Positions 1 through 64,000 of a stretch of DNA of 64,000 nucleotides are shown in pieces. The position numbers and the translations under genes are program-made. The stretch's first letter is position 1. The number at the start of each line of letters is the position of its first letter. The notes under the pieces were generated by a model, which was given only the letters and a program-made list of their open reading frames with translations, searched no databases and was not told the DNA's origin. The DNA comes from Hamadaea tsunoensis DSM 44101 (GTDB lineage Bacteria > Actinomycetota > Actinomycetes > Mycobacteriales > Micromonosporaceae), in NCBI RefSeq assembly GCF_000428945.1, contig NZ_AUAX01000019.1, positions 62,001 through 126,000 on the forward strand, in the 5' to 3' direction.

Positions 1-612
1 TTTAGAAAGCGCGACGCAGCACTCGCCGGGTCGCGGGTCCAGCTCCGCGGTCGCGTCCGGGCCCGCGATCCCTTGGCACAGCGCCAGATTCATCGCGCAC
101 ACCAGCAGCGGCTGGTCCTCGGCCACCGGATGGAACGGGCAGTTGCGCAGGCGTACGCGTCGATCCTCCTCATAGGGCTCGTAACCGCGGGCCCGCAGCG
201 TGTCCAGCCAGCCGCCGGGGCTGTGCAGCCGCTCGCCGGACGCGCGCGCAGCCGCCACCGCGCGGTCGTCGGCGTCGAGGTCGTGGACCACCGCCGCGAG
301 CAGCGTGGCGAGGTCGCTGTGGTCGCGCTCGGGCAGCGTGACCTTGCGAGGTGTACGCGCCCGCGAGTACACCTTCGCCGGCCGGCCGCCACCGGGACCG
401 GCGGGTGCCGCCGACAGCCGCGCGAATCCGGTGTCCAGCAGCCCCGCGTCGACGAGCTTGTCGAGATGGAAGGCGGCCAGCGTACGCGAGATGCCGGTGT
501 GCTCGGCGGCCTCGTTGCGACCGACCGGCCGGCCCTGGCCCGCGACGTACTCGTAGAGCGTCCGGCGGACCGGATCGTGCAGGGTCGCCACCGCGCCGAG
601 ATCGTCGTTCAC
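1..612 (-). CDS. ArsR-like HTH transcriptional regulator with C-terminal Cys cluster (3' end cut by window edge)
   Basis: Predicted DNA-binding regulator read from a GTG at 612; 204 codons are visible without a stop, so the gene continues a little beyond base 1. Residues ~24-58 form a winged helix-turn-helix (GRNEAAEHTGISRTLAAFHL). The C-terminal part carries cysteines at 158, 172, 179, 198 and 199 (NCPF, VCAMN, LCQG, PGECCV), like the Fe-S-binding SufR-related regulators, although the spacing is not the classic C-x12-C-x13-C-x14-C. It is divergent from the LCP gene with about 88 bp between starts. A redox or metal-sensing role is inference from the cysteines; the HTH fold is clear. Confidence 0.8.
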   Translation of the reverse strand, partial: MNDDLGAVATLHDPVRRTLYEYVAGQGRPVGRNEAAEHTGISRTLAAFHLDKLVDAGLLDTGFARLSAAPAGPGGGRPAKVYSRARTPRKVTLPERDHSDLATLLAAVVHDLDADDRAVAAARASGERLHSPGGWLDTLRARGYEPYEEDRRVRLRNCPFHPVAEDQPLLVCAMNLALCQGIAGPDATAELDPRPGECCVALSK

Positions 613-700
613 CCTGGCAGTCTGCCTCCTCGAAGTCCGCTCACGCCAACCCCGCGCGGGGCGCCGGGAGGGCGTAGAGTTCCGGCCCGGGGAGGTACGC

Positions 701-1825
701 ATGTCGCGTTCGGTCCGTCTCGGTGTCATCATCGCGGCCATCGTCGTCCTGCTGGGCGGGGGTGCGTACGCGGCCGTCGTGCTGACGCGCGATCACATCG
801 ACAAGGCGATCCCGCAGACCGACCTGTTCGGGCCGAGCGAGTCCCCGGCGGGTTCGCCGTCGCCGGCCGGCAGCCCGTCGCCGCTGCCCGGGTCGGACCT
901 GAAGGGCCCGCTGAACATCCTCATCCTGGGGCTGGACACGCGCGAGTCGATCCCGACGTGGTTCCCGCGTACGGACGCGATCATGATCCTGCACGTCGAC
1001 AAGGATCTGCAGCACGCCTGGCTGACCTCGCTGCCGCGCGACCTCGTCGTGAACATCCCGGCGTTCGCCCCGGCCAGGTTCTCCGGCAGCAAGACGAAGA
1101 TCAACGCGGCGATGGCGTTCGGGTCGCGCGTACCGGGGCAGAACCGGCCCAACATCGCGCAGGGGTTCCAGCTGACGGCCAAGGCGGTGAGCGCGTACAC
1201 CGGCATCGCGCGGTTCGACGCCGGCGCGATCCTCACCTTCCACGGCCTGATGCGGCTGGTCGACGCGCTCGGCGGGATCGACCTCTACGTCGACCAGAAG
1301 ACGACCTCGATCCACCGCCAGCCCAACGGCCTGCCCCGGCCCGAGTGCGGTCACTGCCCGCACGGTTACACCGGCCCGCAGATGACCTACCCGGTCGGGC
1401 AGACGCACATGAACGGCTGGATGGCGCTGGACTACGCGCGGACCCGCTACATCGACGGCGGTGACTACACTCGCCAGCGCCACCAGCGCCAGCTCATCGA
1501 GGCCATCGTCGGCAAGGCCATGAGCACCGACGTGTTCACCAACCCGGCCGCCTTCCAGAAGATCTTCGACGCCCTCGGCGGCACGCTCACCTTCGACGGC
1601 CGCGGCCGCAAGCCGAGTGAGTTCGCGTACGCGCTGCGGCACCTGTCCCCGTCCGCGATCAGCCAGGTGGGCTTCCCGGGCAGCGGGGTCTACAGCGGAT
1701 CGAGCTATCTGGGTGAAAAGCTGGACGGGTCGCAGGTGTCCTACTTCGCGGCCCTGAAGCAGGACAACCTGGCGGCCTGGGTGACGGCGCACGCCAAGTT
1801 GGTCAATGTAGGGTCCCATATCTGA
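701..1825 (+). CDS. LytR-CpsA-Psr (LCP) family cell-wall ligase
   Basis: 374-residue membrane-anchored LCP protein. Members transfer undecaprenyl-linked glycopolymers such as teichoic acid-like polymers or arabinogalactan to peptidoglycan at the outer face of the membrane. An N-terminal transmembrane helix lies at ~7-27, followed by a Ser/Pro-rich linker (~45-65) and the LCP domain from ~70. Diagnostic motifs are GLDTRESIPTWFPRTDAIMI, SLPRDLVV and ALDYARTRYIDGGDYTRQRH, whose Arg/Asp residues bind the pyrophosphate lipid and Mg2+. The ATG at 701 has GGGGAGG about 6 bases upstream. Which glycopolymer it handles cannot be told from sequence. Confidence 0.93.
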   Translation: MSRSVRLGVIIAAIVVLLGGGAYAAVVLTRDHIDKAIPQTDLFGPSESPAGSPSPAGSPSPLPGSDLKGPLNILILGLDTRESIPTWFPRTDAIMILHVDKDLQHAWLTSLPRDLVVNIPAFAPARFSGSKTKINAAMAFGSRVPGQNRPNIAQGFQLTAKAVSAYTGIARFDAGAILTFHGLMRLVDALGGIDLYVDQKTTSIHRQPNGLPRPECGHCPHGYTGPQMTYPVGQTHMNGWMALDYARTRYIDGGDYTRQRHQRQLIEAIVGKAMSTDVFTNPAAFQKIFDALGGTLTFDGRGRKPSEFAYALRHLSPSAISQVGFPGSGVYSGSSYLGEKLDGSQVSYFAALKQDNLAAWVTAHAKLVNVGSHI

Positions 1826-1872
1826 TCTGAACCGAGTTGCCCCGGATGGCACGTATGTGATGAAGTCCGGGG

Positions 1873-2943
1873 ATGGTGGAACTGACGCCGAGTCAGACGG
1901 CCGCGCTGGCCCACGTCCGCGATCAGGCGAACGCCCGCCGGCAGGCCGATCTCGACCGCCTCGCCGACCTGCCCGACCTGCGGCTTTTCATCTCCCGCGT
2001 ACGCGTCTCGACGCCGGTCACCCTCAACTTCCATCCCGACCGGCAGGTGGCCGAGCCGACCGAACTCCTGGCGGCTCGCGCGAGCGCTCCCCGGCGGCGT
2101 ACCGTCGCCGAGGCGCTGTCCGCCGAGGGTGTCTATAGAGGACAGTTCGAGACGGGCATCTCCAACGGCGGCCGGACGGCGTACCCGGGTGGCGACCGGG
2201 ACCTGTGGGAGCAGCGCCTGTTCGGCGACGCCTACCACGCGGGGCAGTACGCCCCGGCCGAGCGGCCCAAGTACGGCGCGCTCAACCTGGCCGGCCACGC
2301 CGACGGCGCCTCGCCGCGGTTCGGGTCCTGCCACGTCCGGCTGCGCCCGGAGGTCAACGAGCGCTGCACGTTCACGGTCGGTGACAGCCACCTCGGCCCG
2401 GCCGACACCGGCACGATCGACGCCTTCGAACCGATCGTCGCGGGGCTGCGCGCGGGCGGGGCCGGCAACCTCGGCTCGGACCTCGACCTGCTGACCATCC
2501 TGCGCGCGCAGCCGCTGCGCCGGGGCATCGGCCGCGCGCTCGACGAGTACGTCGAGGCTCAGGTGCACGGCACCGTCGAGATCGCGCGGGACGTCGACGC
2601 CTTCGTGCTCGACCCCAGCTTCGCCGGTACGCCGAGTGCCGACCACCTCGCCGACCTGGCCGACCGCTGCGGCGTGGTCCTGGAGTGGCACGCCGGATAC
2701 GAGATCGCCCCGGAGGCCGTCGACGACGAGTTCCGCGGTCCGGAGATGCCGGCGTTCGCCGCGCTGGTGGCCAAGACGTTCGACGCCGAGCGGCTGACGG
2801 CCGAGGTGCTCGGGCGGGCCGCCGCGGCGGTCGGCCAGGACCCGGCCGCCTGGTCGTCCTGGGGTACGCCGGACGAGACCCGCCAGCTGGTCAAGTACCT
2901 CTGGCACATCCTGGTGGCGTTCGGCACCCCGTTCAGCCGTTAG
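1873..2943 (+). CDS. DUF3626 family protein
   Basis: 356 residues matching the DUF3626 family, whose function is unknown. Recognisable signatures are GQFETGISNGG (~93-103), GGDRDLWEQRLFG and the central KYGALNL with GSCHVRLRP and FTVGDSH. The first 45 residues are charged and helical, and there is no signal peptide or membrane segment, so it is probably cytoplasmic. It lies 47 bp after the LCP gene on the same strand. The ATG at 1873 has only a weak purine stretch upstream, and the GTG at 1876 is an equally possible start. Family assignment is from memory of the conserved core; no activity is claimed. Confidence 0.75.
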   Translation: MVELTPSQTAALAHVRDQANARRQADLDRLADLPDLRLFISRVRVSTPVTLNFHPDRQVAEPTELLAARASAPRRRTVAEALSAEGVYRGQFETGISNGGRTAYPGGDRDLWEQRLFGDAYHAGQYAPAERPKYGALNLAGHADGASPRFGSCHVRLRPEVNERCTFTVGDSHLGPADTGTIDAFEPIVAGLRAGGAGNLGSDLDLLTILRAQPLRRGIGRALDEYVEAQVHGTVEIARDVDAFVLDPSFAGTPSADHLADLADRCGVVLEWHAGYEIAPEAVDDEFRGPEMPAFAALVAKTFDAERLTAEVLGRAAAAVGQDPAAWSSWGTPDETRQLVKYLWHILVAFGTPFSR

Positions 2944-2959
2944 CCGCTACCAGATCCGC

Positions 2960-3832
2960 TCAGCCGTCGGCCTCCACGAGGTCCGCCACGACCTCGGCGA
3001 ACGCGTCCAGCGACAGTGAGATGTGCCCGTGCCCCGGGCGCAGCCGCGCGCGTACGCCCGGGATGTGCTCGGTCAGCCACCGCCCGTGCGCGTACGGGAC
3101 CATGAGGTCGAGGTCGCCCTGCCAGACGGCGACCGGAACCTTGATGTCGGACAGGTCGAATCCCCAGTCGGCGACGAAGGCGAGATCGTCGTCCCGCCAG
3201 CCGTCGGTCCCGTGCGACACGGCGGTACGCAGGCTGTCGACGAAGTACCGCGCGGCCTCGCCGGTCAGCGCGTCCCGGTCGACCGGCGGCAGCAGGCCGG
3301 CCATCGCCTCGATCATCCCGTCCACCTCGGCGGCGGCGAAGTGCGGCCCGGCCTGGGCCAGCCACGGTTGCAGCGCTTCGGCGCCGGCGACGGCCAACCC
3401 GAACTCCTCGACGTTCTCCGGACCCATCCCGGCCAGGAAGTCCAGCCCCGGTACGCCGTACGGCCCCACGCCCGCGATGGTGGCGGCCGCCTTGCACCGG
3501 TCCGGCAGGAGGGCCGCGCAGGCGAGCGAGTGCGGGCCGCCCCCGGAAGCGCCGATCGAATAGAACCCGTCCAGGCCGAGATGGTCCAAAATGGACACCA
3601 CGTCGGCCGCGCAGTCGGCGACCGTACGCCCCGGCTGCGGATCGGAGGTGTCGTAACCCGGCCGTGAATAGGTGATCAGGCGCAGTCCGGCCTCGGCGGC
3701 CGCCTTCACATACGGTCCGTACTGGGTCGCGGCGCCCGGCGTACCGTGGTGGAACACGAGCGGGACACCGTTTTCGGGGCCGTCCACGAGAACGTCGAGA
3801 GCGCGGCCGTCGGGTGTGCGTACAGTCGTCAT
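2960..3832 (-). CDS. alpha/beta hydrolase
   Basis: 290-residue alpha/beta-hydrolase-fold enzyme, probably an esterase or lipase-like hydrolase in the cytoplasm. The oxyanion loop is FHHGTPG (~27-33), the nucleophile elbow is GASGGG with Ser96, and the general base is in GHGHISL near the C terminus; the acid is likely Asp in WQGDLDLMVP. Its ATG directly abuts the TAG stop of the upstream thiolase gene (TAGATG), so the two are surely translated together. It is clearly paralogous to the hydrolase at 11571-12470: both have the PHALACAALLP-type stretch after the nucleophile elbow. The substrate is unknown. Confidence 0.9.
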   Translation of the reverse strand: MTTVRTPDGRALDVLVDGPENGVPLVFHHGTPGAATQYGPYVKAAAEAGLRLITYSRPGYDTSDPQPGRTVADCAADVVSILDHLGLDGFYSIGASGGGPHSLACAALLPDRCKAAATIAGVGPYGVPGLDFLAGMGPENVEEFGLAVAGAEALQPWLAQAGPHFAAAEVDGMIEAMAGLLPPVDRDALTGEAARYFVDSLRTAVSHGTDGWRDDDLAFVADWGFDLSDIKVPVAVWQGDLDLMVPYAHGRWLTEHIPGVRARLRPGHGHISLSLDAFAEVVADLVEADG

Positions 3833-5005
3833 CTAAACCTCCAGGACCACGGCGAGACCTTGACCGACCCCGATGCAGATCGCGGCCAGACCGTACCCTC
3901 CACCCGCCTCCCGCAGCTGGTACGCGAGCTGCCCGAGGATACGCCCGCCGGACGCGCCGAGCGGGTGGCCGACGGCGAGCGCGCCCCCGGCGATGTTGAC
4001 GATCGCGGGGTCGAGCTCGGGCCAGGCGGCGAGGCACGCGAGCGACTGCGCCGCGAAGGCCTCGTTCAGCTCGACCGCCTTGAGGTCACCCCACCCGATG
4101 CCGGCCCGCCGCAGCGCGCGCTGCGCCGCCTCGACCGGCCCGACCCCGAACACGTCTGGATCCACCCCCGCCGCGCCGCGCCCCGCGATCCGGGCCAGCG
4201 GCGCGAACCGCCGCGCGGCCGCCTCGTCACCCAGCAGTACCGCGGACGCCCCGTCGTTGAGCGGCGAGGAGTTGCCGGCCGTCACCGTGCCGTCGGCCCG
4301 GAACACCGGCTTCAGCTTCGCGAGCGCCGCCAGGCTGGTGTCCGGCCGGACGCTCTCGTCGCGTTCCAGATCGGCGCCGGGGACCGCGACGACGTGCGAG
4401 CCGTAGAAGCCCGCGTCCCACGCCCGCGCCGCCTTCTGGTGGCTGGCCAGCGCGAACTCGTCCTGCTCCGCCCGACCGATCTTGAACCTCTCGGCCAGGA
4501 TCTCCGTACTCTCGCCGAGCGACACGGTCCACCGCTCCGGCATCCGCGGGTTGACCATGCGCCAGCCCAGCGTCGTCGAGTGCATGGTCTCGTGCCCCTG
4601 CGGGAAACCCTTGGCCGGCTTCAACATCACCCACGGCGCCCGGCTCATCGCCTCCACGCCGCCGGCCACGACCAGGCTCGCGTCACCCACCGCGATCGTC
4701 CGGCTGGCCTGCATCGCCGCGTCCAGCCCCGACCCGCACAACCGGTTCACCGTCGTGCCCGGCACGCTCGTCGGCCACCCGGCCAGCAGCGCGGCCATCC
4801 GGGCGACGTCGCGGTTGTCCTCGCCCGCCTGGTTCGCGGCCCCGAGATACACCTCGTCGACCTCGCCGGGGTCGAGGCCCGTCCGCTCCATGAGAGCGGT
4901 CAGGACGTGCGCTGCAAGATCATCTGGGCGTACGCCGGAGAGCGCGCCACCATAGCGGCCGAAGGGGGTCCGGACGGCGTCGAGGAGGTAGACATCATTG
5001 GCCAC
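3833..5005 (-). CDS. acetyl-CoA acyltransferase (thiolase)
   Basis: 390-residue thiolase, the usual length, catalysing acyl-CoA + acetyl-CoA <-> 3-ketoacyl-CoA + CoA. The acyl-enzyme cysteine is Cys90 in NRLCGSG, the second-half His is in GHPLGASGGRI and the deprotonating Cys is in AICIGVGQG, so all active-site residues are present. The VNRLCGSGLDA and GGVEAMSRAP motifs resemble the PcaF/beta-ketoadipyl-CoA thiolase branch, but no aromatic-degradation genes are nearby. It is followed with zero gap by an alpha/beta hydrolase, which suggests degradation of an unidentified acyl-CoA or ester. General thiolase function is firm; the specific substrate is not. Confidence 0.92.
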   Translation of the reverse strand: MANDVYLLDAVRTPFGRYGGALSGVRPDDLAAHVLTALMERTGLDPGEVDEVYLGAANQAGEDNRDVARMAALLAGWPTSVPGTTVNRLCGSGLDAAMQASRTIAVGDASLVVAGGVEAMSRAPWVMLKPAKGFPQGHETMHSTTLGWRMVNPRMPERWTVSLGESTEILAERFKIGRAEQDEFALASHQKAARAWDAGFYGSHVVAVPGADLERDESVRPDTSLAALAKLKPVFRADGTVTAGNSSPLNDGASAVLLGDEAAARRFAPLARIAGRGAAGVDPDVFGVGPVEAAQRALRRAGIGWGDLKAVELNEAFAAQSLACLAAWPELDPAIVNIAGGALAVGHPLGASGGRILGQLAYQLREAGGGYGLAAICIGVGQGLAVVLEV

Positions 5006-5018
5006 GGGGCAATTATGG

Positions 5019-6476
5019 CTAGTCGTGGTACATACGGTCGAGGTCGATCAGCTCCACGTCGGCCGCCGATTCCCGCAGTTCCCTGGTGAAACCGCTGCGG
5101 CTGAACAACAACAGGCGTACGCGTTCGGTCACCTTGTCGGCGGGCAGCAGATCGCGCAGGTGGCGCAGCCGTTCGAGCTCACCGTCGCCGACCGGGCGGG
5201 TGGTCGCCTTCGCCTCGCCGATCGCCAGGATGCGGTCACCGGCGAACGGTTCCGAGTGCATCGCGACGACGTCCAGCTCGTGACCCTGCCGGTGCTCCCG
5301 GCAGGCGAGCGTCGCCGGGCGTACCGAGGTCGGCAGGCCGCCGAGGACCTCGTCGTCAGCGTGTTCCAGCGTCCACGCCCTGGCCATGGCCTCGAAATGC
5401 GGACCGTAGATCTTCGAGGAGACGGTCGCCGCGGCGGCCCGCCAGACCCGCTCGGCCGCGCCGATCGCGAGCGGCGCCTCGTTGGGAGCCACGACGAGCT
5501 GATGCCATCGGATGACCGGTTCGGCCACCGAGTAGACCGGCCGCTGCGCACGCAACGCGTCGTCCGTACGCTCGATGAACCGCACCTCCTCCAGCACGGC
5601 GAGCGCGTGGCCGATGGCGTTCGGCAGCCGGTCGAGCGCCGCGGCGATCTCGGCCCGGCGGTGCGCGCCCCGGCTCACGGCGGCGAGTACCGCGAAGTAG
5701 AGCGCGGGATCCACGAGCTCCGGCTGCTGCTGCAGGAGAACGTCGCCCTCGGCGTAGATCACCTCATTGGGGTCGAGCAATCGCCGGCAGGCCCAGTCGT
5801 CGAAACCCTCGACGCTCTCCGGCACCTCGCCGACCATCCCCTTGTACGCCGGCGTACCGCCCAGGAGCGCGTCGACGCGGAAGGCGAGTTCGGGGCGGTC
5901 GCCCAGTCCCCAGAACTCGGCGGCGTCCCGGTACCGGAACGGGTGGATCATGACGTTGACCTGTGCCCGGCCGCGCAGGGGAGCGGAGCCGCCGAGGAGG
6001 TCGCGCATGGTGGACAGCGCGCTGCCGCAGAGGATGAGCCGGGCGTTGCCGCCGGTGTGCGCCCACTGGCCGGGATCGAGGGCGATCTGGATGATCGAGG
6101 CCATCCCCTCGACCGAGTCGGTGAGGTAGCTGAACTCGTCGATGACGACCGGAAACCCGGTCTTCTGATCGTCGCCGAGCCGCAACAACGCGTCGACGGC
6201 GGCCGGCCAGTCGCTGAAGTAGGAGACCGGCCGCCCGAGCCGGCGGCAGTACGCCTCGCTCAGCGCCCGGAGGTTCTGCGCGGCGGACTGTTGCGTCGCC
6301 CCGAACATGAAGCCGCCGGCTGCCTCGACCAGGCTCGCGAGCAGAAAGGTCTTGCCCTGGCGACGTCGGCCGTAGACCAGCCCGAGCCGGGCACCCGGGC
6401 CGGGCGTCTCGACGAAGTCGCTCAGGGCCCGCCACTCGCGGGTCCGGTCGAAGATCAGCGGCGGTTTCTCGATCAA
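5019..6476 (-). CDS. DUF234-type AAA ATPase (archaeal ATPase-like)
   Basis: 485-residue P-loop ATPase of the archaeal-ATPase/DUF234 type. Walker A is GRRRQGKT (36-43) and Walker B is VVIDEF (110-115). A winged-helix region follows at about 265-320 (HRRAEIAAALDRLPNAIGHALAVLEEVRFIER). The C-terminal DUF234 part contains ELDVVAMHS and ILAIGEAKAT, reminiscent of a PD-(D/E)xK nuclease core. The start is a TTG at 6476 with GGGAG five bases upstream. The start lies about ten bases downstream of a perfect 39-bp palindrome (6487-6525). Proteins of this class are common as single genes in actinomycetes and archaea, and their role is unsettled; a defence or mobile role is only speculation. Confidence 0.85.
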   Translation of the reverse strand: MIEKPPLIFDRTREWRALSDFVETPGPGARLGLVYGRRRQGKTFLLASLVEAAGGFMFGATQQSAAQNLRALSEAYCRRLGRPVSYFSDWPAAVDALLRLGDDQKTGFPVVIDEFSYLTDSVEGMASIIQIALDPGQWAHTGGNARLILCGSALSTMRDLLGGSAPLRGRAQVNVMIHPFRYRDAAEFWGLGDRPELAFRVDALLGGTPAYKGMVGEVPESVEGFDDWACRRLLDPNEVIYAEGDVLLQQQPELVDPALYFAVLAAVSRGAHRRAEIAAALDRLPNAIGHALAVLEEVRFIERTDDALRAQRPVYSVAEPVIRWHQLVVAPNEAPLAIGAAERVWRAAAATVSSKIYGPHFEAMARAWTLEHADDEVLGGLPTSVRPATLACREHRQGHELDVVAMHSEPFAGDRILAIGEAKATTRPVGDGELERLRHLRDLLPADKVTERVRLLLFSRSGFTRELRESAADVELIDLDRMYHD

Positions 6477-6486
6477 GGGTGCTCCC

Positions 6487-6525
6487 GATGTAGAACTCCA
6501 GTTAGTCTAACTGGAGTTCTACATC
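6487..6525. promoter_or_regulatory. Perfect 39-bp palindrome upstream of the DUF234 ATPase
   Basis: Arms of 19 bases (GATGTAGAACTCCAGTTAG and its exact complement) flank a single central T at 6506. The site contains the last codons and the TAA stop of the hemerythrin-like gene and ends ten bases before the ATPase start codon. It has no T-run, so it is more likely an operator or recognition site than an intrinsic terminator. Its lower GC than the flanks fits a protein-binding site. Confidence 0.85.
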
Positions 6526-6915
6526 TTTGTCGCTGGTCAGGCGGTTGAGGGCGTCGACAAGTTTGCGCTCCTCGTAGGTGAAGTGCGTTTCGAGGAGTGC
6601 CGCCAGCGTGTCCAGCTCCTGCGGGCTCGGCGACTCGCGTACGCGTACGAGGGCGTCGGCGACGATCCGGTGGTCGGCCCGCAGCTCGTCGAGCACCGGC
6701 GTGAGTTCCGGGTACTCGGCGGCGAGGGTGGCGAAGACGTCGGCGTCCTCGGCGGTGTGGTGGCGGGTCACCGCCGTGCAGAACGCCGCGCAATGCACTC
6801 GCAGATCCGCGGCCGGTACGCGTCCGTCCCGCAGGTCGGCGAGCTGTTCCCGCAGGCGGATGTGGATGTCGATCAACTGGTTGCCGAGGGCGGACAGCCG
6901 GCTCGGTGGGGTCAT
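6502..6915 (-). CDS. Hemerythrin-like HHE cation-binding domain protein
   Basis: 137-residue four-helix-bundle protein with the HHE pattern: IDIHIRLREQL, CTAVTRHHTAEDADVF, LDELRADHRIVADAL and LLETHFTYEERKLV, which supply the His/Glu ligands of a di-iron site. Such small hemerythrins sense or carry O2 or NO. I place the start at ATG 6915 (MTPPSRLSALGNQL), the usual beginning for this family, preceded by a GGGAC stretch; ATG 6948 (MEARYL) is possible. The stop lies in the centre of the 39-bp palindrome, 25 bp before the ATPase start, so both genes may share a transcript. Confidence 0.85.
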   Translation of the reverse strand: MTPPSRLSALGNQLIDIHIRLREQLADLRDGRVPAADLRVHCAAFCTAVTRHHTAEDADVFATLAAEYPELTPVLDELRADHRIVADALVRVRESPSPQELDTLAALLETHFTYEERKLVDALNRLTSDKDVELQLD

Positions 6916-7116
6916 GACGAAAGGTCCCGTCAGGTACCGCGCCTCCATGCCCTCGGCGGACGAGTTGCCGGGTACACCGCGACGCTGCCTGAACCTTACC
7001 GCTGTCCGGCTGGCTCTCACCCCCTGACGGGCGTACTCCGGCCGGAGCACTGTCCGGGGTGGATCGTCCGCGCATACTCTGGAGATTCATGCTCTGCTAT
7101 GTCTCGGGGAGTACGC

Positions 7117-10100
7117 GTGGACAACCGCCGCGGCCAGGTCGTCACGTTCTACTCCTACAAGGGCGGTGTCGGGCGGACGATGGCGCTGGCCAACGTCGCG
7201 TGGATCCTGGCCGCCAACGGCAAGCGCGTCCTGGCCGCCGACTGGGATCTGGAGTCGCCGGGGCTGTACCGGTTCTTCCATCCGTTCCTGGACGCGTACG
7301 ACCTGGCGGGCACGGGCGGGATCATCGATCTCATCCGGGAGTACGAGTGGGCCGCGACCCGGCGGGTCCCCCGGCGCGAGGACTGGTACGCCGAGTACGC
7401 CCGCGTGGCCCGCTGGGCGGTCCCGTTGACGTGGGAGTTCCCGGGCGGGGGCGGGATCGACTTCCTGCCCGCCGGGCGGCAGAACAACGAGTACACGGCG
7501 ACGCTCAACAACATGGACTGGGACACGTTCCACGATCATCTGGGCGGCGGCCAGTTCCTGGACGCGCTGCGGGCCGACATGAAGGCCGGCTACGACTACG
7601 CGCTGATCGACAGCCGGACGGGCTACAGCGACGTGGCCGACATCTGCGCGATCCACCTGCCGGACACGCTGGTCGACTGCTTCACCTACAGCGAGCAGAG
7701 CATCGTCGGCGCGGTGAACACCGCCCGGAAGGTGCGGGACCGGTACCGGGCCCGCAACATCCGCGTACTGCCGGTGCCGATGCGGGTCGATCCGGCCGAG
7801 AAGGTCAAGGCGGAGATCGCCCGGCAGGTCGCCACGCGCCGGTTCGCCGGCTTCCCCGACCTGCCCGAGCCGGAGCGGTCGGCGTACTGGGCCGAGGTGG
7901 GGGTGCCCTACCAGTCGTACTACGCCTTCGAGGAGACCCTGGCCACGTTCGCCGACCGGCCGGGCGAGCCGCGGTCGCTGCTGCGCGCGTACGAGCGGTT
8001 GACCGGGCTGGTCAGCCAGGGCGAGGTCGCCGCGCTCCCGCCGATGGACGACGACGCGCGGGTCGCGTACAGCCGGCGGTTCACGCGGCGGTACAGCACC
8101 GTCGAGGAGGAGATCGTCCTGCGGTACGAGCCGGCCGACCAGGTGTGGGCCGAGTGGGCCGGGGACCTGCTGCGCTCGGCGGGCGTACGCGTCCACGATC
8201 CCCGGGCCGCCGCGACCGGGCGTACGCCGGCCGCCCGCGAACTGATCATCGTGTCGCACGCGGACTGGCCGCGGGACGTCGTGACCGCCGCGCTGCCCGG
8301 GCCGGCCGCGTCGCTGCCGTTCATCGTGCACGTCAACCATGCCCGCCCGGCCGGGCCGTATCCGGGGGTCTCCGTCTACGGGCTCGCCCCGCGGGCGGCC
8401 GCGGAACGGCTGCTGGTCCTCGTCGGGCACACCGGCGGCCGGCCCGACCCGTTCAGTGCGCGCTATCCCGGGCACGGGCCGGCGGTCTTCGGCGTACCGG
8501 GGCGCAATCCGGCGTTCACCGGGCGGGAGAGCGCGCTGGCGACCCTGCGCGACCGGCTGCGGGCCGACGGTCCGGCCGCCGATCAGCCCACCCGGCTCGT
8601 CGCCCTCTGCGGGATGGGCGGGGTCGGCAAGACCCAGCTCGCGATCGAGTACGCGCACCGCTTCCGCTCGTCCTACGACGTCGTCTGGTGGATCCGGGCG
8701 GAGCCGGCGACCTTCGCGGACGCGGAACTGGCCGACCTCGGTACGCGGCTCGGCGTACCCGGTTCGGAGCAGCGTACGGTCGCGGGGTCGGCCCGGGCCG
8801 CCCTCGTCGCCCTGGAAAAGGGGGACTTCGGCCGCTGGCTGCTCATCTTCGACAGCGCCGAGGACGTCGAGCGCATCCGCGACTTCCTGCCCCGCAGCGG
8901 CGGCAGCGTCCTGATCACGTCGCGGGCCCGGTCCTGGGCCGAGATCGCGTACACCCTGGGGGTGGATGTCTTCAGCCGCGAGGAGAGCGTGACCCACCTG
9001 CGGCAACGAGTCGCGGGGCTGGGGTCGGAGCCGGCGGCGCGGGTGGCCGAGATGCTCGGCGACCTGCCGATCGCGGTGGCGGCGGCGGGCGCGTGGCTCG
9101 CGGACTCGGGCGTGCCGGTGGAGTCCTATGTGGCGGAACTTACCCGCGTGGGCCAGGACGACCCCGCGGTGCAGGCCACCTGGGACCTGTCGCTGGAGCG
9201 GCTGCGCGGGCGGTCACCCGCCGCGTTCCGCCTGCTCCAGCTGTGCTCGGTGCTCGCGCCCGAGGTCTCGCTCGACCTGGTCTACGGCGACGAGATGGCC
9301 GCCGCGCTGCGCCGCGTCGAGGGCGGCTTCGCCTCGCGCATCGGCCGCGGCAAGCTCGTCCAGGAGAACAACCGGCTGGCGCTGCTCAAGGTCGACGCGC
9401 AGAGCAACCGCGTCCTGGTCCACCGGCTTCTCCAGCAGGTCGTCCGCGGCCGCATGAGCGCGGCCGAACTGGGCCAGACCCGGCACGAGGCGCACCTGGT
9501 GCTGGCGGCGTCGCGGCCCGGCGGCAGCGTCGACGACCCCGAGACCTGGCCGCGCCTGCAACTGCTCTGGCCGCACGTCGCCGCCACCGAGGCGATGACC
9601 TGCCCCGACCCCGGCGTACGCGACCTGCTCGTGGACCAGGTCCGCTACCTCTACCTGCGCGGGGATCTCGACGGGGGTGCCCGGCTGGCGGCCCAGGTGA
9701 TCGCCGAATGGGCCCGGAAACCGGCCGACGAGGTGCTCACCCGGCAGTTGCTGCAGATCCGGTTCAACCTCGCGAACATCCTGCGGCGCCTCGGCCGGTA
9801 CGCGGAGGCGTACACATTGGACGAGGAGGTGCTGGCCGATCAGGGGCGGCTGTTCGGGGCGGCCGATCCCGACGCCCTCATGACGGCCGGTGGACTCGCC
9901 GCCGACCTGCGCGCCCTCGGCCGGTACGCCGATTCGCTGGCCCGCGACGAGGCCACCTACGCCGCCTGGCGCGAGGACTTCGGCGACGATCATCCGCGTA
10001 CGCTGGTGGCGCTGAACAACCTGGCGTCGGCGTACCGGCTGATGGGAGACTTCCGCGAGGCCCGCGTACGCGACCAGGCGGTGTACAGCCGCTACCGGGT

Positions 10101-10938
10101 GGTCCTCGGCGACAAGCACCCGAACACCCTGCTCACGGCCTCGAATCTGGCCCGCGACCTGCGCGACGCCGGCGAGTACGCCGACTCGATCGTCCTGCTC
10201 GAAAGCGTCATCCGGCTGCTGCAGGAGAACGCCGCCGAAACCGTCCGGGACACGCTCAACGCCCACGCGAACAAGGCCGTCTCGCTGCGCGCCGCGGGGC
10301 GGACGGCCGAGGCGGCCCGGCTGCTGGACGACGCGTACGAAGAACTGGACAAGATGTTCGGCCCGACCGCGCCCGACACCCTCGCCTGCCGGATGAGCCG
10401 GGCGGCCGCCGTCCTCGCCCTCGGCGAACCGCAACGGGCCGCCGCCGAATTCCGGGCGGTACGCCGCGCGTACGAGGAGACGCTCGGCGCGGACCATCCC
10501 CACACCCTGATCTGCCTGAGCAACCTCGCCGCCGCCGAACGTTCCGCCGGCCACCTCGAAACCGCGGCCGAGTACGCGTACCCCGCCGTGGCGGGCCTCG
10601 AACGGGTCCTCGGACCGGACCATCCCAGCACCCTGGCGGCCGGCATGAACCAGGCGATCGTGACAGCCGAGAGCGGCGACCCGGACGCCGCCCGGATCCT
10701 CCTCGAACCCGCCGCCGTACGCCTCACCGCCCGTCTCGGCGCGGACCACCCCGACGCGATCCGATGCGAGGCCAACCTGGCGATGGTCCGCGACCGGCTC
10801 CGCTTCCCCGACGCCGGTACGCGTCTCGACCGCGCGCTCCAACGACTCGCCGACCGTCTCGGCCCGGAGCATCCGACGGTCGAGGCGTTCCGCGCCGGCG
10901 CCCACCTCCACCGGGTAGTGGAACCACATCCCCACTAG
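7117..10938 (+). CDS. FxsT-like multidomain NTPase (ParA-like, degenerate TIR, NB-ARC, TPR)
   Basis: 1273-residue cytoplasmic protein. A deviant Walker A KGGVGRT (15-21) opens a ParA/MinD-like domain (about 1-310). A TIR-like segment follows around 325-450 (DQVWAEWAGDLLRSAGV, ELIIVSHADW), but I see no convincing catalytic pattern in it. A STAND/NB-ARC NTPase starts at RNPAFTGRE, with P-loop GMGGVGKTQ near residues 499-507 and Walker B WLLIFDSAED. From ~878 to the end run tetratricopeptide repeats with NLA...G....A motifs. This layout is that of the tetratricopeptide protein of the FxSxx-COOH RiPP system. GTG 7117 is chosen because GGGGAG sits six bases before it. None of the usual partners (radical SAM enzyme, FxSxx precursor) is visible here, so it appears to be an orphan. 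Confidence 0.85.
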   Translation: MDNRRGQVVTFYSYKGGVGRTMALANVAWILAANGKRVLAADWDLESPGLYRFFHPFLDAYDLAGTGGIIDLIREYEWAATRRVPRREDWYAEYARVARWAVPLTWEFPGGGGIDFLPAGRQNNEYTATLNNMDWDTFHDHLGGGQFLDALRADMKAGYDYALIDSRTGYSDVADICAIHLPDTLVDCFTYSEQSIVGAVNTARKVRDRYRARNIRVLPVPMRVDPAEKVKAEIARQVATRRFAGFPDLPEPERSAYWAEVGVPYQSYYAFEETLATFADRPGEPRSLLRAYERLTGLVSQGEVAALPPMDDDARVAYSRRFTRRYSTVEEEIVLRYEPADQVWAEWAGDLLRSAGVRVHDPRAAATGRTPAARELIIVSHADWPRDVVTAALPGPAASLPFIVHVNHARPAGPYPGVSVYGLAPRAAAERLLVLVGHTGGRPDPFSARYPGHGPAVFGVPGRNPAFTGRESALATLRDRLRADGPAADQPTRLVALCGMGGVGKTQLAIEYAHRFRSSYDVVWWIRAEPATFADAELADLGTRLGVPGSEQRTVAGSARAALVALEKGDFGRWLLIFDSAEDVERIRDFLPRSGGSVLITSRARSWAEIAYTLGVDVFSREESVTHLRQRVAGLGSEPAARVAEMLGDLPIAVAAAGAWLADSGVPVESYVAELTRVGQDDPAVQATWDLSLERLRGRSPAAFRLLQLCSVLAPEVSLDLVYGDEMAAALRRVEGGFASRIGRGKLVQENNRLALLKVDAQSNRVLVHRLLQQVVRGRMSAAELGQTRHEAHLVLAASRPGGSVDDPETWPRLQLLWPHVAATEAMTCPDPGVRDLLVDQVRYLYLRGDLDGGARLAAQVIAEWARKPADEVLTRQLLQIRFNLANILRRLGRYAEAYTLDEEVLADQGRLFGAADPDALMTAGGLAADLRALGRYADSLARDEATYAAWREDFGDDHPRTLVALNNLASAYRLMGDFREARVRDQAVYSRYRVVLGDKHPNTLLTASNLARDLRDAGEYADSIVLLESVIRLLQENAAETVRDTLNAHANKAVSLRAAGRTAEAARLLDDAYEELDKMFGPTAPDTLACRMSRAAAVLALGEPQRAAAEFRAVRRAYEETLGADHPHTLICLSNLAAAERSAGHLETAAEYAYPAVAGLERVLGPDHPSTLAAGMNQAIVTAESGDPDAARILLEPAAVRLTARLGADHPDAIRCEANLAMVRDRLRFPDAGTRLDRALQRLADRLGPEHPTVEAFRAGAHLHRVVEPHPH

Positions 10939-11125
10939 ACCGCCCCAGCCCCCGCTTCACCGTCCACGAGTCCCCGACCCAACCCAACCCGCACGCGAGC
11001 CTCCGACCCGCGCCCGAGTCCCCCGACGATTCGGGGCGTCGTCCGTCCCGGGCGTGGCTGGCCTTTGTCGCGACTGTTCGATCTGGGTGCCCAGTGGTGG
11101 CCAGCGGGGCGATCGTTTACGGCTC

Positions 11126-11238
11126 AGGTGTAAAACGGCCGCCGAGTGCATGATCGTTTGCGGTTCTGGAGCACGCTGACCGCCTCCGGCTACACCTGAC
11201 ACGCAAACGATCATGCGGATCGGGCCGGATTTACACCT
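11126..11238. repeat. Nested inverted repeat (long hairpin)
   Basis: Perfect 15-bp arms GCATGATCGTTTGCG (11148-11162) and its complement (11202-11216) lie inside imperfect outer arms starting AGGTGTAAA (11126) and ending TTTACACCT (11238). A further GATCGTTTAC copy of the inner motif lies at 11111-11120. The structure would form a large cruciform or hairpin between two convergent genes. Confidence 0.8.
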
Positions 11239-11440
11239 CACCCGTCATCGATCAAGAAATCGGCGACCCGGGCCCACCTACCGGAAGATCCTTCCCACAC
11301 CCCGGGAGAAAGCCGACGATCAAGCAGCTCGGGCGTGATCTACAGCGGTAGAGACGTCAAAACCCGCCCCGTATCGGACAGTCGCGACAAAGCCCGGGGG
11401 AAGCCGACCGCCTGCTCGCCGCATGACCGCGGCCCGAGTC

Positions 11441-11514
11441 CGGCGATCTTGCGCGAATGTCCGGGCATTTCGCGTACACCGGACGAAATTCGGGACATTC
11501 GCGCAAGATTGTCG
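11441..11514. repeat. 74-bp dispersed palindromic repeat, copy A
   Basis: The left arm resembles the consensus CGACGATCTTGCGCGAATGT and the right arm is its near-complement (one difference in ATTGTCG), with a ~32-bp loop that is itself partly paired. It lies 56 bp beyond the stop of the minus-strand hydrolase at 11571 and downstream of the plus-strand FxsT-like gene, so between converging ends. Other copies are at 22743, 30096 and 37649. Confidence 0.9.
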
Positions 11515-11570
11515 GAACACGTGGTCGGATGCTGCACGGGTGCCGGGGTGGGGCGGGGGTGGGTGCCGGG

Positions 11571-12470
11571 TCAGATCTGGAATTGGTGGGTGCCGGCTGT
11601 CAGCCATCCCAGCAGGTCGGGGAGGACCTCGACCGCGCCGAAGTGGGCCATCGCCGGTTGTACCTGCACCTTCGCCCCGGGGATGTGCTCGGCGAGCCAG
11701 CGCGTGTGGCTGACCGGCGAGAACGTGTCGTCGGCTCCGTGCCAGAGCAGGACCTCGCCCTTGACGTCGCCCAGCCGGAAACCCCATGGGCTGCGCAGGG
11801 CGAACACGTCGTCGATCCAGCCGTAGGGGCCTTCGCGGAGCGCTTCGGCGTACGTCTCGGTGAGCAGTTTGCGCAGCGCCATGTCGCCGACGACGCGCAG
11901 GTCCGCCGCGCTCAGGCTGGCCAGCATGTCCTCGAGCATGTTGTCGGGGTCGCGCCGGATGCGGTCGGCCCGGATGCGCAGTTGTTCGGCGAGGCGTACG
12001 CCGTCCGCGTCGGCCACGTTGTAGTCGGCGACGTTGCCGGAGGTCATGCCGCCGAACCAGTCGAGGTCGTCCGCGTCCGAGGGGGCGACGCTGACCAGGG
12101 CCGCCGTACGCGTGACCGCCGGGAGCAGGGCTGCGCAGGCGAGCGCGTGGGGTGCGCCGCCGGACCGGCCGACGACGGCGAACCGCTCGATGCCGAGGGC
12201 CTGGGCGATGGCGAGCACGTCGCCGGCGGCGTCGGCCACGCTGCGCCCCTTGTGGCGGGTGGATCCGCCGTAGCCGGGCCGGTCGTAGGCGATCAGCTGT
12301 ACGCCGAGCCGGTAGAGCACGCTGCCGCGGGGCTTGGGTCCGTTGCGGCTGCCGGGCTGGCCGTGCAGGAGGAAGACCGGCGATCCGCTGAGCGCTCCGG
12401 TGACGCAGTATCGCAGCGTACGGCCGTCGGGGGTGACGACCTCCCCGTCCTTCGATTGTTGCTGGAGCAC
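11571..12470 (-). CDS. alpha/beta hydrolase
   Basis: 299-residue alpha/beta-hydrolase-fold enzyme. LLHGQPGSRNGP is the oxyanion loop, AYDRPGYGGS a typical strand-4 loop, GRSGGAP the nucleophile elbow (Ser103), LWHGADDTFSP the likely acid region and MAHFGAVE the probable base. Starts at GTG 12470 with GGAGG about nine bases upstream. It is a paralogue of the hydrolase at 2960-3832, sharing the ALACAALLP stretch and a similar cap region. It is monocistronic here, ending near the dispersed repeat copy A. Substrate unknown. Confidence 0.9.
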   Translation of the reverse strand: MLQQQSKDGEVVTPDGRTLRYCVTGALSGSPVFLLHGQPGSRNGPKPRGSVLYRLGVQLIAYDRPGYGGSTRHKGRSVADAAGDVLAIAQALGIERFAVVGRSGGAPHALACAALLPAVTRTAALVSVAPSDADDLDWFGGMTSGNVADYNVADADGVRLAEQLRIRADRIRRDPDNMLEDMLASLSAADLRVVGDMALRKLLTETYAEALREGPYGWIDDVFALRSPWGFRLGDVKGEVLLWHGADDTFSPVSHTRWLAEHIPGAKVQVQPAMAHFGAVEVLPDLLGWLTAGTHQFQI

Positions 12471-12914
12471 TTCCAGCCCTCCCGCGCCGGCCGGGGCGGG
12501 CGTCCCCGTCCAGGGTAGTCACAGGCGGGCGCGGCGCCCCGGCGTCGGAGCGCACAAGCCCGCCTACCTGGAGGATATACGGGTCGTGACCGCCGACACC
12601 ACACTTTAGCCCCGAAGGGCGTCGATATCCGACGATGGCCATTGTGGACGTCCACTGTGTCCCGGGGTGGCCCGCCGGGTGCCGGATGCGCCCCGCCGTG
12701 TTCCCGGACGCGCCCTGGCGCCCCGTTGTCGCCGCCGGTCATCGCCGTCCCTTTTCGTGATGTATGTCCGTTCAGTGGCCGGTTTTATCGGCCGAACGGG
12801 TGGTACGCATCGACCCCATCACGGAGTGTGATCAGAACGGGAAAATGTGTCATGATTCCAAAAACCTGCCTAGAACCGCAATTGGTGCAAAGGTAGCGAG
12901 CAACCGGGGGGTGC
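12471..12914. other. Divergent intergenic region (444 bp), less GC-rich near the right end
   Basis: Lies between the divergent hydrolase and the GGDEF-EAL gene. No gene is credible here. From about 12755 the composition becomes clearly more AT-rich, and there is a small hairpin GGCCG-GTTTTAT-CGGCC (12778-12796 region) and a GTGGACGTCCAC palindrome (~12645-12656). The stretch probably carries the promoters of both neighbours, but no clean -35/-10 pair stands out. Confidence 0.5.
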
Positions 12915-15900
12915 ATGTCCAACCGAGCAGTGCTGACCGCCTACGCCGTGTGGATGTCGCTCCTCACGGCGGCCTTCTACGCGCTGCCCTCCTGGCACAT
13001 CGCGACCTGGGGGCTGCTGACGGTCAGCAGCGCGTTCGCGATCGTCTACGGGGTGCACCGGTACCGGCCCCGATGGCGGGCGCCCTGGTGGTGGCTGGCC
13101 GCGGGAGTGCTGTGCTTCGGGGCGGGCGACACCGCGTACAACGTGATCGTGCAGGTGGGCAGCGATCCGAACCCGTTCCCGTCCGTCGCCGACCTGCTGT
13201 ACCTGGCCATGTACGGGCTGACCGCGGTCGGCATCGTCGGCCTCTCCCGGGCCGGTGCGGCCAGCCGGAACAGGGCGGTGGCCCTCGACGCGACGATCTT
13301 CACGGTCGGCATCGGCATGCTCTGCTGGATGTTCCTCATCGCCCCGCGGCTCACCGAGCCCGGTCACAGCCTGCTCGAACGGGCGATCTCCGTGGCGTAC
13401 CCGCTGGGGGACGTGCTGCTGGTGGCGGTCGCGCTCCGGCTCGTCTTCGTGGCCCGGGCGACCCCTACTGTGCTGCTGCTGGCGGTCGGCGCCTTCGGCA
13501 CGCTCGTCGCGGACGTGCTCTACGGGCTCATCCAGATCAACGCGGAGTGGAGCGTCGGCGGGCCGGTCGACCTGGGCTGGATCGTGTTCTACGCCTGCTG
13601 GGGCGCGGCCGCCCTGCACCCGTCGATGCGCATGCTCACCGAGCCGCGGGTGGTCCGGCCCCGTGACATGGGCGTCGCCCACCAGGTGCTGCTCACGCTG
13701 TTCCTGCTGATCCCGCTGACCGTGCTGTTCTTCGTCTCGGCCCGGGGCTACGGCGTCTACCCGGTCGTCATCGACGTGTTCGTCGCCGTGATCTTCATGC
13801 TCGTGCTGATCCGGCTGTTCGGCGTGATCAACAGCTACCGCGGGAGCATTCTGCGCGGCCGCGGGCTGCGGGAGGCCAACGCGGCGTTGCTGTCGGCCAC
13901 CGACGCCGGCGGGGTCGCCGAGGCGCTGCGGACCGCCACCGCCCAGCTGCTGCCCGAAGGTACGCCGCACCGCGTACTCGTGATCATGAACGATGGGACC
14001 GTTCCGGAGCTGTTCGAGGGGCGGCCGGCCACCGGGCTGCGGCTCTGCTACACGCGTACGCTGCACATCGCGATCGCGGGCCAGCTCGGCGGGTTCGAGA
14101 TCGCGCTGGTGTGCCCGCTGGCCCTGGCCGACCGGCCGTCCGGCGACCCGCACATCGGGGTGGTGCTCATCGCGGCGGACGAGGTGTCGCTGGGCTACCT
14201 GCAGACGCCGATGGAGCTGCTGGCCGCGCAGGCCGCCCTGGCCCTGGAGCGGATCTCGCTCGGCAGCGAGATCGCCCGGCGCAACAGCGAGCAGTACTTC
14301 CGCACCCTCGTGCAGAACACGACCGATGTCATCCTCATCGTCGAACCCGACGGCCGCCGCATCCGGTACGCGAGCCCGTCCGCGCGTACCGTGCTGGGCC
14401 TGGAGGCGACGGGACACGATCTCGGCGCGCTGCTGGGGCTGACGCCCGACTGCCTGGCGAAGCTGGCCCGCGGCGACGAGGAGCTGGAGTGGGCGATCGT
14501 GCGGCACGGCGGCGAGGAGGTCCAGCTGGAGATCGCCGGCCGCGACCTGCGCGAGGACGCGACGGTCCGGGGCCTGGTGCTCACCATCCGGGACGTGACC
14601 GACCAGCGGCAGCTGCGTGAGGAGCTGGAGTACCAGGCGTTCCACGACGGCCTGACCGGGCTGCCCAACCGGACCCGGTTCACCGAGCGCATCCGCGACG
14701 TCGTCGGGCGGGTACGCGACAGCGGCGGCGTCCTCGGCGTCCTCTTCCTCGACCTCGACGACTTCAAGGTCGTCAACGACACGTTCGGGCACGAGTACGG
14801 CGACCTGCTCCTGCACGCGGTGAGCCGGCGGCTGCTCGGCGTGCTGCGGCCGGAGGACACCGCCGCCCGGCTCGGTGGCGACGAGTTCGCCGTGCTCATC
14901 GCGGGGGCACCGGACGGGGCCGTGGTGGAGGGGGTCGCCGAGCGGATCGTCGGCGCGCTGTCGGAGCCCTTCGCGATCGGCGAGCGGACGGTGTCCGGCC
15001 TGGCCAGCATCGGCGTGGTCGTCGGCGACGGCGAAGAATCCTCCGAGGAGCTGCTGCGCCGGGCGGACCTCGCGCTCTACGTGGCCAAGAACGCCGGCAA
15101 GGGCCAGTGGCGGCGCTACGAGCCGACCCTGCACACCGACATGGTCCGGCGGCTCGAACTGCGGGCCGAGCTCGACCAGGCCATCACCCACGGCGACCTG
15201 CGGCTGGAGTTCCAGCCGATCGTGGCCCTGCGCAGCGGCCGGACGACCGGTTTCGAGGCGCTCGTACGCTGGGAGCACCCGACGCGCGGCACCTTGAAGC
15301 CCGACCAGTTCATCGACGTCGCGGAGGAGTCGGGCCTGATCGTGCCGATGGGGGAGTGGGTGATGCGCTCCGCCCTCGCCGCCGCCGCCCGCTGGCAGGC
15401 CGTCTGCGCCGGATCCAGCCCCTACATCAGCATCAACGTCTCGGTACGCCAGTTCCGGGCGCCCGGCTTCGTGGCGAGCGTACGCGACGGGCTGCGGGCC
15501 GCCGGGCTGGCCGCCGACCGCCTGATGGTCGAGATCACCGAGAGCCTCCTGCTGCGCGACGACGACGCCGTCTGGGACGACCTGGTCGAGCTGCGCCGGC
15601 TCGGCGTACGCGTCGCGATCGACGATTTCGGCACGGGCTACTCGTCGCTGAGCTACCTGCGGCACGTCCCGCTCGACGCGTTGAAGATCGACCGGCTGTT
15701 CACCAGCACGATCGCGACCTCGGCGAAGCAGGCCGCCCTGGTCGACGGCATCGTGCGCCTGGCGCAGACGCTGGGGCTGGACGTCATCGCCGAGGGGATC
15801 GAGCGCGAGGCCGAACGCGACCTGCTGAGCCGCTTCGGCTGCCAGTACGGCCAGGGCTTCCTCTACGCGCGTCCGCTCGGTCCGGCGGAGGCGCTCGCCT

Positions 15901-15977
15901 GGATCGAGCCGCCGGCTACTCCCGTTCCGGCGGGGTCTCTGCCAGCAGGTCAAGTACCAGCGCGGCCGTCCAGCTGA
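12915..15977 (+). CDS. Membrane GGDEF-EAL bifunctional cyclic-di-GMP enzyme
   Basis: 1020 residues. Residues 1 to ~310 contain about eight hydrophobic helices with short loops, a membrane sensor region of the actinobacterial type. A GAF-like or linker segment and a PAS domain (about 455-560, FRTLVQNTTDVILIVEPDGR) follow. The GGDEF domain has DLDDFKVVND and an intact LGGDEF (653-658), with an RxxD inhibitory site (RPED) exactly five residues before it. The EAL domain has FEALVRWEHP (EAL 781-783), EITES, DDFGTGYSSLSYL, DALKID and AEGIE, so phosphodiesterase residues are also present. Both activities are therefore possible. ATG 12915 follows a GGGGGG run. The 3' end overlaps the convergent glucosidase gene by 62 bp. 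Confidence 0.93.
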   Translation: MSNRAVLTAYAVWMSLLTAAFYALPSWHIATWGLLTVSSAFAIVYGVHRYRPRWRAPWWWLAAGVLCFGAGDTAYNVIVQVGSDPNPFPSVADLLYLAMYGLTAVGIVGLSRAGAASRNRAVALDATIFTVGIGMLCWMFLIAPRLTEPGHSLLERAISVAYPLGDVLLVAVALRLVFVARATPTVLLLAVGAFGTLVADVLYGLIQINAEWSVGGPVDLGWIVFYACWGAAALHPSMRMLTEPRVVRPRDMGVAHQVLLTLFLLIPLTVLFFVSARGYGVYPVVIDVFVAVIFMLVLIRLFGVINSYRGSILRGRGLREANAALLSATDAGGVAEALRTATAQLLPEGTPHRVLVIMNDGTVPELFEGRPATGLRLCYTRTLHIAIAGQLGGFEIALVCPLALADRPSGDPHIGVVLIAADEVSLGYLQTPMELLAAQAALALERISLGSEIARRNSEQYFRTLVQNTTDVILIVEPDGRRIRYASPSARTVLGLEATGHDLGALLGLTPDCLAKLARGDEELEWAIVRHGGEEVQLEIAGRDLREDATVRGLVLTIRDVTDQRQLREELEYQAFHDGLTGLPNRTRFTERIRDVVGRVRDSGGVLGVLFLDLDDFKVVNDTFGHEYGDLLLHAVSRRLLGVLRPEDTAARLGGDEFAVLIAGAPDGAVVEGVAERIVGALSEPFAIGERTVSGLASIGVVVGDGEESSEELLRRADLALYVAKNAGKGQWRRYEPTLHTDMVRRLELRAELDQAITHGDLRLEFQPIVALRSGRTTGFEALVRWEHPTRGTLKPDQFIDVAEESGLIVPMGEWVMRSALAAAARWQAVCAGSSPYISINVSVRQFRAPGFVASVRDGLRAAGLAADRLMVEITESLLLRDDDAVWDDLVELRRLGVRVAIDDFGTGYSSLSYLRHVPLDALKIDRLFTSTIATSAKQAALVDGIVRLAQTLGLDVIAEGIEREAERDLLSRFGCQYGQGFLYARPLGPAEALAWIEPPATPVPAGSLPAGQVPARPSS

Positions 15978-17226
15978 AGTCCGGCGTACCGATGCCCTCG
16001 CCGGTGTCGGGCTGGAAGTACTCGAAGCAGCCCGACCGCTCGACCAGGTCCAGCATCGCCGTGCGCAGGCGGTCGGCGCGGTCGGCGTACCCGTGGGTGG
16101 CCAGCCCCCGCCACAGCAGCCAGTTGATGTTGATCCAGACCGGCCCGCGCCAGTAGCGCAGCGTGTCGAAGTCCGCCGCCGTCCGGTCGTAGCTCGGCAC
16201 CGGCAGCCCGAAACGCGCCGACTCCGCGACCGCGACCAGGCTTTCCGCGACCTCGCCGGGCAGCCCGGCCAGGATCAGCGGCACCAGCCCGTTCACGCAG
16301 CGAGCCTTCGACAGTTCCCCTGTACGCACATCGCGCGTGTGGAATTGTCCGGTTTCACGGTCGTACAGGTGCCCGACGAGCGCCTCGGTGATCGCCGCGG
16401 CCCGTTCGAGATGCGGGGCGGGGTCGGCGCCGACCACGGTCGCGATCTCGGCCAGCGCGGCCTCGGCGGCCGCGGTCAGCGCGTTGAACGCCGGGCACTC
16501 CACGACGAACGGATGCGTCTCGGCCAGGTCGAAGTCGCGGTACCCGGCGTCGCGGTAGCTCTCGGCGAGCCCGATGTAGCGCGCGTAGTCGGCATTGGTC
16601 GGCCGGTGGCTCGCGACCGCCTTGCTCGTGTCCCGCCGCTCGTACCGGGCGAGCACCTCCGGATCGGCCGGTACGCGGGCCAGCGCGGCGTCCCAGGACG
16701 GGCTGTTGTCGAGGCCGGACTCCCACGGGTGCACGATGCTGACCAGGCCGAGCCCGCCGGCGTCCCGGTGCTTGAGCAGGTACTCCTGCTGGGCGACCAG
16801 GGCCGGGTACAGCTCGCGCAGCCGGTCGGCGGCCGGGCTTACCCGGTGCAGGTGCAGGGCGGCCAGGGCGTGCACGGGCGGCTGGACGATCCCCGTCGTG
16901 CGTACGCTCCGCCCGTCCTGGCGCACCGGCGGGACCTCCCAGAACGCCGGGCCCGGGAAGTAGTCCTTCTCGGCGACGCCCGGATCGAACACGATGTGCG
17001 GTACGCGTCCGTCCGGCCACTGGGCGGCGAACAGGCTCGCCAGGTCGTGCCAGCCGCGCTCGGGGGCGACGTGGGCCAGCCCTATCCCGATGAACGCGGC
17101 GTCCCAGCTCCACTGGTGCGGATACAGCGTCCGGGACGGGACCATGTGATCGCCTGTCCAGTTGCGGTTCAGCACGGCTTCGGCGGTGGATGTGAGACGT
17201 CGGTACGGGCTGCGTGCGTGGTCCAT
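15916..17226 (-). CDS. GH63/MGH1-like glycoside hydrolase ((alpha/alpha)6 barrel)
   Basis: 436-residue cytoplasmic glycosidase of the GH63-like (alpha/alpha)6-barrel type, similar to bacterial glucosylglycerate or mannosylglycerate hydrolases. Recognisable stretches are RNWTGDHMVPSRTLYPHQWS, WSWDAAFIGIGLAHV, HPWESGLDNSPSWD and RYWRGPVWININWLLWRGL, typical of the family's active-site loops with their Asp/Glu residues. I prefer ATG 17226 (MDHARSPYRRL); a TTG six codons earlier is possible. No signal peptide. Tail-to-tail overlap with the GGDEF-EAL gene (15916-15977). Activity on a compatible solute is inference from family resemblance. Confidence 0.8.
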   Translation of the reverse strand: MDHARSPYRRLTSTAEAVLNRNWTGDHMVPSRTLYPHQWSWDAAFIGIGLAHVAPERGWHDLASLFAAQWPDGRVPHIVFDPGVAEKDYFPGPAFWEVPPVRQDGRSVRTTGIVQPPVHALAALHLHRVSPAADRLRELYPALVAQQEYLLKHRDAGGLGLVSIVHPWESGLDNSPSWDAALARVPADPEVLARYERRDTSKAVASHRPTNADYARYIGLAESYRDAGYRDFDLAETHPFVVECPAFNALTAAAEAALAEIATVVGADPAPHLERAAAITEALVGHLYDRETGQFHTRDVRTGELSKARCVNGLVPLILAGLPGEVAESLVAVAESARFGLPVPSYDRTAADFDTLRYWRGPVWININWLLWRGLATHGYADRADRLRTAMLDLVERSGCFEYFQPDTGEGIGTPDFSWTAALVLDLLAETPPERE

Positions 17227-17354
17227 TCGCGCAATCGTTCCCAAAGGCGGCGCGCTTAACCACTAGCCGCGCTGGTGGTGTTGCTGGCGATTCGTGTGGG
17301 AATAACCCCGCCAAACCGGTGACTCCCGCGATGATTGCTGACAGGAGGTGGCCC

Positions 17355-17660
17355 GTGTCGATCGGTCAGGGCGCGATAAAGGTGACGTTCGCGTACCCGT
17401 CCTTCGGCGGTGGATACGCCGACAGCTCGCCCCGGCTGACGATCGACGGGATCGAGCAGCCCGTCCGAGCCTGGGGCAGCCACGTCCTGCCGGTGGCGGC
17501 CGGCCCGCACACGCTGCGGATACTCGTGGACACGCCCGGCGGCGACTCGTTCGGACTCGCCGAGGCGCCCGTGACGGTGGGGCTGGGCGACCAGGTCGCG
17601 GTCGACTACCGGGCGCCGCGTTTCCACGGCGCCCGCGGCCGCATCAGGGTCAAGCGCTAA
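17355..17660 (+). CDS. Small unknown protein, PEGA/beta-sandwich-like
   Basis: 101 residues beginning at GTG 17355, decided by a perfect AGGAGG seven bases upstream. The sequence is beta-rich with LTIDGIEQPVRAWGSHVLPV followed by AGPHTLRILVDTPG, which looks like a PEGA-type or similar small beta-sandwich fold. There is no signal peptide or membrane helix. It overlaps the following minus-strand gene by 4 bp at its stop. I do not recognise a characterised relative. Confidence 0.75.
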   Translation: MSIGQGAIKVTFAYPSFGGGYADSSPRLTIDGIEQPVRAWGSHVLPVAAGPHTLRILVDTPGGDSFGLAEAPVTVGLGDQVAVDYRAPRFHGARGRIRVKR

Positions 17661-18034
17661 TCCTGGCGGAAGCCGTCGCGGAAACGGCGGAAGAAGCCGC
17701 CCTCCATCGGCAGCGGCTTGGCCGGCGGCGGCGCCTCCCGACGCTGGCGCGCCACCGGCTGGTCGTAGTCCGTGCGGGCGATCGCGTCGATGACCTGCGC
17801 CTCGGTGAAGGTCTCCGACCCCTCGATCATCGGGACGAACCCCACCAGCATCCCGTCCCGCATGACCTGCGCCTCCAGGCCTGCGGTCCCGTCGGTGTCC
17901 CACAGCGCCTCGCGCCCGTCCGGCAGATTCACGCGTACGCCTGGCTGGGCGTACCCGCCACCGAGGGCGATGTGCGCCGGGACGCCCCGGTCACGCAGTG
18001 CGTCGACTACTCTTCGGGCCCGGTTCTCATCCAT
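17657..18034 (-). CDS. Conserved hypothetical protein
   Basis: 125 residues if started at ATG 18034 (GTG 18040 is two codons earlier). The first 35 residues (RARRVVDALRDRGVPAHIAL) and PGVRVNLPDGREALWDTDG look like a small alpha/beta domain common in actinomycete hypotheticals. The tail is Pro/Arg-rich and ends in GGFFRRFRDGFRQD. Convergent with the PEGA-like gene and divergent from the flavoprotein gene at 18091. No function is assignable. Confidence 0.7.
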   Translation of the reverse strand: MDENRARRVVDALRDRGVPAHIALGGGYAQPGVRVNLPDGREALWDTDGTAGLEAQVMRDGMLVGFVPMIEGSETFTEAQVIDAIARTDYDQPVARQRREAPPPAKPLPMEGGFFRRFRDGFRQD

Positions 18035-18090
18035 GCTCACAGAAGATATCCCGGCCGGCTGGACTTCAGCTGGATAACGAAGGGCGACAC

Positions 18091-20526
18091 ATGGGTCTCG
18101 CGGTGCAGATTCCGGACAGGGCGCGCGTCGTGGTCGTCGGCGGCGGCATCATCGGCACGTCGGTCGCGTACCACCTGGGCAAGCTCGGCTGGACCGACGT
18201 CGTGCTGCTCGAACGCGACCGGCTCACCTCGGGCACGACCTGGCACGCGGCCGGTCTGATGGTCACGTTCGGCTCGCTCTCGGAGACCTCCACCGAGATG
18301 CGCAAGTACAGCCGCGACCTGTACGCGTCCCTCGAAGCGGAGACGGGCCTCGCCACGGGGCTGCGCCAGTGCGGCTTCATCGAGGTGGCCGCCGACGAGG
18401 GGCGGCTGGAGGAGTACCGGCGGGTCGCCGCGTTCAACCGGCTGTGCGGCATCGACGTGCACGAGATCTCGCCCCGCGAGGTGAAGGAGCTGTTCCCGCT
18501 CGCGTACACCGACGATCTGCTGGCCGGCTTCTACGTCGCCGAGGACGGCCGGGTCAATCCGGTCGACGTGACGATGTCCCTGGCCAAAGGCGTACGCCAG
18601 CAGGGCGTCAAGATCCTCGAAGGGGTGCCGGTCACCGGCTTCCTGACCGCGAAGGGGGCCGTCACCGGTGTGCGTACGCCGCTCGGCGACATCGAGGCCG
18701 AGTACGTGGTGAACTGCGCCGGCATGTGGGCCCGGCAACTGGGGGAGCTTGCGGGCGTGAACATCCCGCTCCAGGCGGCCGAGCACTACTACCTGATCAC
18801 CGAGCCGATCGACGGCGTACACCGGGACCTGCCCGTCCTGGAGGATCCCGGTTCGTACGGCTACTACCGCGAGGAGGGCACCGGCCTGATGGTCGGCCTC
18901 TTCGAGGGGCAGGCGGCGCCTTGGAAGGTCGGCGGGATCCCGCCGGACTTCTCCTTCGGCGAGCTGCCCCCGGACTGGGAGCGGATGACGCCGTACCTGG
19001 AGAAGGCCATGGCGCGCATTCCGATCACCGTGGACAGCGGCGTGCGCAAGTTCTTCTGCGGCCCCGAGAGCTTCACCCCCGACCTGGCCCCGATCGTCGG
19101 CGAGGCGCCCGAACTGCGCAACTACTTCGTCGCCGCCGGGCTCAACTCGATCGGCATCCTCACCGGCGGCGGCCTCGGTCGCGCCGTGGCCCAATGGATC
19201 GTCGACGGCCGCCCCGACATCGACGTCACCGGGATCAACATCGATCGGCTGCACCCGTATCAGCGCAATCCGAAGTACCGCGCGGCGCGTACCGTCGAGG
19301 CTCTGGGCATGGTCTATCAGACCCACTTCCCGGGGCGTTCGATGCAGAGCGCGCGGGGTGTGAAGCGCTCGCCGGTGCATGCGCGGCTGGTGGAACTGGG
19401 CGCCTATTTCCGCGACGTCAGCGGCTGGGAAGGCGCGGACTGGTACGCGCCCGCGGGCGTCGAGCCGGTGGTGGAAGAGCTGACCTGGGGACGGCAGAAC
19501 TGGTTCCCGTACTGGGCGCAGGAGCATCGCGCGGCGCGCGAGGACGTCATCGTCATGGACATGTCGTTCATGTCGAAGTTCCTGGTCCAGGGCCCCGACG
19601 CGGGCCGGGAACTGGAATTCCTGAGCGCGAACCGCGTCGACGGCGAGCCGGGCCGCATCACCTATACGCAATGGCTGGGCGAGGACGGCAGAATCGAGGC
19701 CGACCTGACGGTGTCCAAGCTGGACGATGAGCGCTTTCTCGTCGTCGCCTCGGACACGGCGCACGGCCACGTCCTCGCCCGGCTGCGCCGCCGCCTGCCG
19801 TACGCCGTCACCGACGTGACCGACGGCTACGCCCAGCTCAACGTGCAGGGCCCGCGCTCGCGCGAACTGCTGTCGGCGCTGACCTCGGCGGACCTGTCGA
19901 ACGAGGCCTTCCCGTTCCGCACGGTACGCGAGATCGACCTCGGCTACGCCCGCGTCCTCTGCGTACGCATCACCTACCTGGGCGAACTCGGCTACGAGCT
20001 GTACATCCCGACGTCGCAGGCGCTGGACGTGTGGGACCGGCTCGTCGCGGCGGGCGCGCGGCCGGCCGGGCTGAAGGCGCTGGCCAGCCTGCGGATGGAG
20101 AAGGGCTACCGCGACTACGGCCACGACATCGACAACACCGACGGGGTCGACGAGGCCGGTCTCGGCTTCGCCGTGGACCTCTCGTCGGACTTCGTCGGCC
20201 GGGACGCCGTCATCGCCGCGCGGGCGGCGGGACCCTTGCGGCGGCGGCTGGTCCAGGTGCTGGTCAAGGACCCGACTCCGCTCCTTTTCCACGGCGAGGT
20301 CGTTCGCCGCGACGGGATCCCCGTCGGCTACATCCGCGCGGCGTCCTACGGTTTCACGCTCGGGGGAGCGGTCGGGCTGGCCATGGTCTCCGACGGATCG
20401 TCCGCTGTGGACGGAGCGTTCGTCGGTTCAGGCGAGTGGACGGTCGAGATCGCGGGTGCGGTCTACCCGGCGGAGGCGTCCCTGCGGCCCTTCTACGACC
20501 CGACGAACGCGCGCATCCGCAGTTGA
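18091..20526 (+). CDS. FAD-dependent dimethylglycine/sarcosine dehydrogenase-like protein with GcvT domain
   Basis: 811-residue flavoprotein. The N-terminal DAO domain starts with the Rossmann motif VVVVGGGIIGTSVAYHLG (~13-30) and the covalent-FAD-type stretch TSGTTWHAAGL. An FAO_M-like linker is followed by a folate-binding GcvT/aminomethyltransferase half with a C-terminal GcvT-C barrel (about 430-811). Enzymes of this layout oxidatively demethylate N-methyl amino acids such as dimethylglycine or sarcosine and pass the methyl to tetrahydrofolate. ATG 18091 follows AAGGGCG. A strong hairpin lies just after the stop. The substrate is uncertain: no betaine or choline genes are near. Confidence 0.9.
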   Translation: MGLAVQIPDRARVVVVGGGIIGTSVAYHLGKLGWTDVVLLERDRLTSGTTWHAAGLMVTFGSLSETSTEMRKYSRDLYASLEAETGLATGLRQCGFIEVAADEGRLEEYRRVAAFNRLCGIDVHEISPREVKELFPLAYTDDLLAGFYVAEDGRVNPVDVTMSLAKGVRQQGVKILEGVPVTGFLTAKGAVTGVRTPLGDIEAEYVVNCAGMWARQLGELAGVNIPLQAAEHYYLITEPIDGVHRDLPVLEDPGSYGYYREEGTGLMVGLFEGQAAPWKVGGIPPDFSFGELPPDWERMTPYLEKAMARIPITVDSGVRKFFCGPESFTPDLAPIVGEAPELRNYFVAAGLNSIGILTGGGLGRAVAQWIVDGRPDIDVTGINIDRLHPYQRNPKYRAARTVEALGMVYQTHFPGRSMQSARGVKRSPVHARLVELGAYFRDVSGWEGADWYAPAGVEPVVEELTWGRQNWFPYWAQEHRAAREDVIVMDMSFMSKFLVQGPDAGRELEFLSANRVDGEPGRITYTQWLGEDGRIEADLTVSKLDDERFLVVASDTAHGHVLARLRRRLPYAVTDVTDGYAQLNVQGPRSRELLSALTSADLSNEAFPFRTVREIDLGYARVLCVRITYLGELGYELYIPTSQALDVWDRLVAAGARPAGLKALASLRMEKGYRDYGHDIDNTDGVDEAGLGFAVDLSSDFVGRDAVIAARAAGPLRRRLVQVLVKDPTPLLFHGEVVRRDGIPVGYIRAASYGFTLGGAVGLAMVSDGSSAVDGAFVGSGEWTVEIAGAVYPAEASLRPFYDPTNARIRS

Positions 20527-20534
20527 TCTCCCGA

Positions 20535-20586
20535 TGTACACGGGAGGGGTGTTTCGCGCGCTTTGAAACACCCCTCCGGTGCACAT
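20535..20586 (+). terminator. Hairpin terminator after the GcvT-domain flavoprotein gene
   Basis: Stem GGAGGGGTGTTT (20543-20554) pairs exactly with AAACACCCCTCC (20566-20577) around an 11-nt loop and extends imperfectly to 20535-20586. It starts 9 bp after the stop codon. It lacks a T-run, as is usual for actinomycete hairpins. Confidence 0.8.
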
Positions 20587-20674
20587 GGCCAAGATCGCGC
20601 GGGTGGGTCGCCGGTCGCATTCGGACAATCTTCGTCAGTGCGCGCCTTCGCCGCACTCGCCGCCGGGTCGTATC

Positions 20675-20702
20675 TTGACTGTTGTCTATTAGGCAATAAG
20701 GT
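20675..20702 (+). promoter_or_regulatory. Candidate promoter of the GH20 gene
   Basis: TTGACT (20675-20680), 16 bp, then TAAGGT (20697-20702), in a locally AT-rich stretch before the GH20 start at 20739. The overlapping AATAAGG-TTA-CCTATT is a weak inverted repeat that could bind a repressor. Confidence 0.5.
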
Positions 20703-20738
20703 TACCTATTATTGTCCGCACCCCCGGAGGCATCTCCC

Positions 20739-22691
20739 ATGCCCGCTCCCAGGCTGTTCGCGCGCGCGGGCGGCATCGTGCTGCTCGGCGCCGCCCTCCT
20801 CGCCGCACCACCGACCGCCCAGGCCGCCACCCCCTCCGCCCTGACCGACGTGGTGCCGGTGCCCGCATCGGTCACCGCGACCGGCACGACCTTCACCCTG
20901 ACCTCCACCGCCGCGATCTTCGCCGATGCGGGCGCGAGCGGGGTCGCGAACTCCCTCGCGGCGATCCTGCGCCCCTCCACCGGGTACGCGCTGCCGGTGC
21001 AGACCGCGTCCGGAACGCCGGCGTCCGGCATCTCGCTGCTGTTGAGCGGGGCCGACAGCAGCGTGGGAGCGCAGGGCTACCAACTCGACACCGACGCGGC
21101 CAAGGTCGTGCTGCGCGCGCAGACGGCGGCCGGGTTGTTCGCGGGCGTACAGACGTTGCGGCAGATCCTCCCGGCGCAGATCGAGGCGGCGACCGTCCAG
21201 TCCGGACCGTGGACCGCCCCGGGTACGCACATCGTCGACCATCCGCGGTTCGCGTACCGGGGGGCGATGCTGGACACCGGACGGCACTTCTTCCCCGTGG
21301 CGACCGTGAAGCGGTACATCGACGAGCTGGCGCTTTACAAGGTCAACTACCTGCACCTGCACCTGTCCGACGACCAGGGCTGGCGCATCGTGGTCGACGC
21401 CTGGCCGCGGCTGGCCACCTACGGCGGCAGTACGCAGGTCGGCGGCGGCGCGGGCGGCTACTACACGAAGGCCGACTACACCGACCTGGTCGCGTACGCG
21501 GCCGCGCGTTTCATCACCGTCGTCCCGGAGATCGACATGCCGGGGCACACCAACGCGGCGCTCGCCTCCTATGGGGAGCTGACCTGCAACGGGGTCGCGC
21601 CGGCGCTGTACACCGGGACCGACGTCGGCTTCAGTTCCCTGTGCACGTCGAAGGACAGCGTCTACACCTTCGTGAACAACGTGCTGACCGAACTGGCCGC
21701 GATCACGCCCGGGGCGTACCTGCACATCGGCGGGGACGAGGCGAGCACACTGTCGACGTCGCAGTACACCACCTTCGTCAACCGGGTGCAGCCGATGGTC
21801 CCGGCGCTCGGCAAGACCGTCATCGGCTGGCATCAGATCGCGCAGGGGCAGGCGTCGCCGGGACGCGTACTCCAGTTCTGGGACACGACCACGTCGGACG
21901 CGAGCGTCACGGCGGCCGTCAACGCGGGGGCGAAGGTGCTGATGTCCCCGGCGAACAAGGCGTACCTGGACATGAAGTACACCAACGCGACCCCGCTGGG
22001 ACAGGACTGGGCGGGCCTGATCGAGGTGCAGACCGCGTACGGGTGGAATCCGGGGACCTATCTCAGCGGGGTGGCCGAGGCGTCGGTGCTCGGCGTGGAG
22101 GCTCCGCTGTGGACGGAGACCATCGTGACGCTGGACAACATCGAGTACATGGCGTTCCCGCGCCTGCCGGCCATCGCGGAGCTGGGCTGGTCCCCCTGGA
22201 GCACGCACGACTGGAACGTCTTCAAGACGCGGCTCGGCGCGCAGGCGCCGCGCTGGGGGATCATGGGGATCGACTTCTACCGGTCGCCGCAGGTGCCGTG
22301 GCGCGCGGCGGGCAGCCGGTACGAGGCGGAGAACGCGACGCTGGTCAACGCGTCGGTGGCGACCAACCACACCGGGTACAGCGGTAGCGGATTCGTCGAC
22401 TACGTGAACGCGACCGGCGGCTACGTGGAGTTCACGGTGAGCAGCGCGACCGCGCGGACGGCGACGGTCACCTTCCGGTACGCCAACGGCACGACCGCGA
22501 ACCGGGCGATGACGGTCCGGCTCAACGGGACGGTGGTGTCGTCGGCACTGGCGTTCAACGGAACCGGATCATGGGACACCTGGCAGAACCAGACGCTGTC
22601 GGTGAACCTGGTCGCCGGAACGAACACGATCCGGGCGACGGCGAACACCACCACCGGCGGCCCCAACCTCGACTACGCCGACATCCCGTAA
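20739..22691 (+). CDS. Secreted GH20 beta-N-acetylhexosaminidase with C-terminal carbohydrate-binding module
   Basis: 650 residues. A Sec signal peptide (RLFARAGGIVLLGAALLAA, cleavage near AQA-ATP at ~29) is followed by a GH20 N-terminal domain and the catalytic TIM barrel. The barrel contains HLSDDQGWRI, PEIDMPGHTNAAL and HIGGDEAST with the catalytic Asp333-Glu334 pair of substrate-assisted hydrolysis. From ~526 a CBM35/CBM6-like beta-sandwich begins (RYEAENATLVN). The protein should remove terminal GlcNAc from chitin oligosaccharides outside the cell. ATG 20739 has GGAGG eight bases upstream. Confidence 0.95.
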   Translation: MPAPRLFARAGGIVLLGAALLAAPPTAQAATPSALTDVVPVPASVTATGTTFTLTSTAAIFADAGASGVANSLAAILRPSTGYALPVQTASGTPASGISLLLSGADSSVGAQGYQLDTDAAKVVLRAQTAAGLFAGVQTLRQILPAQIEAATVQSGPWTAPGTHIVDHPRFAYRGAMLDTGRHFFPVATVKRYIDELALYKVNYLHLHLSDDQGWRIVVDAWPRLATYGGSTQVGGGAGGYYTKADYTDLVAYAAARFITVVPEIDMPGHTNAALASYGELTCNGVAPALYTGTDVGFSSLCTSKDSVYTFVNNVLTELAAITPGAYLHIGGDEASTLSTSQYTTFVNRVQPMVPALGKTVIGWHQIAQGQASPGRVLQFWDTTTSDASVTAAVNAGAKVLMSPANKAYLDMKYTNATPLGQDWAGLIEVQTAYGWNPGTYLSGVAEASVLGVEAPLWTETIVTLDNIEYMAFPRLPAIAELGWSPWSTHDWNVFKTRLGAQAPRWGIMGIDFYRSPQVPWRAAGSRYEAENATLVNASVATNHTGYSGSGFVDYVNATGGYVEFTVSSATARTATVTFRYANGTTANRAMTVRLNGTVVSSALAFNGTGSWDTWQNQTLSVNLVAGTNTIRATANTTTGGPNLDYADIP

Positions 22692-22742
22692 CCCACCCTC
22701 CCGCCGCCCCGCCGCCCTTGCCCGCCGCGGGTCGCCGACCCC

Positions 22743-22816
22743 CGACGATCTTGCGCGAATGTCTCAAATTCCGCGGCGTTTGTCCGGAAAGCCCGGACAT
22801 TCGCGCAAGATCGTCG
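22743..22816. repeat. 74-bp dispersed palindromic repeat, copy B
   Basis: Perfect 21-bp arms (22743-22763 and 22796-22816; core GATCTTGCGCGAATGTC) with a 32-bp loop containing TCCGG. Located between the convergent ends of the GH20 gene (52 bp before) and the Pro-rich membrane protein gene (35 bp after). It could work as a bidirectional terminator. Confidence 0.92.
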
Positions 22817-22850
22817 GAAAACGGAGGGATCGCCGGAAGCGGAGGGTGGG

Positions 22851-23261
22851 TCAGGAGGGGGTGGGGGCGGCGGGGGAGGCGGGGGCGGGCTGGTTCTGGC
22901 CGGGCGGCTGCATCGGGAACTGGCGCTGCCGGCGCGGCCGGATCTGCGGCGGCTGCTGCTGGTACACCTTCTCGGGACCGTAGCCGGGGCGGCCGTGGCC
23001 GCCGCGGCCGTCGTGCCCGTGGCCGCCGGTGACGTGGCCGATGAACAGGCCGCCGAGGCCGCCGATCAGGCAGCCGAGCAGCAGCCCGACCACGCCGACG
23101 AGGAGGAACGGCAGCGGACGCCGGGCGAAGACCCGTCCGCGCGGGGCGGGCGGAGCGGTGACCGGGGCGGTGGCGCTGACCGAGGCGGGAGCCGGGGCCG
23201 GCACGGGTGCGACAGGTTCGGGAGCCGGTACCGGCTCGGTAGGTGGGTCGACGTCAGCCAT
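22851..23261 (-). CDS. Pro-rich single-pass membrane protein
   Basis: 136 residues. A Pro/Ala/Val-rich cytoplasmic N terminus (about 5-47) precedes one hydrophobic, Gly-rich helix (LPFLLVGVVGLLLGCLIGGL, ~49-68). A Gly/His-rich then Gln/Pro-rich C-terminal tail follows, probably external. Such low-complexity proteins are common and poorly conserved in actinomycetes. No domain is recognisable. Its coding frame is supported by the membrane helix and third-position GC pattern rather than by homology. Confidence 0.65.
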   Translation of the reverse strand: MADVDPPTEPVPAPEPVAPVPAPAPASVSATAPVTAPPAPRGRVFARRPLPFLLVGVVGLLLGCLIGGLGGLFIGHVTGGHGHDGRGGHGRPGYGPEKVYQQQPPQIRPRRQRQFPMQPPGQNQPAPASPAAPTPS

Positions 23262-23342
23262 GTCAGCACTGTGTGCCCGCTACCTCAAAACTCCCTGAGA
23301 ATCGGGCACCAGGGTACTGGCAGGTCAGCGTACGGTGGCGGG

Positions 23343-24098
23343 ATGAGCGTCAGCGTCGTGCGGACCGGGCCGGTGACGACCGTGATCCTCGACCGGCCGG
23401 CGGTGCGTAACGCCGTCGACGGCCCGACCGCCACCGCGCTCGCCGGCGCGTTCCGGGAGTTCGCGGCCGATCCCGAGGCGGCCGTCGCCGTCCTGTGGGG
23501 CGCCGGCGGTACTTTCTGCTCCGGCGCGGACCTGCACGCCGTGGGTACGCCGGACGGCAATCTCGTCACCGGTGACGGCGACGGCCCGATGGGTCCGACG
23601 CGGCACCACCCCGGCAAGCCGGTGATCGCGGCCATCAGCGGGTACGCCGTCGCGGGCGGCCTGGAACTCGCGCTCTGGTGCGATCTGCGGATCGCCGAGG
23701 AGGACGCGACGCTGGGCGTGTTCAGCCGCCGGTGGGGCGTGCCGCTGATCGACGGCGGGACCGTGCGGCTGCCGAGGATCGTGGGCGCGGGGCGGGCCGC
23801 CGACCTGATCCTCACCGGCCGGCCCGTCGACGCCGCGGAGGCGTACGCGATCGGGCTCGTCAACCGGGTCGTGCCCCGCGGAACGGCCCGGGAGAAGGCG
23901 GAGGAGCTGGCGCATCAGCTGGCGGCGCTGCCCCAGGACGGCCTGCGCAACGATCTGATGGCGCTGCGGGCGGCCGAGGGCCTCGACGATTCGGCCGCGC
24001 TCGCCGTCGAACTCCACCATGGACGCCGATCACTCGATGCGATGGCCGGCGGGCTGGCGCGCTTCCGCTCCGGGCAGGGCCGGCACGGAGCGCCCTGA
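23343..24098 (+). CDS. Enoyl-CoA hydratase/isomerase family protein
   Basis: 251-residue crotonase-fold protein of typical length. The oxyanion-hole segments are AGGTFCSGADLHAV and ISGYAVAGGLELALWCDLRIA, and FSRRWGVPLIDGGTVRLPRIVG carries the usual catalytic-loop position, with Asp where the second catalytic Glu often stands. It therefore may be a hydratase, isomerase or other crotonase-type enzyme acting on acyl-CoA thioesters. It starts at ATG 23343 after GGTGGCGGG and is followed by the GH1 gene 41 bp later on the same strand. The exact reaction cannot be fixed. Confidence 0.88.
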   Translation: MSVSVVRTGPVTTVILDRPAVRNAVDGPTATALAGAFREFAADPEAAVAVLWGAGGTFCSGADLHAVGTPDGNLVTGDGDGPMGPTRHHPGKPVIAAISGYAVAGGLELALWCDLRIAEEDATLGVFSRRWGVPLIDGGTVRLPRIVGAGRAADLILTGRPVDAAEAYAIGLVNRVVPRGTAREKAEELAHQLAALPQDGLRNDLMALRAAEGLDDSAALAVELHHGRRSLDAMAGGLARFRSGQGRHGAP

Positions 24099-24139
24099 CG
24101 CCGGTTCCAGAATGGACGGCCGGGCCGCATGATGGACTG

Positions 24140-25351
24140 ATGTTTCTCTGGGGCGCATCCACGGCGGCATACCAGGTCGAGGGCGGCAACACCAACGCGG
24201 ACGTGTGGGCGCTGGAGCACCTGGCGCGCACCGCGTACCGGGAACCGAGCGGGGACGCCTGCGACTTCCACACCCGTTTCGCGGCCGACCTCGCGCTGCT
24301 CGCCGCGCTCGGCCTCAACGCCTTCCGGTTCAGCGTCGAATGGTCACGCGTCGAGCCCGCGCCCGGCGAGTACTCCGCCGCCGCGCTCGCGCACTACTCG
24401 CGCATCGTGGACACCTGCCTCGGCCTCGGCCTCACTCCCGTCGTCACCCTCCACCACACCACCACGCCGCAGTGGCTGGTGCGCGCGGGCGGCTGGCGGT
24501 CCGCGTCCACGCCGGCCGTCTTCTCCGGGTACGCGCAGCGCATCGCGGCCGCCCTCGGGGACCGGATCGGCTACCTGTGCACGATCAACGAGGCGAACAC
24601 GCCCGCGCAGGTCGCGTACGACGGGCCGGATCCGCGCTGGGAGCCGATGCTGGCCGATGCGCGGGCGTACTTCGGCGTGGACCCGGCGGCGGGTGTCGGC
24701 ACCTTCGTGGCCGCGGGCGACGAGACGACCATCGCGACGGTGGCCGAGGCGCATCGCCGGGCGGTGGCGGCCGTGCACGAGACCCGTCCCGGGCTGCCGG
24801 TGGGAGTGACGCTGGCGATCCCGGCGGTGTCCGCTGTGGACGGCGGTGAGGAAGCCGCCGAACGCTACGTCGAGCAGGTCCTCCACCGCCCCCTCCGCGA
24901 GATGGGTACGGTCGGCGACTTCGTCGGCGTCCAGAACTACACCGGGCTGGTCTTCGGGCCGGACGGCGTACGCCCCGGCGGCGACGACCTGACCGACATC
25001 GGGATGGCGCTGGTCCCGGGTTCGCTGGCCGACGCGTGCCGCCGCGCGTACGCGGTGACGGGCAAACCGCTGCTGGTCACCGAGCACGGCGCCGACCTGG
25101 ACGACAGCCAGGACCACCGGCGGGCGGCGTTCATCCCGGCGGCCCTGGCGGAACTCGGCCAGGCGATCGCGGACGGTGTGGACGTCCGGGGCTACCTGCA
25201 CTGGAGCCTGCTCGACAACTACGAGTGGATGCTCGGCTACACCGCCTTCTTCGGCCTCGTCGGCGTCGACCGGCGTACGCTGCGTCGGCGGGTGCGGCCG
25301 AGCGCGCTCGTGCTGGGCGGACTCGCCCGTCGTGGACTTCCGGGAGCATGA
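24140..25351 (+). CDS. GH1 family glycosidase (beta-glucosidase-like)
   Basis: 403-residue GH1 enzyme, shorter than the usual ~450. FLWGASTAAYQVEGG opens the barrel; TINEANTP holds the acid/base Glu151; LLVTEHGAD holds the nucleophile Glu315; HWSLLDNYEW is the typical aglycone-side loop. The canonical TFNEP and TENG motifs are altered to TINEA and TEHGA, so substrate preference may be unusual even though both glutamates remain. No signal peptide, so intracellular. Its TGA overlaps the ATG of the rhomboid gene (ATGA), implying coupled translation. Confidence 0.9.
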   Translation: MFLWGASTAAYQVEGGNTNADVWALEHLARTAYREPSGDACDFHTRFAADLALLAALGLNAFRFSVEWSRVEPAPGEYSAAALAHYSRIVDTCLGLGLTPVVTLHHTTTPQWLVRAGGWRSASTPAVFSGYAQRIAAALGDRIGYLCTINEANTPAQVAYDGPDPRWEPMLADARAYFGVDPAAGVGTFVAAGDETTIATVAEAHRRAVAAVHETRPGLPVGVTLAIPAVSAVDGGEEAAERYVEQVLHRPLREMGTVGDFVGVQNYTGLVFGPDGVRPGGDDLTDIGMALVPGSLADACRRAYAVTGKPLLVTEHGADLDDSQDHRRAAFIPAALAELGQAIADGVDVRGYLHWSLLDNYEWMLGYTAFFGLVGVDRRTLRRRVRPSALVLGGLARRGLPGA

Positions 25352-26001
25352 CCTTGTCTCGTTCGTTTCCGCGGGTCACCGCGATCGTGTTCGTGCTGAC
25401 CGCGGTGCCGAGCCTGCTGCAGTTCGCGTACCCGGCGCTGGAGACGAATCTGCGGCGCGATCCGGCCCTCATCGGCGACGGGCAGGTGTGGCGGCTGTTC
25501 ACCTCGCCGTTCGTCCAGGACGGCGGGGTCGCCGGGACGATCAGCAACCTGCTGTTCCTGCTGTTCCTCGGCACGCTGGCGGAACGGACGGTCGGCCCCC
25601 GCCGGTGGCTGCTGTTCTACGTCAGCGGGATCGCGCTCGGGCAGGTCGGCGGCATCCTCTTCGACTACGTGGGGGCCGGCAACTCGATAGGACTGGCCGG
25701 GTTGGCGGGCGGCACCGCCGTGGCCGCGTGGCGGGGCCGTGATCCGCTCGCGGCTGCCGTCGGCACGCTGTACGCCGTCCTGACCGCCGGGTCGGTCGTC
25801 GACACCACCTGGTCCTATGCCGGCGCGGCGATCCTGGGCGGGCTGGGCATCGGGCTGCGGAACCGAGCGCCCCGGTACGCGTACGCCATGGTGGTGTTCC
25901 TGGTGGGAGTGGGGCTGAGCGTGGCGGCGGACCTGCACGGGCCGGCGCTGCTGGGTGGGCTCGTGGCGGGAGCGGCGGTCTACGCCAGGTCGAGCGAGTA
26001 G
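25348..26001 (+). CDS. Rhomboid-like intramembrane protease
   Basis: 217-residue, six-helix membrane protein. GQVWRLFTSPFVQDGG and NLLFLLFLGTLAERTVGPRR match the rhomboid L1/TM2 region. The likely catalytic Ser is Ser113 in GNSIGLAGL, and a His lies in the last helix (DLHGPALLGGL), so a Ser-His dyad can be proposed. The usual GxSG is GNSI here, so activity is not assured. Overlaps the GH1 stop by ATGA and the convergent membrane gene by 22 bp at its end. Confidence 0.8.
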   Translation: MTLSRSFPRVTAIVFVLTAVPSLLQFAYPALETNLRRDPALIGDGQVWRLFTSPFVQDGGVAGTISNLLFLLFLGTLAERTVGPRRWLLFYVSGIALGQVGGILFDYVGAGNSIGLAGLAGGTAVAAWRGRDPLAAAVGTLYAVLTAGSVVDTTWSYAGAAILGGLGIGLRNRAPRYAYAMVVFLVGVGLSVAADLHGPALLGGLVAGAAVYARSSE

Positions 26002-26600
26002 CCGTCGCCGGTGCGCCGGAAGCCGAGGCGGCCGTAGTAGGGCGCGACCATGTGCGGCGGTGTGCGCAGCGTGCGGAAGCCGCGGCCGGTGAACAGCGCG
26101 GTCTGCCGGTAGACGAACTCGCCGGGGGTGAAGTCGCGGAAGCGCTGGGTGACGTAGTCCAGCTCGATCTGCGCGACGCCGCCGCCCGCGTCGCGCAGCA
26201 GCACCACCCCGACGGTCTCGTCCCCCCGCACGACCAGGTACGCGATCTCGTCGCCGGTACGCCGGAAGCCGGGGTTGAACTTCTCGATGTCGCGGGCGTG
26301 GACGGCGAGCATGTGGCCGAGATACTGATCGCCGGGCGCCACCTCGACCACCGCGTACGCCGTCTCGTCATGGCGGGTGCGCTGCAGGTGGACGAGGAAG
26401 TAGATGTTGATGACGGCCAGGACGACGTTGAGCCCGACCATCGGCCAGACCTCCCGCGCCCAGTTGTAGCCGATCAGCACCACGCAGCCGACCAGGTTGA
26501 TCGCCCGCAGCCGCAGGATGCGGGTCTGGAGCAGGGACCACACGAGCAGGGCCGAACCCGCCCAGCCGATCGCGTCGAGCCACGTCATGCCTGAGATCAT
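25980..26600 (-). CDS. YgjV-like membrane protein with C-terminal GNAT-like domain
   Basis: 206 residues. The N terminus has about three transmembrane helices (WLDAIGWAGSALLVWSLLQT, INLVGCVVLIGYNWAREVWP, VGLNVVLAVINIYFLVHLQ) resembling YgjV-type inner membrane proteins. The rest (~80-206) looks like an acetyltransferase-related fold (VVRGDETVGVVLLRDAGG, ALFTGRGFRTLRTPPHMVAPYYGRLGFRR), ending in the GNAT-like YYGRLGFRRTGDGY. A membrane-anchored GNAT is unusual. ATG 26600 is convergent with the rhomboid gene. Function unknown. Confidence 0.75.
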   Translation of the reverse strand: MISGMTWLDAIGWAGSALLVWSLLQTRILRLRAINLVGCVVLIGYNWAREVWPMVGLNVVLAVINIYFLVHLQRTRHDETAYAVVEVAPGDQYLGHMLAVHARDIEKFNPGFRRTGDEIAYLVVRGDETVGVVLLRDAGGGVAQIELDYVTQRFRDFTPGEFVYRQTALFTGRGFRTLRTPPHMVAPYYGRLGFRRTGDGYSLDLA

Positions 26601-26640
26601 GCCCCTTCCACCCGGCTCGGGCGCGCTCTAGGCTTCCGGC

Positions 26641-27156
26641 ATGTCCCCTCTGCGCAGGCGGCCGCTCGACCTGGTATTGGTGATCTTCTTCGCGGTGAAC
26701 CTGCTCGTGGTGACGTACATGATCGATCTGGAACAGATCGTCATCGCCGATCCGGGGGCGTTCACCTATCCGGTGTGGCCACCCGCGCCCGTCATCGACC
26801 TCGTGCACTGGTACGGGCGTGCCTACGATCCGCTGCTGATGGCACGGCCGGCGTTCTGGCGGATGACGATCTGGATCGACGTCCTCGGCTTCGGCCCGTT
26901 CTACGCCTGCGCGATCTACGCGTTCGTGCGGCGGCGGAACTGGATACGCGTACCGGCCCTGGTGTGGAGCGGGCTGATGCTGGCCAACGTGCTGATCATC
27001 CTGATGGAGGAGCGGTACGGGATCCACTCGGCGCCGTCCTTCGGGCGGGTGCTGGCCGCCAACGCGGTCTGGCTGCTCATGCCGCTGGTCGTGATCTTCC
27101 GGATGCGCCGGGAGCCGTTCCCCGTGGATCCGATTCCCCGGGAGGCGCTCCCGTGA
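26641..27156 (+). CDS. EXPERA/emopamil-binding-like membrane protein
   Basis: 171 residues with four hydrophobic helices: PLDLVLVIFFAVNLLVVTYM, WIDVLGFGPFYACAIYAFV, ALVWSGLMLANVLIILMEER and AANAVWLLMPLVVIFRM. Polar intramembrane residues and the HWYGRAYDPLLMARPAFW loop recall the EXPERA domain of TMEM97/EBP-like proteins. In bacteria the role is unknown. Its TGA overlaps the GTG of the next gene (GTGA), so it is translationally coupled to the SDR. Confidence 0.7.
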   Translation: MSPLRRRPLDLVLVIFFAVNLLVVTYMIDLEQIVIADPGAFTYPVWPPAPVIDLVHWYGRAYDPLLMARPAFWRMTIWIDVLGFGPFYACAIYAFVRRRNWIRVPALVWSGLMLANVLIILMEERYGIHSAPSFGRVLAANAVWLLMPLVVIFRMRREPFPVDPIPREALP

Positions 27157-28133
27157 GTTTCGTCGAGCGGTACGGGGCGTGGGCGGTCGTCGCCGGTGCG
27201 TCGGAAGGGATCGGGGCGGCTTTCGCCCGGCACCTGTACGGCCAGGGGCTGGGGGTGGTCCTGGTCGGCCGCCGGAAGGAAGCGCTGTCAGCCTTCGCCG
27301 CGACTCTCACGCCGCCCGGCGGGGCCTCGCCCGCCTCGCCCGCCTCGCCCGCCTCGCCCGCCTCCGGCGGGGCCGGCGGGGCTGCCCAAGATCCGGTTTG
27401 GATCAGGGATCGCCACGTAATCTTGGGCCAAGATTCGGGTGATTTCCCTGATCCAAACGGGATCTTGGGGCCGGGGCCGGGACTGGGGCTGGGGCCGGAC
27501 TCGGGGTACGGGCAGGGGCAGGGGCGGGTGCGGGTGGTGGTCGCGGATCTGGCGACCGATGCCGGGCTCGCCGCGTTGTTCGAGGCGACCGGCGACCTGG
27601 AAGTCGGGATGGTCGTGGCGAACGCCGCGCTCTCGCCGATCGGGCCGTTCGTCCGGGCCGCCGAGGACGACCTGCTGCGCGCCCTCGACCTCAACGCGCG
27701 GGCACCCATGCGGCTGGCCCGGCACTACCTTCCGGCCATGGCCGACCGGCGCCGCGGTGGTTTCGTCGTCATGTCCTCGCTCGCCGGCCAGCAGGGCTCC
27801 CCGGGCCTCGCCGCGTACGCGGGCACGAAAGCGTTCGGCGCGGTGCTGGCCGAGAGCCTGTGGGCGGAGCTGCGGCCCAGCGGGGTCGACGTGCTGGCCT
27901 GTGTCGCCGGTGCGGTGGCGACGCCCGGACTCGCGCAGACCGCGGCGAAACGGGCGCCGGGTACGGTCAGCCCCGAAACCGTTGTCGCGGCGGCCTTCCG
28001 GGCGCTCGGCAAGCGGCCGGTGACCGTCCCGGGTGGACTGATGCGCTGGTCGTCGGCGTTCATGCGGCGGGTGCTGCCGAGGCGTACGGCGGTCACGATC
28101 ATGGGGAACGCTTCGAAGGACGTCCTCGGCTGA
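27153..28133 (+). CDS. SDR family oxidoreductase carrying an in-frame palindromic repeat insertion
   Basis: 326 residues, whereas the family is normally ~250. The N-terminal cofactor motif is GASEGIG, followed by LVGRRKEAL; the second half has VVADLA, VVANAALS, Ser in VMSSLAGQQG and Tyr222/Lys226 in YAGTK, so all catalytic residues are present. Between strands beta3 and beta4 (residues ~57-128) lies extra sequence: four ASP repeats from 9-bp tandem units (27324-27359), then residues ~78-106 encoded by an 86-bp dispersed palindrome, then a Gly/Pro-rich run. GTG 27153 overlaps the upstream stop. Substrate unknown; a surface loop expansion may be tolerated. Confidence 0.88.
   Translation: MSFVERYGAWAVVAGASEGIGAAFARHLYGQGLGVVLVGRRKEALSAFAATLTPPGGASPASPASPASPASGGAGGAAQDPVWIRDRHVILGQDSGDFPDPNGILGPGPGLGLGPDSGYGQGQGRVRVVVADLATDAGLAALFEATGDLEVGMVVANAALSPIGPFVRAAEDDLLRALDLNARAPMRLARHYLPAMADRRRGGFVVMSSLAGQQGSPGLAAYAGTKAFGAVLAESLWAELRPSGVDVLACVAGAVATPGLAQTAAKRAPGTVSPETVVAAAFRALGKRPVTVPGGLMRWSSAFMRRVLPRRTAVTIMGNASKDVLG
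27385..27470. repeat. ~85-bp dispersed palindromic repeat inside a coding sequence, copy E
   Basis: Arms CCCAAGATCCGGTTTGGATC and its near-complement (27385-27409 and 27445-27470) enclose an inner palindrome AATCTTGGGCCAAGATT. It is read in frame as peptide containing ILGQDSGDFPDPNGILG. Related copies are at 47718 and 53574, both intergenic. Confidence 0.92.
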
Positions 28134-28152
28134 TCCTCCGGCCGTCAGGCGT

Positions 28153-28920
28153 TCACGCGCTCGGGTGCAGTTTGCGCCACGCGCGGCGCATCCCGGTCAG
28201 CCAGCGGTCGGGATCCGTCGCCCGGTGCTGCGCGTACGCGGCCACCTGGGGGTGGGGGAGGATCAGGAAACGGCCCTCCGCGATCGCCGCCAACGTCGCG
28301 TCCGCGACCTCCTCGGGCGAGATCAGCGACCCCGCCGCCAGGGTCGAGGAGTCCGCCGGCGCGTCCGCCAGCATCGCCGTCCGCACACCCTGCGGGCACA
28401 GGCAGGAGAACCCCACACCCGAGTCCCCGTACCGGATCGCGAGCCACTCCGCGATCGCCACCGAGCCGTGCTTCGTCGTCGCGTACGCGGCCACGTCCAT
28501 CTCGGTCAGCAGCCCCGCCGCCGAGGCCGTCACCAGGAAATGCCCGCGTCCCCTGGCCGCCATGCGCGGCAGCGCGGTCCGCGCGGCATAGACGTGCGCC
28601 ATCACGTGTACGCCGAAGGCCAGCTGCCATTCGGCATCCGAGCCGAGTCCGGGCGCGGTCGCCACCCCGGCGTTGGAAGCCCAGAACCCGATCGGGCCGA
28701 CCTCGTTCTCGACCCGCTCGACGACGGCGGCGACCGCGGTCTCGTCCGTCACGTCGAGGGCCAGCCCGAGATGCCCGGCGCCCAGCCTCGCGGCGGCCTC
28801 CTCGGCCCGCCCCGCGTGCAGATCGGCGAGCACGACCCGGTCGCCGCGGGCGGCCAGCCGTTGCGCGAGCGCGTACCCGATGCCACCGGCCCCGCCGGTG
28901 ATGACCGCGACGTCATCCAT
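28153..28920 (-). CDS. SDR family oxidoreductase
   Basis: 255-residue classical short-chain dehydrogenase. TGGAGGIG cofactor loop (~8-15), Asp in LADLHAGR that suggests NAD(H) preference, ASNAGVA, Ser in VTASAAGLL and Tyr/Lys in YATTKHG complete the triad. The C-terminal RWLTGMRRAWRKLHP tail is typical of a large actinomycete SDR branch of unknown substrate. Convergent with the SDR at 27153-28133, with 19 bp between stops. Confidence 0.9.
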   Translation of the reverse strand: MDDVAVITGGAGGIGYALAQRLAARGDRVVLADLHAGRAEEAAARLGAGHLGLALDVTDETAVAAVVERVENEVGPIGFWASNAGVATAPGLGSDAEWQLAFGVHVMAHVYAARTALPRMAARGRGHFLVTASAAGLLTEMDVAAYATTKHGSVAIAEWLAIRYGDSGVGFSCLCPQGVRTAMLADAPADSSTLAAGSLISPEEVADATLAAIAEGRFLILPHPQVAAYAQHRATDPDRWLTGMRRAWRKLHPSA

Positions 28921-28932
28921 CGGGCGAGCGTA

Positions 28933-29985
28933 CTAGGACTTCATGTCCAGGTACGCGCCGCGGGCGAAGGCGCCTTCGCGCAACTCCAGCCGGGTCGGTC
29001 GGACGTTCATCGGAATCGTGAACCGGATGGCCATCAGCCGCGTCTCGCCCGCCGCCAGCGGTTGCGCGAACGGATCGGTACCCCCGTTGGCCTGCAGAGT
29101 CGTGGGCGTGTTCGGGCTCACCCATTCCGTGTCCGATGTGTACAAACGTTGCATGCTCGCGTACAGCGTCTGGGCCTTGCCGGTCCGGTTGTGCATGCTG
29201 GCGTCGACGGTGCACCAGCCGCCGGCGCAGAACGCTTGATAGACGGTGAAGTCGACGTTGGCGTCGGCGCCGCTGGACCCGATGGCCAGCCCCGTACGCG
29301 GACCGCTCCACCCGCCGCCGTTCGGCCCGCCGACGGCGGTGACGGCGCCCTTGACGTCCCGGCTGATCAGCGCGAGGCCGGCGATGGCGATCCCGAAGAG
29401 CAGGACCACGCCGATGACGACCGGTACCCACATGAGTCGCCGCGGTAGCCGGATTTCCTTGCCCCGCATGGATTTCGCGAATCGGAAGAGCAGCCAGCCG
29501 GCGAGCCCGACCCCGATGACGAGGAGCGCGAGCGGGATCCAGCGGGTCCACGACGACGCGTCGTCGCCCGCCGCCGCAGTGAGCGTGGCCGCACAGGCGA
29601 CGACTCCGCCGGTCGCGTTGTTCGCCGCGCAGGCACTGCCGGACAGTGCCTCATGCGTCGCGGGCAGCACGGCCGTACTCTGCAGCGTCAGCGTCGCGCC
29701 GCCCTGCAGCTTCGCCGGCCAGTCGATCCGGTGCCCGGTGATCTTCCCGCCCTTCGCGACGAGCTTGTTCGCCTCGTCGGGCAACTGTTGCGTGACAGTC
29801 AGATCGAGTGGCGTGGAGAGTGGATTCTGCAACACCACCCGGTAGGTCGTCGGCCCGGACGCGGGGGCGTCGGACTCGATGGTCACCGTCACGGTCGGCG
29901 CGGTCGTCGGAGTCGGCACGGGGGCGGTCGCGGGCGCTGTCAGCAGGGCGGCGACGGCCAGGCCAAGGTTCAGGATCATCGTCAT
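28933..29985 (-). CDS. Secreted/membrane protein with beta-sandwich and two central helices, unknown
   Basis: 350 residues. An N-terminal signal-like helix (ILNLGLAVAALLTAPATA) is followed by a Pro/Thr linker and an external beta-rich domain (about 30-135, TYRVVLQNPLSTPLDLTVTQ). Two transmembrane helices come next (WIPLALLVIGVGLAGWLLFR and WVPVVIGVVLLFGIAIAGLA). A second beta-rich domain with FCAGGWCTVDASMHNRTGK ends the chain. I prefer ATG 29985. The upstream region carries two palindromes, 30024-30049 and 30069-30083. I do not recognise the family. Confidence 0.75.
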   Translation of the reverse strand: MTMILNLGLAVAALLTAPATAPVPTPTTAPTVTVTIESDAPASGPTTYRVVLQNPLSTPLDLTVTQQLPDEANKLVAKGGKITGHRIDWPAKLQGGATLTLQSTAVLPATHEALSGSACAANNATGGVVACAATLTAAAGDDASSWTRWIPLALLVIGVGLAGWLLFRFAKSMRGKEIRLPRRLMWVPVVIGVVLLFGIAIAGLALISRDVKGAVTAVGGPNGGGWSGPRTGLAIGSSGADANVDFTVYQAFCAGGWCTVDASMHNRTGKAQTLYASMQRLYTSDTEWVSPNTPTTLQANGGTDPFAQPLAAGETRLMAIRFTIPMNVRPTRLELREGAFARGAYLDMKS

Positions 29986-30023
29986 ATCACCGACGGCGAC
30001 GTTATCGACGCCGAGCCGGGCGG

Positions 30024-30083
30024 GTGTTGGGTTTCCGGAAACCCAACACACCAGACAAAACGCCCGCTAAGGTACGTTACCTT
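30024..30083. promoter_or_regulatory. Two palindromes upstream of the unknown membrane protein gene
   Basis: A perfect 26-bp palindrome at 30024-30049 (half site GTGTTGGGTTTCC) and AAGGTA-CGT-TACCTT at 30069-30083 lie 39-98 bp before the minus-strand start at 29985. The shorter one has the size and spacing of TetR or MerR-type operators; the longer could be an operator or hairpin. Confidence 0.65.
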
Positions 30084-30095
30084 CACCCCAGCATC

Positions 30096-30170
30096 GGACG
30101 ATCTTGCGCGAATGTCCGGGCATATCGGGTACTCCGGACGAAATTCGAGACACTCGCGCAAGATCGTCGG
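30096..30170. repeat. 74-bp dispersed palindromic repeat, copy C
   Basis: Arms GACGATCTTGCGCGAATGTC (30097-30116) and near-complement (30149-30168; one base different, GACACTCG). It ends about ten bases from the stop codon of the aldo/keto reductase gene and so sits just downstream of it, like the other copies. Confidence 0.9.
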
Positions 30171-30179
30171 GCAATTGCA

Positions 30180-31157
30180 CTACCAGCGATCGTGGATGAG
30201 CGGCGCGATGAGATCGTCGTAGACCTCCGTGACCGCCGCGTGGACCTCCTCGCCGAGCGGGGGAAGGTCCGCGGCCGCCGCGTTGCCCTGGGCCTGCGCG
30301 GGGTTGCGCGCGCCGGGGATCACGACGCTGACGGCCGGGTGGTCGAGGATCCACCGCAACGCGAACTGGGCCATCGCCACGCCGGGCGGCACCAGCGGGG
30401 CGAGCCGGCGCACGGCCGCCAGGCCCACTTCGAACGGTACGCCGGAGAACGTCTCGCCGACGTCGAACGCTTCGCCGTGCCGGTTGTAGTTGCGGTGGTC
30501 GTCCGGGGAGAACGTGGTGTGCTCGTCGTATCGGCCGGAGAGCAGGCCGCTGGCCAGCGGGACCCGGGCGATGATGCCGACTCCGGCGGCCTGGGCGGCG
30601 GGCAGGACGTGGTCCAGGGGCTTCAGGCGCAGGGCGTTGAAGATGATCTGGACGGTGGCCGTGCCGGGCCGGGCGATGGCCGTGAGCGCCTCGTTGACGG
30701 TCTCGACGCTGACCCCGTACGCGGCGATGCGCTTTTCCGCCACGAGGGTGTCCAGCGCGTCGTAGACGGCATCGGAGGAGTAGACGGGGGTCGGCGGGCA
30801 GTGCAGCTGCACGAGGTCCAGCGTGTCCACCCCGAGGTTGGTACGCGACCGGTCGGTCCACGCGCGGAAGTTGTCCACCGTGTACAGGGCGGGGTCGAGG
30901 GCGACGCGGCGGCCCATCTTGGTCGCGACGGTCAGCCCCGGCCGGGTCGGCAGGAACGAGCCGATGACCTTCTCGGACCGGCCGTCGCCGTAGACGTCGG
31001 CGGTGTCGATGAAGGTCACCCCGGCGTCGGCCGCCGCGCCGAGGACCGCCAGGGCGTCGTCGGTGCTGACGTCGCCCCAGTCCGCGCCGAGCTGCCATGC
31101 GCCGAGGCCGATGCGGGACACGGACCGGCCGGTGCGGCCGAGGATCGCCTGCTCCAT
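30180..31157 (-). CDS. Aldo/keto reductase
   Basis: 325-residue NADPH-dependent aldo/keto reductase of the (beta/alpha)8 type. Asp and Tyr of the tetrad are in DTADVYGDG (~51-59), Lys in VATKMGRR, and His in LVQLHCPPTP. The C-terminal SVVIPGARNPAQAQGN segment is the phosphate-binding cofactor site. Closest in feel to the AKR branch of YajO/Gra-ORF5-like general reductases. It is followed by the dispersed repeat copy C. Starts at ATG 31157, 15 bp from the stop of lpdA on the same strand, so likely cotranscribed. Confidence 0.92.
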   Translation of the reverse strand: MEQAILGRTGRSVSRIGLGAWQLGADWGDVSTDDALAVLGAAADAGVTFIDTADVYGDGRSEKVIGSFLPTRPGLTVATKMGRRVALDPALYTVDNFRAWTDRSRTNLGVDTLDLVQLHCPPTPVYSSDAVYDALDTLVAEKRIAAYGVSVETVNEALTAIARPGTATVQIIFNALRLKPLDHVLPAAQAAGVGIIARVPLASGLLSGRYDEHTTFSPDDHRNYNRHGEAFDVGETFSGVPFEVGLAAVRRLAPLVPPGVAMAQFALRWILDHPAVSVVIPGARNPAQAQGNAAAADLPPLGEEVHAAVTEVYDDLIAPLIHDRW

Positions 31158-31172
31158 GCGGTCCAGACTAGA

Positions 31173-32558
31173 TCACATGTTGATCATGTGACCCGCGAGG
31201 CCGTGGACTGCCTCCTTGACCGCCTCGCCGAGGGTCGGGTGGGCGTGCACGTTGCGGGCCACCTCGTGGACGGTGAGGTCCCACTGCTGGGCGAGGGTGA
31301 GCTCGGGCAGCAGTTCGGTCACCTCGGGGCCGATGAGGTGCGCGCCCAGCAGTTCGCCGTGGGTGTCGTCGGAGATCACCTTGACGAAGCCGACGGTGTC
31401 GCCGAGCCCGTTGGACTTGCCGTTCGCCGAGAAGGGGAACTTGGCCACCTTGACGGCGAAGCCGCGTTCGCGGGCCTGCGCCTCGGTGTAGCCGAAGGAC
31501 GCGATCTGCGGCTGGCAGTAGGTCGCCCGCGGGATCATGACGAAGTCGAGCTCCATCGTCTCGGCGCCGGCGATGGTCTCGGCCGCGATGACACCCATGG
31601 ACTCGGCCGCGTGGGCGAGCATCAGCTTCGCCGTCACGTCGCCGATCGCGTAGATGTGCGGGATGTTCGTCCGGCCGCGACCGTCGACCGCGATGGCACC
31701 GCGTTCCGTCAGGCCGACGCCCGTGTTCTCCAGGCCGTAGCCGGAGACGTTGGGGGCGAAGCCGATGGCCTGCAGCACCTTGTCGGCCTCCAGGACCTGC
31801 TGGGCGCCGTCCTTGGCGACCGTGACGCGTACCTGGGGGCCGGAGTCGTCGATCGCGTCGACCCGGGTGCCGGTGAGCACCTCGATGCCGAGGCGCTTGT
31901 AGCGCTTGCCCAGTTCCGCCGAGACCTCCTCGTCCTCCAGCGGGACGAGCCGGTCGAGGAACTCCACGATGGTGACCTTGACGCCGTAGTTGCGCAGCAC
32001 GTACGCGAATTCGACCCCGATCGCGCCCGCTCCGGCGATGATGATGCTGCCCGGCAAACTGTCGGAGAGGATCTGCTCCTCGTAGGTCACGACGCGCTCG
32101 GACAGCTTCGTGCCGGGGATGAGCCGGGTGGTGGAGCCGGTCGCGATGATGCAGTTGCCGAAGGTGATCGTCCGGTCGCCGACCCGCAGCGTGTTCGCGT
32201 CGACGAAGGTGCCGCGACCGTCGATCTCGGTGATCGCGTTCTTCTTCATCAGGTAGTGCACGCCCTTGACCCGGCCGTCCGCCACCTTCCGGCTGCGGTC
32301 GTAGGCGACCTTGTAGTCGAAGCTGACGCTCCCGTCGACGGAGATGCCGAACAGCTTCTGCTCGTTCGTGAAGATGTACGCCAGCTCCGCGTTGCGCAGC
32401 AGTGCCTTCGACGGGATGCAGCCCACGTTCAGGCAGACGCCGCCCCAGTACCTCTCCTCGACGACCGCCGTACGCAGTCCGAGCTGGGCGGCTCGGACCG
32501 CGGCCGTGTACCCGCCCGGACCGGCGCCGAGGACCACGACGTCGAAGTGCTCAGTCAT
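31173..32558 (-). CDS. lpdA: Dihydrolipoyl dehydrogenase
   Basis: 461-residue flavoprotein disulfide reductase, the E3 component of 2-oxoacid dehydrogenase complexes, reoxidising dihydrolipoamide with NAD+. The FAD-binding [10 protein letters not shown] is at 11-20, the redox disulfide is Cys42/Cys47 in [14 protein letters not shown], and the NAD site is [11 protein letters not shown]. The catalytic His-Glu dyad is in [13 protein letters not shown] near the C terminus. No E1 or E2 genes are adjacent, as is common for the housekeeping lpd of actinomycetes. Cotranscription with the downstream aldo/keto reductase is likely from the 15-bp gap. Confidence 0.95.
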
Positions 32559-32583
32559 GGTCCGAAGGCTACCGCTGTCCGGG

Positions 32584-33195
32584 TCAGCTCGGGGACGATA
32601 CGGGCGTGTGCGCCGAGCCGAGGGTCAGCGCCCTGACGTGCTCGATCAGCGTGATCAGGACGTCCCGGCCGGACCGGCGGTCGCGTACGTCACACATGAC
32701 CACGGGCACGTTGTCGTCCAGGGCCAGCGCGCGGCGTACGGCGTCCACCTGGAAAGGCTGTTCACCGTAGAAGCAGTTCACGGCGACGACGAACGGCGTG
32801 TTGCGGCGCTCGAAGTAGTCGATCGACGGGAAGCAGTCGTCCAGCCGGCGCGTGTCGGCCAGCACGACGGCGCCCAGCGCGCCCAGCGCCAGCTCGTCCC
32901 ACAGGAACCAGAAGCGGTCCTGGCCGGGCGTGCCGAACAGGTACAGGATGAGGTCGTCGGCCAGGGTGATCCGGCCGAAGTCCATCGTCACCGTGGTGGA
33001 GGTCTTCTGCTCCACACCGGACAGATCGTCGGCGATCTCACCGGCGGAGGTCAGCACCTCCTCGGTGTGCAGCGGCATGATCTCGCTCGCCGTGCTCACC
33101 AACGTCGTCTTGCCGACGCCGAAACCGCCCGCGACCAGGATTTTGATCGCGGTCGGGACCGCGCGGGCGCGGCCGTCAAGTACTGCGGAGGCCAT
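32584..33195 (-). CDS. cvnD: Conservon small GTPase-like ATP/GTP-binding protein CvnD
   Basis: 203-residue Ras-like P-loop protein. G1 is [11 protein letters not shown] (~23-33), switch/G3 region [10 protein letters not shown] (~86-95), and G4 is replaced by VVAVNCFYG (N-x-F instead of NKxD). This matches CvnD/MglA-like proteins of actinomycete conservons, which act as membrane-associated molecular switches with the CvnA sensor. It overlaps cvnC by 20 bp. It is the last gene of the cvnABCD cluster; the next gene on the same strand, lpdA, begins 25 bp beyond its stop. Confidence 0.93.
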
Positions 33196-33562
33196 GGATC
33201 ACCGCCTGGAGGATGTCGTCGTCGGGTACTTGATGAGCGGGGTTCTGAGCGGCGACCGTGCCGATCGCCCCCGCCTCGGCGAGGTCGGCCAGCAGGACGC
33301 GTACCACCGCGAGCGACAGGCCCACGTGGGACGCGAGTTCCGCGACCGAGACGGGATCATGGGCCCGCGACAGGATAGCCCGGTGCTCCGGCTGCAGGTG
33401 CAGGGCCAGCCGCTGTTCGTCGACCGGTTGCGCCACGACATAGCTGAGCAGCTCGAACTCCGAGCCCTCCCGGGCCCGGCCGCCGGTGATGGCGAACGAT
33501 CGCACGAGCGGTCCGGCCTCGCCGTCGAACCACTCGTGGTGGGCGCCCGCTTCACCGCGCAT
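33176..33562 (-). CDS. cvnC: Conservon DUF742 protein CvnC
   Basis: 128-residue DUF742 protein. The N-terminal GPLVRSFAITGGRA and the winged-helix-like LSRAHDPVSVAELASHVGLSL (~62-85) with VRVLLADLAEAGAI are the family signature. CvnC is thought to be an adaptor in the conservon signalling complex, possibly DNA or protein binding. It overlaps cvnB by 11 bp and cvnD by 20 bp, a typical tight conservon arrangement. ATG 33562 is used; no other nearby start fits better. Confidence 0.93.
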   Translation of the reverse strand: MRGEAGAHHEWFDGEAGPLVRSFAITGGRAREGSEFELLSYVVAQPVDEQRLALHLQPEHRAILSRAHDPVSVAELASHVGLSLAVVRVLLADLAEAGAIGTVAAQNPAHQVPDDDILQAVIHGLRST

Positions 33563-33953
33563 GTGCCGTCGGCCGCGGCGGCGTGGCGAGATTGTGCCCG
33601 ATCCGCTCGACCAGCAGAGCCATCTCGTACGCGACCATGCCGATGTCCGCGTCGGCCGCGCTCAGCACGGCCAGGCAGCTGCCCTGTCCGGCCGGGGTCA
33701 CGAGGAGGAAGGCGGTCTCCATCTCGATGATGGTCTGGCGTACGGGTCCGGCCTGGAAGTGGCGGCCCGCGCTGCGGGACAGGCTCGCGAACCCGGCGGC
33801 GACGGCGGCCATGTGCTCGCCGTCGGCCTGTGCGAGGTTGCGCGAGGCCCCCATGAGCAGGCCGTCCACGGACAGCACCACGGCCTGCAGCACGGGTGGT
33901 ACGCGGTCGGAGAAGTCGTCGAGCAGCCAGTCGAGGCCGGCGGGGTTGCTCAT
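33552..33953 (-). CDS. cvnB: Conservon roadblock/LC7 protein CvnB
   Basis: 133-residue roadblock/LC7-domain protein, related to MglB-type GTPase-activating partners. LDWLLDDFSDRVPPVLQAVVLSVDGLLM (read in two parts, ~7-34) is the typical N-terminal helix and strand, and GSCLAVLSAADADIGMVAYEM the C-terminal strand-helix. It would regulate the CvnD switch. Its ATG overlaps the TGA of cvnA (ATGA), implying translational coupling. Confidence 0.94.
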   Translation of the reverse strand: MSNPAGLDWLLDDFSDRVPPVLQAVVLSVDGLLMGASRNLAQADGEHMAAVAAGFASLSRSAGRHFQAGPVRQTIIEMETAFLLVTPAGQGSCLAVLSAADADIGMVAYEMALLVERIGHNLATPPRPTAHAR

Positions 33954-36793
33954 GGGGTCTGCTCCTTAGCTGGGGGGTCGTCCAGGTCGGCGGGGGTTTC
34001 GCCGCCGGGCTCGGCGACCGTGGTGGCGTCCAGGCGGCCCCGGTTGGTGCCGGCCTGCAGCGACGAGAGCATGGAGCGCCGTTGCTCCGGCGGCCGGGGT
34101 CGGTCGGCGACGTCCGGCGCGGCGGTACGCGGCGCGTCGCGCGACGGCGCCGGTGTCGGCGGCACCTCGCGCAGCTGCGGTGCGAGGCTGGCCTGCCGCT
34201 GCCGCAGGGGCAGGCCCTCCGGGGTGAAAGTCTGCGAGGTGGCGTGCCGGGGCCCGGCATTGGCGCTGACCAGCGGATTCGGTGCGGTGTTCTCGGTCAG
34301 CACGGCCGCGGTACGCGCGGGCACCGGCTCCGCGACCGCCACCGGCTCGGACGCGACGGGCTGCCGGTCGAGGGGCTGCCGGTCGACCGGTCGGACACCT
34401 CCCGCGGGGGCCGCCGGCTGGAGACCGGTGGGCGCGTTCGCCGGCAGGTGGAGGCCGTTGGGCGGGGTCGCGTCCAGCCGGGCCGCCCAGTCGGGCAGCC
34501 GGCTCGGCACGACGGCCGGCAGGTCGAGCGTGGGCATGAGCGGAATCTCCACGACCGAGTCGACGACCTGCGCCTCGGGGGCCGCGTCGGTCACCGGGGG
34601 CTCGGCCGGTGCCGGGCTCGCGGTCGAGGCGATCTTGACCAGGCCGGCGGTCGAGTTGCCCGCGAGCCCGGGTTCGACGCCGCCGGCGAGCAGGCCGCCC
34701 GCACCGAGGGTGGCCAGGTTCGGCACGTCCTGCGCCGGCGGGGCGGCCGGCGGCGGCGAACCGTTCCAGGGGCTCGTGACCAGGCTGCCGACCGGCGGGG
34801 GCACCACGGAACCGGTCAGCGGCGCGGGCGGCGCGGCGACCGCGGCGTGCGGTGCCGCGGCGAGCTGCGGCGGCTCCTCGATGCCGTCCACCGTCTCCAC
34901 GATGATCTCGCGGGGCAGCAGCGCGACGGCCGTGATGCCGCCGTACGGCGAGTCCTTCAGGGTGACCCGGATGTTGTGCCGGGCGGCCAGCCGGGCGACC
35001 ACGAACAGGCCCAGCCGGGAGCTGTGCGCGGGATCGAAGTCCGGCGGCTCGGCCAGCCGCGAGTTGGCCCGCAGGATGTCGTCGGCCGGCATGCCGACGC
35101 CCCGGTCCTCGATCTCGACGGCGAAGCCGTTCGGCACGAGCTGGCCCGACAGGCGTACGTGGGTCTCGCGGGGGGAGAAGGCGGTCGCGTTCTCCAGCAG
35201 CTCCGCGATCAGGTGCACGACGTCGCTCACCGCCCGCCCGGCCAGCGCCATCTCCGGCAGCGGGATGAGCGTGATCCGGGTGTACTCCTCCACCTCGGAC
35301 ACGGACGAGCGCAGGACGTCGTGCAGCGGCACCGGGTTGCGCCAGCCCCGGCCGGGCACGGCACCCGCGAGGATCACGAGGTCCTCGGCGTGCCGGCGCA
35401 TACGCGCGCCCAGGTGGTCGATCCGGTAGAGGTCTTCGAGGTCGCGGGGGTCGGTGATCCGCCGCTCCATCGCGTCCAGCAGGGCGAGCTGGCGGTGCAC
35501 GAGGGTCTGCGTACGCCGGCCGAGGTTGAGGAACACCTGGTTCAGCCCGGTACGCAGCTGCGCCTCCTGCACGGCCGCGAGGACGGCGGTGCGCTGCATC
35601 AGGGCGAACGCCCCGTCGAGCTGGCCGAGTTCGTCGTCGGCGGGCGGCAGCGGGGGAGCGGTCGCCTCGATGTCGACCGACTCGCCGGCCCGGAGCTTGG
35701 CGATGATCGCCGGCAGGCCGTGGTCGGCGACGCTGAGCGCGTGCTGGCGCAGGGACGCGATGCGGCGCAGGATCGACCGCGAGGCCCGGATGGAGACGAA
35801 CAGCAGCACCGCGATCAGGATCAGGCCGATACCGCCGGCGACGCCGAGGCGTACCAGGACGGCCGTGCCCGCCGGACCGGCCGCGGCGATCGTACGCCGG
35901 GTCACCGCCGACTCCAGGTCGCCCAGCTGCTGGTTGAGCAGGGTGTAGTCGGCGTTCCAGATGGCCGGGTCGATCCCGGTCACCTGGTTGCGGGTCATCT
36001 CGACGAGCTTGTCCTCGGCCGAGCGCACCCGCAGGTACGCGTCGCCCTTCTGGATCTCGGCGTACCGCAGGGCGTCCTCGGGGGACAGTCGCCGGGCGGC
36101 CGCGTCGTAGAGGTGGCGCTGCGTACCGATGGACTGCACGAGCAGGCTGCGCTCCCCGGCGGCGAAGCTCCCGCCGGCCAGCGCGCCGGCGAGGATGGCG
36201 TCCTCGCGGCTGTACATCTCGCGGGCCTCGGTCAGCGAGACCGACAGCGAGGCCTGGTTGGCGATCTCGTGGTTGTCGATGACCTCGGAGATCGAATAGT
36301 AGACCGTGAAAGCTTTGTCGATCATGTCGTCGTACGACGAAAGGATGTCCAGGCGCGACTTGCGTTTCGTGTCGACCGCGGCGCGTTCGACCGGCAGCGT
36401 CTCCAGCGTCTTGACCAGCGTCTGGATCCCGGCCAGCGCCTGGTCGCCGGCGGTGTCGACGACGGCCGTGGAGCCGGCCTCGCCGCGCAGGGCGGCCACC
36501 GCGACGTCGGTCTGCATGCGCTGGGCCTTCAGGTCGCCCGCCACCCCGGTGTCGCCGCCCGCGAGCCGGGTCGACAGCTTGCGCTCCCTCTGCAGCTGGA
36601 AGACCACCTCGCTGGTGGGCAGGCCGATATGGTCGGCCATGGTCTGCCCGTCGAGCAGGTTCGTCGCGGTGCTGACCGTCTGGGTCGTGCTGAAAACCCA
36701 GATGCCGATCAGTGGCAGCAGCGGTGCGAGCAGAAGCAGCAGGACCCGTGATCGGATCGATGCGCTTCGCTGCTGCAGGAAGCGTCCAGACAT
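33950..36793 (-). CDS. cvnA: Conservon sensor histidine kinase-like protein CvnA with NIT domain
   Basis: 947-residue membrane sensor. A first transmembrane helix (VLLLLLAPLLPLIGIWVFST, ~18-37) precedes an external nitrate/nitrite-sensing-type helical domain (about 40-310), a second helix (VAGGIGLILIAVLLFVSIRA), a HAMP-like region and a HATPase_c domain with N-box ELLENATAFSP and G1 DRGVGM. A long Pro/Ala-rich disordered tail of ~300 residues follows. No classical HisKA His block is obvious, as is usual for CvnA. AGAGG precedes ATG 36793. It heads the cvnABCD operon. Confidence 0.94.
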   Translation of the reverse strand: MSGRFLQQRSASIRSRVLLLLLAPLLPLIGIWVFSTTQTVSTATNLLDGQTMADHIGLPTSEVVFQLQRERKLSTRLAGGDTGVAGDLKAQRMQTDVAVAALRGEAGSTAVVDTAGDQALAGIQTLVKTLETLPVERAAVDTKRKSRLDILSSYDDMIDKAFTVYYSISEVIDNHEIANQASLSVSLTEAREMYSREDAILAGALAGGSFAAGERSLLVQSIGTQRHLYDAAARRLSPEDALRYAEIQKGDAYLRVRSAEDKLVEMTRNQVTGIDPAIWNADYTLLNQQLGDLESAVTRRTIAAAGPAGTAVLVRLGVAGGIGLILIAVLLFVSIRASRSILRRIASLRQHALSVADHGLPAIIAKLRAGESVDIEATAPPLPPADDELGQLDGAFALMQRTAVLAAVQEAQLRTGLNQVFLNLGRRTQTLVHRQLALLDAMERRITDPRDLEDLYRIDHLGARMRRHAEDLVILAGAVPGRGWRNPVPLHDVLRSSVSEVEEYTRITLIPLPEMALAGRAVSDVVHLIAELLENATAFSPRETHVRLSGQLVPNGFAVEIEDRGVGMPADDILRANSRLAEPPDFDPAHSSRLGLFVVARLAARHNIRVTLKDSPYGGITAVALLPREIIVETVDGIEEPPQLAAAPHAAVAAPPAPLTGSVVPPPVGSLVTSPWNGSPPPAAPPAQDVPNLATLGAGGLLAGGVEPGLAGNSTAGLVKIASTASPAPAEPPVTDAAPEAQVVDSVVEIPLMPTLDLPAVVPSRLPDWAARLDATPPNGLHLPANAPTGLQPAAPAGGVRPVDRQPLDRQPVASEPVAVAEPVPARTAAVLTENTAPNPLVSANAGPRHATSQTFTPEGLPLRQRQASLAPQLREVPPTPAPSRDAPRTAAPDVADRPRPPEQRRSMLSSLQAGTNRGRLDATTVAEPGGETPADLDDPPAKEQTP

Positions 36794-36905
36794 GCGACCT
36801 CTTCAGGGGGGACCGGGGAAGTCTCGCCGATACTACTGATCTTCTTCCGATCCCGCACCATCTGGTCTGGACTGTCCCGAGCTGCGGCGATGCCGCCTGC
36901 ACCGA

Positions 36906-37616
36906 TCACTGTGCGTGCGCGGGCAACTCCACGGTCGCGCCGGCGGCGTACTCGGTGCGGTCGCCCGCGGAGAGGATCCAGGCCGACTGCCGCCCCTGGA
37001 CGACGTAGTGCTCCGGCCCGCCGACCAGGGCCGTGTCCTCGTCGACCCCCACCGTGTGTACGCCGGGGATCGGTTTCATGAACGGCCGCAGCAGCAGGTC
37101 CGGCATCCGGCCGAGGAAGCGGTCGAAGTGCGGCAGGACTCTCAGCTGCGGGAGGAGCCCGAGACCGGGCCGGCCCGCCTGGGTGGGATGGCGGATGTCG
37201 GGTACCCAGGCGCCGAACGCCATCGCGCCCGCACTGCATCCGCCGAGCGCGGTCCCGGCCTCGTGGAGCTCGACGACGCGGCGCCACAGGGCGGTGTCGC
37301 GCAGGGTGTCGGAGAGGAACAGCGGGTTGCCGCCGGAGAAGTAGATCAGTCCGGCTCCGTCGAGCTGGGCGACGATCGCCGGATCGTCCGCGTCGGCCCG
37401 GTCGCGTACGCGCAGGGGCACCGGCTCGGCGTCGAGCTTCGCGGCGTGCGCGACACCCATGCCGACCCACTTGTCGAGCACCTGCTCGCCCTCGGGGGCG
37501 GCGGCGGTCGGTATCTGCACGAACCGCCGGGGGCGGCCGTCGAGCAGTTGCTTGTCGACGTCGATCATCGCGTCGGTGTACTCGCCGGAGCCGACGAGCG
37601 CCACGGGACCTGCCAT
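36906..37616 (-). CDS. Peptidase S51/cyanophycinase-like (class I glutamine amidotransferase-like fold)
   Basis: 236 residues if begun at ATG 37616 (MAGPVALVGSGEY); a GTG three codons earlier is possible. The GLIYFSGGNPLFLSDTL stretch and nucleophile elbow GGCSAGAMAFG with its Ser are diagnostic of the S51 (dipeptidase E/cyanophycinase) group. VLPHFDRF supplies the His. It probably cleaves Asp-containing dipeptides or an isopeptide, intracellularly. Located between cvnA and the GH95-like gene; dispersed repeat copy D lies just upstream of its start. Confidence 0.88.
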   Translation of the reverse strand: MAGPVALVGSGEYTDAMIDVDKQLLDGRPRRFVQIPTAAAPEGEQVLDKWVGMGVAHAAKLDAEPVPLRVRDRADADDPAIVAQLDGAGLIYFSGGNPLFLSDTLRDTALWRRVVELHEAGTALGGCSAGAMAFGAWVPDIRHPTQAGRPGLGLLPQLRVLPHFDRFLGRMPDLLLRPFMKPIPGVHTVGVDEDTALVGGPEHYVVQGRQSAWILSAGDRTEYAAGATVELPAHAQ

Positions 37617-37648
37617 GCCGCCCACCGTACCCGCCGCCGTGATCTTCC

Positions 37649-37723
37649 CGACGATCTTGCGCGAATGTCTCGTGAGGCGTCCGGTTATGCCCCGGATGCC
37701 CGAACATTCGCGCAAGATCGTCG
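37649..37723. repeat. 74-bp dispersed palindromic repeat, copy D
   Basis: Left arm CGACGATCTTGCGCGAATGT (37649-37668) pairs with 37704-37723. It lies 16 bp beyond the stop of the GH95-like gene at 37740 (minus strand) and ~33 bp upstream of the S51-like start, again just 3' of a gene. Confidence 0.9.
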
Positions 37724-37739
37724 AAAATGGAGCTAGGGG

Positions 37740-40700
37740 CTAGGGGGCTACGAGGGTGAACTGCTCCCAGGGGCCGATGGCCGTGCGGTTGGCGATCAGC
37801 GCCGCCGCCCCGCCGTTCTCGGCCGTCACGTATTTCCCGTTGGCCTGGGCGAGGAAGCTGACCGTCCCGTTGGAGTTCTGGATCAGCTGGAACGTCTCCC
37901 ACCCGCCGACGGCCGTGCGGTTGGCGATCAGCGACGCCGCGCCCGCGTTCTCCGCGCACACGTACAAGCCGTTGACCTGGGCGCGCAGGGCGACGTTCGA
38001 GCCACCCTGGTTGATGAGGTCGAACTTCTGGCCGGCGCCGATCGCGGTCGCGTCGGCGATGAGCGGGTTCGCCCCGGCCGTCACGTACTGGCTGTTGGCC
38101 GTGGCCCGCAGCGCCGTGAACGAGGCCGGCGTGCCGCCGGTCGTGATCCGCAGCGCGTCGACCATCCCGACCGCCGTGCTCTTGTTGACGATCCGGATCG
38201 TGTGGCTGCCGCTCGCCAGGCCGGTCTTCGAGTAGACCACCTGCTGCGCCTGGCGCGCGCCGCTGACGTAGAGGTTCACGTTGGTCTGGAAGACGCCGTC
38301 GAGGTAGACGTCGACGTTGCCCATGTCGCCGTTGCGTTCGGACAGGTAGTCCACGCCCGTGCCGGTGAAGGTGTAGGACGCCGCGACCCCCACCGTGTTC
38401 GTGTGGTGGGTGTCGTCGTTGTAGTCGCCGTACCCGCGCGAGCTGGTGTAGTACCAGCCCGAGTCATAGGTCAGCTGCGTGTCGTTCACCGTCGCCGGCC
38501 CGCTGCCCGTGCCGCCGATGCCCAGGGTCGACGCCGTGTTGCGCAGCGTCTTCACCCCCTGGTTCGCGGTCCCGTTCAAGGTCACCGACGAGTACGCGGA
38601 GAGCGGCTTGCCGGTTCGTTCGACCACGTAGACCGCACCGGCCGACGTGGCGAAGCTGAGCTCGCCCGCCGACGAGGTCAGCACGATCGCGTTGTCGGAG
38701 GTCCGGCGTACCTGGACGGACTGGGTGCCCCAGGGGTTCACGACCACGGCGTTCTTGCCGTAGAGGCTCTTGAGCCCGACGTACTTGATCTCGCCGGCCT
38801 CCCGTTCCGAGCTGACCTGGAACCCGTCCTCGGCCGTCAGGGTGAACCTGCCGACGAAGGACGAGTCGGTCGGCGCGGCCGGGAACACCCGGATCTTGCC
38901 GTTGTAGCTCTGCAGCAGCGACTCGTTCAGCGCCGTCAGGTGTACGCCGAGGTACTCGAACACCCCGTTGTCGTTGCTGGTCATGCCGTTGGGGTAGTTC
39001 TGGTACTTCTGCAGCATCGTGCGCATCCCGTTGAACGCCTGGTCGCCGAGGCCGAGGCGGGCGGCCTGGACGGCGTCGTCGGCCCACACGTTGCCGTAGG
39101 GGAACGGCCGGACGTTCCAGGTGTTGAGCGCGGTCTGGTAGTCGGCCGCCCCGATGCCGGTCCGGTCGTAGGGCCAGATCAGCTCGGACGCCACGTTCTC
39201 GCCGTTGTGCGTCGAGGAGATCGGCGGGTCGTGCGGCAGGTACGCGCCGTTGCCCGTCTGGTACGGCGCCAGATTGTCCACGATGGACTGCCAGGTCGCC
39301 CGGGACCCGCTGTCCTGGCCGAGCTGGTTGCTCACCGAGATGACGATCGGGAAGAGAAGGCGTACGGCGGCGAGATCGGTGATCGCGTTCTTGACCTCCC
39401 AGTAGGTCTCGTGCGAGTTCGAGGAGGCCATGTAGTACTTGCCGCCTGTGTCCTTCGACAGCTTGGCCGCGTAGAACTTCACCACGTCCCGCATGAACGG
39501 GTACGCCGTGTTCTGCAGGTACGCCGAGTCGTTGGTGTACCGGTACTGCAGGTACATGTTGTAGGCGGCCTCGGTGCCCGTCGAGTAGATGTCGTTGACG
39601 TAGTCCGAGTTGATCGTGCCGCGGGCGTTGCCGTCCCAGCCCATCGTCTCCGGCACCCAGAGCCCGTCGATGCCGTAGCGCGTACTCGTGTAGGACTTGA
39701 GGGCGGCGTAGTTGCGGCTGTAGAGCTTGTTGAAGTTGGCCAGCAGATCGGAGTGGTTGCTCGCGTAGAACGAGTTGTAGACGTCGCGCTGGTTCCAGTA
39801 CCAGTAGCCGTTGCTCCACTTCGTCTGGTCGCCGGTCGCCCGGAACACGCCGTTGATGAAGTGGAACGGGTAGTTCCCGTAGCCGCCCGCGGCGATCATG
39901 TACGTCGCGAGGTAGTAGACGTTCTCCAGGTAGTCCGCGTCGCCCGCCGAGTTCGAGTACTGGACGAACGACTTGCCCCAGAACGAGTGCCACCAGTTCT
40001 TGTAGTTGGTCAGCGTCGTCGCGTACCCGGTGGATTTGACGGACGAGAGGGCGTTCTTCGCCGCGGTGACCGAGTCGCGGTTGGCGGCGTTGATCCGGCT
40101 GGAAGCCGTGAACCAGATCGTGTAGCTCGCGCTGGGCGTGATCGTGAGCCGTACGCGGGTCCCGTTGACCACGGCCGCGGTGTAGTTCGCGCCCTCGACG
40201 GTGGCGCCGAAGGTGTAGCCGAACCCGTTGGCGTCGGTCTGGCCGCGGCTGAAGCCGGCGCCGGTGGAGTCGGCGTAGGTCGAGACCGTCCGCCAGGTGT
40301 TGAGGTCGGGGACGTCGGCGCTGTTGGACACGGTGCTCGGGTCCCACAGCGACAGTTCGAGCGTCACCGCCGACACCCCGGTACGCGAGTCGTCCACGTG
40401 GACGCCCATGACCTCGGAGTTGGGCGAGCCGAGGACCGTGACCGTGCGGTTGGTGTCGTACTTGGTGGTGACCGTGCCGTCGTACAGCGACAGCCGCTGC
40501 TGATAGGTCGAGTACCCGCTGTCCAGGGACGGTGTCGTGTTGAGGTTGAACAGGCCGGCCGCGTACGTCGACTGCTCGGCGAGGTCGGCCCCGGACACCT
40601 GCATCGTGAGGCCGTTCTGGCTCCACGCCATCGCCCCCGTACGCCCGTTGCCGACCGTCAGGCCGTACAGCGGATTCGTGTTGGGGGTGTTGTAGACGAG

Positions 40701-40865
40701 GTCGTGCTTGGACAGATAGCTCGCGTAGTCGACGTTGAGCGCGCCGGTCGTGGAGTTGAACGCGGCATCCGTCGTGGACGCGGAGGCGGACTGCGTGTGG
40801 CCCAACGCGACGAGACCTGTCGCGAGGAGAGTCAGGGCCGCACCCAGCGTACTGATGCGTTTCAT
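37740..40865 (-). CDS. Secreted GH95-like glycosidase with C-terminal carbohydrate-binding and fascin-like beta-trefoil
   Basis: 1041 residues. A Sec signal peptide (ISTLGAALTLLATGLVALG, cleaved near SASA-STT) precedes a large catalytic region. A beta-sandwich (PLYGLTVGNGRTGAMAW, NTNPLYG) and an (alpha/alpha)6 barrel (WYWNQRDVYNSFYASNHSDL, GLWVPETMGWDGNARG, SSNSHETYWEVKNAITDLAA) resemble GH95 alpha-L-fucosidase/galactosidase-type enzymes. A galactose-binding-like module spans ~760-890, and the C terminus has three beta-trefoil repeats (FTALRATANSQYVTA, VALRAQVNGLYVCAEN, VSFLAQANGKYVTAEN). ATG 40865 is favoured; a GTG two codons earlier is too close to AAAGGAG. Likely degrades plant or bacterial polysaccharide; linkage unknown. 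Confidence 0.85.
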   Translation of the reverse strand: MKRISTLGAALTLLATGLVALGHTQSASASTTDAAFNSTTGALNVDYASYLSKHDLVYNTPNTNPLYGLTVGNGRTGAMAWSQNGLTMQVSGADLAEQSTYAAGLFNLNTTPSLDSGYSTYQQRLSLYDGTVTTKYDTNRTVTVLGSPNSEVMGVHVDDSRTGVSAVTLELSLWDPSTVSNSADVPDLNTWRTVSTYADSTGAGFSRGQTDANGFGYTFGATVEGANYTAAVVNGTRVRLTITPSASYTIWFTASSRINAANRDSVTAAKNALSSVKSTGYATTLTNYKNWWHSFWGKSFVQYSNSAGDADYLENVYYLATYMIAAGGYGNYPFHFINGVFRATGDQTKWSNGYWYWNQRDVYNSFYASNHSDLLANFNKLYSRNYAALKSYTSTRYGIDGLWVPETMGWDGNARGTINSDYVNDIYSTGTEAAYNMYLQYRYTNDSAYLQNTAYPFMRDVVKFYAAKLSKDTGGKYYMASSNSHETYWEVKNAITDLAAVRLLFPIVISVSNQLGQDSGSRATWQSIVDNLAPYQTGNGAYLPHDPPISSTHNGENVASELIWPYDRTGIGAADYQTALNTWNVRPFPYGNVWADDAVQAARLGLGDQAFNGMRTMLQKYQNYPNGMTSNDNGVFEYLGVHLTALNESLLQSYNGKIRVFPAAPTDSSFVGRFTLTAEDGFQVSSEREAGEIKYVGLKSLYGKNAVVVNPWGTQSVQVRRTSDNAIVLTSSAGELSFATSAGAVYVVERTGKPLSAYSSVTLNGTANQGVKTLRNTASTLGIGGTGSGPATVNDTQLTYDSGWYYTSSRGYGDYNDDTHHTNTVGVAASYTFTGTGVDYLSERNGDMGNVDVYLDGVFQTNVNLYVSGARQAQQVVYSKTGLASGSHTIRIVNKSTAVGMVDALRITTGGTPASFTALRATANSQYVTAGANPLIADATAIGAGQKFDLINQGGSNVALRAQVNGLYVCAENAGAASLIANRTAVGGWETFQLIQNSNGTVSFLAQANGKYVTAENGGAAALIANRTAIGPWEQFTLVAP

Positions 40866-40957
40866 CGACACCGGGCTCCTTTCGGGGCGTGGTGGTGGGA
40901 GGGGACGGGGTGTGTTCCCACGGCGGTCCCGGGGACGGCGGGACCTGGGCTGTACAC

Positions 40958-41009
40958 AGTAAACGTCGGAGGTTTACGCCCGTCAACCTCTGTATCACGC
41001 CCGAGGTTG
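40958..41009 (-). promoter_or_regulatory. Candidate promoter with overlapping operator-like repeats for the GH95-like gene
   Basis: On the minus strand TTGACG (40986-40981) and TTTACT (40963-40958) are 17 bp apart. GTAAAC-N7-GTTTAC (40959-40977) overlaps the -10, and CAACCTC-N12-GAGGTTG (40984-41009) covers the -35. Two different inverted repeats on one promoter suggest control by two factors, such as a sugar-responsive repressor and an activator. Confidence 0.6.
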
Positions 41010-41054
41010 CACCAGTTGGAGACGATTTAGTCGCTTATCCACATGGGAGGAATT

Positions 41055-41717
41055 TCAGTCGAACGCGGGCAGATGGCGGCTCCGGGCGGCGTCGAGGTGG
41101 GCCCGCATCGCGGCTTCGGCGCCGTCCGGGTCGCCCGCCGCGATGGCCGCCGAGATCCGGCGGTGCTCCTCACCGGTGGTGCCCGTCTGCGCGTACGGGA
41201 AATAGAGGCGGTGGATGTGCAGGTGGGCGTGCAGCCGGTGGATGGAGTCGCGCAGCAGCGGATTGGCCGCGGTGTCGGCGATGAGGTCGTGGAAGCGCGC
41301 GTCGACGGCGGTGAAGGCGGCGTGCGAGCGGCGGCCGTCCGACGAGTCGAGCGGCGCGACGGTCTCGGCCTCGGCGGAGATGGCCGCGCGGGCCTCGGCC
41401 GACGCGCGCGTCGCGGCCCAGCGCGCGGCCGCGCCCTCCAGGACCACGCGCATGTCGAACATGTCGGTGAACTCCTGGCGGCTCAGCAGCGGGCTGACGG
41501 TGTAGCCGGCGAGCGGCCGCTTGCGGACCAGGCCGTCGGATTCCAGGCGGGCCATGGCCTCCCGCACGGGGGTGGCCGAGACCTCCAGCTCGCGCGCCAG
41601 CGCGTCGATGTTCACCCGCTCGCCGGGGGCGAGGGTGTGCTCCATGACCAGCGCCTTGACGCGCTCGTAGACGTCTTCGACCAGTGTGGAGCGGCGCAAC
41701 GGGGCGAGGTTCGACAT
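41055..41717 (-). CDS. GntR-family regulator (FadR/FCD subfamily)
   Basis: 220-residue transcription factor. The N-terminal winged helix (DVYERVKALVMEHTLAPGERV and ALARELEVSATPVREAMARL, ~14-62) is GntR; the C-terminal all-helical FCD domain has FHDLIADTAANPLL, HLHIHRLY and EEHRRISAAIAAGDPDGAE, including the metal/ligand His residues. Divergent from the ABC/dehydratase operon, so very probably its repressor, induced by the sugar acid that the operon handles. The gap of 147 bp holds a 12-bp palindrome ATCCTATAGGAT. Confidence 0.93.
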   Translation of the reverse strand: MSNLAPLRRSTLVEDVYERVKALVMEHTLAPGERVNIDALARELEVSATPVREAMARLESDGLVRKRPLAGYTVSPLLSRQEFTDMFDMRVVLEGAAARWAATRASAEARAAISAEAETVAPLDSSDGRRSHAAFTAVDARFHDLIADTAANPLLRDSIHRLHAHLHIHRLYFPYAQTGTTGEEHRRISAAIAAGDPDGAEAAMRAHLDAARSRHLPAFD

Positions 41718-41774
41718 CTTCGCTCTTCTCGGACGATCTGCTCGGGCGATCGGGGGGTGCCGCCAAGCTGAGCC

Positions 41775-41825
41775 TTGACGGCGGGGATGTTACCGAGTAC
41801 ACATTCAAGCAATATCCTATAGGAT
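41775..41825 (+). promoter_or_regulatory. Promoter and GntR operator candidate of the ABC/dehydratase operon
   Basis: TTGACG (41775-41780), 17 bp, TACACA (41798-41803) form a likely promoter. The perfect palindrome ATCCTATAGGAT (41814-41825) sits just downstream, near the expected transcription start, where a repressor would block initiation. AT-rich surroundings stand out from the GC-rich coding DNA. Confidence 0.65.
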
Positions 41826-41864
41826 CCACGATCCCTCGCAAGGATCTGTAGAAAAGGATGGGTC

Positions 41865-42932
41865 ATGAGCAAGGATGCGGTCCTCCGACCGTCGGCGCGG
41901 CTCGGCTCGGTCGTCGCCATACTCGTGCTCGCTCTCGGTGCCACCTCGGCGTGCACCAAGAAGAGCGACGACGCGTCGTCCGGCAGCAAGACCCTCACCC
42001 CCGCACAGGTGAAGCTCGCCCTCGTCCCGGGCGGCGCCCACCCGTACTTCCAGCCCTGGAAGGCGGCCGGTGACAAGGCCAAGACGGACTTCGGCCTCGG
42101 TGACGTGACGTTCAACGAGACGTCCGGCTGGGACCAGACGAAGCAGAACGACGTCCTCACGTCGCTCGCCGCCCAGGGCTACAACGCCTTCGGCATCTTC
42201 GGCGTGGCCCCGGAGAACATCAACAACACCTTCGACAACCTCAAGCAGAAGGGCTTCGTGGTCGGCTCGCTCGCCTCCTGTCCCGCGGGCGACACCGACA
42301 AGGCCGACTTCTGCCTGTCCACCGATGTGCAGCAGGCGGCGTACAAGGCCGCCAAGGCGGCGATCGAGGCGATGGGCGGCCAGGGCAACCTCGTCCACCT
42401 GACCGGCAACAAGGTCGACTCGAACACCCAGCGGCGCATCGCCGGCGTACAGAAGGCGGTCGACGAGGCCGGCGGCAAGGTGAAGGTCATCGACACCATC
42501 ACCGACATCGACACCGACCTGCAGACCGCGCAGAAGGCCGTCGCCGACCTGCTCGCGGCCAAGGGTACGCAGATCAACGGCATCGTCAACACCGCGTACA
42601 ACCCGGCGGTCGCGTCCGCGGCGGGGGTCAAGCAGGCGGGGCTGCCGATCAAGGTGATCGCGATCGACGACGACCCGACGATCATCGCCGGCGTCAAGGA
42701 CGGCTCGGTCGCCGCGACCGTGCTGCAGAACCCCGTCGGGCAGGCCTACGTCGGCGGATACGCGCTGATGAAGCTGGCCGGCGGCTGCACGATGAAGACC
42801 CCCGGTGTGGTCGTCGACTCGGGCTCGTTCGTGGTCACCAAGGCCAATGTGGACAGCTACGACACCGACCGCCAGGCGAAGACGGACTCCCTCAAGTCCG
42901 ACTTCGACGCGCAGTACCTCACCTGCAAGTGA
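41865..42932 (+). CDS. Sugar ABC transporter substrate-binding lipoprotein
   Basis: 355 residues. A lipoprotein signal (SVVAILVLALGATSAC, lipobox Cys ~30) is followed by a periplasmic-binding-protein type 1 (RbsB-like) fold: VKLALVPGGAHPYFQPWKA, GYNAFGIFGVAPENI, VIDTITDIDTDLQTAQ and VIAIDDDPTIIAGVKDG. It captures a pentose/hexose or sugar derivative for import. GAAAAGGATGGG precedes ATG 41865. First gene of the operon, followed by a strong hairpin that would lower expression of the downstream genes relative to this one. Confidence 0.94.
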   Translation: MSKDAVLRPSARLGSVVAILVLALGATSACTKKSDDASSGSKTLTPAQVKLALVPGGAHPYFQPWKAAGDKAKTDFGLGDVTFNETSGWDQTKQNDVLTSLAAQGYNAFGIFGVAPENINNTFDNLKQKGFVVGSLASCPAGDTDKADFCLSTDVQQAAYKAAKAAIEAMGGQGNLVHLTGNKVDSNTQRRIAGVQKAVDEAGGKVKVIDTITDIDTDLQTAQKAVADLLAAKGTQINGIVNTAYNPAVASAAGVKQAGLPIKVIAIDDDPTIIAGVKDGSVAATVLQNPVGQAYVGGYALMKLAGGCTMKTPGVVVDSGSFVVTKANVDSYDTDRQAKTDSLKSDFDAQYLTCK

Positions 42933-42939
42933 TCCAACC

Positions 42940-42970
42940 GGGGCCCGGCCACTCCCACCGGCCGGGCCCC
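42940..42970 (+). terminator. Partial (attenuating) hairpin after the substrate-binding gene
   Basis: Perfect 11-bp stem GGGGCCCGGCC (42940-42950) with complement at 42960-42970, a 9-nt loop and TTT after it. It starts 8 bp beyond the stop codon. Hairpins here commonly favour high expression of the binding protein over membrane components. Confidence 0.8.
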
Positions 42971-42997
42971 TTTCGAGACTTCGTGGAAGGAACCCGG

Positions 42998-44083
42998 GTG
43001 CCGCGCATCACCCAGGCCACGGCCAGTCTGGTCGACGTGGCCGTCGAGACGGTGCGTACCGACGCCGTGCAGTCGTTCGTCAAGCAGGAGACCGTGTTCG
43101 TCGAGATCTCCGTGGACGACGGCGGGACGGGTACGGGCTACGCGTACACCATCGGGACCGGCGGGCGGGCCGTCCTCGCCCTGCTGCGCGACAGCCTCCT
43201 GCCCCGGTTGACCGGCGCCGACCCGCGCCGCGTCGAGGCCGTCTGGCTGGACCTGTTCGCCGCCAACCGGTCCACCACCACCGGCGCGATCACCTCGCTC
43301 GCGCTGGCCGCCGTCGACACCGCGCTGTGGGACTGGCGCTGCCGGGCGGCCGGCGTACCGCTGTGGGTGCTGGCGGGGGGCGCGAAGGACCGCGTACCCC
43401 TGTATGACACCGAAGGCGGCTGGCTGCACCTGGAGACGGACGAGCTGGTCGCGGGCGCCCGCGCGGCGCAGGCGGCGGGCTGGCCGGGCGTGAAGATCAA
43501 GGTGGGCCGCTCGCCGGTCGCGGACGCGGAGCGCCTCGCCGCGGTACGCGCCGCGGTGGGCCCCGAGTTCGACATCATGGTCGACGCCAACCAGTCGCTG
43601 ACGGCCCCGGAGGCGATCCGGCGCGCCCGGCTGCTGGAACCGTCGGACCCCTACTGGTTCGAGGAGCCGCTGCCCGCGGACGACATCTCCGGGCACGCGG
43701 CGCTGGCCGCGGCGACGAGCGTCCCGGTGGCCGTCGGCGAGTCGATGTACTCGGTCACGCAGTTCGCCGAGTACATCCGCCGCGGCGCGGTCGGGATCGT
43801 GCAGGCGGACGTGGCCCGGGTCGGCGGCATCACGCCGTGGCTGAAGATCGCGCACCTCGCGCAGGCGCACAACCTGCTAGTGTGCCCGCACTTCCTGATG
43901 GAGCTGCACGTCAGCCTGTGCTGTGCGGTCCCCAACAGCCGCTATCTCGAACACATACCGCAGCTGCGGGCGATCACCCGTCGGGAGATCGAGGTACGCG
44001 ACGGGCACGCCCTGGCCCCCGACGTCCCCGGCCTCGGCATCGACTGGGACCGCGACGCGATCGACGATCGGAGAGTGCAGTGA
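42998..44083 (+). CDS. Enolase-superfamily sugar-acid dehydratase (mandelate racemase/muconate lactonizing enzyme type)
   Basis: 361-residue enzyme with an N-terminal capping domain and (beta/alpha)7-beta barrel. Metal ligands are Asp196 (DIMVDANQ), Glu222 (WFEEP) and Glu248 (AVGESMY). Base candidates are Lys166 and Lys168 (KIKVG) and the Asp271-His298 dyad (VQADVAR, CPHFLMELH). This is the mandelate-racemase-like arrangement of acid-sugar dehydratases, which abstract the alpha-proton of a carboxylate. GTG 42998 has GGAAGG seven bases upstream. Lying between binding protein and permeases, it probably processes the imported sugar acid. Substrate not known. Confidence 0.9.
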   Translation: MPRITQATASLVDVAVETVRTDAVQSFVKQETVFVEISVDDGGTGTGYAYTIGTGGRAVLALLRDSLLPRLTGADPRRVEAVWLDLFAANRSTTTGAITSLALAAVDTALWDWRCRAAGVPLWVLAGGAKDRVPLYDTEGGWLHLETDELVAGARAAQAAGWPGVKIKVGRSPVADAERLAAVRAAVGPEFDIMVDANQSLTAPEAIRRARLLEPSDPYWFEEPLPADDISGHAALAAATSVPVAVGESMYSVTQFAEYIRRGAVGIVQADVARVGGITPWLKIAHLAQAHNLLVCPHFLMELHVSLCCAVPNSRYLEHIPQLRAITRREIEVRDGHALAPDVPGLGIDWDRDAIDDRRVQ

Positions 44084-44136
44084 TCGGCCTGGTTTCCTCC
44101 CGGCGCCCCGACGCGATCGATCGGAGAGCGCGATGA
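44080..44136 (+). CDS. Possible 18-codon coupling mini-ORF between dehydratase and permease genes
   Basis: A GTG at 44080 overlaps the dehydratase stop (GTGA), is preceded by GGAGAG, and the frame ends TGA at 44134-44136 overlapping the permease ATG (ATGA). The stretch GACGCGATCGA...TCGGAGAG occurs twice (44053-44075 and 44110-44127), so the mini-ORF may be a by-product of an RBS duplication rather than a functional peptide. Confidence 0.35.
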   Translation: MIGLVSSRRPDAIDRRAR

Positions 44137-45185
44137 CAGCCCTGCTGGAGACGCCGCCGGAGGCTCCGGCGGCCCGGGCGCGTTCCCTGCCCCTGTGGGC
44201 GAATCCGCGGCTCGGCCTGCTGGTCCTGCTGGTGGTGCTCGTCGTCCTGTTCACGGCGCTGCGACCGTCCTTTCTGGACGTCGACTTCACCCTCGTCCCG
44301 ATGCAGGCCGACATCAGCGTGTACGTGGTCGTCGGCCTCGCCCAGCTGGCCGTCCTCTCCCTCGGCCACATGAACATGGCCGTCGGCCGGATGGCCGCCA
44401 TGAGCGCCTTCGCGATGGGGCTCGCGTACCAGGAACTCGGTACGCCGCTCGTCGTCGACGTGCTCATCGGCCTGGCCGTCGGCGCCGGGCTCGGAGCGCT
44501 GGCCGGACTGGTGATCTCGCGTACCGGGGTGAACTCGTTCGTGGTGACCCTGGCCCTCGACTTCGCCCTTGTCGGACTGGTCTCCCTGCTGTACGCGAAG
44601 GCCACCGACGGCGTCTCGTTCGGCGCCCAGCCCGGCGGCATGGCCGCGCTGCGTACGGACACGTTCGCCGACTACTGCGCCGGCAACGTCTGCGGCCCGC
44701 CGGTCCCGCTCATCGTGCCGATCGCCGTGGTGGCCGCGCTGCTGGTCGGGCTGCTGTTCCGCTGGTCGCGTACCGGCCGGGAGATCCTCATGACCGGCGC
44801 CAGCGTCAAGGCGGCCGAGCTGTCGGGCATCCCGGTCGGCCGACGCGTCGTCCAGGCGCACGCCCTCTCGGGGCTGCTGTCCGGCCTCGCCGGGTTCCTG
44901 CTGGCGGTCAACAACGGCGCCTTCTCGGCCGGCATCGGCGACGCGTTCCTGCTGCCGTCCTTCCTCGCCCCGGTCCTCGGCGGCACCCTGCTGGTCGGCG
45001 GCGCGGTCAGCGTCCTCGGCACCTTCCTCGGCGCCACCATCACCCAGGTCATCTACAAGGGACTCAACTTGCTCCAGTTCCAGGTCGACCAGCTCAAGCT
45101 GTACATCGGGCTGGTGCTCATCGTCGCGCTCTCGCTCGACCGGGTCCGCCACGTCCTCGCCGAGCGGCGGGGGGCCCGGGCATGA
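44133..45185 (+). CDS. Sugar ABC transporter permease (RbsC-like), first of two
   Basis: 350-residue membrane protein with about ten transmembrane helices and the BPD_transp_2/RbsC fold: LGLLVLLVVLVVLFTALRPS, VGLAQLAVLSLGHMNMAVGR, GVNSFVVTLALDFALVGL. The EAA-like ATPase contact loop is ILMTGASVKAAELSGIPVGR. It starts at ATG 44133 after GGAGAG. Its stop overlaps the next permease start (ATGA). The two permeases probably form a heterodimeric channel. Confidence 0.93.
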   Translation: MTALLETPPEAPAARARSLPLWANPRLGLLVLLVVLVVLFTALRPSFLDVDFTLVPMQADISVYVVVGLAQLAVLSLGHMNMAVGRMAAMSAFAMGLAYQELGTPLVVDVLIGLAVGAGLGALAGLVISRTGVNSFVVTLALDFALVGLVSLLYAKATDGVSFGAQPGGMAALRTDTFADYCAGNVCGPPVPLIVPIAVVAALLVGLLFRWSRTGREILMTGASVKAAELSGIPVGRRVVQAHALSGLLSGLAGFLLAVNNGAFSAGIGDAFLLPSFLAPVLGGTLLVGGAVSVLGTFLGATITQVIYKGLNLLQFQVDQLKLYIGLVLIVALSLDRVRHVLAERRGARA

Positions 45186-46189
45186 CCGCCGTCGCCTTCT
45201 CCCCGCGTGTGTTCCGGACCTCCGAGTTCACCCTGGGCGTGGTGGCCTTCGCCGGTTTCGTCGGGCTGACGATCGCCACCAGCGGCAACATGCTCTCCGC
45301 CGGTACGCTGGCCGCCTTCTTCCGCTTCCTCGCCGTCCCGATGGTCATCGGGCTGGCCCAGATGGTGGTACTCGCGATCGGGCAGATGAACCTGTCGGTC
45401 GGGGTGCTGACCGGCTTCTGCGCGATGGCGTCGGCCTGGCTGATGATCGAGGCGGGCCTGCCGGCCTGGCTCGCCGTCCTGGCCGCCCTCGCCCTCGGGG
45501 CCCTCGTCGGCCTCGTCAACGGCCTGCTCGTCGTCTTCACCCGGATCAACGCGTTCATCGTGACCCTGGCGACGATGACGATCATCGAGGGTCTGCGGTA
45601 CGGCGTACACGGGCCGGACACGTTCCAGGACTACTCACCCGGGCTCGTCCGGCTGGGCCGCGCCTCGATCCTCGGGCTGCCCGTCGTCTTCGTGGTGGCC
45701 GTGGTCGTCGCGATCGGCGTGGGGCTGTTCTTCGCGCGTACCGTGGCCGGGCGGCACCTGCTCGCCAGCGGCGGGAGTCCTTTCGCCGCACGGCTCTCCG
45801 GTGTCTCGAACGACCGCTCGATCCTGCTCGCGCACGCATTGTCGGGCCTGCTCGCCGGGGTCGCCGCCGTGCTCACGGTCGCGCTGTCCGGCTCGGTCAA
45901 CGCCAGCATCGGCGACGACCTGCTGCTGCCCAGCTTCGCCGCGCCGATCATCGGCGGCGTCGCGCTCGCCGGCGGCGTCGTCAGCGTCACCGGCACCTGC
46001 CTGGCCGCGTTCCTCGTCCGGCTCGTCGACGTGGCCCGCGCCCAGTTCGGCATCGGCCAGCAATGGGTCGACCTGATCGTCGGCGCCGTCGTGCTCGGCG
46101 TCGTCCTCATCGGCGCGGTCCGCGGCAAGCTCGCGTCCCGCCCCTCCCGTCCGGCCACCTCGGCCGGCTCGTCCCGGAGGACGTCATGA
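45182..46189 (+). CDS. Sugar ABC transporter permease (RbsC-like), second of two
   Basis: 335 residues, paralogous to the preceding gene (VIGLAQMVVLAIGQMNLSVG mirrors the first permease). About ten helices; the coupling loop is LLASGGSPFAARLSGVSNDR. It overlaps both neighbours by ATGA at 45182 and 46186. It ends in a Ser/Arg-rich tail (RPSRPATSAGSSRRTS). Inner-membrane partner of the substrate-binding lipoprotein and the tandem ATPase. Confidence 0.93.
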   Translation: MTAVAFSPRVFRTSEFTLGVVAFAGFVGLTIATSGNMLSAGTLAAFFRFLAVPMVIGLAQMVVLAIGQMNLSVGVLTGFCAMASAWLMIEAGLPAWLAVLAALALGALVGLVNGLLVVFTRINAFIVTLATMTIIEGLRYGVHGPDTFQDYSPGLVRLGRASILGLPVVFVVAVVVAIGVGLFFARTVAGRHLLASGGSPFAARLSGVSNDRSILLAHALSGLLAGVAAVLTVALSGSVNASIGDDLLLPSFAAPIIGGVALAGGVVSVTGTCLAAFLVRLVDVARAQFGIGQQWVDLIVGAVVLGVVLIGAVRGKLASRPSRPATSAGSSRRTS

Positions 46190-47703
46190 TTCTCTCGGCT
46201 TCGGGTCTGGTGAAGACCTTCCCCGGCGTACGCGCGCTCGACGGCGCCTCGCTGTCCCTGGCGGCCGGAAGCGTGCACGCCCTGCTCGGCGAGAACGGTG
46301 CCGGCAAGAGCACCCTGGTCAAGATCCTGACCGGCGTCTACCGCCCGGACGGCGGCACCATCGAACTCGACGGCAAGCCGGTGCACTTCACCGGCCCGCT
46401 GGACGCGCTGCGGGCCGGGATCGGCGTCGTGCACCAGGAACGCAATCTCGTCACCGAGTTCAGCGTGGCCGAGAACATCGTGCTGCACCATCTGCCCCGG
46501 CGGTTCGGGGTGGTGCGACGATCTCGCGTACGCGACGAGGCGCGGCGCTGCCTCGACCTGCTCGATCTCGACCTGGACCCGGACGCGCCGGTGTCCACCC
46601 TGTCGGTGGCGCAGGCCCAGCTCGTCGAGATCGCCAAGGCGCTGTCGGTGGACAACCGCGTCCTGCTCCTCGACGAGCCGACGGCCTCCCTGACCGGCGA
46701 CGAGGCCGACCGCCTGTACGCGATCGTCCGCAAACTCACCGGCAGCGGCCACGCGGTCGTGCTGGTGAGCCACAAACTCGAAGAGGTCTTCGCGGTCGCC
46801 GACACCGTCACGGTCCTGCGGGACGGGCGCAGTGTCGCCGAAGGGCAGCCGCTGTCGGCGTACACCCGGGACGAGGTCGTCGACCTGATGGTCGGCCGGG
46901 CCCACGCCGCGGTGTCGCTGGCCGCGCGTACGCCTCTTTCCTCGGACGCCGCGGCGCTGTCGTTGACGGACGTCGCCACCTCCTACGGCCACGCGGACGT
47001 CTCGTTCGACGTCGCGCCCGGCGAGATCTACGGCCTGTACGGGCTGGTGGGAGCCGGGCGTACGGAGCTCGCGAAAGCGTTGCTGGGCCTCGGTTCCGTC
47101 ACGGCGGGAACCGTCTCCGTCCACGGCACCCCGGTACGCATCTCCGGCGTCGGCGAGGCGCTGCGCCGCCACCGGATCGGCTACGTGACGGAGAACCGCA
47201 AAGAGGAGGGGCTGTTCCTGGAACAGCCGATCACCCGCAACATCGGCGTGACCGTCTGGCACCGCCTGACACGCCTCGGCCTGATCCGCGACCGGGCCGA
47301 AGCCTCCCTTGTGGACGATTACCGCCAGCGCCTCGGCATCCGGCTCGCCACCCCGAAACAGCTCGCCGGGCAGCTGTCCGGCGGCAACCAGCAGAAGGTC
47401 AGCCTGGCCAAATGGCTCGCGGCCGACTGCGGCATCCTCATCGTCGACGAGCCCACGGTCGGCATCGACGTACGCACCAAGGCCGCCTTCCACGAACTCA
47501 TCGCGGGCCTGGCCGGGCAGGGGATGGCGATCCTGCTCATCTCGTCGGACCTGCCCGAGATCGTCACCCTCGCCGACCGCATCGGCGTGATGGCCGGCTT
47601 CCGGCTGCGCGGCGAGCTGCCCAACGACGGCGACTACGAACGCATGAGCCAGTCCATCATCCGCCTCATCCACACCCCTCTCATCCCGGCCGCCCCTCAC
47701 TGA
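46186..47703 (+). CDS. Sugar ABC transporter ATP-binding protein (RbsA/MglA-like, two ABC domains)
   Basis: 505 residues. Domain 1 has Walker A GENGAGKST and Walker B VLLLDEPTASL; its signature is LSVAQAQLVEIAKAL, departing from LSGGQ. Domain 2 has the degenerate Walker A GLVGAGRTE, typical of RbsA's second half, with LSGGNQQKVSLAKWL and ILIVDEPTVGIDV intact. This asymmetric pattern is normal in the family. ATG 46186 follows GGAGG and overlaps the permease stop. It drives uptake through the two permeases. The operon ends here before dispersed repeat copy F. Confidence 0.95.
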   Translation: MILSASGLVKTFPGVRALDGASLSLAAGSVHALLGENGAGKSTLVKILTGVYRPDGGTIELDGKPVHFTGPLDALRAGIGVVHQERNLVTEFSVAENIVLHHLPRRFGVVRRSRVRDEARRCLDLLDLDLDPDAPVSTLSVAQAQLVEIAKALSVDNRVLLLDEPTASLTGDEADRLYAIVRKLTGSGHAVVLVSHKLEEVFAVADTVTVLRDGRSVAEGQPLSAYTRDEVVDLMVGRAHAAVSLAARTPLSSDAAALSLTDVATSYGHADVSFDVAPGEIYGLYGLVGAGRTELAKALLGLGSVTAGTVSVHGTPVRISGVGEALRRHRIGYVTENRKEEGLFLEQPITRNIGVTVWHRLTRLGLIRDRAEASLVDDYRQRLGIRLATPKQLAGQLSGGNQQKVSLAKWLAADCGILIVDEPTVGIDVRTKAAFHELIAGLAGQGMAILLISSDLPEIVTLADRIGVMAGFRLRGELPNDGDYERMSQSIIRLIHTPLIPAAPH

Positions 47704-47717
47704 ACCCCGCTGCCCCT

Positions 47718-47803
47718 CCCCAAGATCCGGCTTGGATCACGGAAGTCACCCGAATCTTGGGCCATGATTCGGGTGACTTCCCTGATCCCAACGGGATCAC
47801 GGA
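47718..47803. repeat. ~85-bp dispersed palindromic repeat, copy F
   Basis: Begins CCCAAGATCCGGCTTGGATC; inner arms GGAAGTCACCCGAATC (47741-47756) and complement are perfect, with TTGGGCCAT as loop. It lies between converging ends of the ABC ATPase gene and the epoxide hydrolase gene, and may act as a bidirectional terminator. Same family as copies E and G. Confidence 0.9.
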
Positions 47804-47821
47804 GCCGGGACGATCACGAAG

Positions 47822-48913
47822 TCAGCGGAAGTCGGCGAAGGCGGCTTCGATCTCCGCCACGAACGTCTCCGGTGCCTCGGCGGCCAGGAAATGACCGCCG
47901 GCCGGCACGTGGGAGATCCGCCGGAGATCCGCGTAACCCCGGTGCAGCAACGCGTCCGGCGGCATCGGGAGGTCCGGTTCGTGGGGGACGAGGACCGAGG
48001 CTGGAACGGTGATCACGTCGGTCGGCGTGGGCGGCGACGCGAGGGCGTAGAGGCGTACGGAGCTGCCGATGGTCTGGGTGATCCAGTAGAGCGTGACGTT
48101 GGCGAGGAGGTCGTCGTCGGACAGCCGGCCCCGGGTCGCCGGATCGCTCCAGGTGAGCCACTTCTCCAGGATCCAGGCGGCCAGCCCGAGCGGTGAGTCG
48201 TTCAGCGCCTCGGCCAGGAGGTGCGGCCGGGTCGCCTGGACGTGGGAGTATCCGCCGAGGCTGCGGTGCCATTCCGCGTCGGCGGCCACGTACGCGTGCT
48301 CGGCCTCGTCGGCGTCGGCCGGCAGGGGCGGGATGATCCAGTTGGCGCTCTGGACCGCCGCGACCGTCCCGGGATGGTGGATGCCGAGGCGGTTGACGAT
48401 GCCGCCGCCGATGTCGTCGCCGTGCGCGACGTAGCGGGCGTATCCGAGCTGCTCGGTCATCAGCTTGTCGAAGAGTGCGGCGATCTCCACGCGGGTCAGC
48501 CGCCGGTCAAGGCCGCGATCGGAGAATCCGTAGCCCACCAGCGCCGGGGCGACGACGGAGAAGCCGGCCGCGGCGAGGAGCGGGATGACCGTCGCGTACT
48601 CGATGAAGGAGCTGGGCCAGCCGTTCGTCAGCAGGAGCGGGGTCGGATCGGGGCCGGTGCCGCGTACGTGGACGAAGTGGAGGCCGACGCCGTCGACCGT
48701 CGCGCGGAACTGGGGGAGGTCGTTGAGCCTGCGCTCCTGCGCGCGCCAGTCGAAGCCGTCCGCCCAGTACGCGACGAGCCGGTCGATCTCGGCGACCGTG
48801 GCGGCCGATTCGCCGCCGCCGGTCACGGGCGGGCTCTGCGGTCGGCGGCGGGCCAGGCGGTCGGCCAGGTCGTGCAGCACCTCGTCGGAGACAGCGATCC
48901 GGAACGGCTCCAT
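47822..48913 (-). CDS. Epoxide hydrolase (alpha/beta fold with EHN domain)
   Basis: 363 residues. The N-terminal EHN segment (FRIAVSDEVLHDLADRLARR, AQERRLNDLPQFRATVDG) and alpha/beta core identify a juvenile-hormone/microsomal-type epoxide hydrolase. The nucleophile is Asp in AHGDDIGG; oxyanion NGWPSSFIEY; His in AGGHFLAAEAP. It converts epoxides to diols via a covalent ester intermediate. ATG 48913 stands alone on the minus strand, with the large unknown gene beginning upstream. Substrate unknown. Confidence 0.92.
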   Translation of the reverse strand: MEPFRIAVSDEVLHDLADRLARRRPQSPPVTGGGESAATVAEIDRLVAYWADGFDWRAQERRLNDLPQFRATVDGVGLHFVHVRGTGPDPTPLLLTNGWPSSFIEYATVIPLLAAAGFSVVAPALVGYGFSDRGLDRRLTRVEIAALFDKLMTEQLGYARYVAHGDDIGGGIVNRLGIHHPGTVAAVQSANWIIPPLPADADEAEHAYVAADAEWHRSLGGYSHVQATRPHLLAEALNDSPLGLAAWILEKWLTWSDPATRGRLSDDDLLANVTLYWITQTIGSSVRLYALASPPTPTDVITVPASVLVPHEPDLPMPPDALLHRGYADLRRISHVPAGGHFLAAEAPETFVAEIEAAFADFR

Positions 48914-48949
48914 ACGCCGAACCTAGCCCGGGTCACCGACAAAATCGCG

Positions 48950-50854
48950 CTACCGGCCACGACGGCGGCGGCGCATACGGCGGAGCAGCTCGCCGAACGC
49001 CCCGCCCGTGCCGGTGACGGACGCGTCCGGGCCGTCCACGCGTACAGGCAGAGGATTCTCGGGGCCGGGCAGGCGGCCGACGAGGCCGGCGTAGATCGCC
49101 CAGGAGGCGAACGGCGGGCCGTCGATGCCGATGTCCATGAGGGCCTTGGCCAGGGGTTCGAGGTCGGGGTCGTTGCGCAGCCAGGCGGGGTCGAGCTGGT
49201 TGTAGGGGTCGCGCAGCACGTGGGCCAGGTGGCTGACCGCGGCGAGGACGCAGCCGCGGCGCCAGCCGTCGTCGGTCCAGGTGCCGGGGGCGGGCGGGCG
49301 GAGCGGCGGGCGCAGCGCGGGCGGCACGAGCAGGGCGGTGGAGTAGAAGGCGGCGGCGTTGTACTGGGCGAGCCAGCCGCGGGTGGCGATGCGGCTGGGG
49401 CGCTGGCGGGTCATGGTGAAGTTGGTGATCCGGCGGCGGGCGGTCAGCAGCCGGTCGACGGACGTACGCCGCCGCAGCCGCCAGCGCCACTTGCCCCGGG
49501 ACAGCTGCCGGTCGATCTGCTCGAACAGCCGCCGTACGCGGACCCGGCGCTCGTCGACGGCGTCGAACTCGCCCAGCAGGCGGCGCAGCTCGACGTTGAG
49601 CAGGGCGACGCGGGCCGCCGTGCGGAGGTCCTTGCGTTTGGACCGCAGGGTCAGCCGGGGCGTACGCGGATGGCTCGGCCGCCGCCAGGACGCCCAGTAC
49701 CGGCGTTCGCCCGGTGCCCACCAGCGCGGCAGCCAGGTACGCGCCCACAGCGCGGTGATCCGCCACAGCCGCAGCATGCGGGTGACGTCGGCGGCGGCCT
49801 GGCGGTTGGTCAGCGGGGCGGGGTCGAAGGGCGACGGCGCCGGCCCGCGGGACAGATCGTAGGTGAGCAGCCGGTACGTGGACTCGATCTGCTCGGGCCA
49901 GAGGCTGCGGGCGATCTCGTAGAGCCGGCGGGAGGTCTGCCGGTCGCCCAGGATCTCGGTCAGCGCGGCCCGCGCGAGCAGCGGGAGCAGGTTGGCCGGG
50001 TCGGCGACGGACGCGCTGCGGAACCGGTCGGCGGCCTGTTCGAGCAGGTCGGTCCAGCGCAGCCGGGCCGCGGCCACGGCCTCGTCCAGGTCGGCCGCGC
50101 GCCGGTTCCCGGTCTCGGTGCGGCGGCGGCCGGTCGTGGTCTCCAGGCGCTCCCGGTCGTTCTCCCGGCGCAGCTGGTGGGCCTCCGCCTGCAGGCCGAA
50201 GGAGTCCGCCTGGATCTGCAGGCCCTCGGTACGCAGCGCCAGCCCTTCCCGGTACAGCCGGTACCCGTCGGCGGAGTGCCAGCGTTCCCACCGGGGGGTT
50301 TCGCGGCCGAAGGCGAGCTGGCCGTGGACCTGGTGGACGCAGAAGCTGCCGATGTGGGCGACGATGTCGGACCGGGGCGCCTCGATGGTCTGCGACGCGA
50401 GGATCCGGCCGCTGGGCTGCTTGATGATGGTGACGGTCATCCGCCACTCGGGATCGTCGTCGTCGGCCCGGTCGATCCGGGTGAGCTGCACGTGCAGGCC
50501 CGGCCGGCGGGCGACGGCGAGCGCGGCGATCGCGGCGACGAAGCCGGTGGGGGAGGCGAGCTGCTCCTCCGTGGGGGTCGGCGGCGTGGCGCGGGTGAGC
50601 GCGCCGGGCGCCAGCGCGCCGCTCAGATCCGCCCCGATGTACGCGGCCAGCTCCGCCACCAGGTCGGCCTCGTCCGGGTCGGGCGGCGGCTGCAGGACCA
50701 GCGGCAGACCGTCGCGGTAGCGCAGCCGGAAGTACAGCCAGCTGCTCACCCGGACGACCACCACTATGGTGATGATGATCACCAGGGCCGCGAAGAGTTC
50801 CGAGCCAGTGAGCCATGCCGGAAGTGCGTCCCCCATGCGCGCAATCATCGACAT
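48950..50854 (-). CDS. Large membrane-anchored protein of unknown function
   Basis: 634 residues starting at ATG 50854 (a TTG six codons earlier, and ATG 50836, are alternatives). One transmembrane helix (ELFAALVIIITIVVVVRVSS, ~18-40) near the N terminus places the rest in the cytoplasm. A long alpha-helical, Arg-rich body follows with coiled-coil character (about 205-260, GLQIQADSFGLQAEAHQLRRENDRE read in parts), a segment with TPR-like helices (ADRFRSASVADPANLLPLLARAALTEIL) and a basic tail (RMRRRRRGR). I do not recognise a family. Divergent from tmsA with ~30 bp between starts. Confidence 0.75.
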   Translation of the reverse strand: MSMIARMGDALPAWLTGSELFAALVIIITIVVVVRVSSWLYFRLRYRDGLPLVLQPPPDPDEADLVAELAAYIGADLSGALAPGALTRATPPTPTEEQLASPTGFVAAIAALAVARRPGLHVQLTRIDRADDDDPEWRMTVTIIKQPSGRILASQTIEAPRSDIVAHIGSFCVHQVHGQLAFGRETPRWERWHSADGYRLYREGLALRTEGLQIQADSFGLQAEAHQLRRENDRERLETTTGRRRTETGNRRAADLDEAVAAARLRWTDLLEQAADRFRSASVADPANLLPLLARAALTEILGDRQTSRRLYEIARSLWPEQIESTYRLLTYDLSRGPAPSPFDPAPLTNRQAAADVTRMLRLWRITALWARTWLPRWWAPGERRYWASWRRPSHPRTPRLTLRSKRKDLRTAARVALLNVELRRLLGEFDAVDERRVRVRRLFEQIDRQLSRGKWRWRLRRRTSVDRLLTARRRITNFTMTRQRPSRIATRGWLAQYNAAAFYSTALLVPPALRPPLRPPAPGTWTDDGWRRGCVLAAVSHLAHVLRDPYNQLDPAWLRNDPDLEPLAKALMDIGIDGPPFASWAIYAGLVGRLPGPENPLPVRVDGPDASVTGTGGAFGELLRRMRRRRRGR

Positions 50855-50886
50855 CGAACCATTACCTGACAAGTGGCTGCAGGTGC

Positions 50887-52320
50887 ATGTACGGTGCCAC
50901 CGTGGGAGGACTTACTGATCGGTACGCCGAGCACGAGCGCGCGAAGCAGGTCCTGAGCGCGCAGTACGCCGCGCTGCCGGCGGGCGCGCCGGTGAAGCTG
51001 GCCAAGAAGACCTCGAACCTGTTCCGCTTCTCCAGCGGTAAGGAGCAGCGCCCGGCGGGTCTCGACGTGTCCGCGTTCGACCAGGTGCTCTCGGTCGACC
51101 CGGTCGCCGGCACGGCCGACGTCCAGGGCATGGTCACCTACGAGCGGCTGGTCGACGCCACCCTGGTCGAGGGCTTCATGCCGTTCGTCGTACCGCAGCT
51201 GAAGACGATCACGCTGGGCGGGGCGGTCGCCGGTCTCGGCATCGAGTCGAGCTCCTTTCGCAACGGACTGCCGCACGAGTCCGTGCTGGAGATGGAGATC
51301 CTCACCGGCGACGGGCAGATCGTGGTGGCCACGGCCGACAACGAGCACGCCGAGCTCTTCCACGCCTTCCCGAACTCGTACGGGACGCTCGGCTACACCC
51401 TGCGGTTGAAGATCGAGCTGCAGCCGGTGCGGCCGTACGTGAAGCTTCGGCACGTCAAGTTCGCCGACGCGGAGGAATGCTGGGCGACGATGGCCCGGAT
51501 CTGCGCGGAGGGCAGCCACGACGGCGAGCCGGTCGAGTTCGTCGACGGCACGGTGTTCAGCCCGGACGAGATGTACCTGACGCTCGCCGCGTTCACCGAC
51601 GACGACGTGTACGCCGACGGCGAGCCCAGCGACGCCGGCTCGGTACGCACCAGCGACTACACCGGCGAGAAGATCTACTACCAGTCGCTGCGCGAGCGTA
51701 CGACCGACTATCTGACGATCCACGACTACATCTGGCGCTGGGACACCGACTGGTTCTGGTGTTCGCGGGCGTTCGGCGTACAGAACCCGGAGATCCGGCG
51801 GTTCTGGCCGCGCCGCTACCGCCGCTCCGACGTGTACCGCAAGATCGTCGCGTTCGACCGGCGGCACCGGCTGACGTCCCGCTGGGCGAAGCTGCGCAAG
51901 CAGCCCCAGCAGGAGGCGGTCATCCAGGACGTCGAGGTGCCCGTGGAGAACGGGCCGAAGTTCATGGACTTCTTCCACCGGGAGATCGGCATCGAGCCGG
52001 TCTGGCTGTGCCCGCTGCGCCTGCGCGGGGACAAGTCGTGGCCGCTCTACCCGCTGCACCCCGGCGAGCTCTATGTGAACGTCGGCTTCTGGTCCGCCGT
52101 CGACCTGAAGCCCGGGCAGCCCGACGGATTCCACAATCGCCTCATCGAGGACGCGGTCACCGCCAACGGCGGGCACAAGTCGCTCTATTCGACCGTGCAC
52201 TACGACGAGGACGAGTTCTGGCGGCTCTACAACGGCGAGAAGTACGCCGCGGTCAAGGCAGCCTACGACCGCGACCGTCGCTTGCCGGATCTCTACCAGA
52301 AATGCGTACGGATGGGGTGA
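50887..52320 (+). CDS. tmsA: FAD-binding oxidoreductase of 10-methyl fatty acid synthesis (TmsA-like)
   Basis: 477 residues with a PCMH-type FAD-binding domain (FDQVLSVDPVAGTADVQGMV, VPQLKTITLGGAVAGLGIESS, ~60-125) related to DHCR24. It is directly followed by a CFA-synthase-like methyltransferase, as in tmsAB/bfaAB loci and the mycobacterial Rv0449c-ufaA1 region. In that pathway the methyltransferase makes a 10-methylene acyl chain on a phospholipid and this enzyme reduces it to 10-methyl, forming tuberculostearate-type acids. ATG 50887 is chosen although the Shine-Dalgarno is weak; GTG 50902 is possible. Its TGA overlaps the tmsB ATG. Confidence 0.85.
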   Translation: MYGATVGGLTDRYAEHERAKQVLSAQYAALPAGAPVKLAKKTSNLFRFSSGKEQRPAGLDVSAFDQVLSVDPVAGTADVQGMVTYERLVDATLVEGFMPFVVPQLKTITLGGAVAGLGIESSSFRNGLPHESVLEMEILTGDGQIVVATADNEHAELFHAFPNSYGTLGYTLRLKIELQPVRPYVKLRHVKFADAEECWATMARICAEGSHDGEPVEFVDGTVFSPDEMYLTLAAFTDDDVYADGEPSDAGSVRTSDYTGEKIYYQSLRERTTDYLTIHDYIWRWDTDWFWCSRAFGVQNPEIRRFWPRRYRRSDVYRKIVAFDRRHRLTSRWAKLRKQPQQEAVIQDVEVPVENGPKFMDFFHREIGIEPVWLCPLRLRGDKSWPLYPLHPGELYVNVGFWSAVDLKPGQPDGFHNRLIEDAVTANGGHKSLYSTVHYDEDEFWRLYNGEKYAAVKAAYDRDRRLPDLYQKCVRMG

Positions 52321-53567
52321 TGGCGAACATGGGTGTCGCGGAGGCGGTCAAGCGGTTCATCGGGGACGCGCCCGGTGTCAAGATCGAGGCGTTCGACGGC
52401 AGTTCGGCGGGGGATCCCGCCGGCACCGCGACCGTCGAGATCCGCTCGCCACGGGCGCTGAACTACATCGCGACCGGCGGGGGCAGCCTGGGGCTCGCAC
52501 GGGCGTTCGTGATGGGCGACCTGGACGTCGATGGCGATCTCTATTTGGCGATGCGCGACCTGACCAACATGGACTTCACCATGTCGGCCCGCGAGCGCGT
52601 CCAGGCACTGCGCGCGCTCGGCGGCCTGAAGCTGCTGCGCCGCCCGCCGATCCCGCCGCAGGAGGTCGTCCTCAAGGGCCGGCGCCACTCGAAGAAGCGG
52701 GACGCCGAGGCGATCTCGCACCACTACGACGTGTCGAACCGGTTCTACGAGTGGATCCTCGGGCCGTCGATGGCGTACACCTGCGCGGTCTATCCGGAGC
52801 TCGACGCGAGCCTGGAGACCGCCCAGTACACCAAGCACGACCTGGTCGCCCGCAAGCTCGGGCTGCAGCCCGGCATGCGCCTGCTCGACGTCGGCTGCGG
52901 CTGGGGCGGGATGGTGATGCACGCGGCCAAGCACTACGGCGTACGCGCGATCGGCGTCACGCTGAGCCGCAAGCAGGCCGAGTGGGCGCAGAAGGCGATC
53001 GCCGAGAACGGCCTGTCCGAGCTGGCCGAGGTGCGCTTCCTGGACTACCGGGACGTGCCCGAGGGCGAGTTCGACGCGATCAGCTCGATCGGCCTGACCG
53101 AGCACATCGGCCGGGCCCAGTACCCGAGCTACTTCGGCTTCCTGCTGGAGCGGCTGCGCGTCGGCGGGCGGCTGCTCAACCACTGCATCACGCGGCGGGA
53201 CAACCTCGACCCGGCGATCCGCGAGAAGGAGTTCATCAACCGGTACATCTTCCCGGACGGCGAGCTGTCCGGCCCCGGCTACATCCTCTCGGCCGTCCAC
53301 GACGCCGGCTTCGAGGTGCGCCACGAGGAGAACCTCCGCGAGCACTACGCGATGACGCTGCGCGACTGGTCGGCCAACCTCGAGGAGCACTGGGACGAGG
53401 CGGTCGAGGAGGTCGGGCTGGCCAAGGCCCGGGTCTGGAAGCTGTACCTGGTCGGCTCGCGGATCGGCTTCGAGCGCAACGACATCCAGCTCCACCAGGT
53501 GCTGGGGGTCAAGCTCGGCCCGGACCACGTGTCGCACATGCCGCTGCGCCCGGACTGGGGCGCCTGA
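52320..53567 (+). CDS. tmsB: Cyclopropane-fatty-acid synthase-like methyltransferase (TmsB-like)
   Basis: 415-residue SAM-dependent methyltransferase of the CFA/UFA family. The N-terminal lipid-binding domain (~1-125) ends near KRDAEAISHHYDVSNRFY; SAM motif I is LLDVGCGWGG; the bicarbonate/active-site region includes SSIGLTEHIG and NRYIFPDGEL. Together with TmsA it should methylate C10 of membrane unsaturated fatty acids such as oleate to give the 10-methyl-branched acids used as chemotaxonomic markers in actinomycetes. Overlap TGATG with tmsA implies coupling. Dispersed repeat copy G follows at once. Confidence 0.88.
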   Translation: MANMGVAEAVKRFIGDAPGVKIEAFDGSSAGDPAGTATVEIRSPRALNYIATGGGSLGLARAFVMGDLDVDGDLYLAMRDLTNMDFTMSARERVQALRALGGLKLLRRPPIPPQEVVLKGRRHSKKRDAEAISHHYDVSNRFYEWILGPSMAYTCAVYPELDASLETAQYTKHDLVARKLGLQPGMRLLDVGCGWGGMVMHAAKHYGVRAIGVTLSRKQAEWAQKAIAENGLSELAEVRFLDYRDVPEGEFDAISSIGLTEHIGRAQYPSYFGFLLERLRVGGRLLNHCITRRDNLDPAIREKEFINRYIFPDGELSGPGYILSAVHDAGFEVRHEENLREHYAMTLRDWSANLEEHWDEAVEEVGLAKARVWKLYLVGSRIGFERNDIQLHQVLGVKLGPDHVSHMPLRPDWGA

Positions 53568-53573
53568 CCGTTC

Positions 53574-53656
53574 TCAAGATCCCGTTTGGATCAGGTTTTC
53601 GCACGTAATCATGGGCCATGATTCGGGTGATTTCCCTGATCCAAGCGGGATCTTGG
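53574..53656. repeat. ~85-bp dispersed palindromic repeat, copy G
   Basis: TCAAGATCCCGTTTGGATCA opens and GGGATCTTGGGG closes it (53574-53656), with an inner ATCATGGGCCATGAT palindrome. Located 6 bp after the tmsB stop and ahead of the luciferase-like gene; an ATG within it (53618) is probably not used as a start. Confidence 0.9.
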
Positions 53657-53713
53657 GGGGCGGGGCGGATCTTGGGGCGGGTTTTGTCGTACCCGTGTGC
53701 GAACCTCCTTCAC

Positions 53714-54565
53714 GTGCGATACGGAATCGATGTCTGCACGTTGGGGGAGTTCGCCGACCCGGGCCGGGTGGTGGAGGTGGCCGTCGCCGCCGAGGCCGCC
53801 GGCTGGGAGGCGCTGTTCGTCTGGGACCACCTCGCGTTCGCGTGGGGTGTCCCGTCGGCCGATCCGTGGGTGACCCTGAGCGCCGTCGCGCAGGCCACCA
53901 CCCGCATCCGGCTCGGCACGGCCGTCACCGCGCTGCCCCGGCGGCGTCCGGTGGTCGTGGCCAACGCGGTCGCCACGCTCGACCGCCTGTCCGGCGGCCG
54001 GTTCGTCTTCGGCGCGGGGCTCGGCGGGGTGGCCGCCGAGTTCGCCGCGTTCGACGACCCGGCCGACACACCGACCAGGGCCGCGCGCCTCGACGAGGGG
54101 CTCGACCTGCTCACCGCCCTGTGGACCGGCGAACGCGTCGACCATCACGGGCTGCACTACACGGTGGACAATGTCGCGCTCGCGCCGCGGCCGGTGCAGG
54201 AACGCGTACCGGTGTGGATCGGCGGGCACTCGTCGGGGGCCATGCGCCGCGCGGCCCAGTGGGACGGCTGGATCGCCGGCGGCGACGACGAGGACGGCAA
54301 CATGGTGATGTCACCGGCCAAGGTCGCCGAGCACGTCCAGCGCCTGCGCCGGCTGCGCGGGGACGACCTTCCCTTCGACGTCGCGCTCGTCGGTGTCTCC
54401 GCGCCCGACGACGCCGTGCTGGTCCGGGCCTACGCCGACGCCGGCGTCACCTGGTGGCTGGAGCACATCCACGGCCGCCGCGACACGTACGACAATCTGC
54501 TCGCACGCGTCGCGGCCGGACCGCCCACTCACGACAGGTCCGCGTATATGACCGCCTCCACGTAG
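53714..54565 (+). CDS. LLM class flavin-dependent oxidoreductase (luciferase-like)
   Basis: 283 residues of the bacterial luciferase-like monooxygenase fold, F420 or FMN dependent. YGIDVCTLGEF is the first strand, ALFVWDHLAF with Trp/Asp/His the cofactor region, and VWIGGHSSGAMRRAAQWDGWIAGG the usual C-terminal barrel segment. I place the start at GTG 53714, where homology begins; the ATG at 53618 lies inside a repeat. No good Shine-Dalgarno precedes it, so translation may be leaderless. The 3' end overlaps the minus-strand nitrilase-like gene by 37 bp. Substrate unknown. Confidence 0.85.
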   Translation: MRYGIDVCTLGEFADPGRVVEVAVAAEAAGWEALFVWDHLAFAWGVPSADPWVTLSAVAQATTRIRLGTAVTALPRRRPVVVANAVATLDRLSGGRFVFGAGLGGVAAEFAAFDDPADTPTRAARLDEGLDLLTALWTGERVDHHGLHYTVDNVALAPRPVQERVPVWIGGHSSGAMRRAAQWDGWIAGGDDEDGNMVMSPAKVAEHVQRLRRLRGDDLPFDVALVGVSAPDDAVLVRAYADAGVTWWLEHIHGRRDTYDNLLARVAAGPPTHDRSAYMTAST

Positions 54566-56073
54566 TGGTTCTCGCGCGCTGAGCCCGACGCCGGAGCCAG
54601 GTCGCCGCCGGTCGCGGTCAGAGCGTCCCGGCCTTCGTCGGGGTCGGCCCAGGGGGCCAGCGCCAGGAACTCCGTCTTGTCACCCGCATATATCGAGTAC
54701 GCGGAAGGGTCCGACCCGGACAGCGAGGAGTTGCCGACGTAGTGCCTGGGCGGCTGCTGGGCACCCCGGCCGGTGATGGCGCTCTGCCCGTCGAAGAGCA
54801 GGTCGAAGAGGTTGCCCGTCATCATCGGGGTGACGTTGTACTTGAAGTGGACGGTCGGATCGGCCACGGCCCGCCAGGTCGAACCCATCCACTCCAGCGG
54901 CTGCCAGGCTCCGCTGGCGGCGGTGGACGTCCACCGGCCGTTGTTCGCGTCCGCTTGGATCATCACGTCCACGCCGAGCGAGTCCTGGCAGGCCGCGTAC
55001 GAGACGGTGAGGTCGGCGCACGGGTCGAGACCGGCCGGGCGCTGCCCGAAGTCGTAGCCGTACTGGAAGGCCGGCAGGGAGGTCGCGAAGCCGAGCTTGA
55101 ACCCCGCCACCGTCACGCCGTCCGCGTTCGCCCGCCCGGCCGCGCCGGTGCTCGGCCCCGCGTCCAGCCCGAGCAGGGTCGACTCGGTGTCCGTCAGCGG
55201 CACCTTCTCGTTACGGAACAACAGGTTGTGCTCGAAGTCGGGCGCCGACCCGTTCACGTCGTCCGGCCCCCACAGGAACGTCGTGTTCGTGACCCGGGAG
55301 TCGGTCGCCACGTACGCGGTGTTCGTCGGCAGGACGGCGGGATCGGCGTACAGGGAGACTTCGAGCGGGTTGTGGGTGACCCGGTACTTCGCCATGTTGT
55401 TGCTCGCGACCACGTAGATCCCGTAGTCCTTGGCGATGTCGGAGAACGTCTTCGAGAACGCCCGCGCGAACGTGTCCGTGGCCGCCAGGAACGGCTGCTT
55501 GCGGACGTCCACCCCGACGAACTTCGCCTGGTACGCGGCGATCTGCGGCGCGTACGCGACGTTCAGCTCGGCCAACGCGGTCGCCATGCCGAGCGGCACG
55601 TCCTCGGAGACGGCTCCCAGCGGGGTCTGGGCCTGCGTACGCAGCAGCGCTCCGCGCGCGCCGACGGCGATCGTGGGCAGCCCGATGTCCTCGGGGAACA
55701 CGACGAGCGTCGGGACGCCGGGCTTGCGGAACGGCTGGACGGTGTCCTCGATCAGGCATCGCATCGCTGTACGCCACGTGTCGTAACTGGTCGCGTGCCG
55801 CAGATCGAGGTGGTAGCCGATCGCGAACACCCGCAGCCGGGCCGCCGCGTCGTCATGTCCCGTCTCCGGTACGCGATCCGGGCTCCGATAGGGCGCGCAC
55901 TGCGCCGGTGTGGGCCGGTCGGCCGGGGCGGCGCCGAACGCGGCGACCAGCGGGGCGGCCTTGGTCGGGACCAGAGCCAGCCAGGCGAGCAGAGCGGCCG
56001 GCAACAGTCCGATGAGGACGATCACGCGGACGATCCGGGCGGGCAGCGACAAAGGAGCGGACAACCGGTTCAC
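54529..56073 (-). CDS. Membrane-anchored nitrilase/carbon-nitrogen-hydrolase-like protein
   Basis: 514 residues. One transmembrane helix near the N terminus (IVRVIVLIGLLPAALLAWLA, ~13-32) exports the rest. The core resembles the nitrilase superfamily: VPTLVVFPEDIGLP with the Glu, a Cys in CQDSLGVDVMIQADANNGRWT close to the expected nucleophile region, and ASNNMAKY. I cannot place the catalytic Lys with certainty, so activity is unproven. Start GTG 56073 has AAGGAGG upstream and overlaps the TGA of the RDD gene (GTGA), so the two are translated together. Confidence 0.75.
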   Translation of the reverse strand: MNRLSAPLSLPARIVRVIVLIGLLPAALLAWLALVPTKAAPLVAAFGAAPADRPTPAQCAPYRSPDRVPETGHDDAAARLRVFAIGYHLDLRHATSYDTWRTAMRCLIEDTVQPFRKPGVPTLVVFPEDIGLPTIAVGARGALLRTQAQTPLGAVSEDVPLGMATALAELNVAYAPQIAAYQAKFVGVDVRKQPFLAATDTFARAFSKTFSDIAKDYGIYVVASNNMAKYRVTHNPLEVSLYADPAVLPTNTAYVATDSRVTNTTFLWGPDDVNGSAPDFEHNLLFRNEKVPLTDTESTLLGLDAGPSTGAAGRANADGVTVAGFKLGFATSLPAFQYGYDFGQRPAGLDPCADLTVSYAACQDSLGVDVMIQADANNGRWTSTAASGAWQPLEWMGSTWRAVADPTVHFKYNVTPMMTGNLFDLLFDGQSAITGRGAQQPPRHYVGNSSLSGSDPSAYSIYAGDKTEFLALAPWADPDEGRDALTATGGDLAPASGSARENHYVEAVIYADLS

Positions 56074-56588
56074 GACGCCTCCTTGGCCTTGACGGCCTTC
56101 TTGTCCCCACCGGCGGCCTTCTTGACGCCGCTGGGAACCCTCTCGGTTCCGCTGGGCGCGAGCAGGGGGACGGTGTCGGCGGCTGCCTCGGCGGCGAGGT
56201 TCGCGACGGTGGCGGGGTTCGCGGCGGGCCCGGGTACCAGTGCCACCGTGGTGAAAGCGAGCCGGTCCCAGAGCGCCTGCCGCGTCGGCGACAGGACGAA
56301 CACCGCCGAGATCGCCCAGCCGACGCCGACCGTGGCCGCCCCGAACAGCCCGGCGATCCCGATGCCGTAGACCGCCTGGCGCAACGCCATCCGCCGCCAG
56401 CCGACCGGCTCGCCGGTCAGGCCGTCCACCACGCGCATCCGCAGGATCTGCTTGCCCGGCGTACGCGCGGACGACCACAGCCAGATCGACCAGATCAGCC
56501 AGCCGACGCCGAGAGTCACGACGAACAGGAGAACGTCGAGGAAGAAGCCGGCGGCGCGACGGCCGGGACCGGCGAGTGCGATGATCAC
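56070..56588 (-). CDS. RDD family membrane protein
   Basis: 172 residues with RDD-domain character: an N-terminal segment (GPGRRAAGFFLDVLLFVVTLGV) with the Arg/Asp pair, then WLWSSARTPGKQILRMRVVD and a last membrane pair (GIAGLFGAATVGVGWAISAV). The RQALWDRLAFTTVALV segment is typical of RDD ends. A cytoplasmic Lys/Ala-rich tail follows (KKAAGGDKKAVKAKEA). GTG 56588 is the likely start. It overlaps the nitrilase-like gene by GTGA. Function unknown; RDD proteins are often transport-related. Confidence 0.85.
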   Translation of the reverse strand: MIIALAGPGRRAAGFFLDVLLFVVTLGVGWLIWSIWLWSSARTPGKQILRMRVVDGLTGEPVGWRRMALRQAVYGIGIAGLFGAATVGVGWAISAVFVLSPTRQALWDRLAFTTVALVPGPAANPATVANLAAEAAADTVPLLAPSGTERVPSGVKKAAGGDKKAVKAKEAS

Positions 56589-56633
56589 GGGGCGCACCCT
56601 ATCGCGATCTTTTCTCGCGTACGATCCCCCGTC

Positions 56634-57995
56634 ATGACAGCCCCCGACGTAGACGTCCTCGTCATCGGCGCCGGCGTGGCCGGGTTGGTGGCGGCCGATC
56701 GGCTGACCGCGGCCGGCCGCAGCGTACGCGTTCTCGAAGCCCGCGACCGCGTCGGCGGCCGTACGCTGACCGTCCCCGTGCCCGGCCTCGACGGCGTCGT
56801 CGTCGACCAGGGCGGCCAGTGGGTCGGCCCGTCCCAGCACGCCGTGCGCGCCGAGCTGGACCGGTTCGGCCTGGACCTGCACCCGCAGTCGACCGGCGGC
56901 GCCGCGCTGGTCCTGTTCCGGGGCAAGGGCCGCCGCTACACCGGCCGCATCCCCAAGCTCGACCCGCTCACCCTCGCCGACATCGGCCAGGCCCAGCTGC
57001 GCTTCGACCGTCTGGCCCGCACCGTCGACCTCGACGAGCCGTGGCGTACGCCGCGCGCCGAGCGTCTGGACGGCGAGACGTTCGAGAGCTGGATCCGGCG
57101 TACGTGCAGGACGGAACGGGGACGGGACTTCTTCCGGGTCGCCACCGAGGCGGTCTTCGCCACGATCCCGTCGAACCTGTCGTTGCTGCACGCGTTGTTC
57201 TACTGCGCCAGCGGCGACACCCTCGAAACGCTGATCTCGACCGTCGGCGGAGCGCAGCAGGACCGCGTACGCGGTGGAATGGGGCAGCTGGCCCACAAGC
57301 TGGCGGAACACCTCGGCGCTGTCGTACGCCTGAACGAGCCCGTCCGTTCGATCGTCCACACGGAACAGTCCGTGACCGTCGTGACCGACCAGGGCGAGCA
57401 CACGGCGGCCCGGGTGATCGTGGCTGTTCCGCCGACGCTGGCGGGGCGCATCGCGTACTCCCCGGCGTTGCCCGCGATGCGCGACCAGTTGACGCAGCGC
57501 GCGCCGCACGGGGGCATCATCAAGTGCCACGCGGTCTACAGTGAGCCGTTCTGGCGCGCGGCGGGCCTGTCCGCGGAGGGCGCGAGCGACGAAGGCCCGG
57601 TGAAGGTGGTCTTCGACGCGAGCCCGCCGGACCATGGCGCGGGCATCATCCTGGCGTTCCTCGACGGCCCGGCGTCGCTGCGCCTCGGCACGGCCCCCGC
57701 CGCCGAGCGCCGCACCGCGGTGCTCACCTCGCTCGCGCGCTACATCGGGCCGCGGGCGCTGGAACCGATCGCCTACCTCGAACGCGACTGGAACGCGGAG
57801 GAATGGACGCGCGGCTGCTACGGCGCGCACCTCCCGCCGGGCGCGTGGACCCAGGTCGGCGCCGCGCTGCGCGAACCCGTGGGGCGGCTGCACTGGGCCG
57901 GCACGGAGACGGCCGTCCGCTGGTGCGGCTACATCGACGGAGCGATCAGCTCCGGCGAACGCGCCGCCACCGAAGTCCTGGCCGCCGCCCCCTAG
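56634..57995 (+). CDS. Flavin monoamine oxidase family protein; stop codon in a MITE junction
   Basis: 453-residue FAD amine oxidase. GAGVAGLVAADRL (~12-24) binds FAD; LEARDRVGGRTLT is the second FAD motif; the substrate-domain Tyr-containing RDWNAEEWTRGCYGAHLPPG and C-terminal LHWAGTETAVRWCGYIDGA are typical of monoamine/putrescine oxidases. It oxidises an amine to aldehyde with H2O2. The stop TAG (57993-57995) is part of the CTAG at the left end of the 169-bp MITE, so the C terminus may once have been different; it ends EVLAAAP. ATG 56634. Confidence 0.92.
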   Translation: MTAPDVDVLVIGAGVAGLVAADRLTAAGRSVRVLEARDRVGGRTLTVPVPGLDGVVVDQGGQWVGPSQHAVRAELDRFGLDLHPQSTGGAALVLFRGKGRRYTGRIPKLDPLTLADIGQAQLRFDRLARTVDLDEPWRTPRAERLDGETFESWIRRTCRTERGRDFFRVATEAVFATIPSNLSLLHALFYCASGDTLETLISTVGGAQQDRVRGGMGQLAHKLAEHLGAVVRLNEPVRSIVHTEQSVTVVTDQGEHTAARVIVAVPPTLAGRIAYSPALPAMRDQLTQRAPHGGIIKCHAVYSEPFWRAAGLSAEGASDEGPVKVVFDASPPDHGAGIILAFLDGPASLRLGTAPAAERRTAVLTSLARYIGPRALEPIAYLERDWNAEEWTRGCYGAHLPPGAWTQVGAALREPVGRLHWAGTETAVRWCGYIDGAISSGERAATEVLAAAP

Positions 57996-58160
57996 GGCCT
58001 GCCTCCCGGATCTCGTGGTCCGGTGGCGAGGCTCAGGCGGCGACTCGGCAAGCTTGATCTTCGTCGTCAGGCTGGTGGCCTGTCGGCGAAGACTCAAGCG
58101 CCGCCGATCGTCGCCTGAGGCCGCCAACGGGCCGCGGATGATCCGGGAGACAGGCCCTAG
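57992..58160. mobile_element. 169-bp MITE with ~17-bp terminal inverted repeats and CTAG direct repeat
   Basis: The left end CTAG then GGCCTGCCTCCCGGATC (57996-58012) matches the right end GATCCGGGAGACAGGCC then CTAG (58140-58160) with one mismatch. CTAG flanking both ends fits a 4-bp target duplication of IS5-group type (YTAR). The interior is also an imperfect inverted repeat (GAGGCTCAGGCGGCGAC with GTCGCCTGAGGCCGCC). No coding capacity; needs a transposase supplied in trans. Confidence 0.8.
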
Positions 58161-58460
58161 CTCTCGGTGAGGTGCGCGAACGCGGAGGCCGGGGGGCTTC
58201 GTGATCAAGTACCCGGAATCTGTAGAAGTGGATCTCTATCGCTTGATCAAGTTCCCTGGATCTGCAAAAACGGTCGGTTTTCTGCAGGCTGAGGGAACTT
58301 GATCAAGCCTGCACTCCGTGATCAAGTGGCCTGTCGAGCCGCCCTGCCGATCAAGAGGACCGACGCCGCCCTGCCGTAATGGCGGTAAATGATCAGGACG
58401 GCATCCGCGTAGCCGGGCGGCCGAGCAAGATCGCCATTTCCATCCAGTATGGACGGACAG
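58161..58460. other. Non-coding region with a large hairpin, downstream of the MITE
   Basis: CTTGATCAAGTTCCCT (58242-58257) pairs with 58292-58307 exactly, and inside it CTGCAAAAAC pairs with GTTTTCTGCAG. Flanks repeat parts of the arms (GTGATCAAGT at 58201 and 58318). There is no credible gene; the region looks like a second, GATCAAG-rich palindromic element. Confidence 0.75.
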
Positions 58461-58826
58461 TCAGAGACGCACCTGCGGCAGATCGACGGCGATCGGAAGC
58501 GACCCCGACTTCCATTCGCTGAGATCGCCCGCGTAGTCCGGCTGGTACTTGCCGCTGACCAGCTCCCGCGCCTGCGCGTCCTCGGCCGCGTCGGCGACGA
58601 CCCGGGCGTGCCCGGTGAACTCCTCGTCCCCGATACGCACGCCCACCGCCGGCCGCGCGAGCAGGTTGCGTACCCAGTCGGAGCGGTCCCGCTCGCCCGA
58701 CAGCAGGTAGAGCGTCGATCCGCTGAGCGCGAACCAGATCTCGATGGTGTGGCGGCGCCCGCTGCGGCGGCCGACCGTCGTGAGGTAGCAGTACGTCTGG
58801 TCGCCCAGATCCGCGAGTCTCGCCAT
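58461..58826 (-). CDS. Nitroreductase/DDN-like F420-dependent (DUF385) protein
   Basis: 121-residue split-barrel protein of the deazaflavin-dependent nitroreductase/DUF385 group. YLTTVGRRSGRRHTIEIWFA (~14-33) binds cofactor, and LYLLSGERDRSDWVRNLLARPAVGVRIGDEEF (read in two parts) is the family core. Actinomycete members use F420 to reduce quinones or nitro compounds, and some are merely quinone-binding. Starts 4 bp beyond the stop of endonuclease V on the same strand, so likely cotranscribed. Confidence 0.88.
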   Translation of the reverse strand: MARLADLGDQTYCYLTTVGRRSGRRHTIEIWFALSGSTLYLLSGERDRSDWVRNLLARPAVGVRIGDEEFTGHARVVADAAEDAQARELVSGKYQPDYAGDLSEWKSGSLPIAVDLPQVRL

Positions 58827-58830
58827 ACCC

Positions 58831-59496
58831 TCAGTCTGCCTTCAGCGCCGCGCGGCACGCATGGTCCGCCGCGCGTGTCGTCTCCGGCAGCCGGAACTCC
58901 CGGGTCAACCGCAGAGCGAGGTCCCGGGCCCCAGCCTGATCGATCAGGTGCCCGGCCGAGACGTAGACCGGCTTCACATTCCTGCGCGTACGCACGACCG
59001 AGCCCACGATCTCGCCACCGTCCACGAGATCGGTGTGGTCGCCGCGCTCCGGGCCGACCGGCCCGTGCGTCCCGATGAAGCTGGTCTTCGCGACCCCGAA
59101 CGCGGGCGTGTCCGTCAGCAGCCCGAAGTGGCAGGCGAGCCCGAACCGGCGCGGATGCGCGACCCCGTATCCGTCGCAGACGAAGACGTCCGGCCGGACG
59201 CTGAGTTTCGCGAGTGCGGCGAGGAGCACGGGGATTTCCCGAAAGGCGAGAAGCCCGGGCACGTATTCGAAGGCCGTCGGGGCCGTCGCCGTGGCGATCT
59301 CCACCACATTCAGGGTGGCCGCGTCGAGGACCGCCACCGCCCCCGCGACCGTCTGGCCGGCTATCGGGTACGCGACATCCACCCCCGCCACGAACCGTGG
59401 TTGCCTGGTCAGCGGCGTTTCGGTACGCACCTGGTGGCGGAGGGTCTCCTGAAGATCAACGGCTTCGCCCGGCGTACGCGGCCAGTTCTCGATCAT
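58831..59496 (-). CDS. nfi: Endonuclease V
   Basis: 221-residue endonuclease V, which cuts DNA (and in some species RNA) one nucleotide 3' of deoxyinosine/inosine. The active-site residues match: Asp40 (VAGVDVAY), Tyr78 (FEYVPG), Glu87 (AFREIP), Asp108 (VFVCDGYG) and Lys137 (VAKTSF), with HPRRFGLACHFGL between. ATG 59496 is preferred. Divergent from kptA with 67 bp between starts. Role in repair of deaminated adenine. Confidence 0.93.
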   Translation of the reverse strand: MIENWPRTPGEAVDLQETLRHQVRTETPLTRQPRFVAGVDVAYPIAGQTVAGAVAVLDAATLNVVEIATATAPTAFEYVPGLLAFREIPVLLAALAKLSVRPDVFVCDGYGVAHPRRFGLACHFGLLTDTPAFGVAKTSFIGTHGPVGPERGDHTDLVDGGEIVGSVVRTRRNVKPVYVSAGHLIDQAGARDLALRLTREFRLPETTRAADHACRAALKAD

Positions 59497-59563
59497 GTTT
59501 GTCCAGCCAAAGCTCAGCAAATCCGTGCGACAGTCGTGACTTTTCGCCTCTACCGTCTTTCCC

Positions 59564-60109
59564 ATGGATTTGGTGAAGGCGAGCAAACGCATCGCGTACG
59601 CGTTGCGGCATCGCCCTGACAGTATCGGCATCACGCTCGCCCCCGACGGGTGGGTGCCGGTCGACGACCTGCTGACCGGGCTCGCCCGGACCGGCACCCC
59701 CCTGTCCCGCACCGACCTCGAGGACGTCGTGGAGAACAACGACAAGCGGCGATTCGTCATCGACGGTGACCGCATCCGCGCCCAGCAGGGGCACTCGGTC
59801 GACGTCGACCTCGGGCTCATCCCCATCGCGCCCCCGTCGGCGCTCTACCACGGCACCGCCCGGCAGAACCTGGACTCGATCTTCATCGAGGGCCTCGTCC
59901 GCGCCGGCCGCCACCACGTACACCTCTCCGGTGACGTGCAGACGGCCGTCAAGGTCGGCGCCCGCCACGGTGCCCCGGTGGTGCTCTGCGTCGACACCGC
60001 CTCGATGCTCGCCGAGGGACTGCACTTCTACCGCAGCGAGAACGGCGTCTGGCTGACCGACCACGTTCCCGCCCGGCACCTCACGGTGTTCCGCGGCGCA
60101 CTCAACTGA
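59564..60109 (+). CDS. kptA: RNA 2'-phosphotransferase (Tpt1/KptA)
   Basis: 181-residue KptA/Tpt1. It transfers an internal RNA 2'-phosphate to NAD+, giving ADP-ribose 1''-2''-cyclic phosphate. The N-terminal YALRHRP (12-18), winged lobe to ~85, YHGT (95-98), RAGRHHVHLS (113-122) and DTASM near the NAD pocket are present. Bacterial substrates are unclear, since tRNA splicing of this type is absent; RNA or NAD-linked repair roles are discussed. Divergent from nfi; convergent with the MazG-like gene, overlapping 8 bp. Confidence 0.93.
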   Translation: MDLVKASKRIAYALRHRPDSIGITLAPDGWVPVDDLLTGLARTGTPLSRTDLEDVVENNDKRRFVIDGDRIRAQQGHSVDVDLGLIPIAPPSALYHGTARQNLDSIFIEGLVRAGRHHVHLSGDVQTAVKVGARHGAPVVLCVDTASMLAEGLHFYRSENGVWLTDHVPARHLTVFRGALN

Positions 60110-60419
60110 GCCGCGAAAGCACCTTGGCGGCACAGGCCGTGACGGCCTCCTCGGCATCGAAGCCGAGACTCTCGATGGCCACCAGCGCGGTGAAGACCAC
60201 GTCCGCCAGCTCAGCCGCCACGTCCGCGCGCTCGTGGGTCACGCCCTTCCGGGGATTCTGACCGCGTACGCCGATCCACGCGGCGGCGGCCTCCCCGGAC
60301 TCCTCCATCAGCTTCATCATCCGCATCGTGATCTGGTCGTCGGAGCTGCCGTCATGCCCGTCGAGCCAGATACGCGCCGCGGTCACCGCCTGCCGGGTGG
60401 TCTCGTTCACCGGCAGCAC
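60102..60419 (-). CDS. MazG-like nucleotide pyrophosphohydrolase
   Basis: 105-residue all-alpha NTP-PPase of the MazG/phosphoribosyl-ATP-pyrophosphohydrolase fold. Metal-binding pattern KLMEESGEAAAAWIG with EE-x2-E and ERADVAAELADVVFTALVA with E-x2-D are visible. It probably hydrolyses aberrant (d)NTPs. GTG 60419 lies one base after the DUF397 stop, so the two are tightly linked in an operon. Overlaps kptA tail-to-tail by 8 bp. Confidence 0.88.
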   Translation of the reverse strand: MLPVNETTRQAVTAARIWLDGHDGSSDDQITMRMMKLMEESGEAAAAWIGVRGQNPRKGVTHERADVAAELADVVFTALVAIESLGFDAEEAVTACAAKVLSRLS

Positions 60420-60420
60420 T

Positions 60421-60612
60421 CTACGGACGGTCGAATTCGCCGTCCTTCACACCCGCCGCGAAGTCCCGCCAGGCCTCCCGGCTCACGATGAGGACATGGT
60501 CCCCGTCCTCCGACTGGCGTACGCCGACGGCATCGTCGATCTCCGCCACCTCGACACAGGCACTCGTGTCGCATCTACTGGACTTCTTCCACAGGCTGTT
60601 CTTCTCCGCCAT
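60421..60612 (-). CDS. DUF397 protein
   Basis: 63-residue DUF397 protein. LWKKSSRCDTSACVEVAEID (8-27) and the C-terminal VSREAWRDFAAGVKDGEF are the family signature. DUF397 partners are usually encoded beside XRE/DUF5753 regulators such as WhiJ and thought to antagonise them in development or secondary metabolism. ATG 60612 has GGGAGG nine bases upstream. Followed directly by the MazG-like gene. Confidence 0.9.
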   Translation of the reverse strand: MAEKNSLWKKSSRCDTSACVEVAEIDDAVGVRQSEDGDHVLIVSREAWRDFAAGVKDGEFDRP

Positions 60613-61064
60613 GTGGGTCACCTCCCGTGACCTCAGGGTAGGAACGCGTACCGGCCGGAGAAAGAGGCGTGGCATTGATTGGCACGTAAGCTGACGTGCC
60701 CCTCTCCTTTGTCGTTGATCCGGTAGCGCCGTCTACAGTGGCCGGAACACCGGAACGTGATCTCGGCGTACGGAACCGGCCCACCACCGGTGAGTCAGCC
60801 GTCTTCCGGAAGAAGCTTTCAAGCGGTCAGCGCGGCTCGCCCGGACGGCCCCCGACGCTTGTCATTGGTAGCGCGGCGGCGCCCGCTCGGCGGTCGCCGG
60901 GGGACCTTGAGCCGTCGGCGGTGCGATTTGCCCGTGTTAGGGTTGCCCGCATCTACCTGTCACGTCCGTTGCCCTGAGCCAGAGCGTGGTCGATTCAGGC
61001 AGATCAGAGGGCTCTCCTTTTGCAGAAGGAGAGCCCTCGCTCTATATATGGTGGTCGTCTCGCG
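60613..61064. other. Intergenic region with a duplicated leader and hairpin
   Basis: No long gene is convincing. TCACGTCC[G/A]TTGC[C/T]C (60959-60974) plus GAGCCAGAGCGTGGTC (60975-60990) is nearly repeated at 61393-61424, in each case just upstream (on the minus strand) of an ATG. The 60952 ATG opens only a 41-codon frame (60827-60952), likely a vestige. Confidence 0.6.
61007..61038. terminator. Strong hairpin after the small membrane protein gene
   Basis: GAGGGCTCTCCTT (61007-61019) and AAGGAGAGCCCTC (61026-61038) form a perfect 13-bp stem with a 6-nt loop, 27 bp beyond the minus-strand stop at 61065. No T-run. Confidence 0.8.
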
Positions 61065-61382
61065 CTATCGCGGTATCCGCCGCAGGCCTGTCACGACGAC
61101 GATGACTATGGCGATCAGTGTCGCGGTCCGGTCGTCGTTCGTGACCGAGTGGGTGGTGATGGCGCCGAGCCCGCCCAGGACGATTGTCTGCACCACTCGA
61201 TAGCCCACCGCACGGCCCGTCGACCGTCGCGCCACCGGCTTGAGCGCTTGCGGGGAGGCGTGCTTGACACGCCGGTAGACAAGGACCACGACAAGCAGCG
61301 TCGTGATGATGTCGGGCAACCGCCGTGGGTCTTTGGCCGGCTGTTCTCCGGCGCTGTCCGAGTCGTTCTCGCGGGTGGTCAT
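61065..61382 (-). CDS. Small membrane protein, unknown
   Basis: 105 residues beginning at ATG 61382 with AAAGGA six bases upstream. Hydrophobic segments are DIITTLLVVVLVYRRV (~24-39), VVQTIVLGGLGAITTHSV and ATLIAIVIVVVTGL, so two or three membrane passes. Basic residues flank the first helix. It lies 98 bp after the DUF397 gene on the same strand. I recognise no family. Its leader is duplicated at 60959-60990. Confidence 0.65.
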   Translation of the reverse strand: MTTRENDSDSAGEQPAKDPRRLPDIITTLLVVVLVYRRVKHASPQALKPVARRSTGRAVGYRVVQTIVLGGLGAITTHSVTNDDRTATLIAIVIVVVTGLRRIPR

Positions 61383-61480
61383 CTGCGTCCTTTCACGTCC
61401 ATTGCTCCGAGCCAGAGCGTGGTCTTCGGTATCCCCGGTCGGCGCCTCTTGCAGGAGGTGGACCACCGGCGGTGATGCGG

Positions 61481-61693
61481 TCAGGAGATCTCGGTGTCGT
61501 TCAGGATCCGGAACTGGCCGTCGGCCACCCCGCCCAGGAACGCCTCCCATTCGGCGCGGCTGAACGCCAGCCGTGGGCCGTCCGGTTGATTCGAATTGCG
61601 TACCCATACCTCTCCGTTGGTGTAGGCGACCTCAAGGCAGGAGCCCGAGTCACAGCGCCTGCTGCGCTGCCAGTCTTGTGGGGTGGGTGCCAC
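61481..61693 (-). CDS. DUF397 protein
   Basis: 70 residues. DWQRSRRCDSGSCLEVAYTN (7-26) and LAFSRAEWEAFLGGVADGQF are the DUF397 hallmarks. GTG 61693 has GAGGAGG eight bases upstream. It is 30 bp downstream of the XRE/DUF5753 regulator on the same strand, the standard regulator-partner arrangement (WhiJ-type), so it likely modulates that protein. Confidence 0.92.
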   Translation of the reverse strand: MAPTPQDWQRSRRCDSGSCLEVAYTNGEVWVRNSNQPDGPRLAFSRAEWEAFLGGVADGQFRILNDTEIS

Positions 61694-61723
61694 CGATGTC
61701 CTCCTCGAAACGGTTGCGCCCGG

Positions 61724-62641
61724 TCAGGCGGGCGTCGCGTACGGAAGCGGGAACTCCCGCAGTCGGGCCAGGTCGATATCGGACAGCAGCGTCGCGGTGC
61801 GGGCATGGAGCAGCCGGGTACTCGCGTCGGGACTGAGGCATGCCTGCCAGATGCGTTCGAACGACTCGTGGTAGGTCGCGACGGACTCCGGGTCGAACTG
61901 CAGCTGGTCGGACATCCAGTACTCGCGATAGAGGATCTCCTCGTCCGCCATCGTCAGAAGCGTGAACGACCCGAGCAGGCCGAAGGCCGCCGGTGAGGAG
62001 AGGGGCAGTACGCGAAGGACGATGCGCCCGTCCGTGATGTCGCGCAGGAGGGCGGTCAGCTGGTTCACCATCGTCAGCGCGCCGCCGATCCTGCGCAGGA
62101 GGACGGCCTCGTCGAGTACCAGGTGGTATTCGAGGGGGTCGGGCCGGTCGAAGACCTGTGCGCGGCGACGCATCCGGGCCTCGAAGCGCTTCGTGAGCGT
62201 CTCCGCCGGAATCTGCCCCGCCCACATGTCCAAGGTGCTTTCGGCCATCTCGCGGGTCTGCAGCACGCCGGGGAACATCATCGGCTGGAAGGTGCGGATG
62301 CGGCGCGCCTCGGTCTCGAACTGGCAGAGTTTGATCGTCGCCGGCGTCAGGTGAAGGCGATACACCGAGGTACTCCACCAACCCCGCTGCCGGGCGGCCC
62401 GCACGTCGGCCGTCAGCTCCTCCGCCACCACGGGGTCGGCGACCTTGAGGTCGAGGAGAAGTTCGTCCAGGTCGGTTTCGGAGATGGCCACATGGCCGGA
62501 CTCGATGCGCTGGACCTTGGAGAGCGACCAGTGCAGCCGCTCGGCGAGCTGACCCTGCGTCAGCATGGCGGTCTCCCGCAACCTGCGGAGGGTGGAGCCC
62601 ATCCGCCGCCGGGCGACGGCGGCCGCGACCTTGCTGGTCAT
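61724..62641 (-). CDS. XRE-family HTH regulator with DUF5753 domain (WhiJ-like)
   Basis: 305 residues. The helix-turn-helix (STLRRLRETAMLTQGQLAERL and SLSKVQRIESG, ~16-52) is followed by DUF5753 (about 100-300; FQPMMFPGVLQTREMAE, YHLVLDEAVLLRRIGG, LRVLPLSSPAAFGLLGSFTL). Such regulators usually pair with DUF397 proteins and affect sporulation or antibiotic genes. ATG 62641 is used (no clear SD; GTG 62671 is possible). One DUF397 gene is directly downstream, a second about 1.1 kb away. Confidence 0.93.
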   Translation of the reverse strand: MTSKVAAAVARRRMGSTLRRLRETAMLTQGQLAERLHWSLSKVQRIESGHVAISETDLDELLLDLKVADPVVAEELTADVRAARQRGWWSTSVYRLHLTPATIKLCQFETEARRIRTFQPMMFPGVLQTREMAESTLDMWAGQIPAETLTKRFEARMRRRAQVFDRPDPLEYHLVLDEAVLLRRIGGALTMVNQLTALLRDITDGRIVLRVLPLSSPAAFGLLGSFTLLTMADEEILYREYWMSDQLQFDPESVATYHESFERIWQACLSPDASTRLLHARTATLLSDIDLARLREFPLPYATPA

Positions 62642-62671
62642 AGGGTGAGGGGTCTTTCTGCTATATGGCAC

Positions 62672-62963
62672 ATCAGGGGTATGCGGTTACGACGCTGAAA
62701 ATTACACGACTCCGCGTGACTCTGGTGACATTGGCTATGTGGACGATGCGGATTGCGCGCGAAGATTCTCGATCAACTGGATCTGACCTTGGCGTTCGCC
62801 AGCAGATCCACGTGTGTTGATGCTGATGGAGGCGGTGTCCGCGTCGCTCAATCGAGTGACTTTCGGTCAGGCGCGGGCCGTGCGGACGACCGTTCCCGCC
62901 GAAATCTGCCTACCGCATATTTGTGTGACCCTTCATCTTTCAGGGTCCTTTATTAATAGTGGA
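62672..62963. other. Intergenic region upstream of the XRE regulator and downstream of the response regulator
   Basis: About 290 bp with no credible gene. GACCCT-N9-AGGGTC (62927-62947) followed by CTTTATT is a small hairpin close to the minus-strand response regulator stop at 62964. The rest probably contains the XRE gene promoter. Confidence 0.5.
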
Positions 62964-63608
62964 TCAGGAGTCGAGGCCGCGTTCGAGCGCGTACCGCACC
63001 AACTCCACCCGGTTGTGCAGCTGCAATTTCCCGAGCGTGTTCTGAACGTGGTTCTGGACCGTCCTCGGCGACAGCACCAGCCGCTCCGCGATCTGCTTGT
63101 ACGACAGCCCTTTCGCGACCAGCCGGAGCACTTCCGTCTCCCGGTCGGTCAGCACGGGCGCGTCCGATGCCGGGGCCGTGGCCAGTCGCCGGTACTCCCC
63201 GAGGACGAGTCCGGCGAGGCCGGGCGTGAACACCGCGTCGCCGTCGGCCGTACGCCGGACCGCCTCCAGGAACTCTTCGCGGCCGGCGGACTTGATGAGG
63301 TAGCCGGTCGCGCCCGCCTTGACGGCGTCGAGGACGTCCTGCTGCTCGCCGGAGGCCGACAGCACGAGGATGCGCCAGGGCGACTGGTCGGCGCAGAGGG
63401 CGGTGATCACCTCCACCCCCGACAGGTCCGGCAGCTGGAGGTCGAGGACCACCACGTCGGGGCGCAGCGAGCGGCCTACGCGGACGGCCTGCGTACCGTC
63501 GCCGACGGCGGCGATCACCTCGTAGCCGGCCTCGGTCAGGTCCCGGGCGACACCTTCGCGCCACATGGGATGGTCGTCGACGACGAGTACGCGTACCGGG
63601 GCGGTCAT
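62964..63608 (-). CDS. NarL/LuxR-family response regulator
   Basis: 214 residues. The receiver has acidic DDHPMW (11-16), phospho-acceptor Asp56 in VVVLDLQLP and Lys in GYLIKSA. The LuxR HTH is at the C terminus (LTDRETEVLRLVAKGLSYKQ, LSPRTVQNHVQNTLGKL). It is phosphorylated by the adjacent histidine kinase and binds DNA. ATG 63608, four bases after the stop of the kinase gene, makes a typical two-component operon. Confidence 0.94.
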   Translation of the reverse strand: MTAPVRVLVVDDHPMWREGVARDLTEAGYEVIAAVGDGTQAVRVGRSLRPDVVVLDLQLPDLSGVEVITALCADQSPWRILVLSASGEQQDVLDAVKAGATGYLIKSAGREEFLEAVRRTADGDAVFTPGLAGLVLGEYRRLATAPASDAPVLTDRETEVLRLVAKGLSYKQIAERLVLSPRTVQNHVQNTLGKLQLHNRVELVRYALERGLDS

Positions 63609-63612
63609 GAGG

Positions 63613-64000
63613 TCACGGTAGCTTCCGGGGAACCCGCAGCTCCACCTCGGTACCTTCGCCGGGGGTGGTCGTGATGGCCACGGCGCCGCCGAGGTCGCGC
63701 AGGCGGCCGCGGACGGACTGGCTGATGCCGAGGCGGCCGGCCGCGGCGGCTTCGGCGAGGCGGCCGGGTGCGATGCCGGGGCCGTCGTCGCGGACGGTCA
63801 CCACGATGGTGTCCGGCTCGTCCTCCACGAGCACCCAGGCTCGCGTACCCGGGGGAGTGTGCTGGACGACGTTGTCGAGGGCGGCGCCGACGGCGGCCGA
63901 GATTTCCGCGGCCGTCGCGCAGGGGAGCGGGACGGCCGTGGCGGGGGAGGCGATGGTGACCGTCGCGGAGGCGAAGGGGCTGAGGAAGGAGCGCAGGTCG
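63613..64000 (-). CDS. Sensor histidine kinase, C-terminal part (5' end beyond window edge)
   Basis: About 129 residues remain, forming an HATPase_c domain: N-box ALDNVVQHTPPG, G1 DDGPGI, and GRLGISQSVRGRLRDLGG. The pattern matches HPK7/NarX-type kinases that act with LuxR-type response regulators. The dimerisation His domain and sensor lie to the right of the window. The stop is 63613-63615. Confidence 0.9.
   Translation of the reverse strand, partial: DLRSFLSPFASATVTIASPATAVPLPCATAAEISAAVGAALDNVVQHTPPGTRAWVLVEDEPDTIVVTVRDDGPGIAPGRLAEAAAAGRLGISQSVRGRLRDLGGAVAITTTPGEGTEVELRVPRKLP

What the first reader, a model, noticed from the sequence alone, without database searches (positions are those of the whole stretch)
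27324..27500. Palindromic repeat inserted in frame in an SDR enzyme
Seen directly: the 86-bp repeat at 27385-27470, whose relatives at 47718 and 53574 are intergenic, is part of the coding frame of an otherwise intact SDR with all catalytic residues. The protein is ~70 residues longer than the family, the extra length falling between beta3 and beta4. Adjacent 9-bp tandem units (27324-27359) and a Gly/Pro run add to it. This resembles the Rickettsia palindromic elements that create new protein segments, but in an actinomycete.
Basis: partly seen in the sequence, partly recalled or inferred. Interest (0 to 1): 0.85.

Follow-up and report, generated by a model that had tools for sequence, protein, structure and literature searches.

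The report
Palindromic repeats inserted into bacterial proteins
A short DNA hairpin repeat that normally sits just after genes, in an estimated few hundred copies, has also landed in frame inside at least four unrelated proteins of this bacterium, adding a peptide (predicted to be floppy in the one case modelled), much as was described in Rickettsia.

Summary
The SDR gene (27153-28133, 326 aa) is open through an 84-bp palindrome (27386-27469). The insert lies between helix alphaC and beta3, not beta3-beta4. None of 16 aligned orthologues, three of them congeners, has it. The palindrome belongs to a genus-restricted family: 90 copies in 2.23 Mb of the 9.48-Mb genome, about 380 extrapolated; 4 of 300 family genomes match, the four held members of this genus. 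Copies sit a median 31 bp after stop codons and 49 of 90 lie between convergent genes, so the usual role looks like a 3'-end hairpin.

The SDR is not alone. Of 148 copies examined, four are in frame in real genes (SDR, CydC, a molybdopterin oxidoreductase, AtuA), all in the same frame, all in loops or linkers. The CydC linker of all three congeners carries a related palindrome in frame, and CydD does in two. A second, unrelated palindrome family also has a copy in frame. AlphaFold2 leaves the SDR insert disordered and the core intact. This works like Rickettsia palindromic elements; descent was not tested. Codon-position variation shows no peptide-level selection.

The parts
27153..28133 (+). 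SDR oxidoreductase gene carrying the in-frame insert (326 aa; GTG start overlaps the stop of the upstream gene)
   Evidence: (PF00106 104.8 bits)
27386..27469 (+). 84-bp palindromic element, read in frame as residues 78-105 (AQDPVWIRDRHVILGQDSGDFPDPNGIL)
27309..27384 (+). C-rich stretch before the element (53% C), coding Pro/Ala/Ser/Gly; holds the 9-bp tandem units
27324..27359 (+). four 9-bp tandem units GCCTCGCCC
   Evidence: read directly
27471..27531 (+). G-rich stretch after the element (59% G), coding mostly Gly/Pro
47720..47801 (-). second copy of the element, between convergent genes
53575..53656 (+). third copy of the element, 7 bp after a stop codon
26641..27156 (+). upstream gene (EXPERA family, PF05241), overlapping the SDR start by 4 bp; the neighbour is kept in congener G001

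Best explanation
A palindromic DNA repeat family of this genus, with no transposase of its own, has multiplied in the genome (about 380 copies extrapolated here). Its usual place is just behind stop codons, where its transcript would form a long hairpin that most likely acts as, or is tolerated as, a two-way transcript end. One plus-strand frame was free of stops in every full copy checked, 84 bp is exactly 28 codons, and no target duplication is seen, so a copy that lands in a gene in that phase adds a 28-residue peptide without shifting the frame. Such copies survive only in flexible places. In the SDR it sits in the alphaC-to-beta3 loop; by Rossmann topology this is an alpha-to-beta loop on the face away from cofactor and catalytic residues. 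The enzyme should still fold, with a disordered loop of about 70 residues. SHOWN: the family, its placement, the open frame, in-frame copies in four proteins, absence of the SDR insert in aligned orthologues, intact catalytic residues, an AlphaFold core with a disordered insert. INFERRED: mobility, termination, translation of the peptide, retained activity.
For: SDR insert absent from 16 of 16 aligned orthologues. Four in-frame copies with flank coding scores of 78.8, 53.5, 37.1 and 16.2 against 1.5 for the next candidate. Their genes are confirmed by family models: CydC TIGR02868 392 bits over a 329 cut-off, PF00174, PF07287 plus PF23544, PF00106. The molybdopterin insert is absent in the G002 and G003 orthologues. 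CydC carries an in-frame palindrome in all three congeners. In the contiguous sample frame +1 is open in 82 of 82 exact-length copies, frame +0 closed in 82, frame +2 closed in 57. Placement: 49 of 90 between convergent genes against 306 of 1581 gene pairs (binomial p 5e-16 for 49 of 81); median 31 bp after stops, n=128. RNA fold of the consensus -57.8 kcal/mol. AlphaFold: pLDDT 90 or more for 192 residues, below 50 for 67-70 and 72-120. SDR dN/dS about 0.25-0.32 against congeners.
Against: No IS200-like transposase (PF01797: 0 of 1 own genome) and no target duplication was found, and no other transposase was searched for, so mobility is unproven. The flanks show no T-run of a classical terminator, so termination is inferred from position only. 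The window SDR is somewhat more diverged from 13 outgroup orthologues (58.9% identity) than the congener SDRs are (62.4-64.0%), which would also fit slightly relaxed constraint. Eight of 14 variable stem pairs show no clear excess of pairing. No expression or protein data. Gene calls are from my own script. The 58 extra copies were picked by peptide score and long open frames, so 4 of 148 is not a rate; the contiguous sample gives 2 of 90, one of them the given copy.
Confidence: 0.82

Rival explanations
1. The element is simply a REP-like 3'-end hairpin; the in-frame copies are rare neutral accidents with no lasting role, and the SDR is on its way to becoming a pseudogene.
For: Only 2 of 90 copies in the contiguous sample lie inside genes although 86-90% of the sequence is coding by my caller. 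Heterozygosity across copies is lowest at third codon positions of the open frame (0.149, 0.201, 0.115 in 82 copies; same order in 140), the opposite of peptide-level selection. The SDR is somewhat more diverged than its congeners.
Against: The SDR frame, catalytic residues and operon overlap are intact; dN/dS about 0.25-0.32. CydC carries such a palindrome in frame in all four species examined, so at least there it has lasted or recurred.
Confidence: 0.35
2. REPIN/RAYT-type mobile repeats copied by an IS200-like transposase.
For: High copy number, palindromic shape, extragenic preference, no target duplication.
Against: PF01797 gives no match in this genome, while the same search rings in 5 of 14 control genomes.
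Confidence: 0.07
3. The peptide itself is selected: the family is kept as a coding module.
For: In the contiguous sample 0 of 82 copies have a stop in frame +1 against 8.4 (sd 2.4) expected when each observed difference gets a random base. All four insertions use that one frame although minus-strand frames are also open in 78 and 61 of those 82 copies.
Against: Codon-position variability shows no protein-like pattern. Mutation bias and the palindrome itself may keep stops out. Four is a small number.
Confidence: 0.1
4. Assembly or sequencing artefact at the SDR.
For: Draft genome in 68 contigs.
Against: The locus is inside a 250-kb contig; the copy differs from every other copy listed (best other 98%); the same pattern recurs in three more genes and in other species' assemblies.
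Confidence: 0.02

Closest known systems
Rickettsia palindromic elements (RPE; Ogata et al. 2000, as described in passages of PMC10969869 and PMC2229807)
   Same: Palindromic repeat with an open frame and conserved peptide, in intergenic places and in frame inside unrelated protein genes.
   Different: RPEs are given as 105-146 bp or ~150 bp, with nearly half inside genes; here 84 bp, 2 of 90 inside genes in the contiguous sample, strong 3'-end placement, a large high-G+C genome; no sequence link tested.
Protein-coding palindromes of Wolbachia and Methanocaldococcus jannaschii (named in a passage of PMC2996958)
   Same: Same idea outside Rickettsia.
   Different: Not compared in sequence; the hosts are unrelated.
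ERIC/RU-1, Correia/NEMIS and YPAL small mobile sequences (table and passages of PMC2229807)
   Same: Short stem-loop repeats, some with frames fused to genes.
   Different: All three are marked as having target duplications in that table; none was seen here.
REP sequences / REPINs (PMC3733652, search listing and start of abstract only; REPIN/RAYT recalled)
   Same: Extragenic, palindromic, high copy number.
   Different: One 84-bp hairpin instead of 20-40 bp, no IS200-like transposase found, in-frame copies.

Membership tests
Rickettsia palindromic elements (as a mechanism class) | Long palindrome able to fold as a stem-loop | tested here: met
   consensus fold -57.8 kcal/mol, arms paired along most of the length; arms 27385-27426 / 27428-27469 81% complementary
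Rickettsia palindromic elements (as a mechanism class) | Carries an open frame with a conserved peptide | tested here: met
   frame +1 open in 82 of 82 exact-length copies of the contiguous sample, 140 of 140 with picked copies
Rickettsia palindromic elements (as a mechanism class) | In frame inside several unrelated proteins and also intergenic | tested here: met
   four genes in G000; 82 of 90 sampled copies intergenic
Rickettsia palindromic elements (as a mechanism class) | Located in unstructured or surface parts, protein still folds and works | tested here: inconclusive
   SDR insert predicted disordered, core confident; the other three proteins were not modelled; activity not testable here
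Rickettsia palindromic elements (as a family by descent) | Sequence relation to known RPE families | not tested
   no RPE sequences were compared; among 300 family genomes the element matched in this genus only
REPIN/RAYT | Y1 IS200-like transposase in the genome | tested here: not met
   PF01797 0 of 1 own genome, controls 5 of 14
Classical MITE | Target-site duplication | tested here: not met
   2-bp match 14 against 11.1 expected, 3-bp 7 against 4.5, no offset or length reached the 3-sd mark
Rfam RNA family | Match over gathering score | tested here: not met
   window 27100-27700: one match up to E 1, a miRNA family at 20 bits against a gathering score of 70, E 0.29
Classical SDR | Rossmann fold with cofactor motif and N-S-Y-K | tested here: met
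   PF00106, motifs, model; the motif names are recalled

The most novel reading that the evidence does not exclude
In this genus, coding palindromes are not one-off accidents. The cydC linker (and the cydD linker in two species) holds a palindrome in frame in every congener looked at; in G000 and G003 it is of a type common among the copies of that species, in G001 and G002 of a third subfamily repeated there, and each is still palindromic. The element may keep being rewritten inside the gene by copying from the genomic family (concerted evolution), so that a hairpin DNA/RNA element and a protein linker evolve together, with the phase kept open for translation.
Probability: 0.3. Interest if true: 0.78.

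Novelty: new variant of a known kind. Interest (0 to 1): 0.66.

Why it matters
In the texts seen here, coding palindromes are described for Rickettsia, Wolbachia, one methanogen and some enterobacterial and neisserial repeats. A large, G+C-rich genome with an abundant 3'-end hairpin family that occasionally becomes protein gives another setting in which to ask how selfish repeats make new protein segments. The natural pairs (congener enzymes with and without the insert) make the cost of such a segment directly measurable, and four genomes of one genus let the same insertion site be followed over time.

Tried and rejected
Insert as an ancient family trait: rejected, 0 of 16 aligned orthologues have it; one further orthologue (G024) was dropped because my motif filter did not find its frame. 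CCCAAGATC in the congener SDR loop as the target site or as a remnant: looked striking, but the frame differs and the congener elements seen mostly lack that end, so I treat it as probably chance. Target duplications: none. RAYT: none. Element on plasmids or phages or, by an exact pattern of its centre, in viral contigs: no match. Peptide-level selection: codon-position test negative. CydC insertion by length alone: the linker varies in length across the family (coordinates), so only the element sequence counts there; the loci could not be cut out, so outgroup linkers were not read. AtuA: no congener match at the limit used, so its insertion could not be polarised. Synteny for the other copies of the window contig: too patchy. 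First SDR alignment used wrong-strand frames for G001 and G003; redone. First CydC alignment lost the G000 and G002 rows; redone. The count of open frames included copies picked by peptide score; recounted on the contiguous sample. Papers: PMC10969869, PMC2229807 and PMC2996958 by passages; PMC3733652 and others by search listing only; Ogata 2002 (PMC186582) not held. Searches (16 to 20 titles listed each, of up to 4,265 papers) listed no title on protein-coding palindromes in actinobacteria; that is the extent of the novelty check.

Full report
The finding. The gene runs 27153-28133 on the plus strand, 326 aa, without a stop, and is an SDR by Pfam (PF00106, 104.8 bits). Its GTG start overlaps the stop of the upstream EXPERA-family gene, whose orthologue also sits beside the SDR orthologue in congener G001. 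The palindrome is 84 bp in 46 of 47 nearly full copies of the first sample and occupies 27386-27469 here.

Where it sits in the protein. Outgroup orthologues read about ...RRxEPLxxLAxxLPxxxxxVxADL...; the window reads ...RRKEALSAFAATLTP[insert]GRVRVVVADLA.... The AlphaFold2 model (21 sequences, pTM 0.79) gives beta1 10-14, beta2 34-39, alphaC 42-52, then no element until beta3 126-130, and beta4 151-156; pLDDT is below 50 for 67-70 and 72-120 and at least 90 for 192 residues. So the insert is in the alphaC-beta3 loop, not beta3-beta4. By Rossmann topology (general knowledge) this is the face away from the cofactor. Of 17 other orthologues found in 101 family genomes 16 could be aligned; none has the insert. 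Outside the insert the SDR is 67-68% identical to its three congeners, with dN 0.25-0.28 and dS 0.87-1.01; it is a little more diverged from 13 outgroups (58.9%) than the congeners are (62.4-64.0%).

The family. In 2,234,267 bp of this genome (C17 and C7 whole, 400 kb each of C1, C4, C3 and C5) there are 90 copies, 84 of them nearly full length, about 40 per Mb, or ~380 in the genome if the rest is alike. In 300 family genomes four have matches, the four held members of this genus. Congeners carry shorter or different subfamilies with a related core. By my own gene caller, 49 of 90 copies lie between convergent genes, 29 between tandem genes, 3 between divergent ones, 1 at the end of a fetched stretch, 6 overlap a gene end, 2 lie inside genes; among neighbouring gene pairs 306 of 1581 are convergent and 356 divergent (49 of 81 gives p 5e-16). 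The distance from stop codon to element has a median of 31 bp (n=128). Of 182 convergent gaps of 60 bp or more, 49 hold a copy. In three called genes the element supplies the C-terminus and stop (C1:283289, C7:295376, C4:191753).

Flanks. The 30 bp outside are C-rich on the left (0.47-0.48) and G-rich on the right (0.50-0.51), more than in convergent gaps without a copy (0.378 and 0.384, n=133). Fragments of the element's ends recur within 150 bp in 16 of 84 copies against 31 of 975 control points (Fisher p 1e-7). The SDR insert shows the same layout: 53% C before, 59% G after. This fits a gain of more than the element's own 28 residues.

More in-frame copies. Four have coding sequence on both sides in one frame through the element: CydC (C5:263233, between membrane and ATPase parts), a molybdopterin oxidoreductase (C42:20022, linker after predicted membrane segments), AtuA (C1:413860, between the AtuA and ferredoxin-like domains) and the SDR; the next best candidate scores 1.5 against 16.2-78.8. 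Families are confirmed; the membrane and linker descriptions are my reading of the sequence. All four read the plus strand in frame +1. In the 82 exact-length copies of the contiguous sample that frame is open in 82, frame +0 in none, frame +2 in 25, and the minus frames in 61, 0 and 78.

Other species. The molybdopterin protein of G002 and G003 lacks the insert. CydC of G003 has ...AQDPRWIRDQGRILVQDSTENPDPG..., an element of the type common among the congener copies seen; G001 and G002 have ...QITxxHASExQDxMxNRDL..., a third palindrome subfamily that is repeated in G001 (181 first-look candidates, 40 scored, 58 rows counting both strands), G002 and G003 but gave no match in G000. CydD of G001 and G003 also carries one in its linker; in G000 I see none; G002 gave no CydD linker. 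Among 71 congener copies examined (some loci overlap) only the cydC and cydD copies of G001 and G003 had coding sequence on both sides. The CydC linker is naturally variable in length, so there I rely on element sequence, not length.

Mechanism. No target duplications, no IS200-like transposase, no match on plasmids or phages nor, by an exact pattern, in viral contigs. Of 14 variable stem pairs, three pair clearly more often than independence predicts (3-81: 110 against 99.5; 4-80: 98 against 80.7; 38-46: 98 against 75.2, of 140), three a little more (9-75, 10-74, 12-72), and eight do not, so symmetry is kept at the ends and tip but not throughout. The open frame has fewer stops than random substitution would give (0 of 82 against 8.4, sd 2.4), but third codon positions are the least variable (0.149, 0.201, 0.115), so I do not claim selection on the peptide. 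My reading: a DNA/RNA hairpin family tolerated or useful behind genes, whose length and phase let it enter proteins at flexible places.

A second family. The unrelated 77-bp palindrome at 11439, 22741 and 30094 has 48 copies in the same sample, 20 of them between convergent genes, and two inside called genes: one in a linker of an 890-aa sigma-factor-like protein (C5:316453), one near the C-terminus of a TetR-like protein (C1:133378) (the protein names are my reading of the sequence, no family search was run). So the pattern is not limited to one sequence.

Known or new. Passages in PMC10969869, PMC2229807 and PMC2996958 describe in-frame palindromes in Rickettsia, Wolbachia and a methanogen, and fusions of ERIC and NEMIS repeats. 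The titles listed by my searches include none for actinobacteria. Hence a new variant of a known kind.

Noticed in passing
window 11439-11515, 22741-22817, 30094-30170, 37647-37727: A second palindrome family (GACGATCTTGCGCGAATGTC...), 48 copies in 2.23 Mb, similar 3'-end placement, one copy in frame in a linker of a sigma-factor-like protein (C5:316453).
   Followed up: partly
L281, L301 (G001 and G003 cydD): CydD, the neighbour and paralogue of CydC, also carries an in-frame palindrome in its linker in two congeners; none seen in G000.
   Followed up: partly
G000:C1:283289, C7:295376, C4:191753: Three called genes end inside an element, which supplies their last residues and stop codon.
   Followed up: no
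G000:C17:150041, C17:240764, C1:281871: Repeated fragments of the element's ends beside the element, as if the hairpin ends were re-copied.
   Followed up: partly
G000:C7:48744-209965: A stretch of about 160 kb of contig C7 without a copy, against about one per 25 kb in the sample as a whole; could be acquired DNA.
   Followed up: no
G001, G002, G003 SDR orthologues: Congener SDRs have a shortened alphaC-beta3 loop (PALDLPGPKIE) whose DNA holds CCCAAGATC, the end sequence of the G000 element; judged probably chance.
   Followed up: partly
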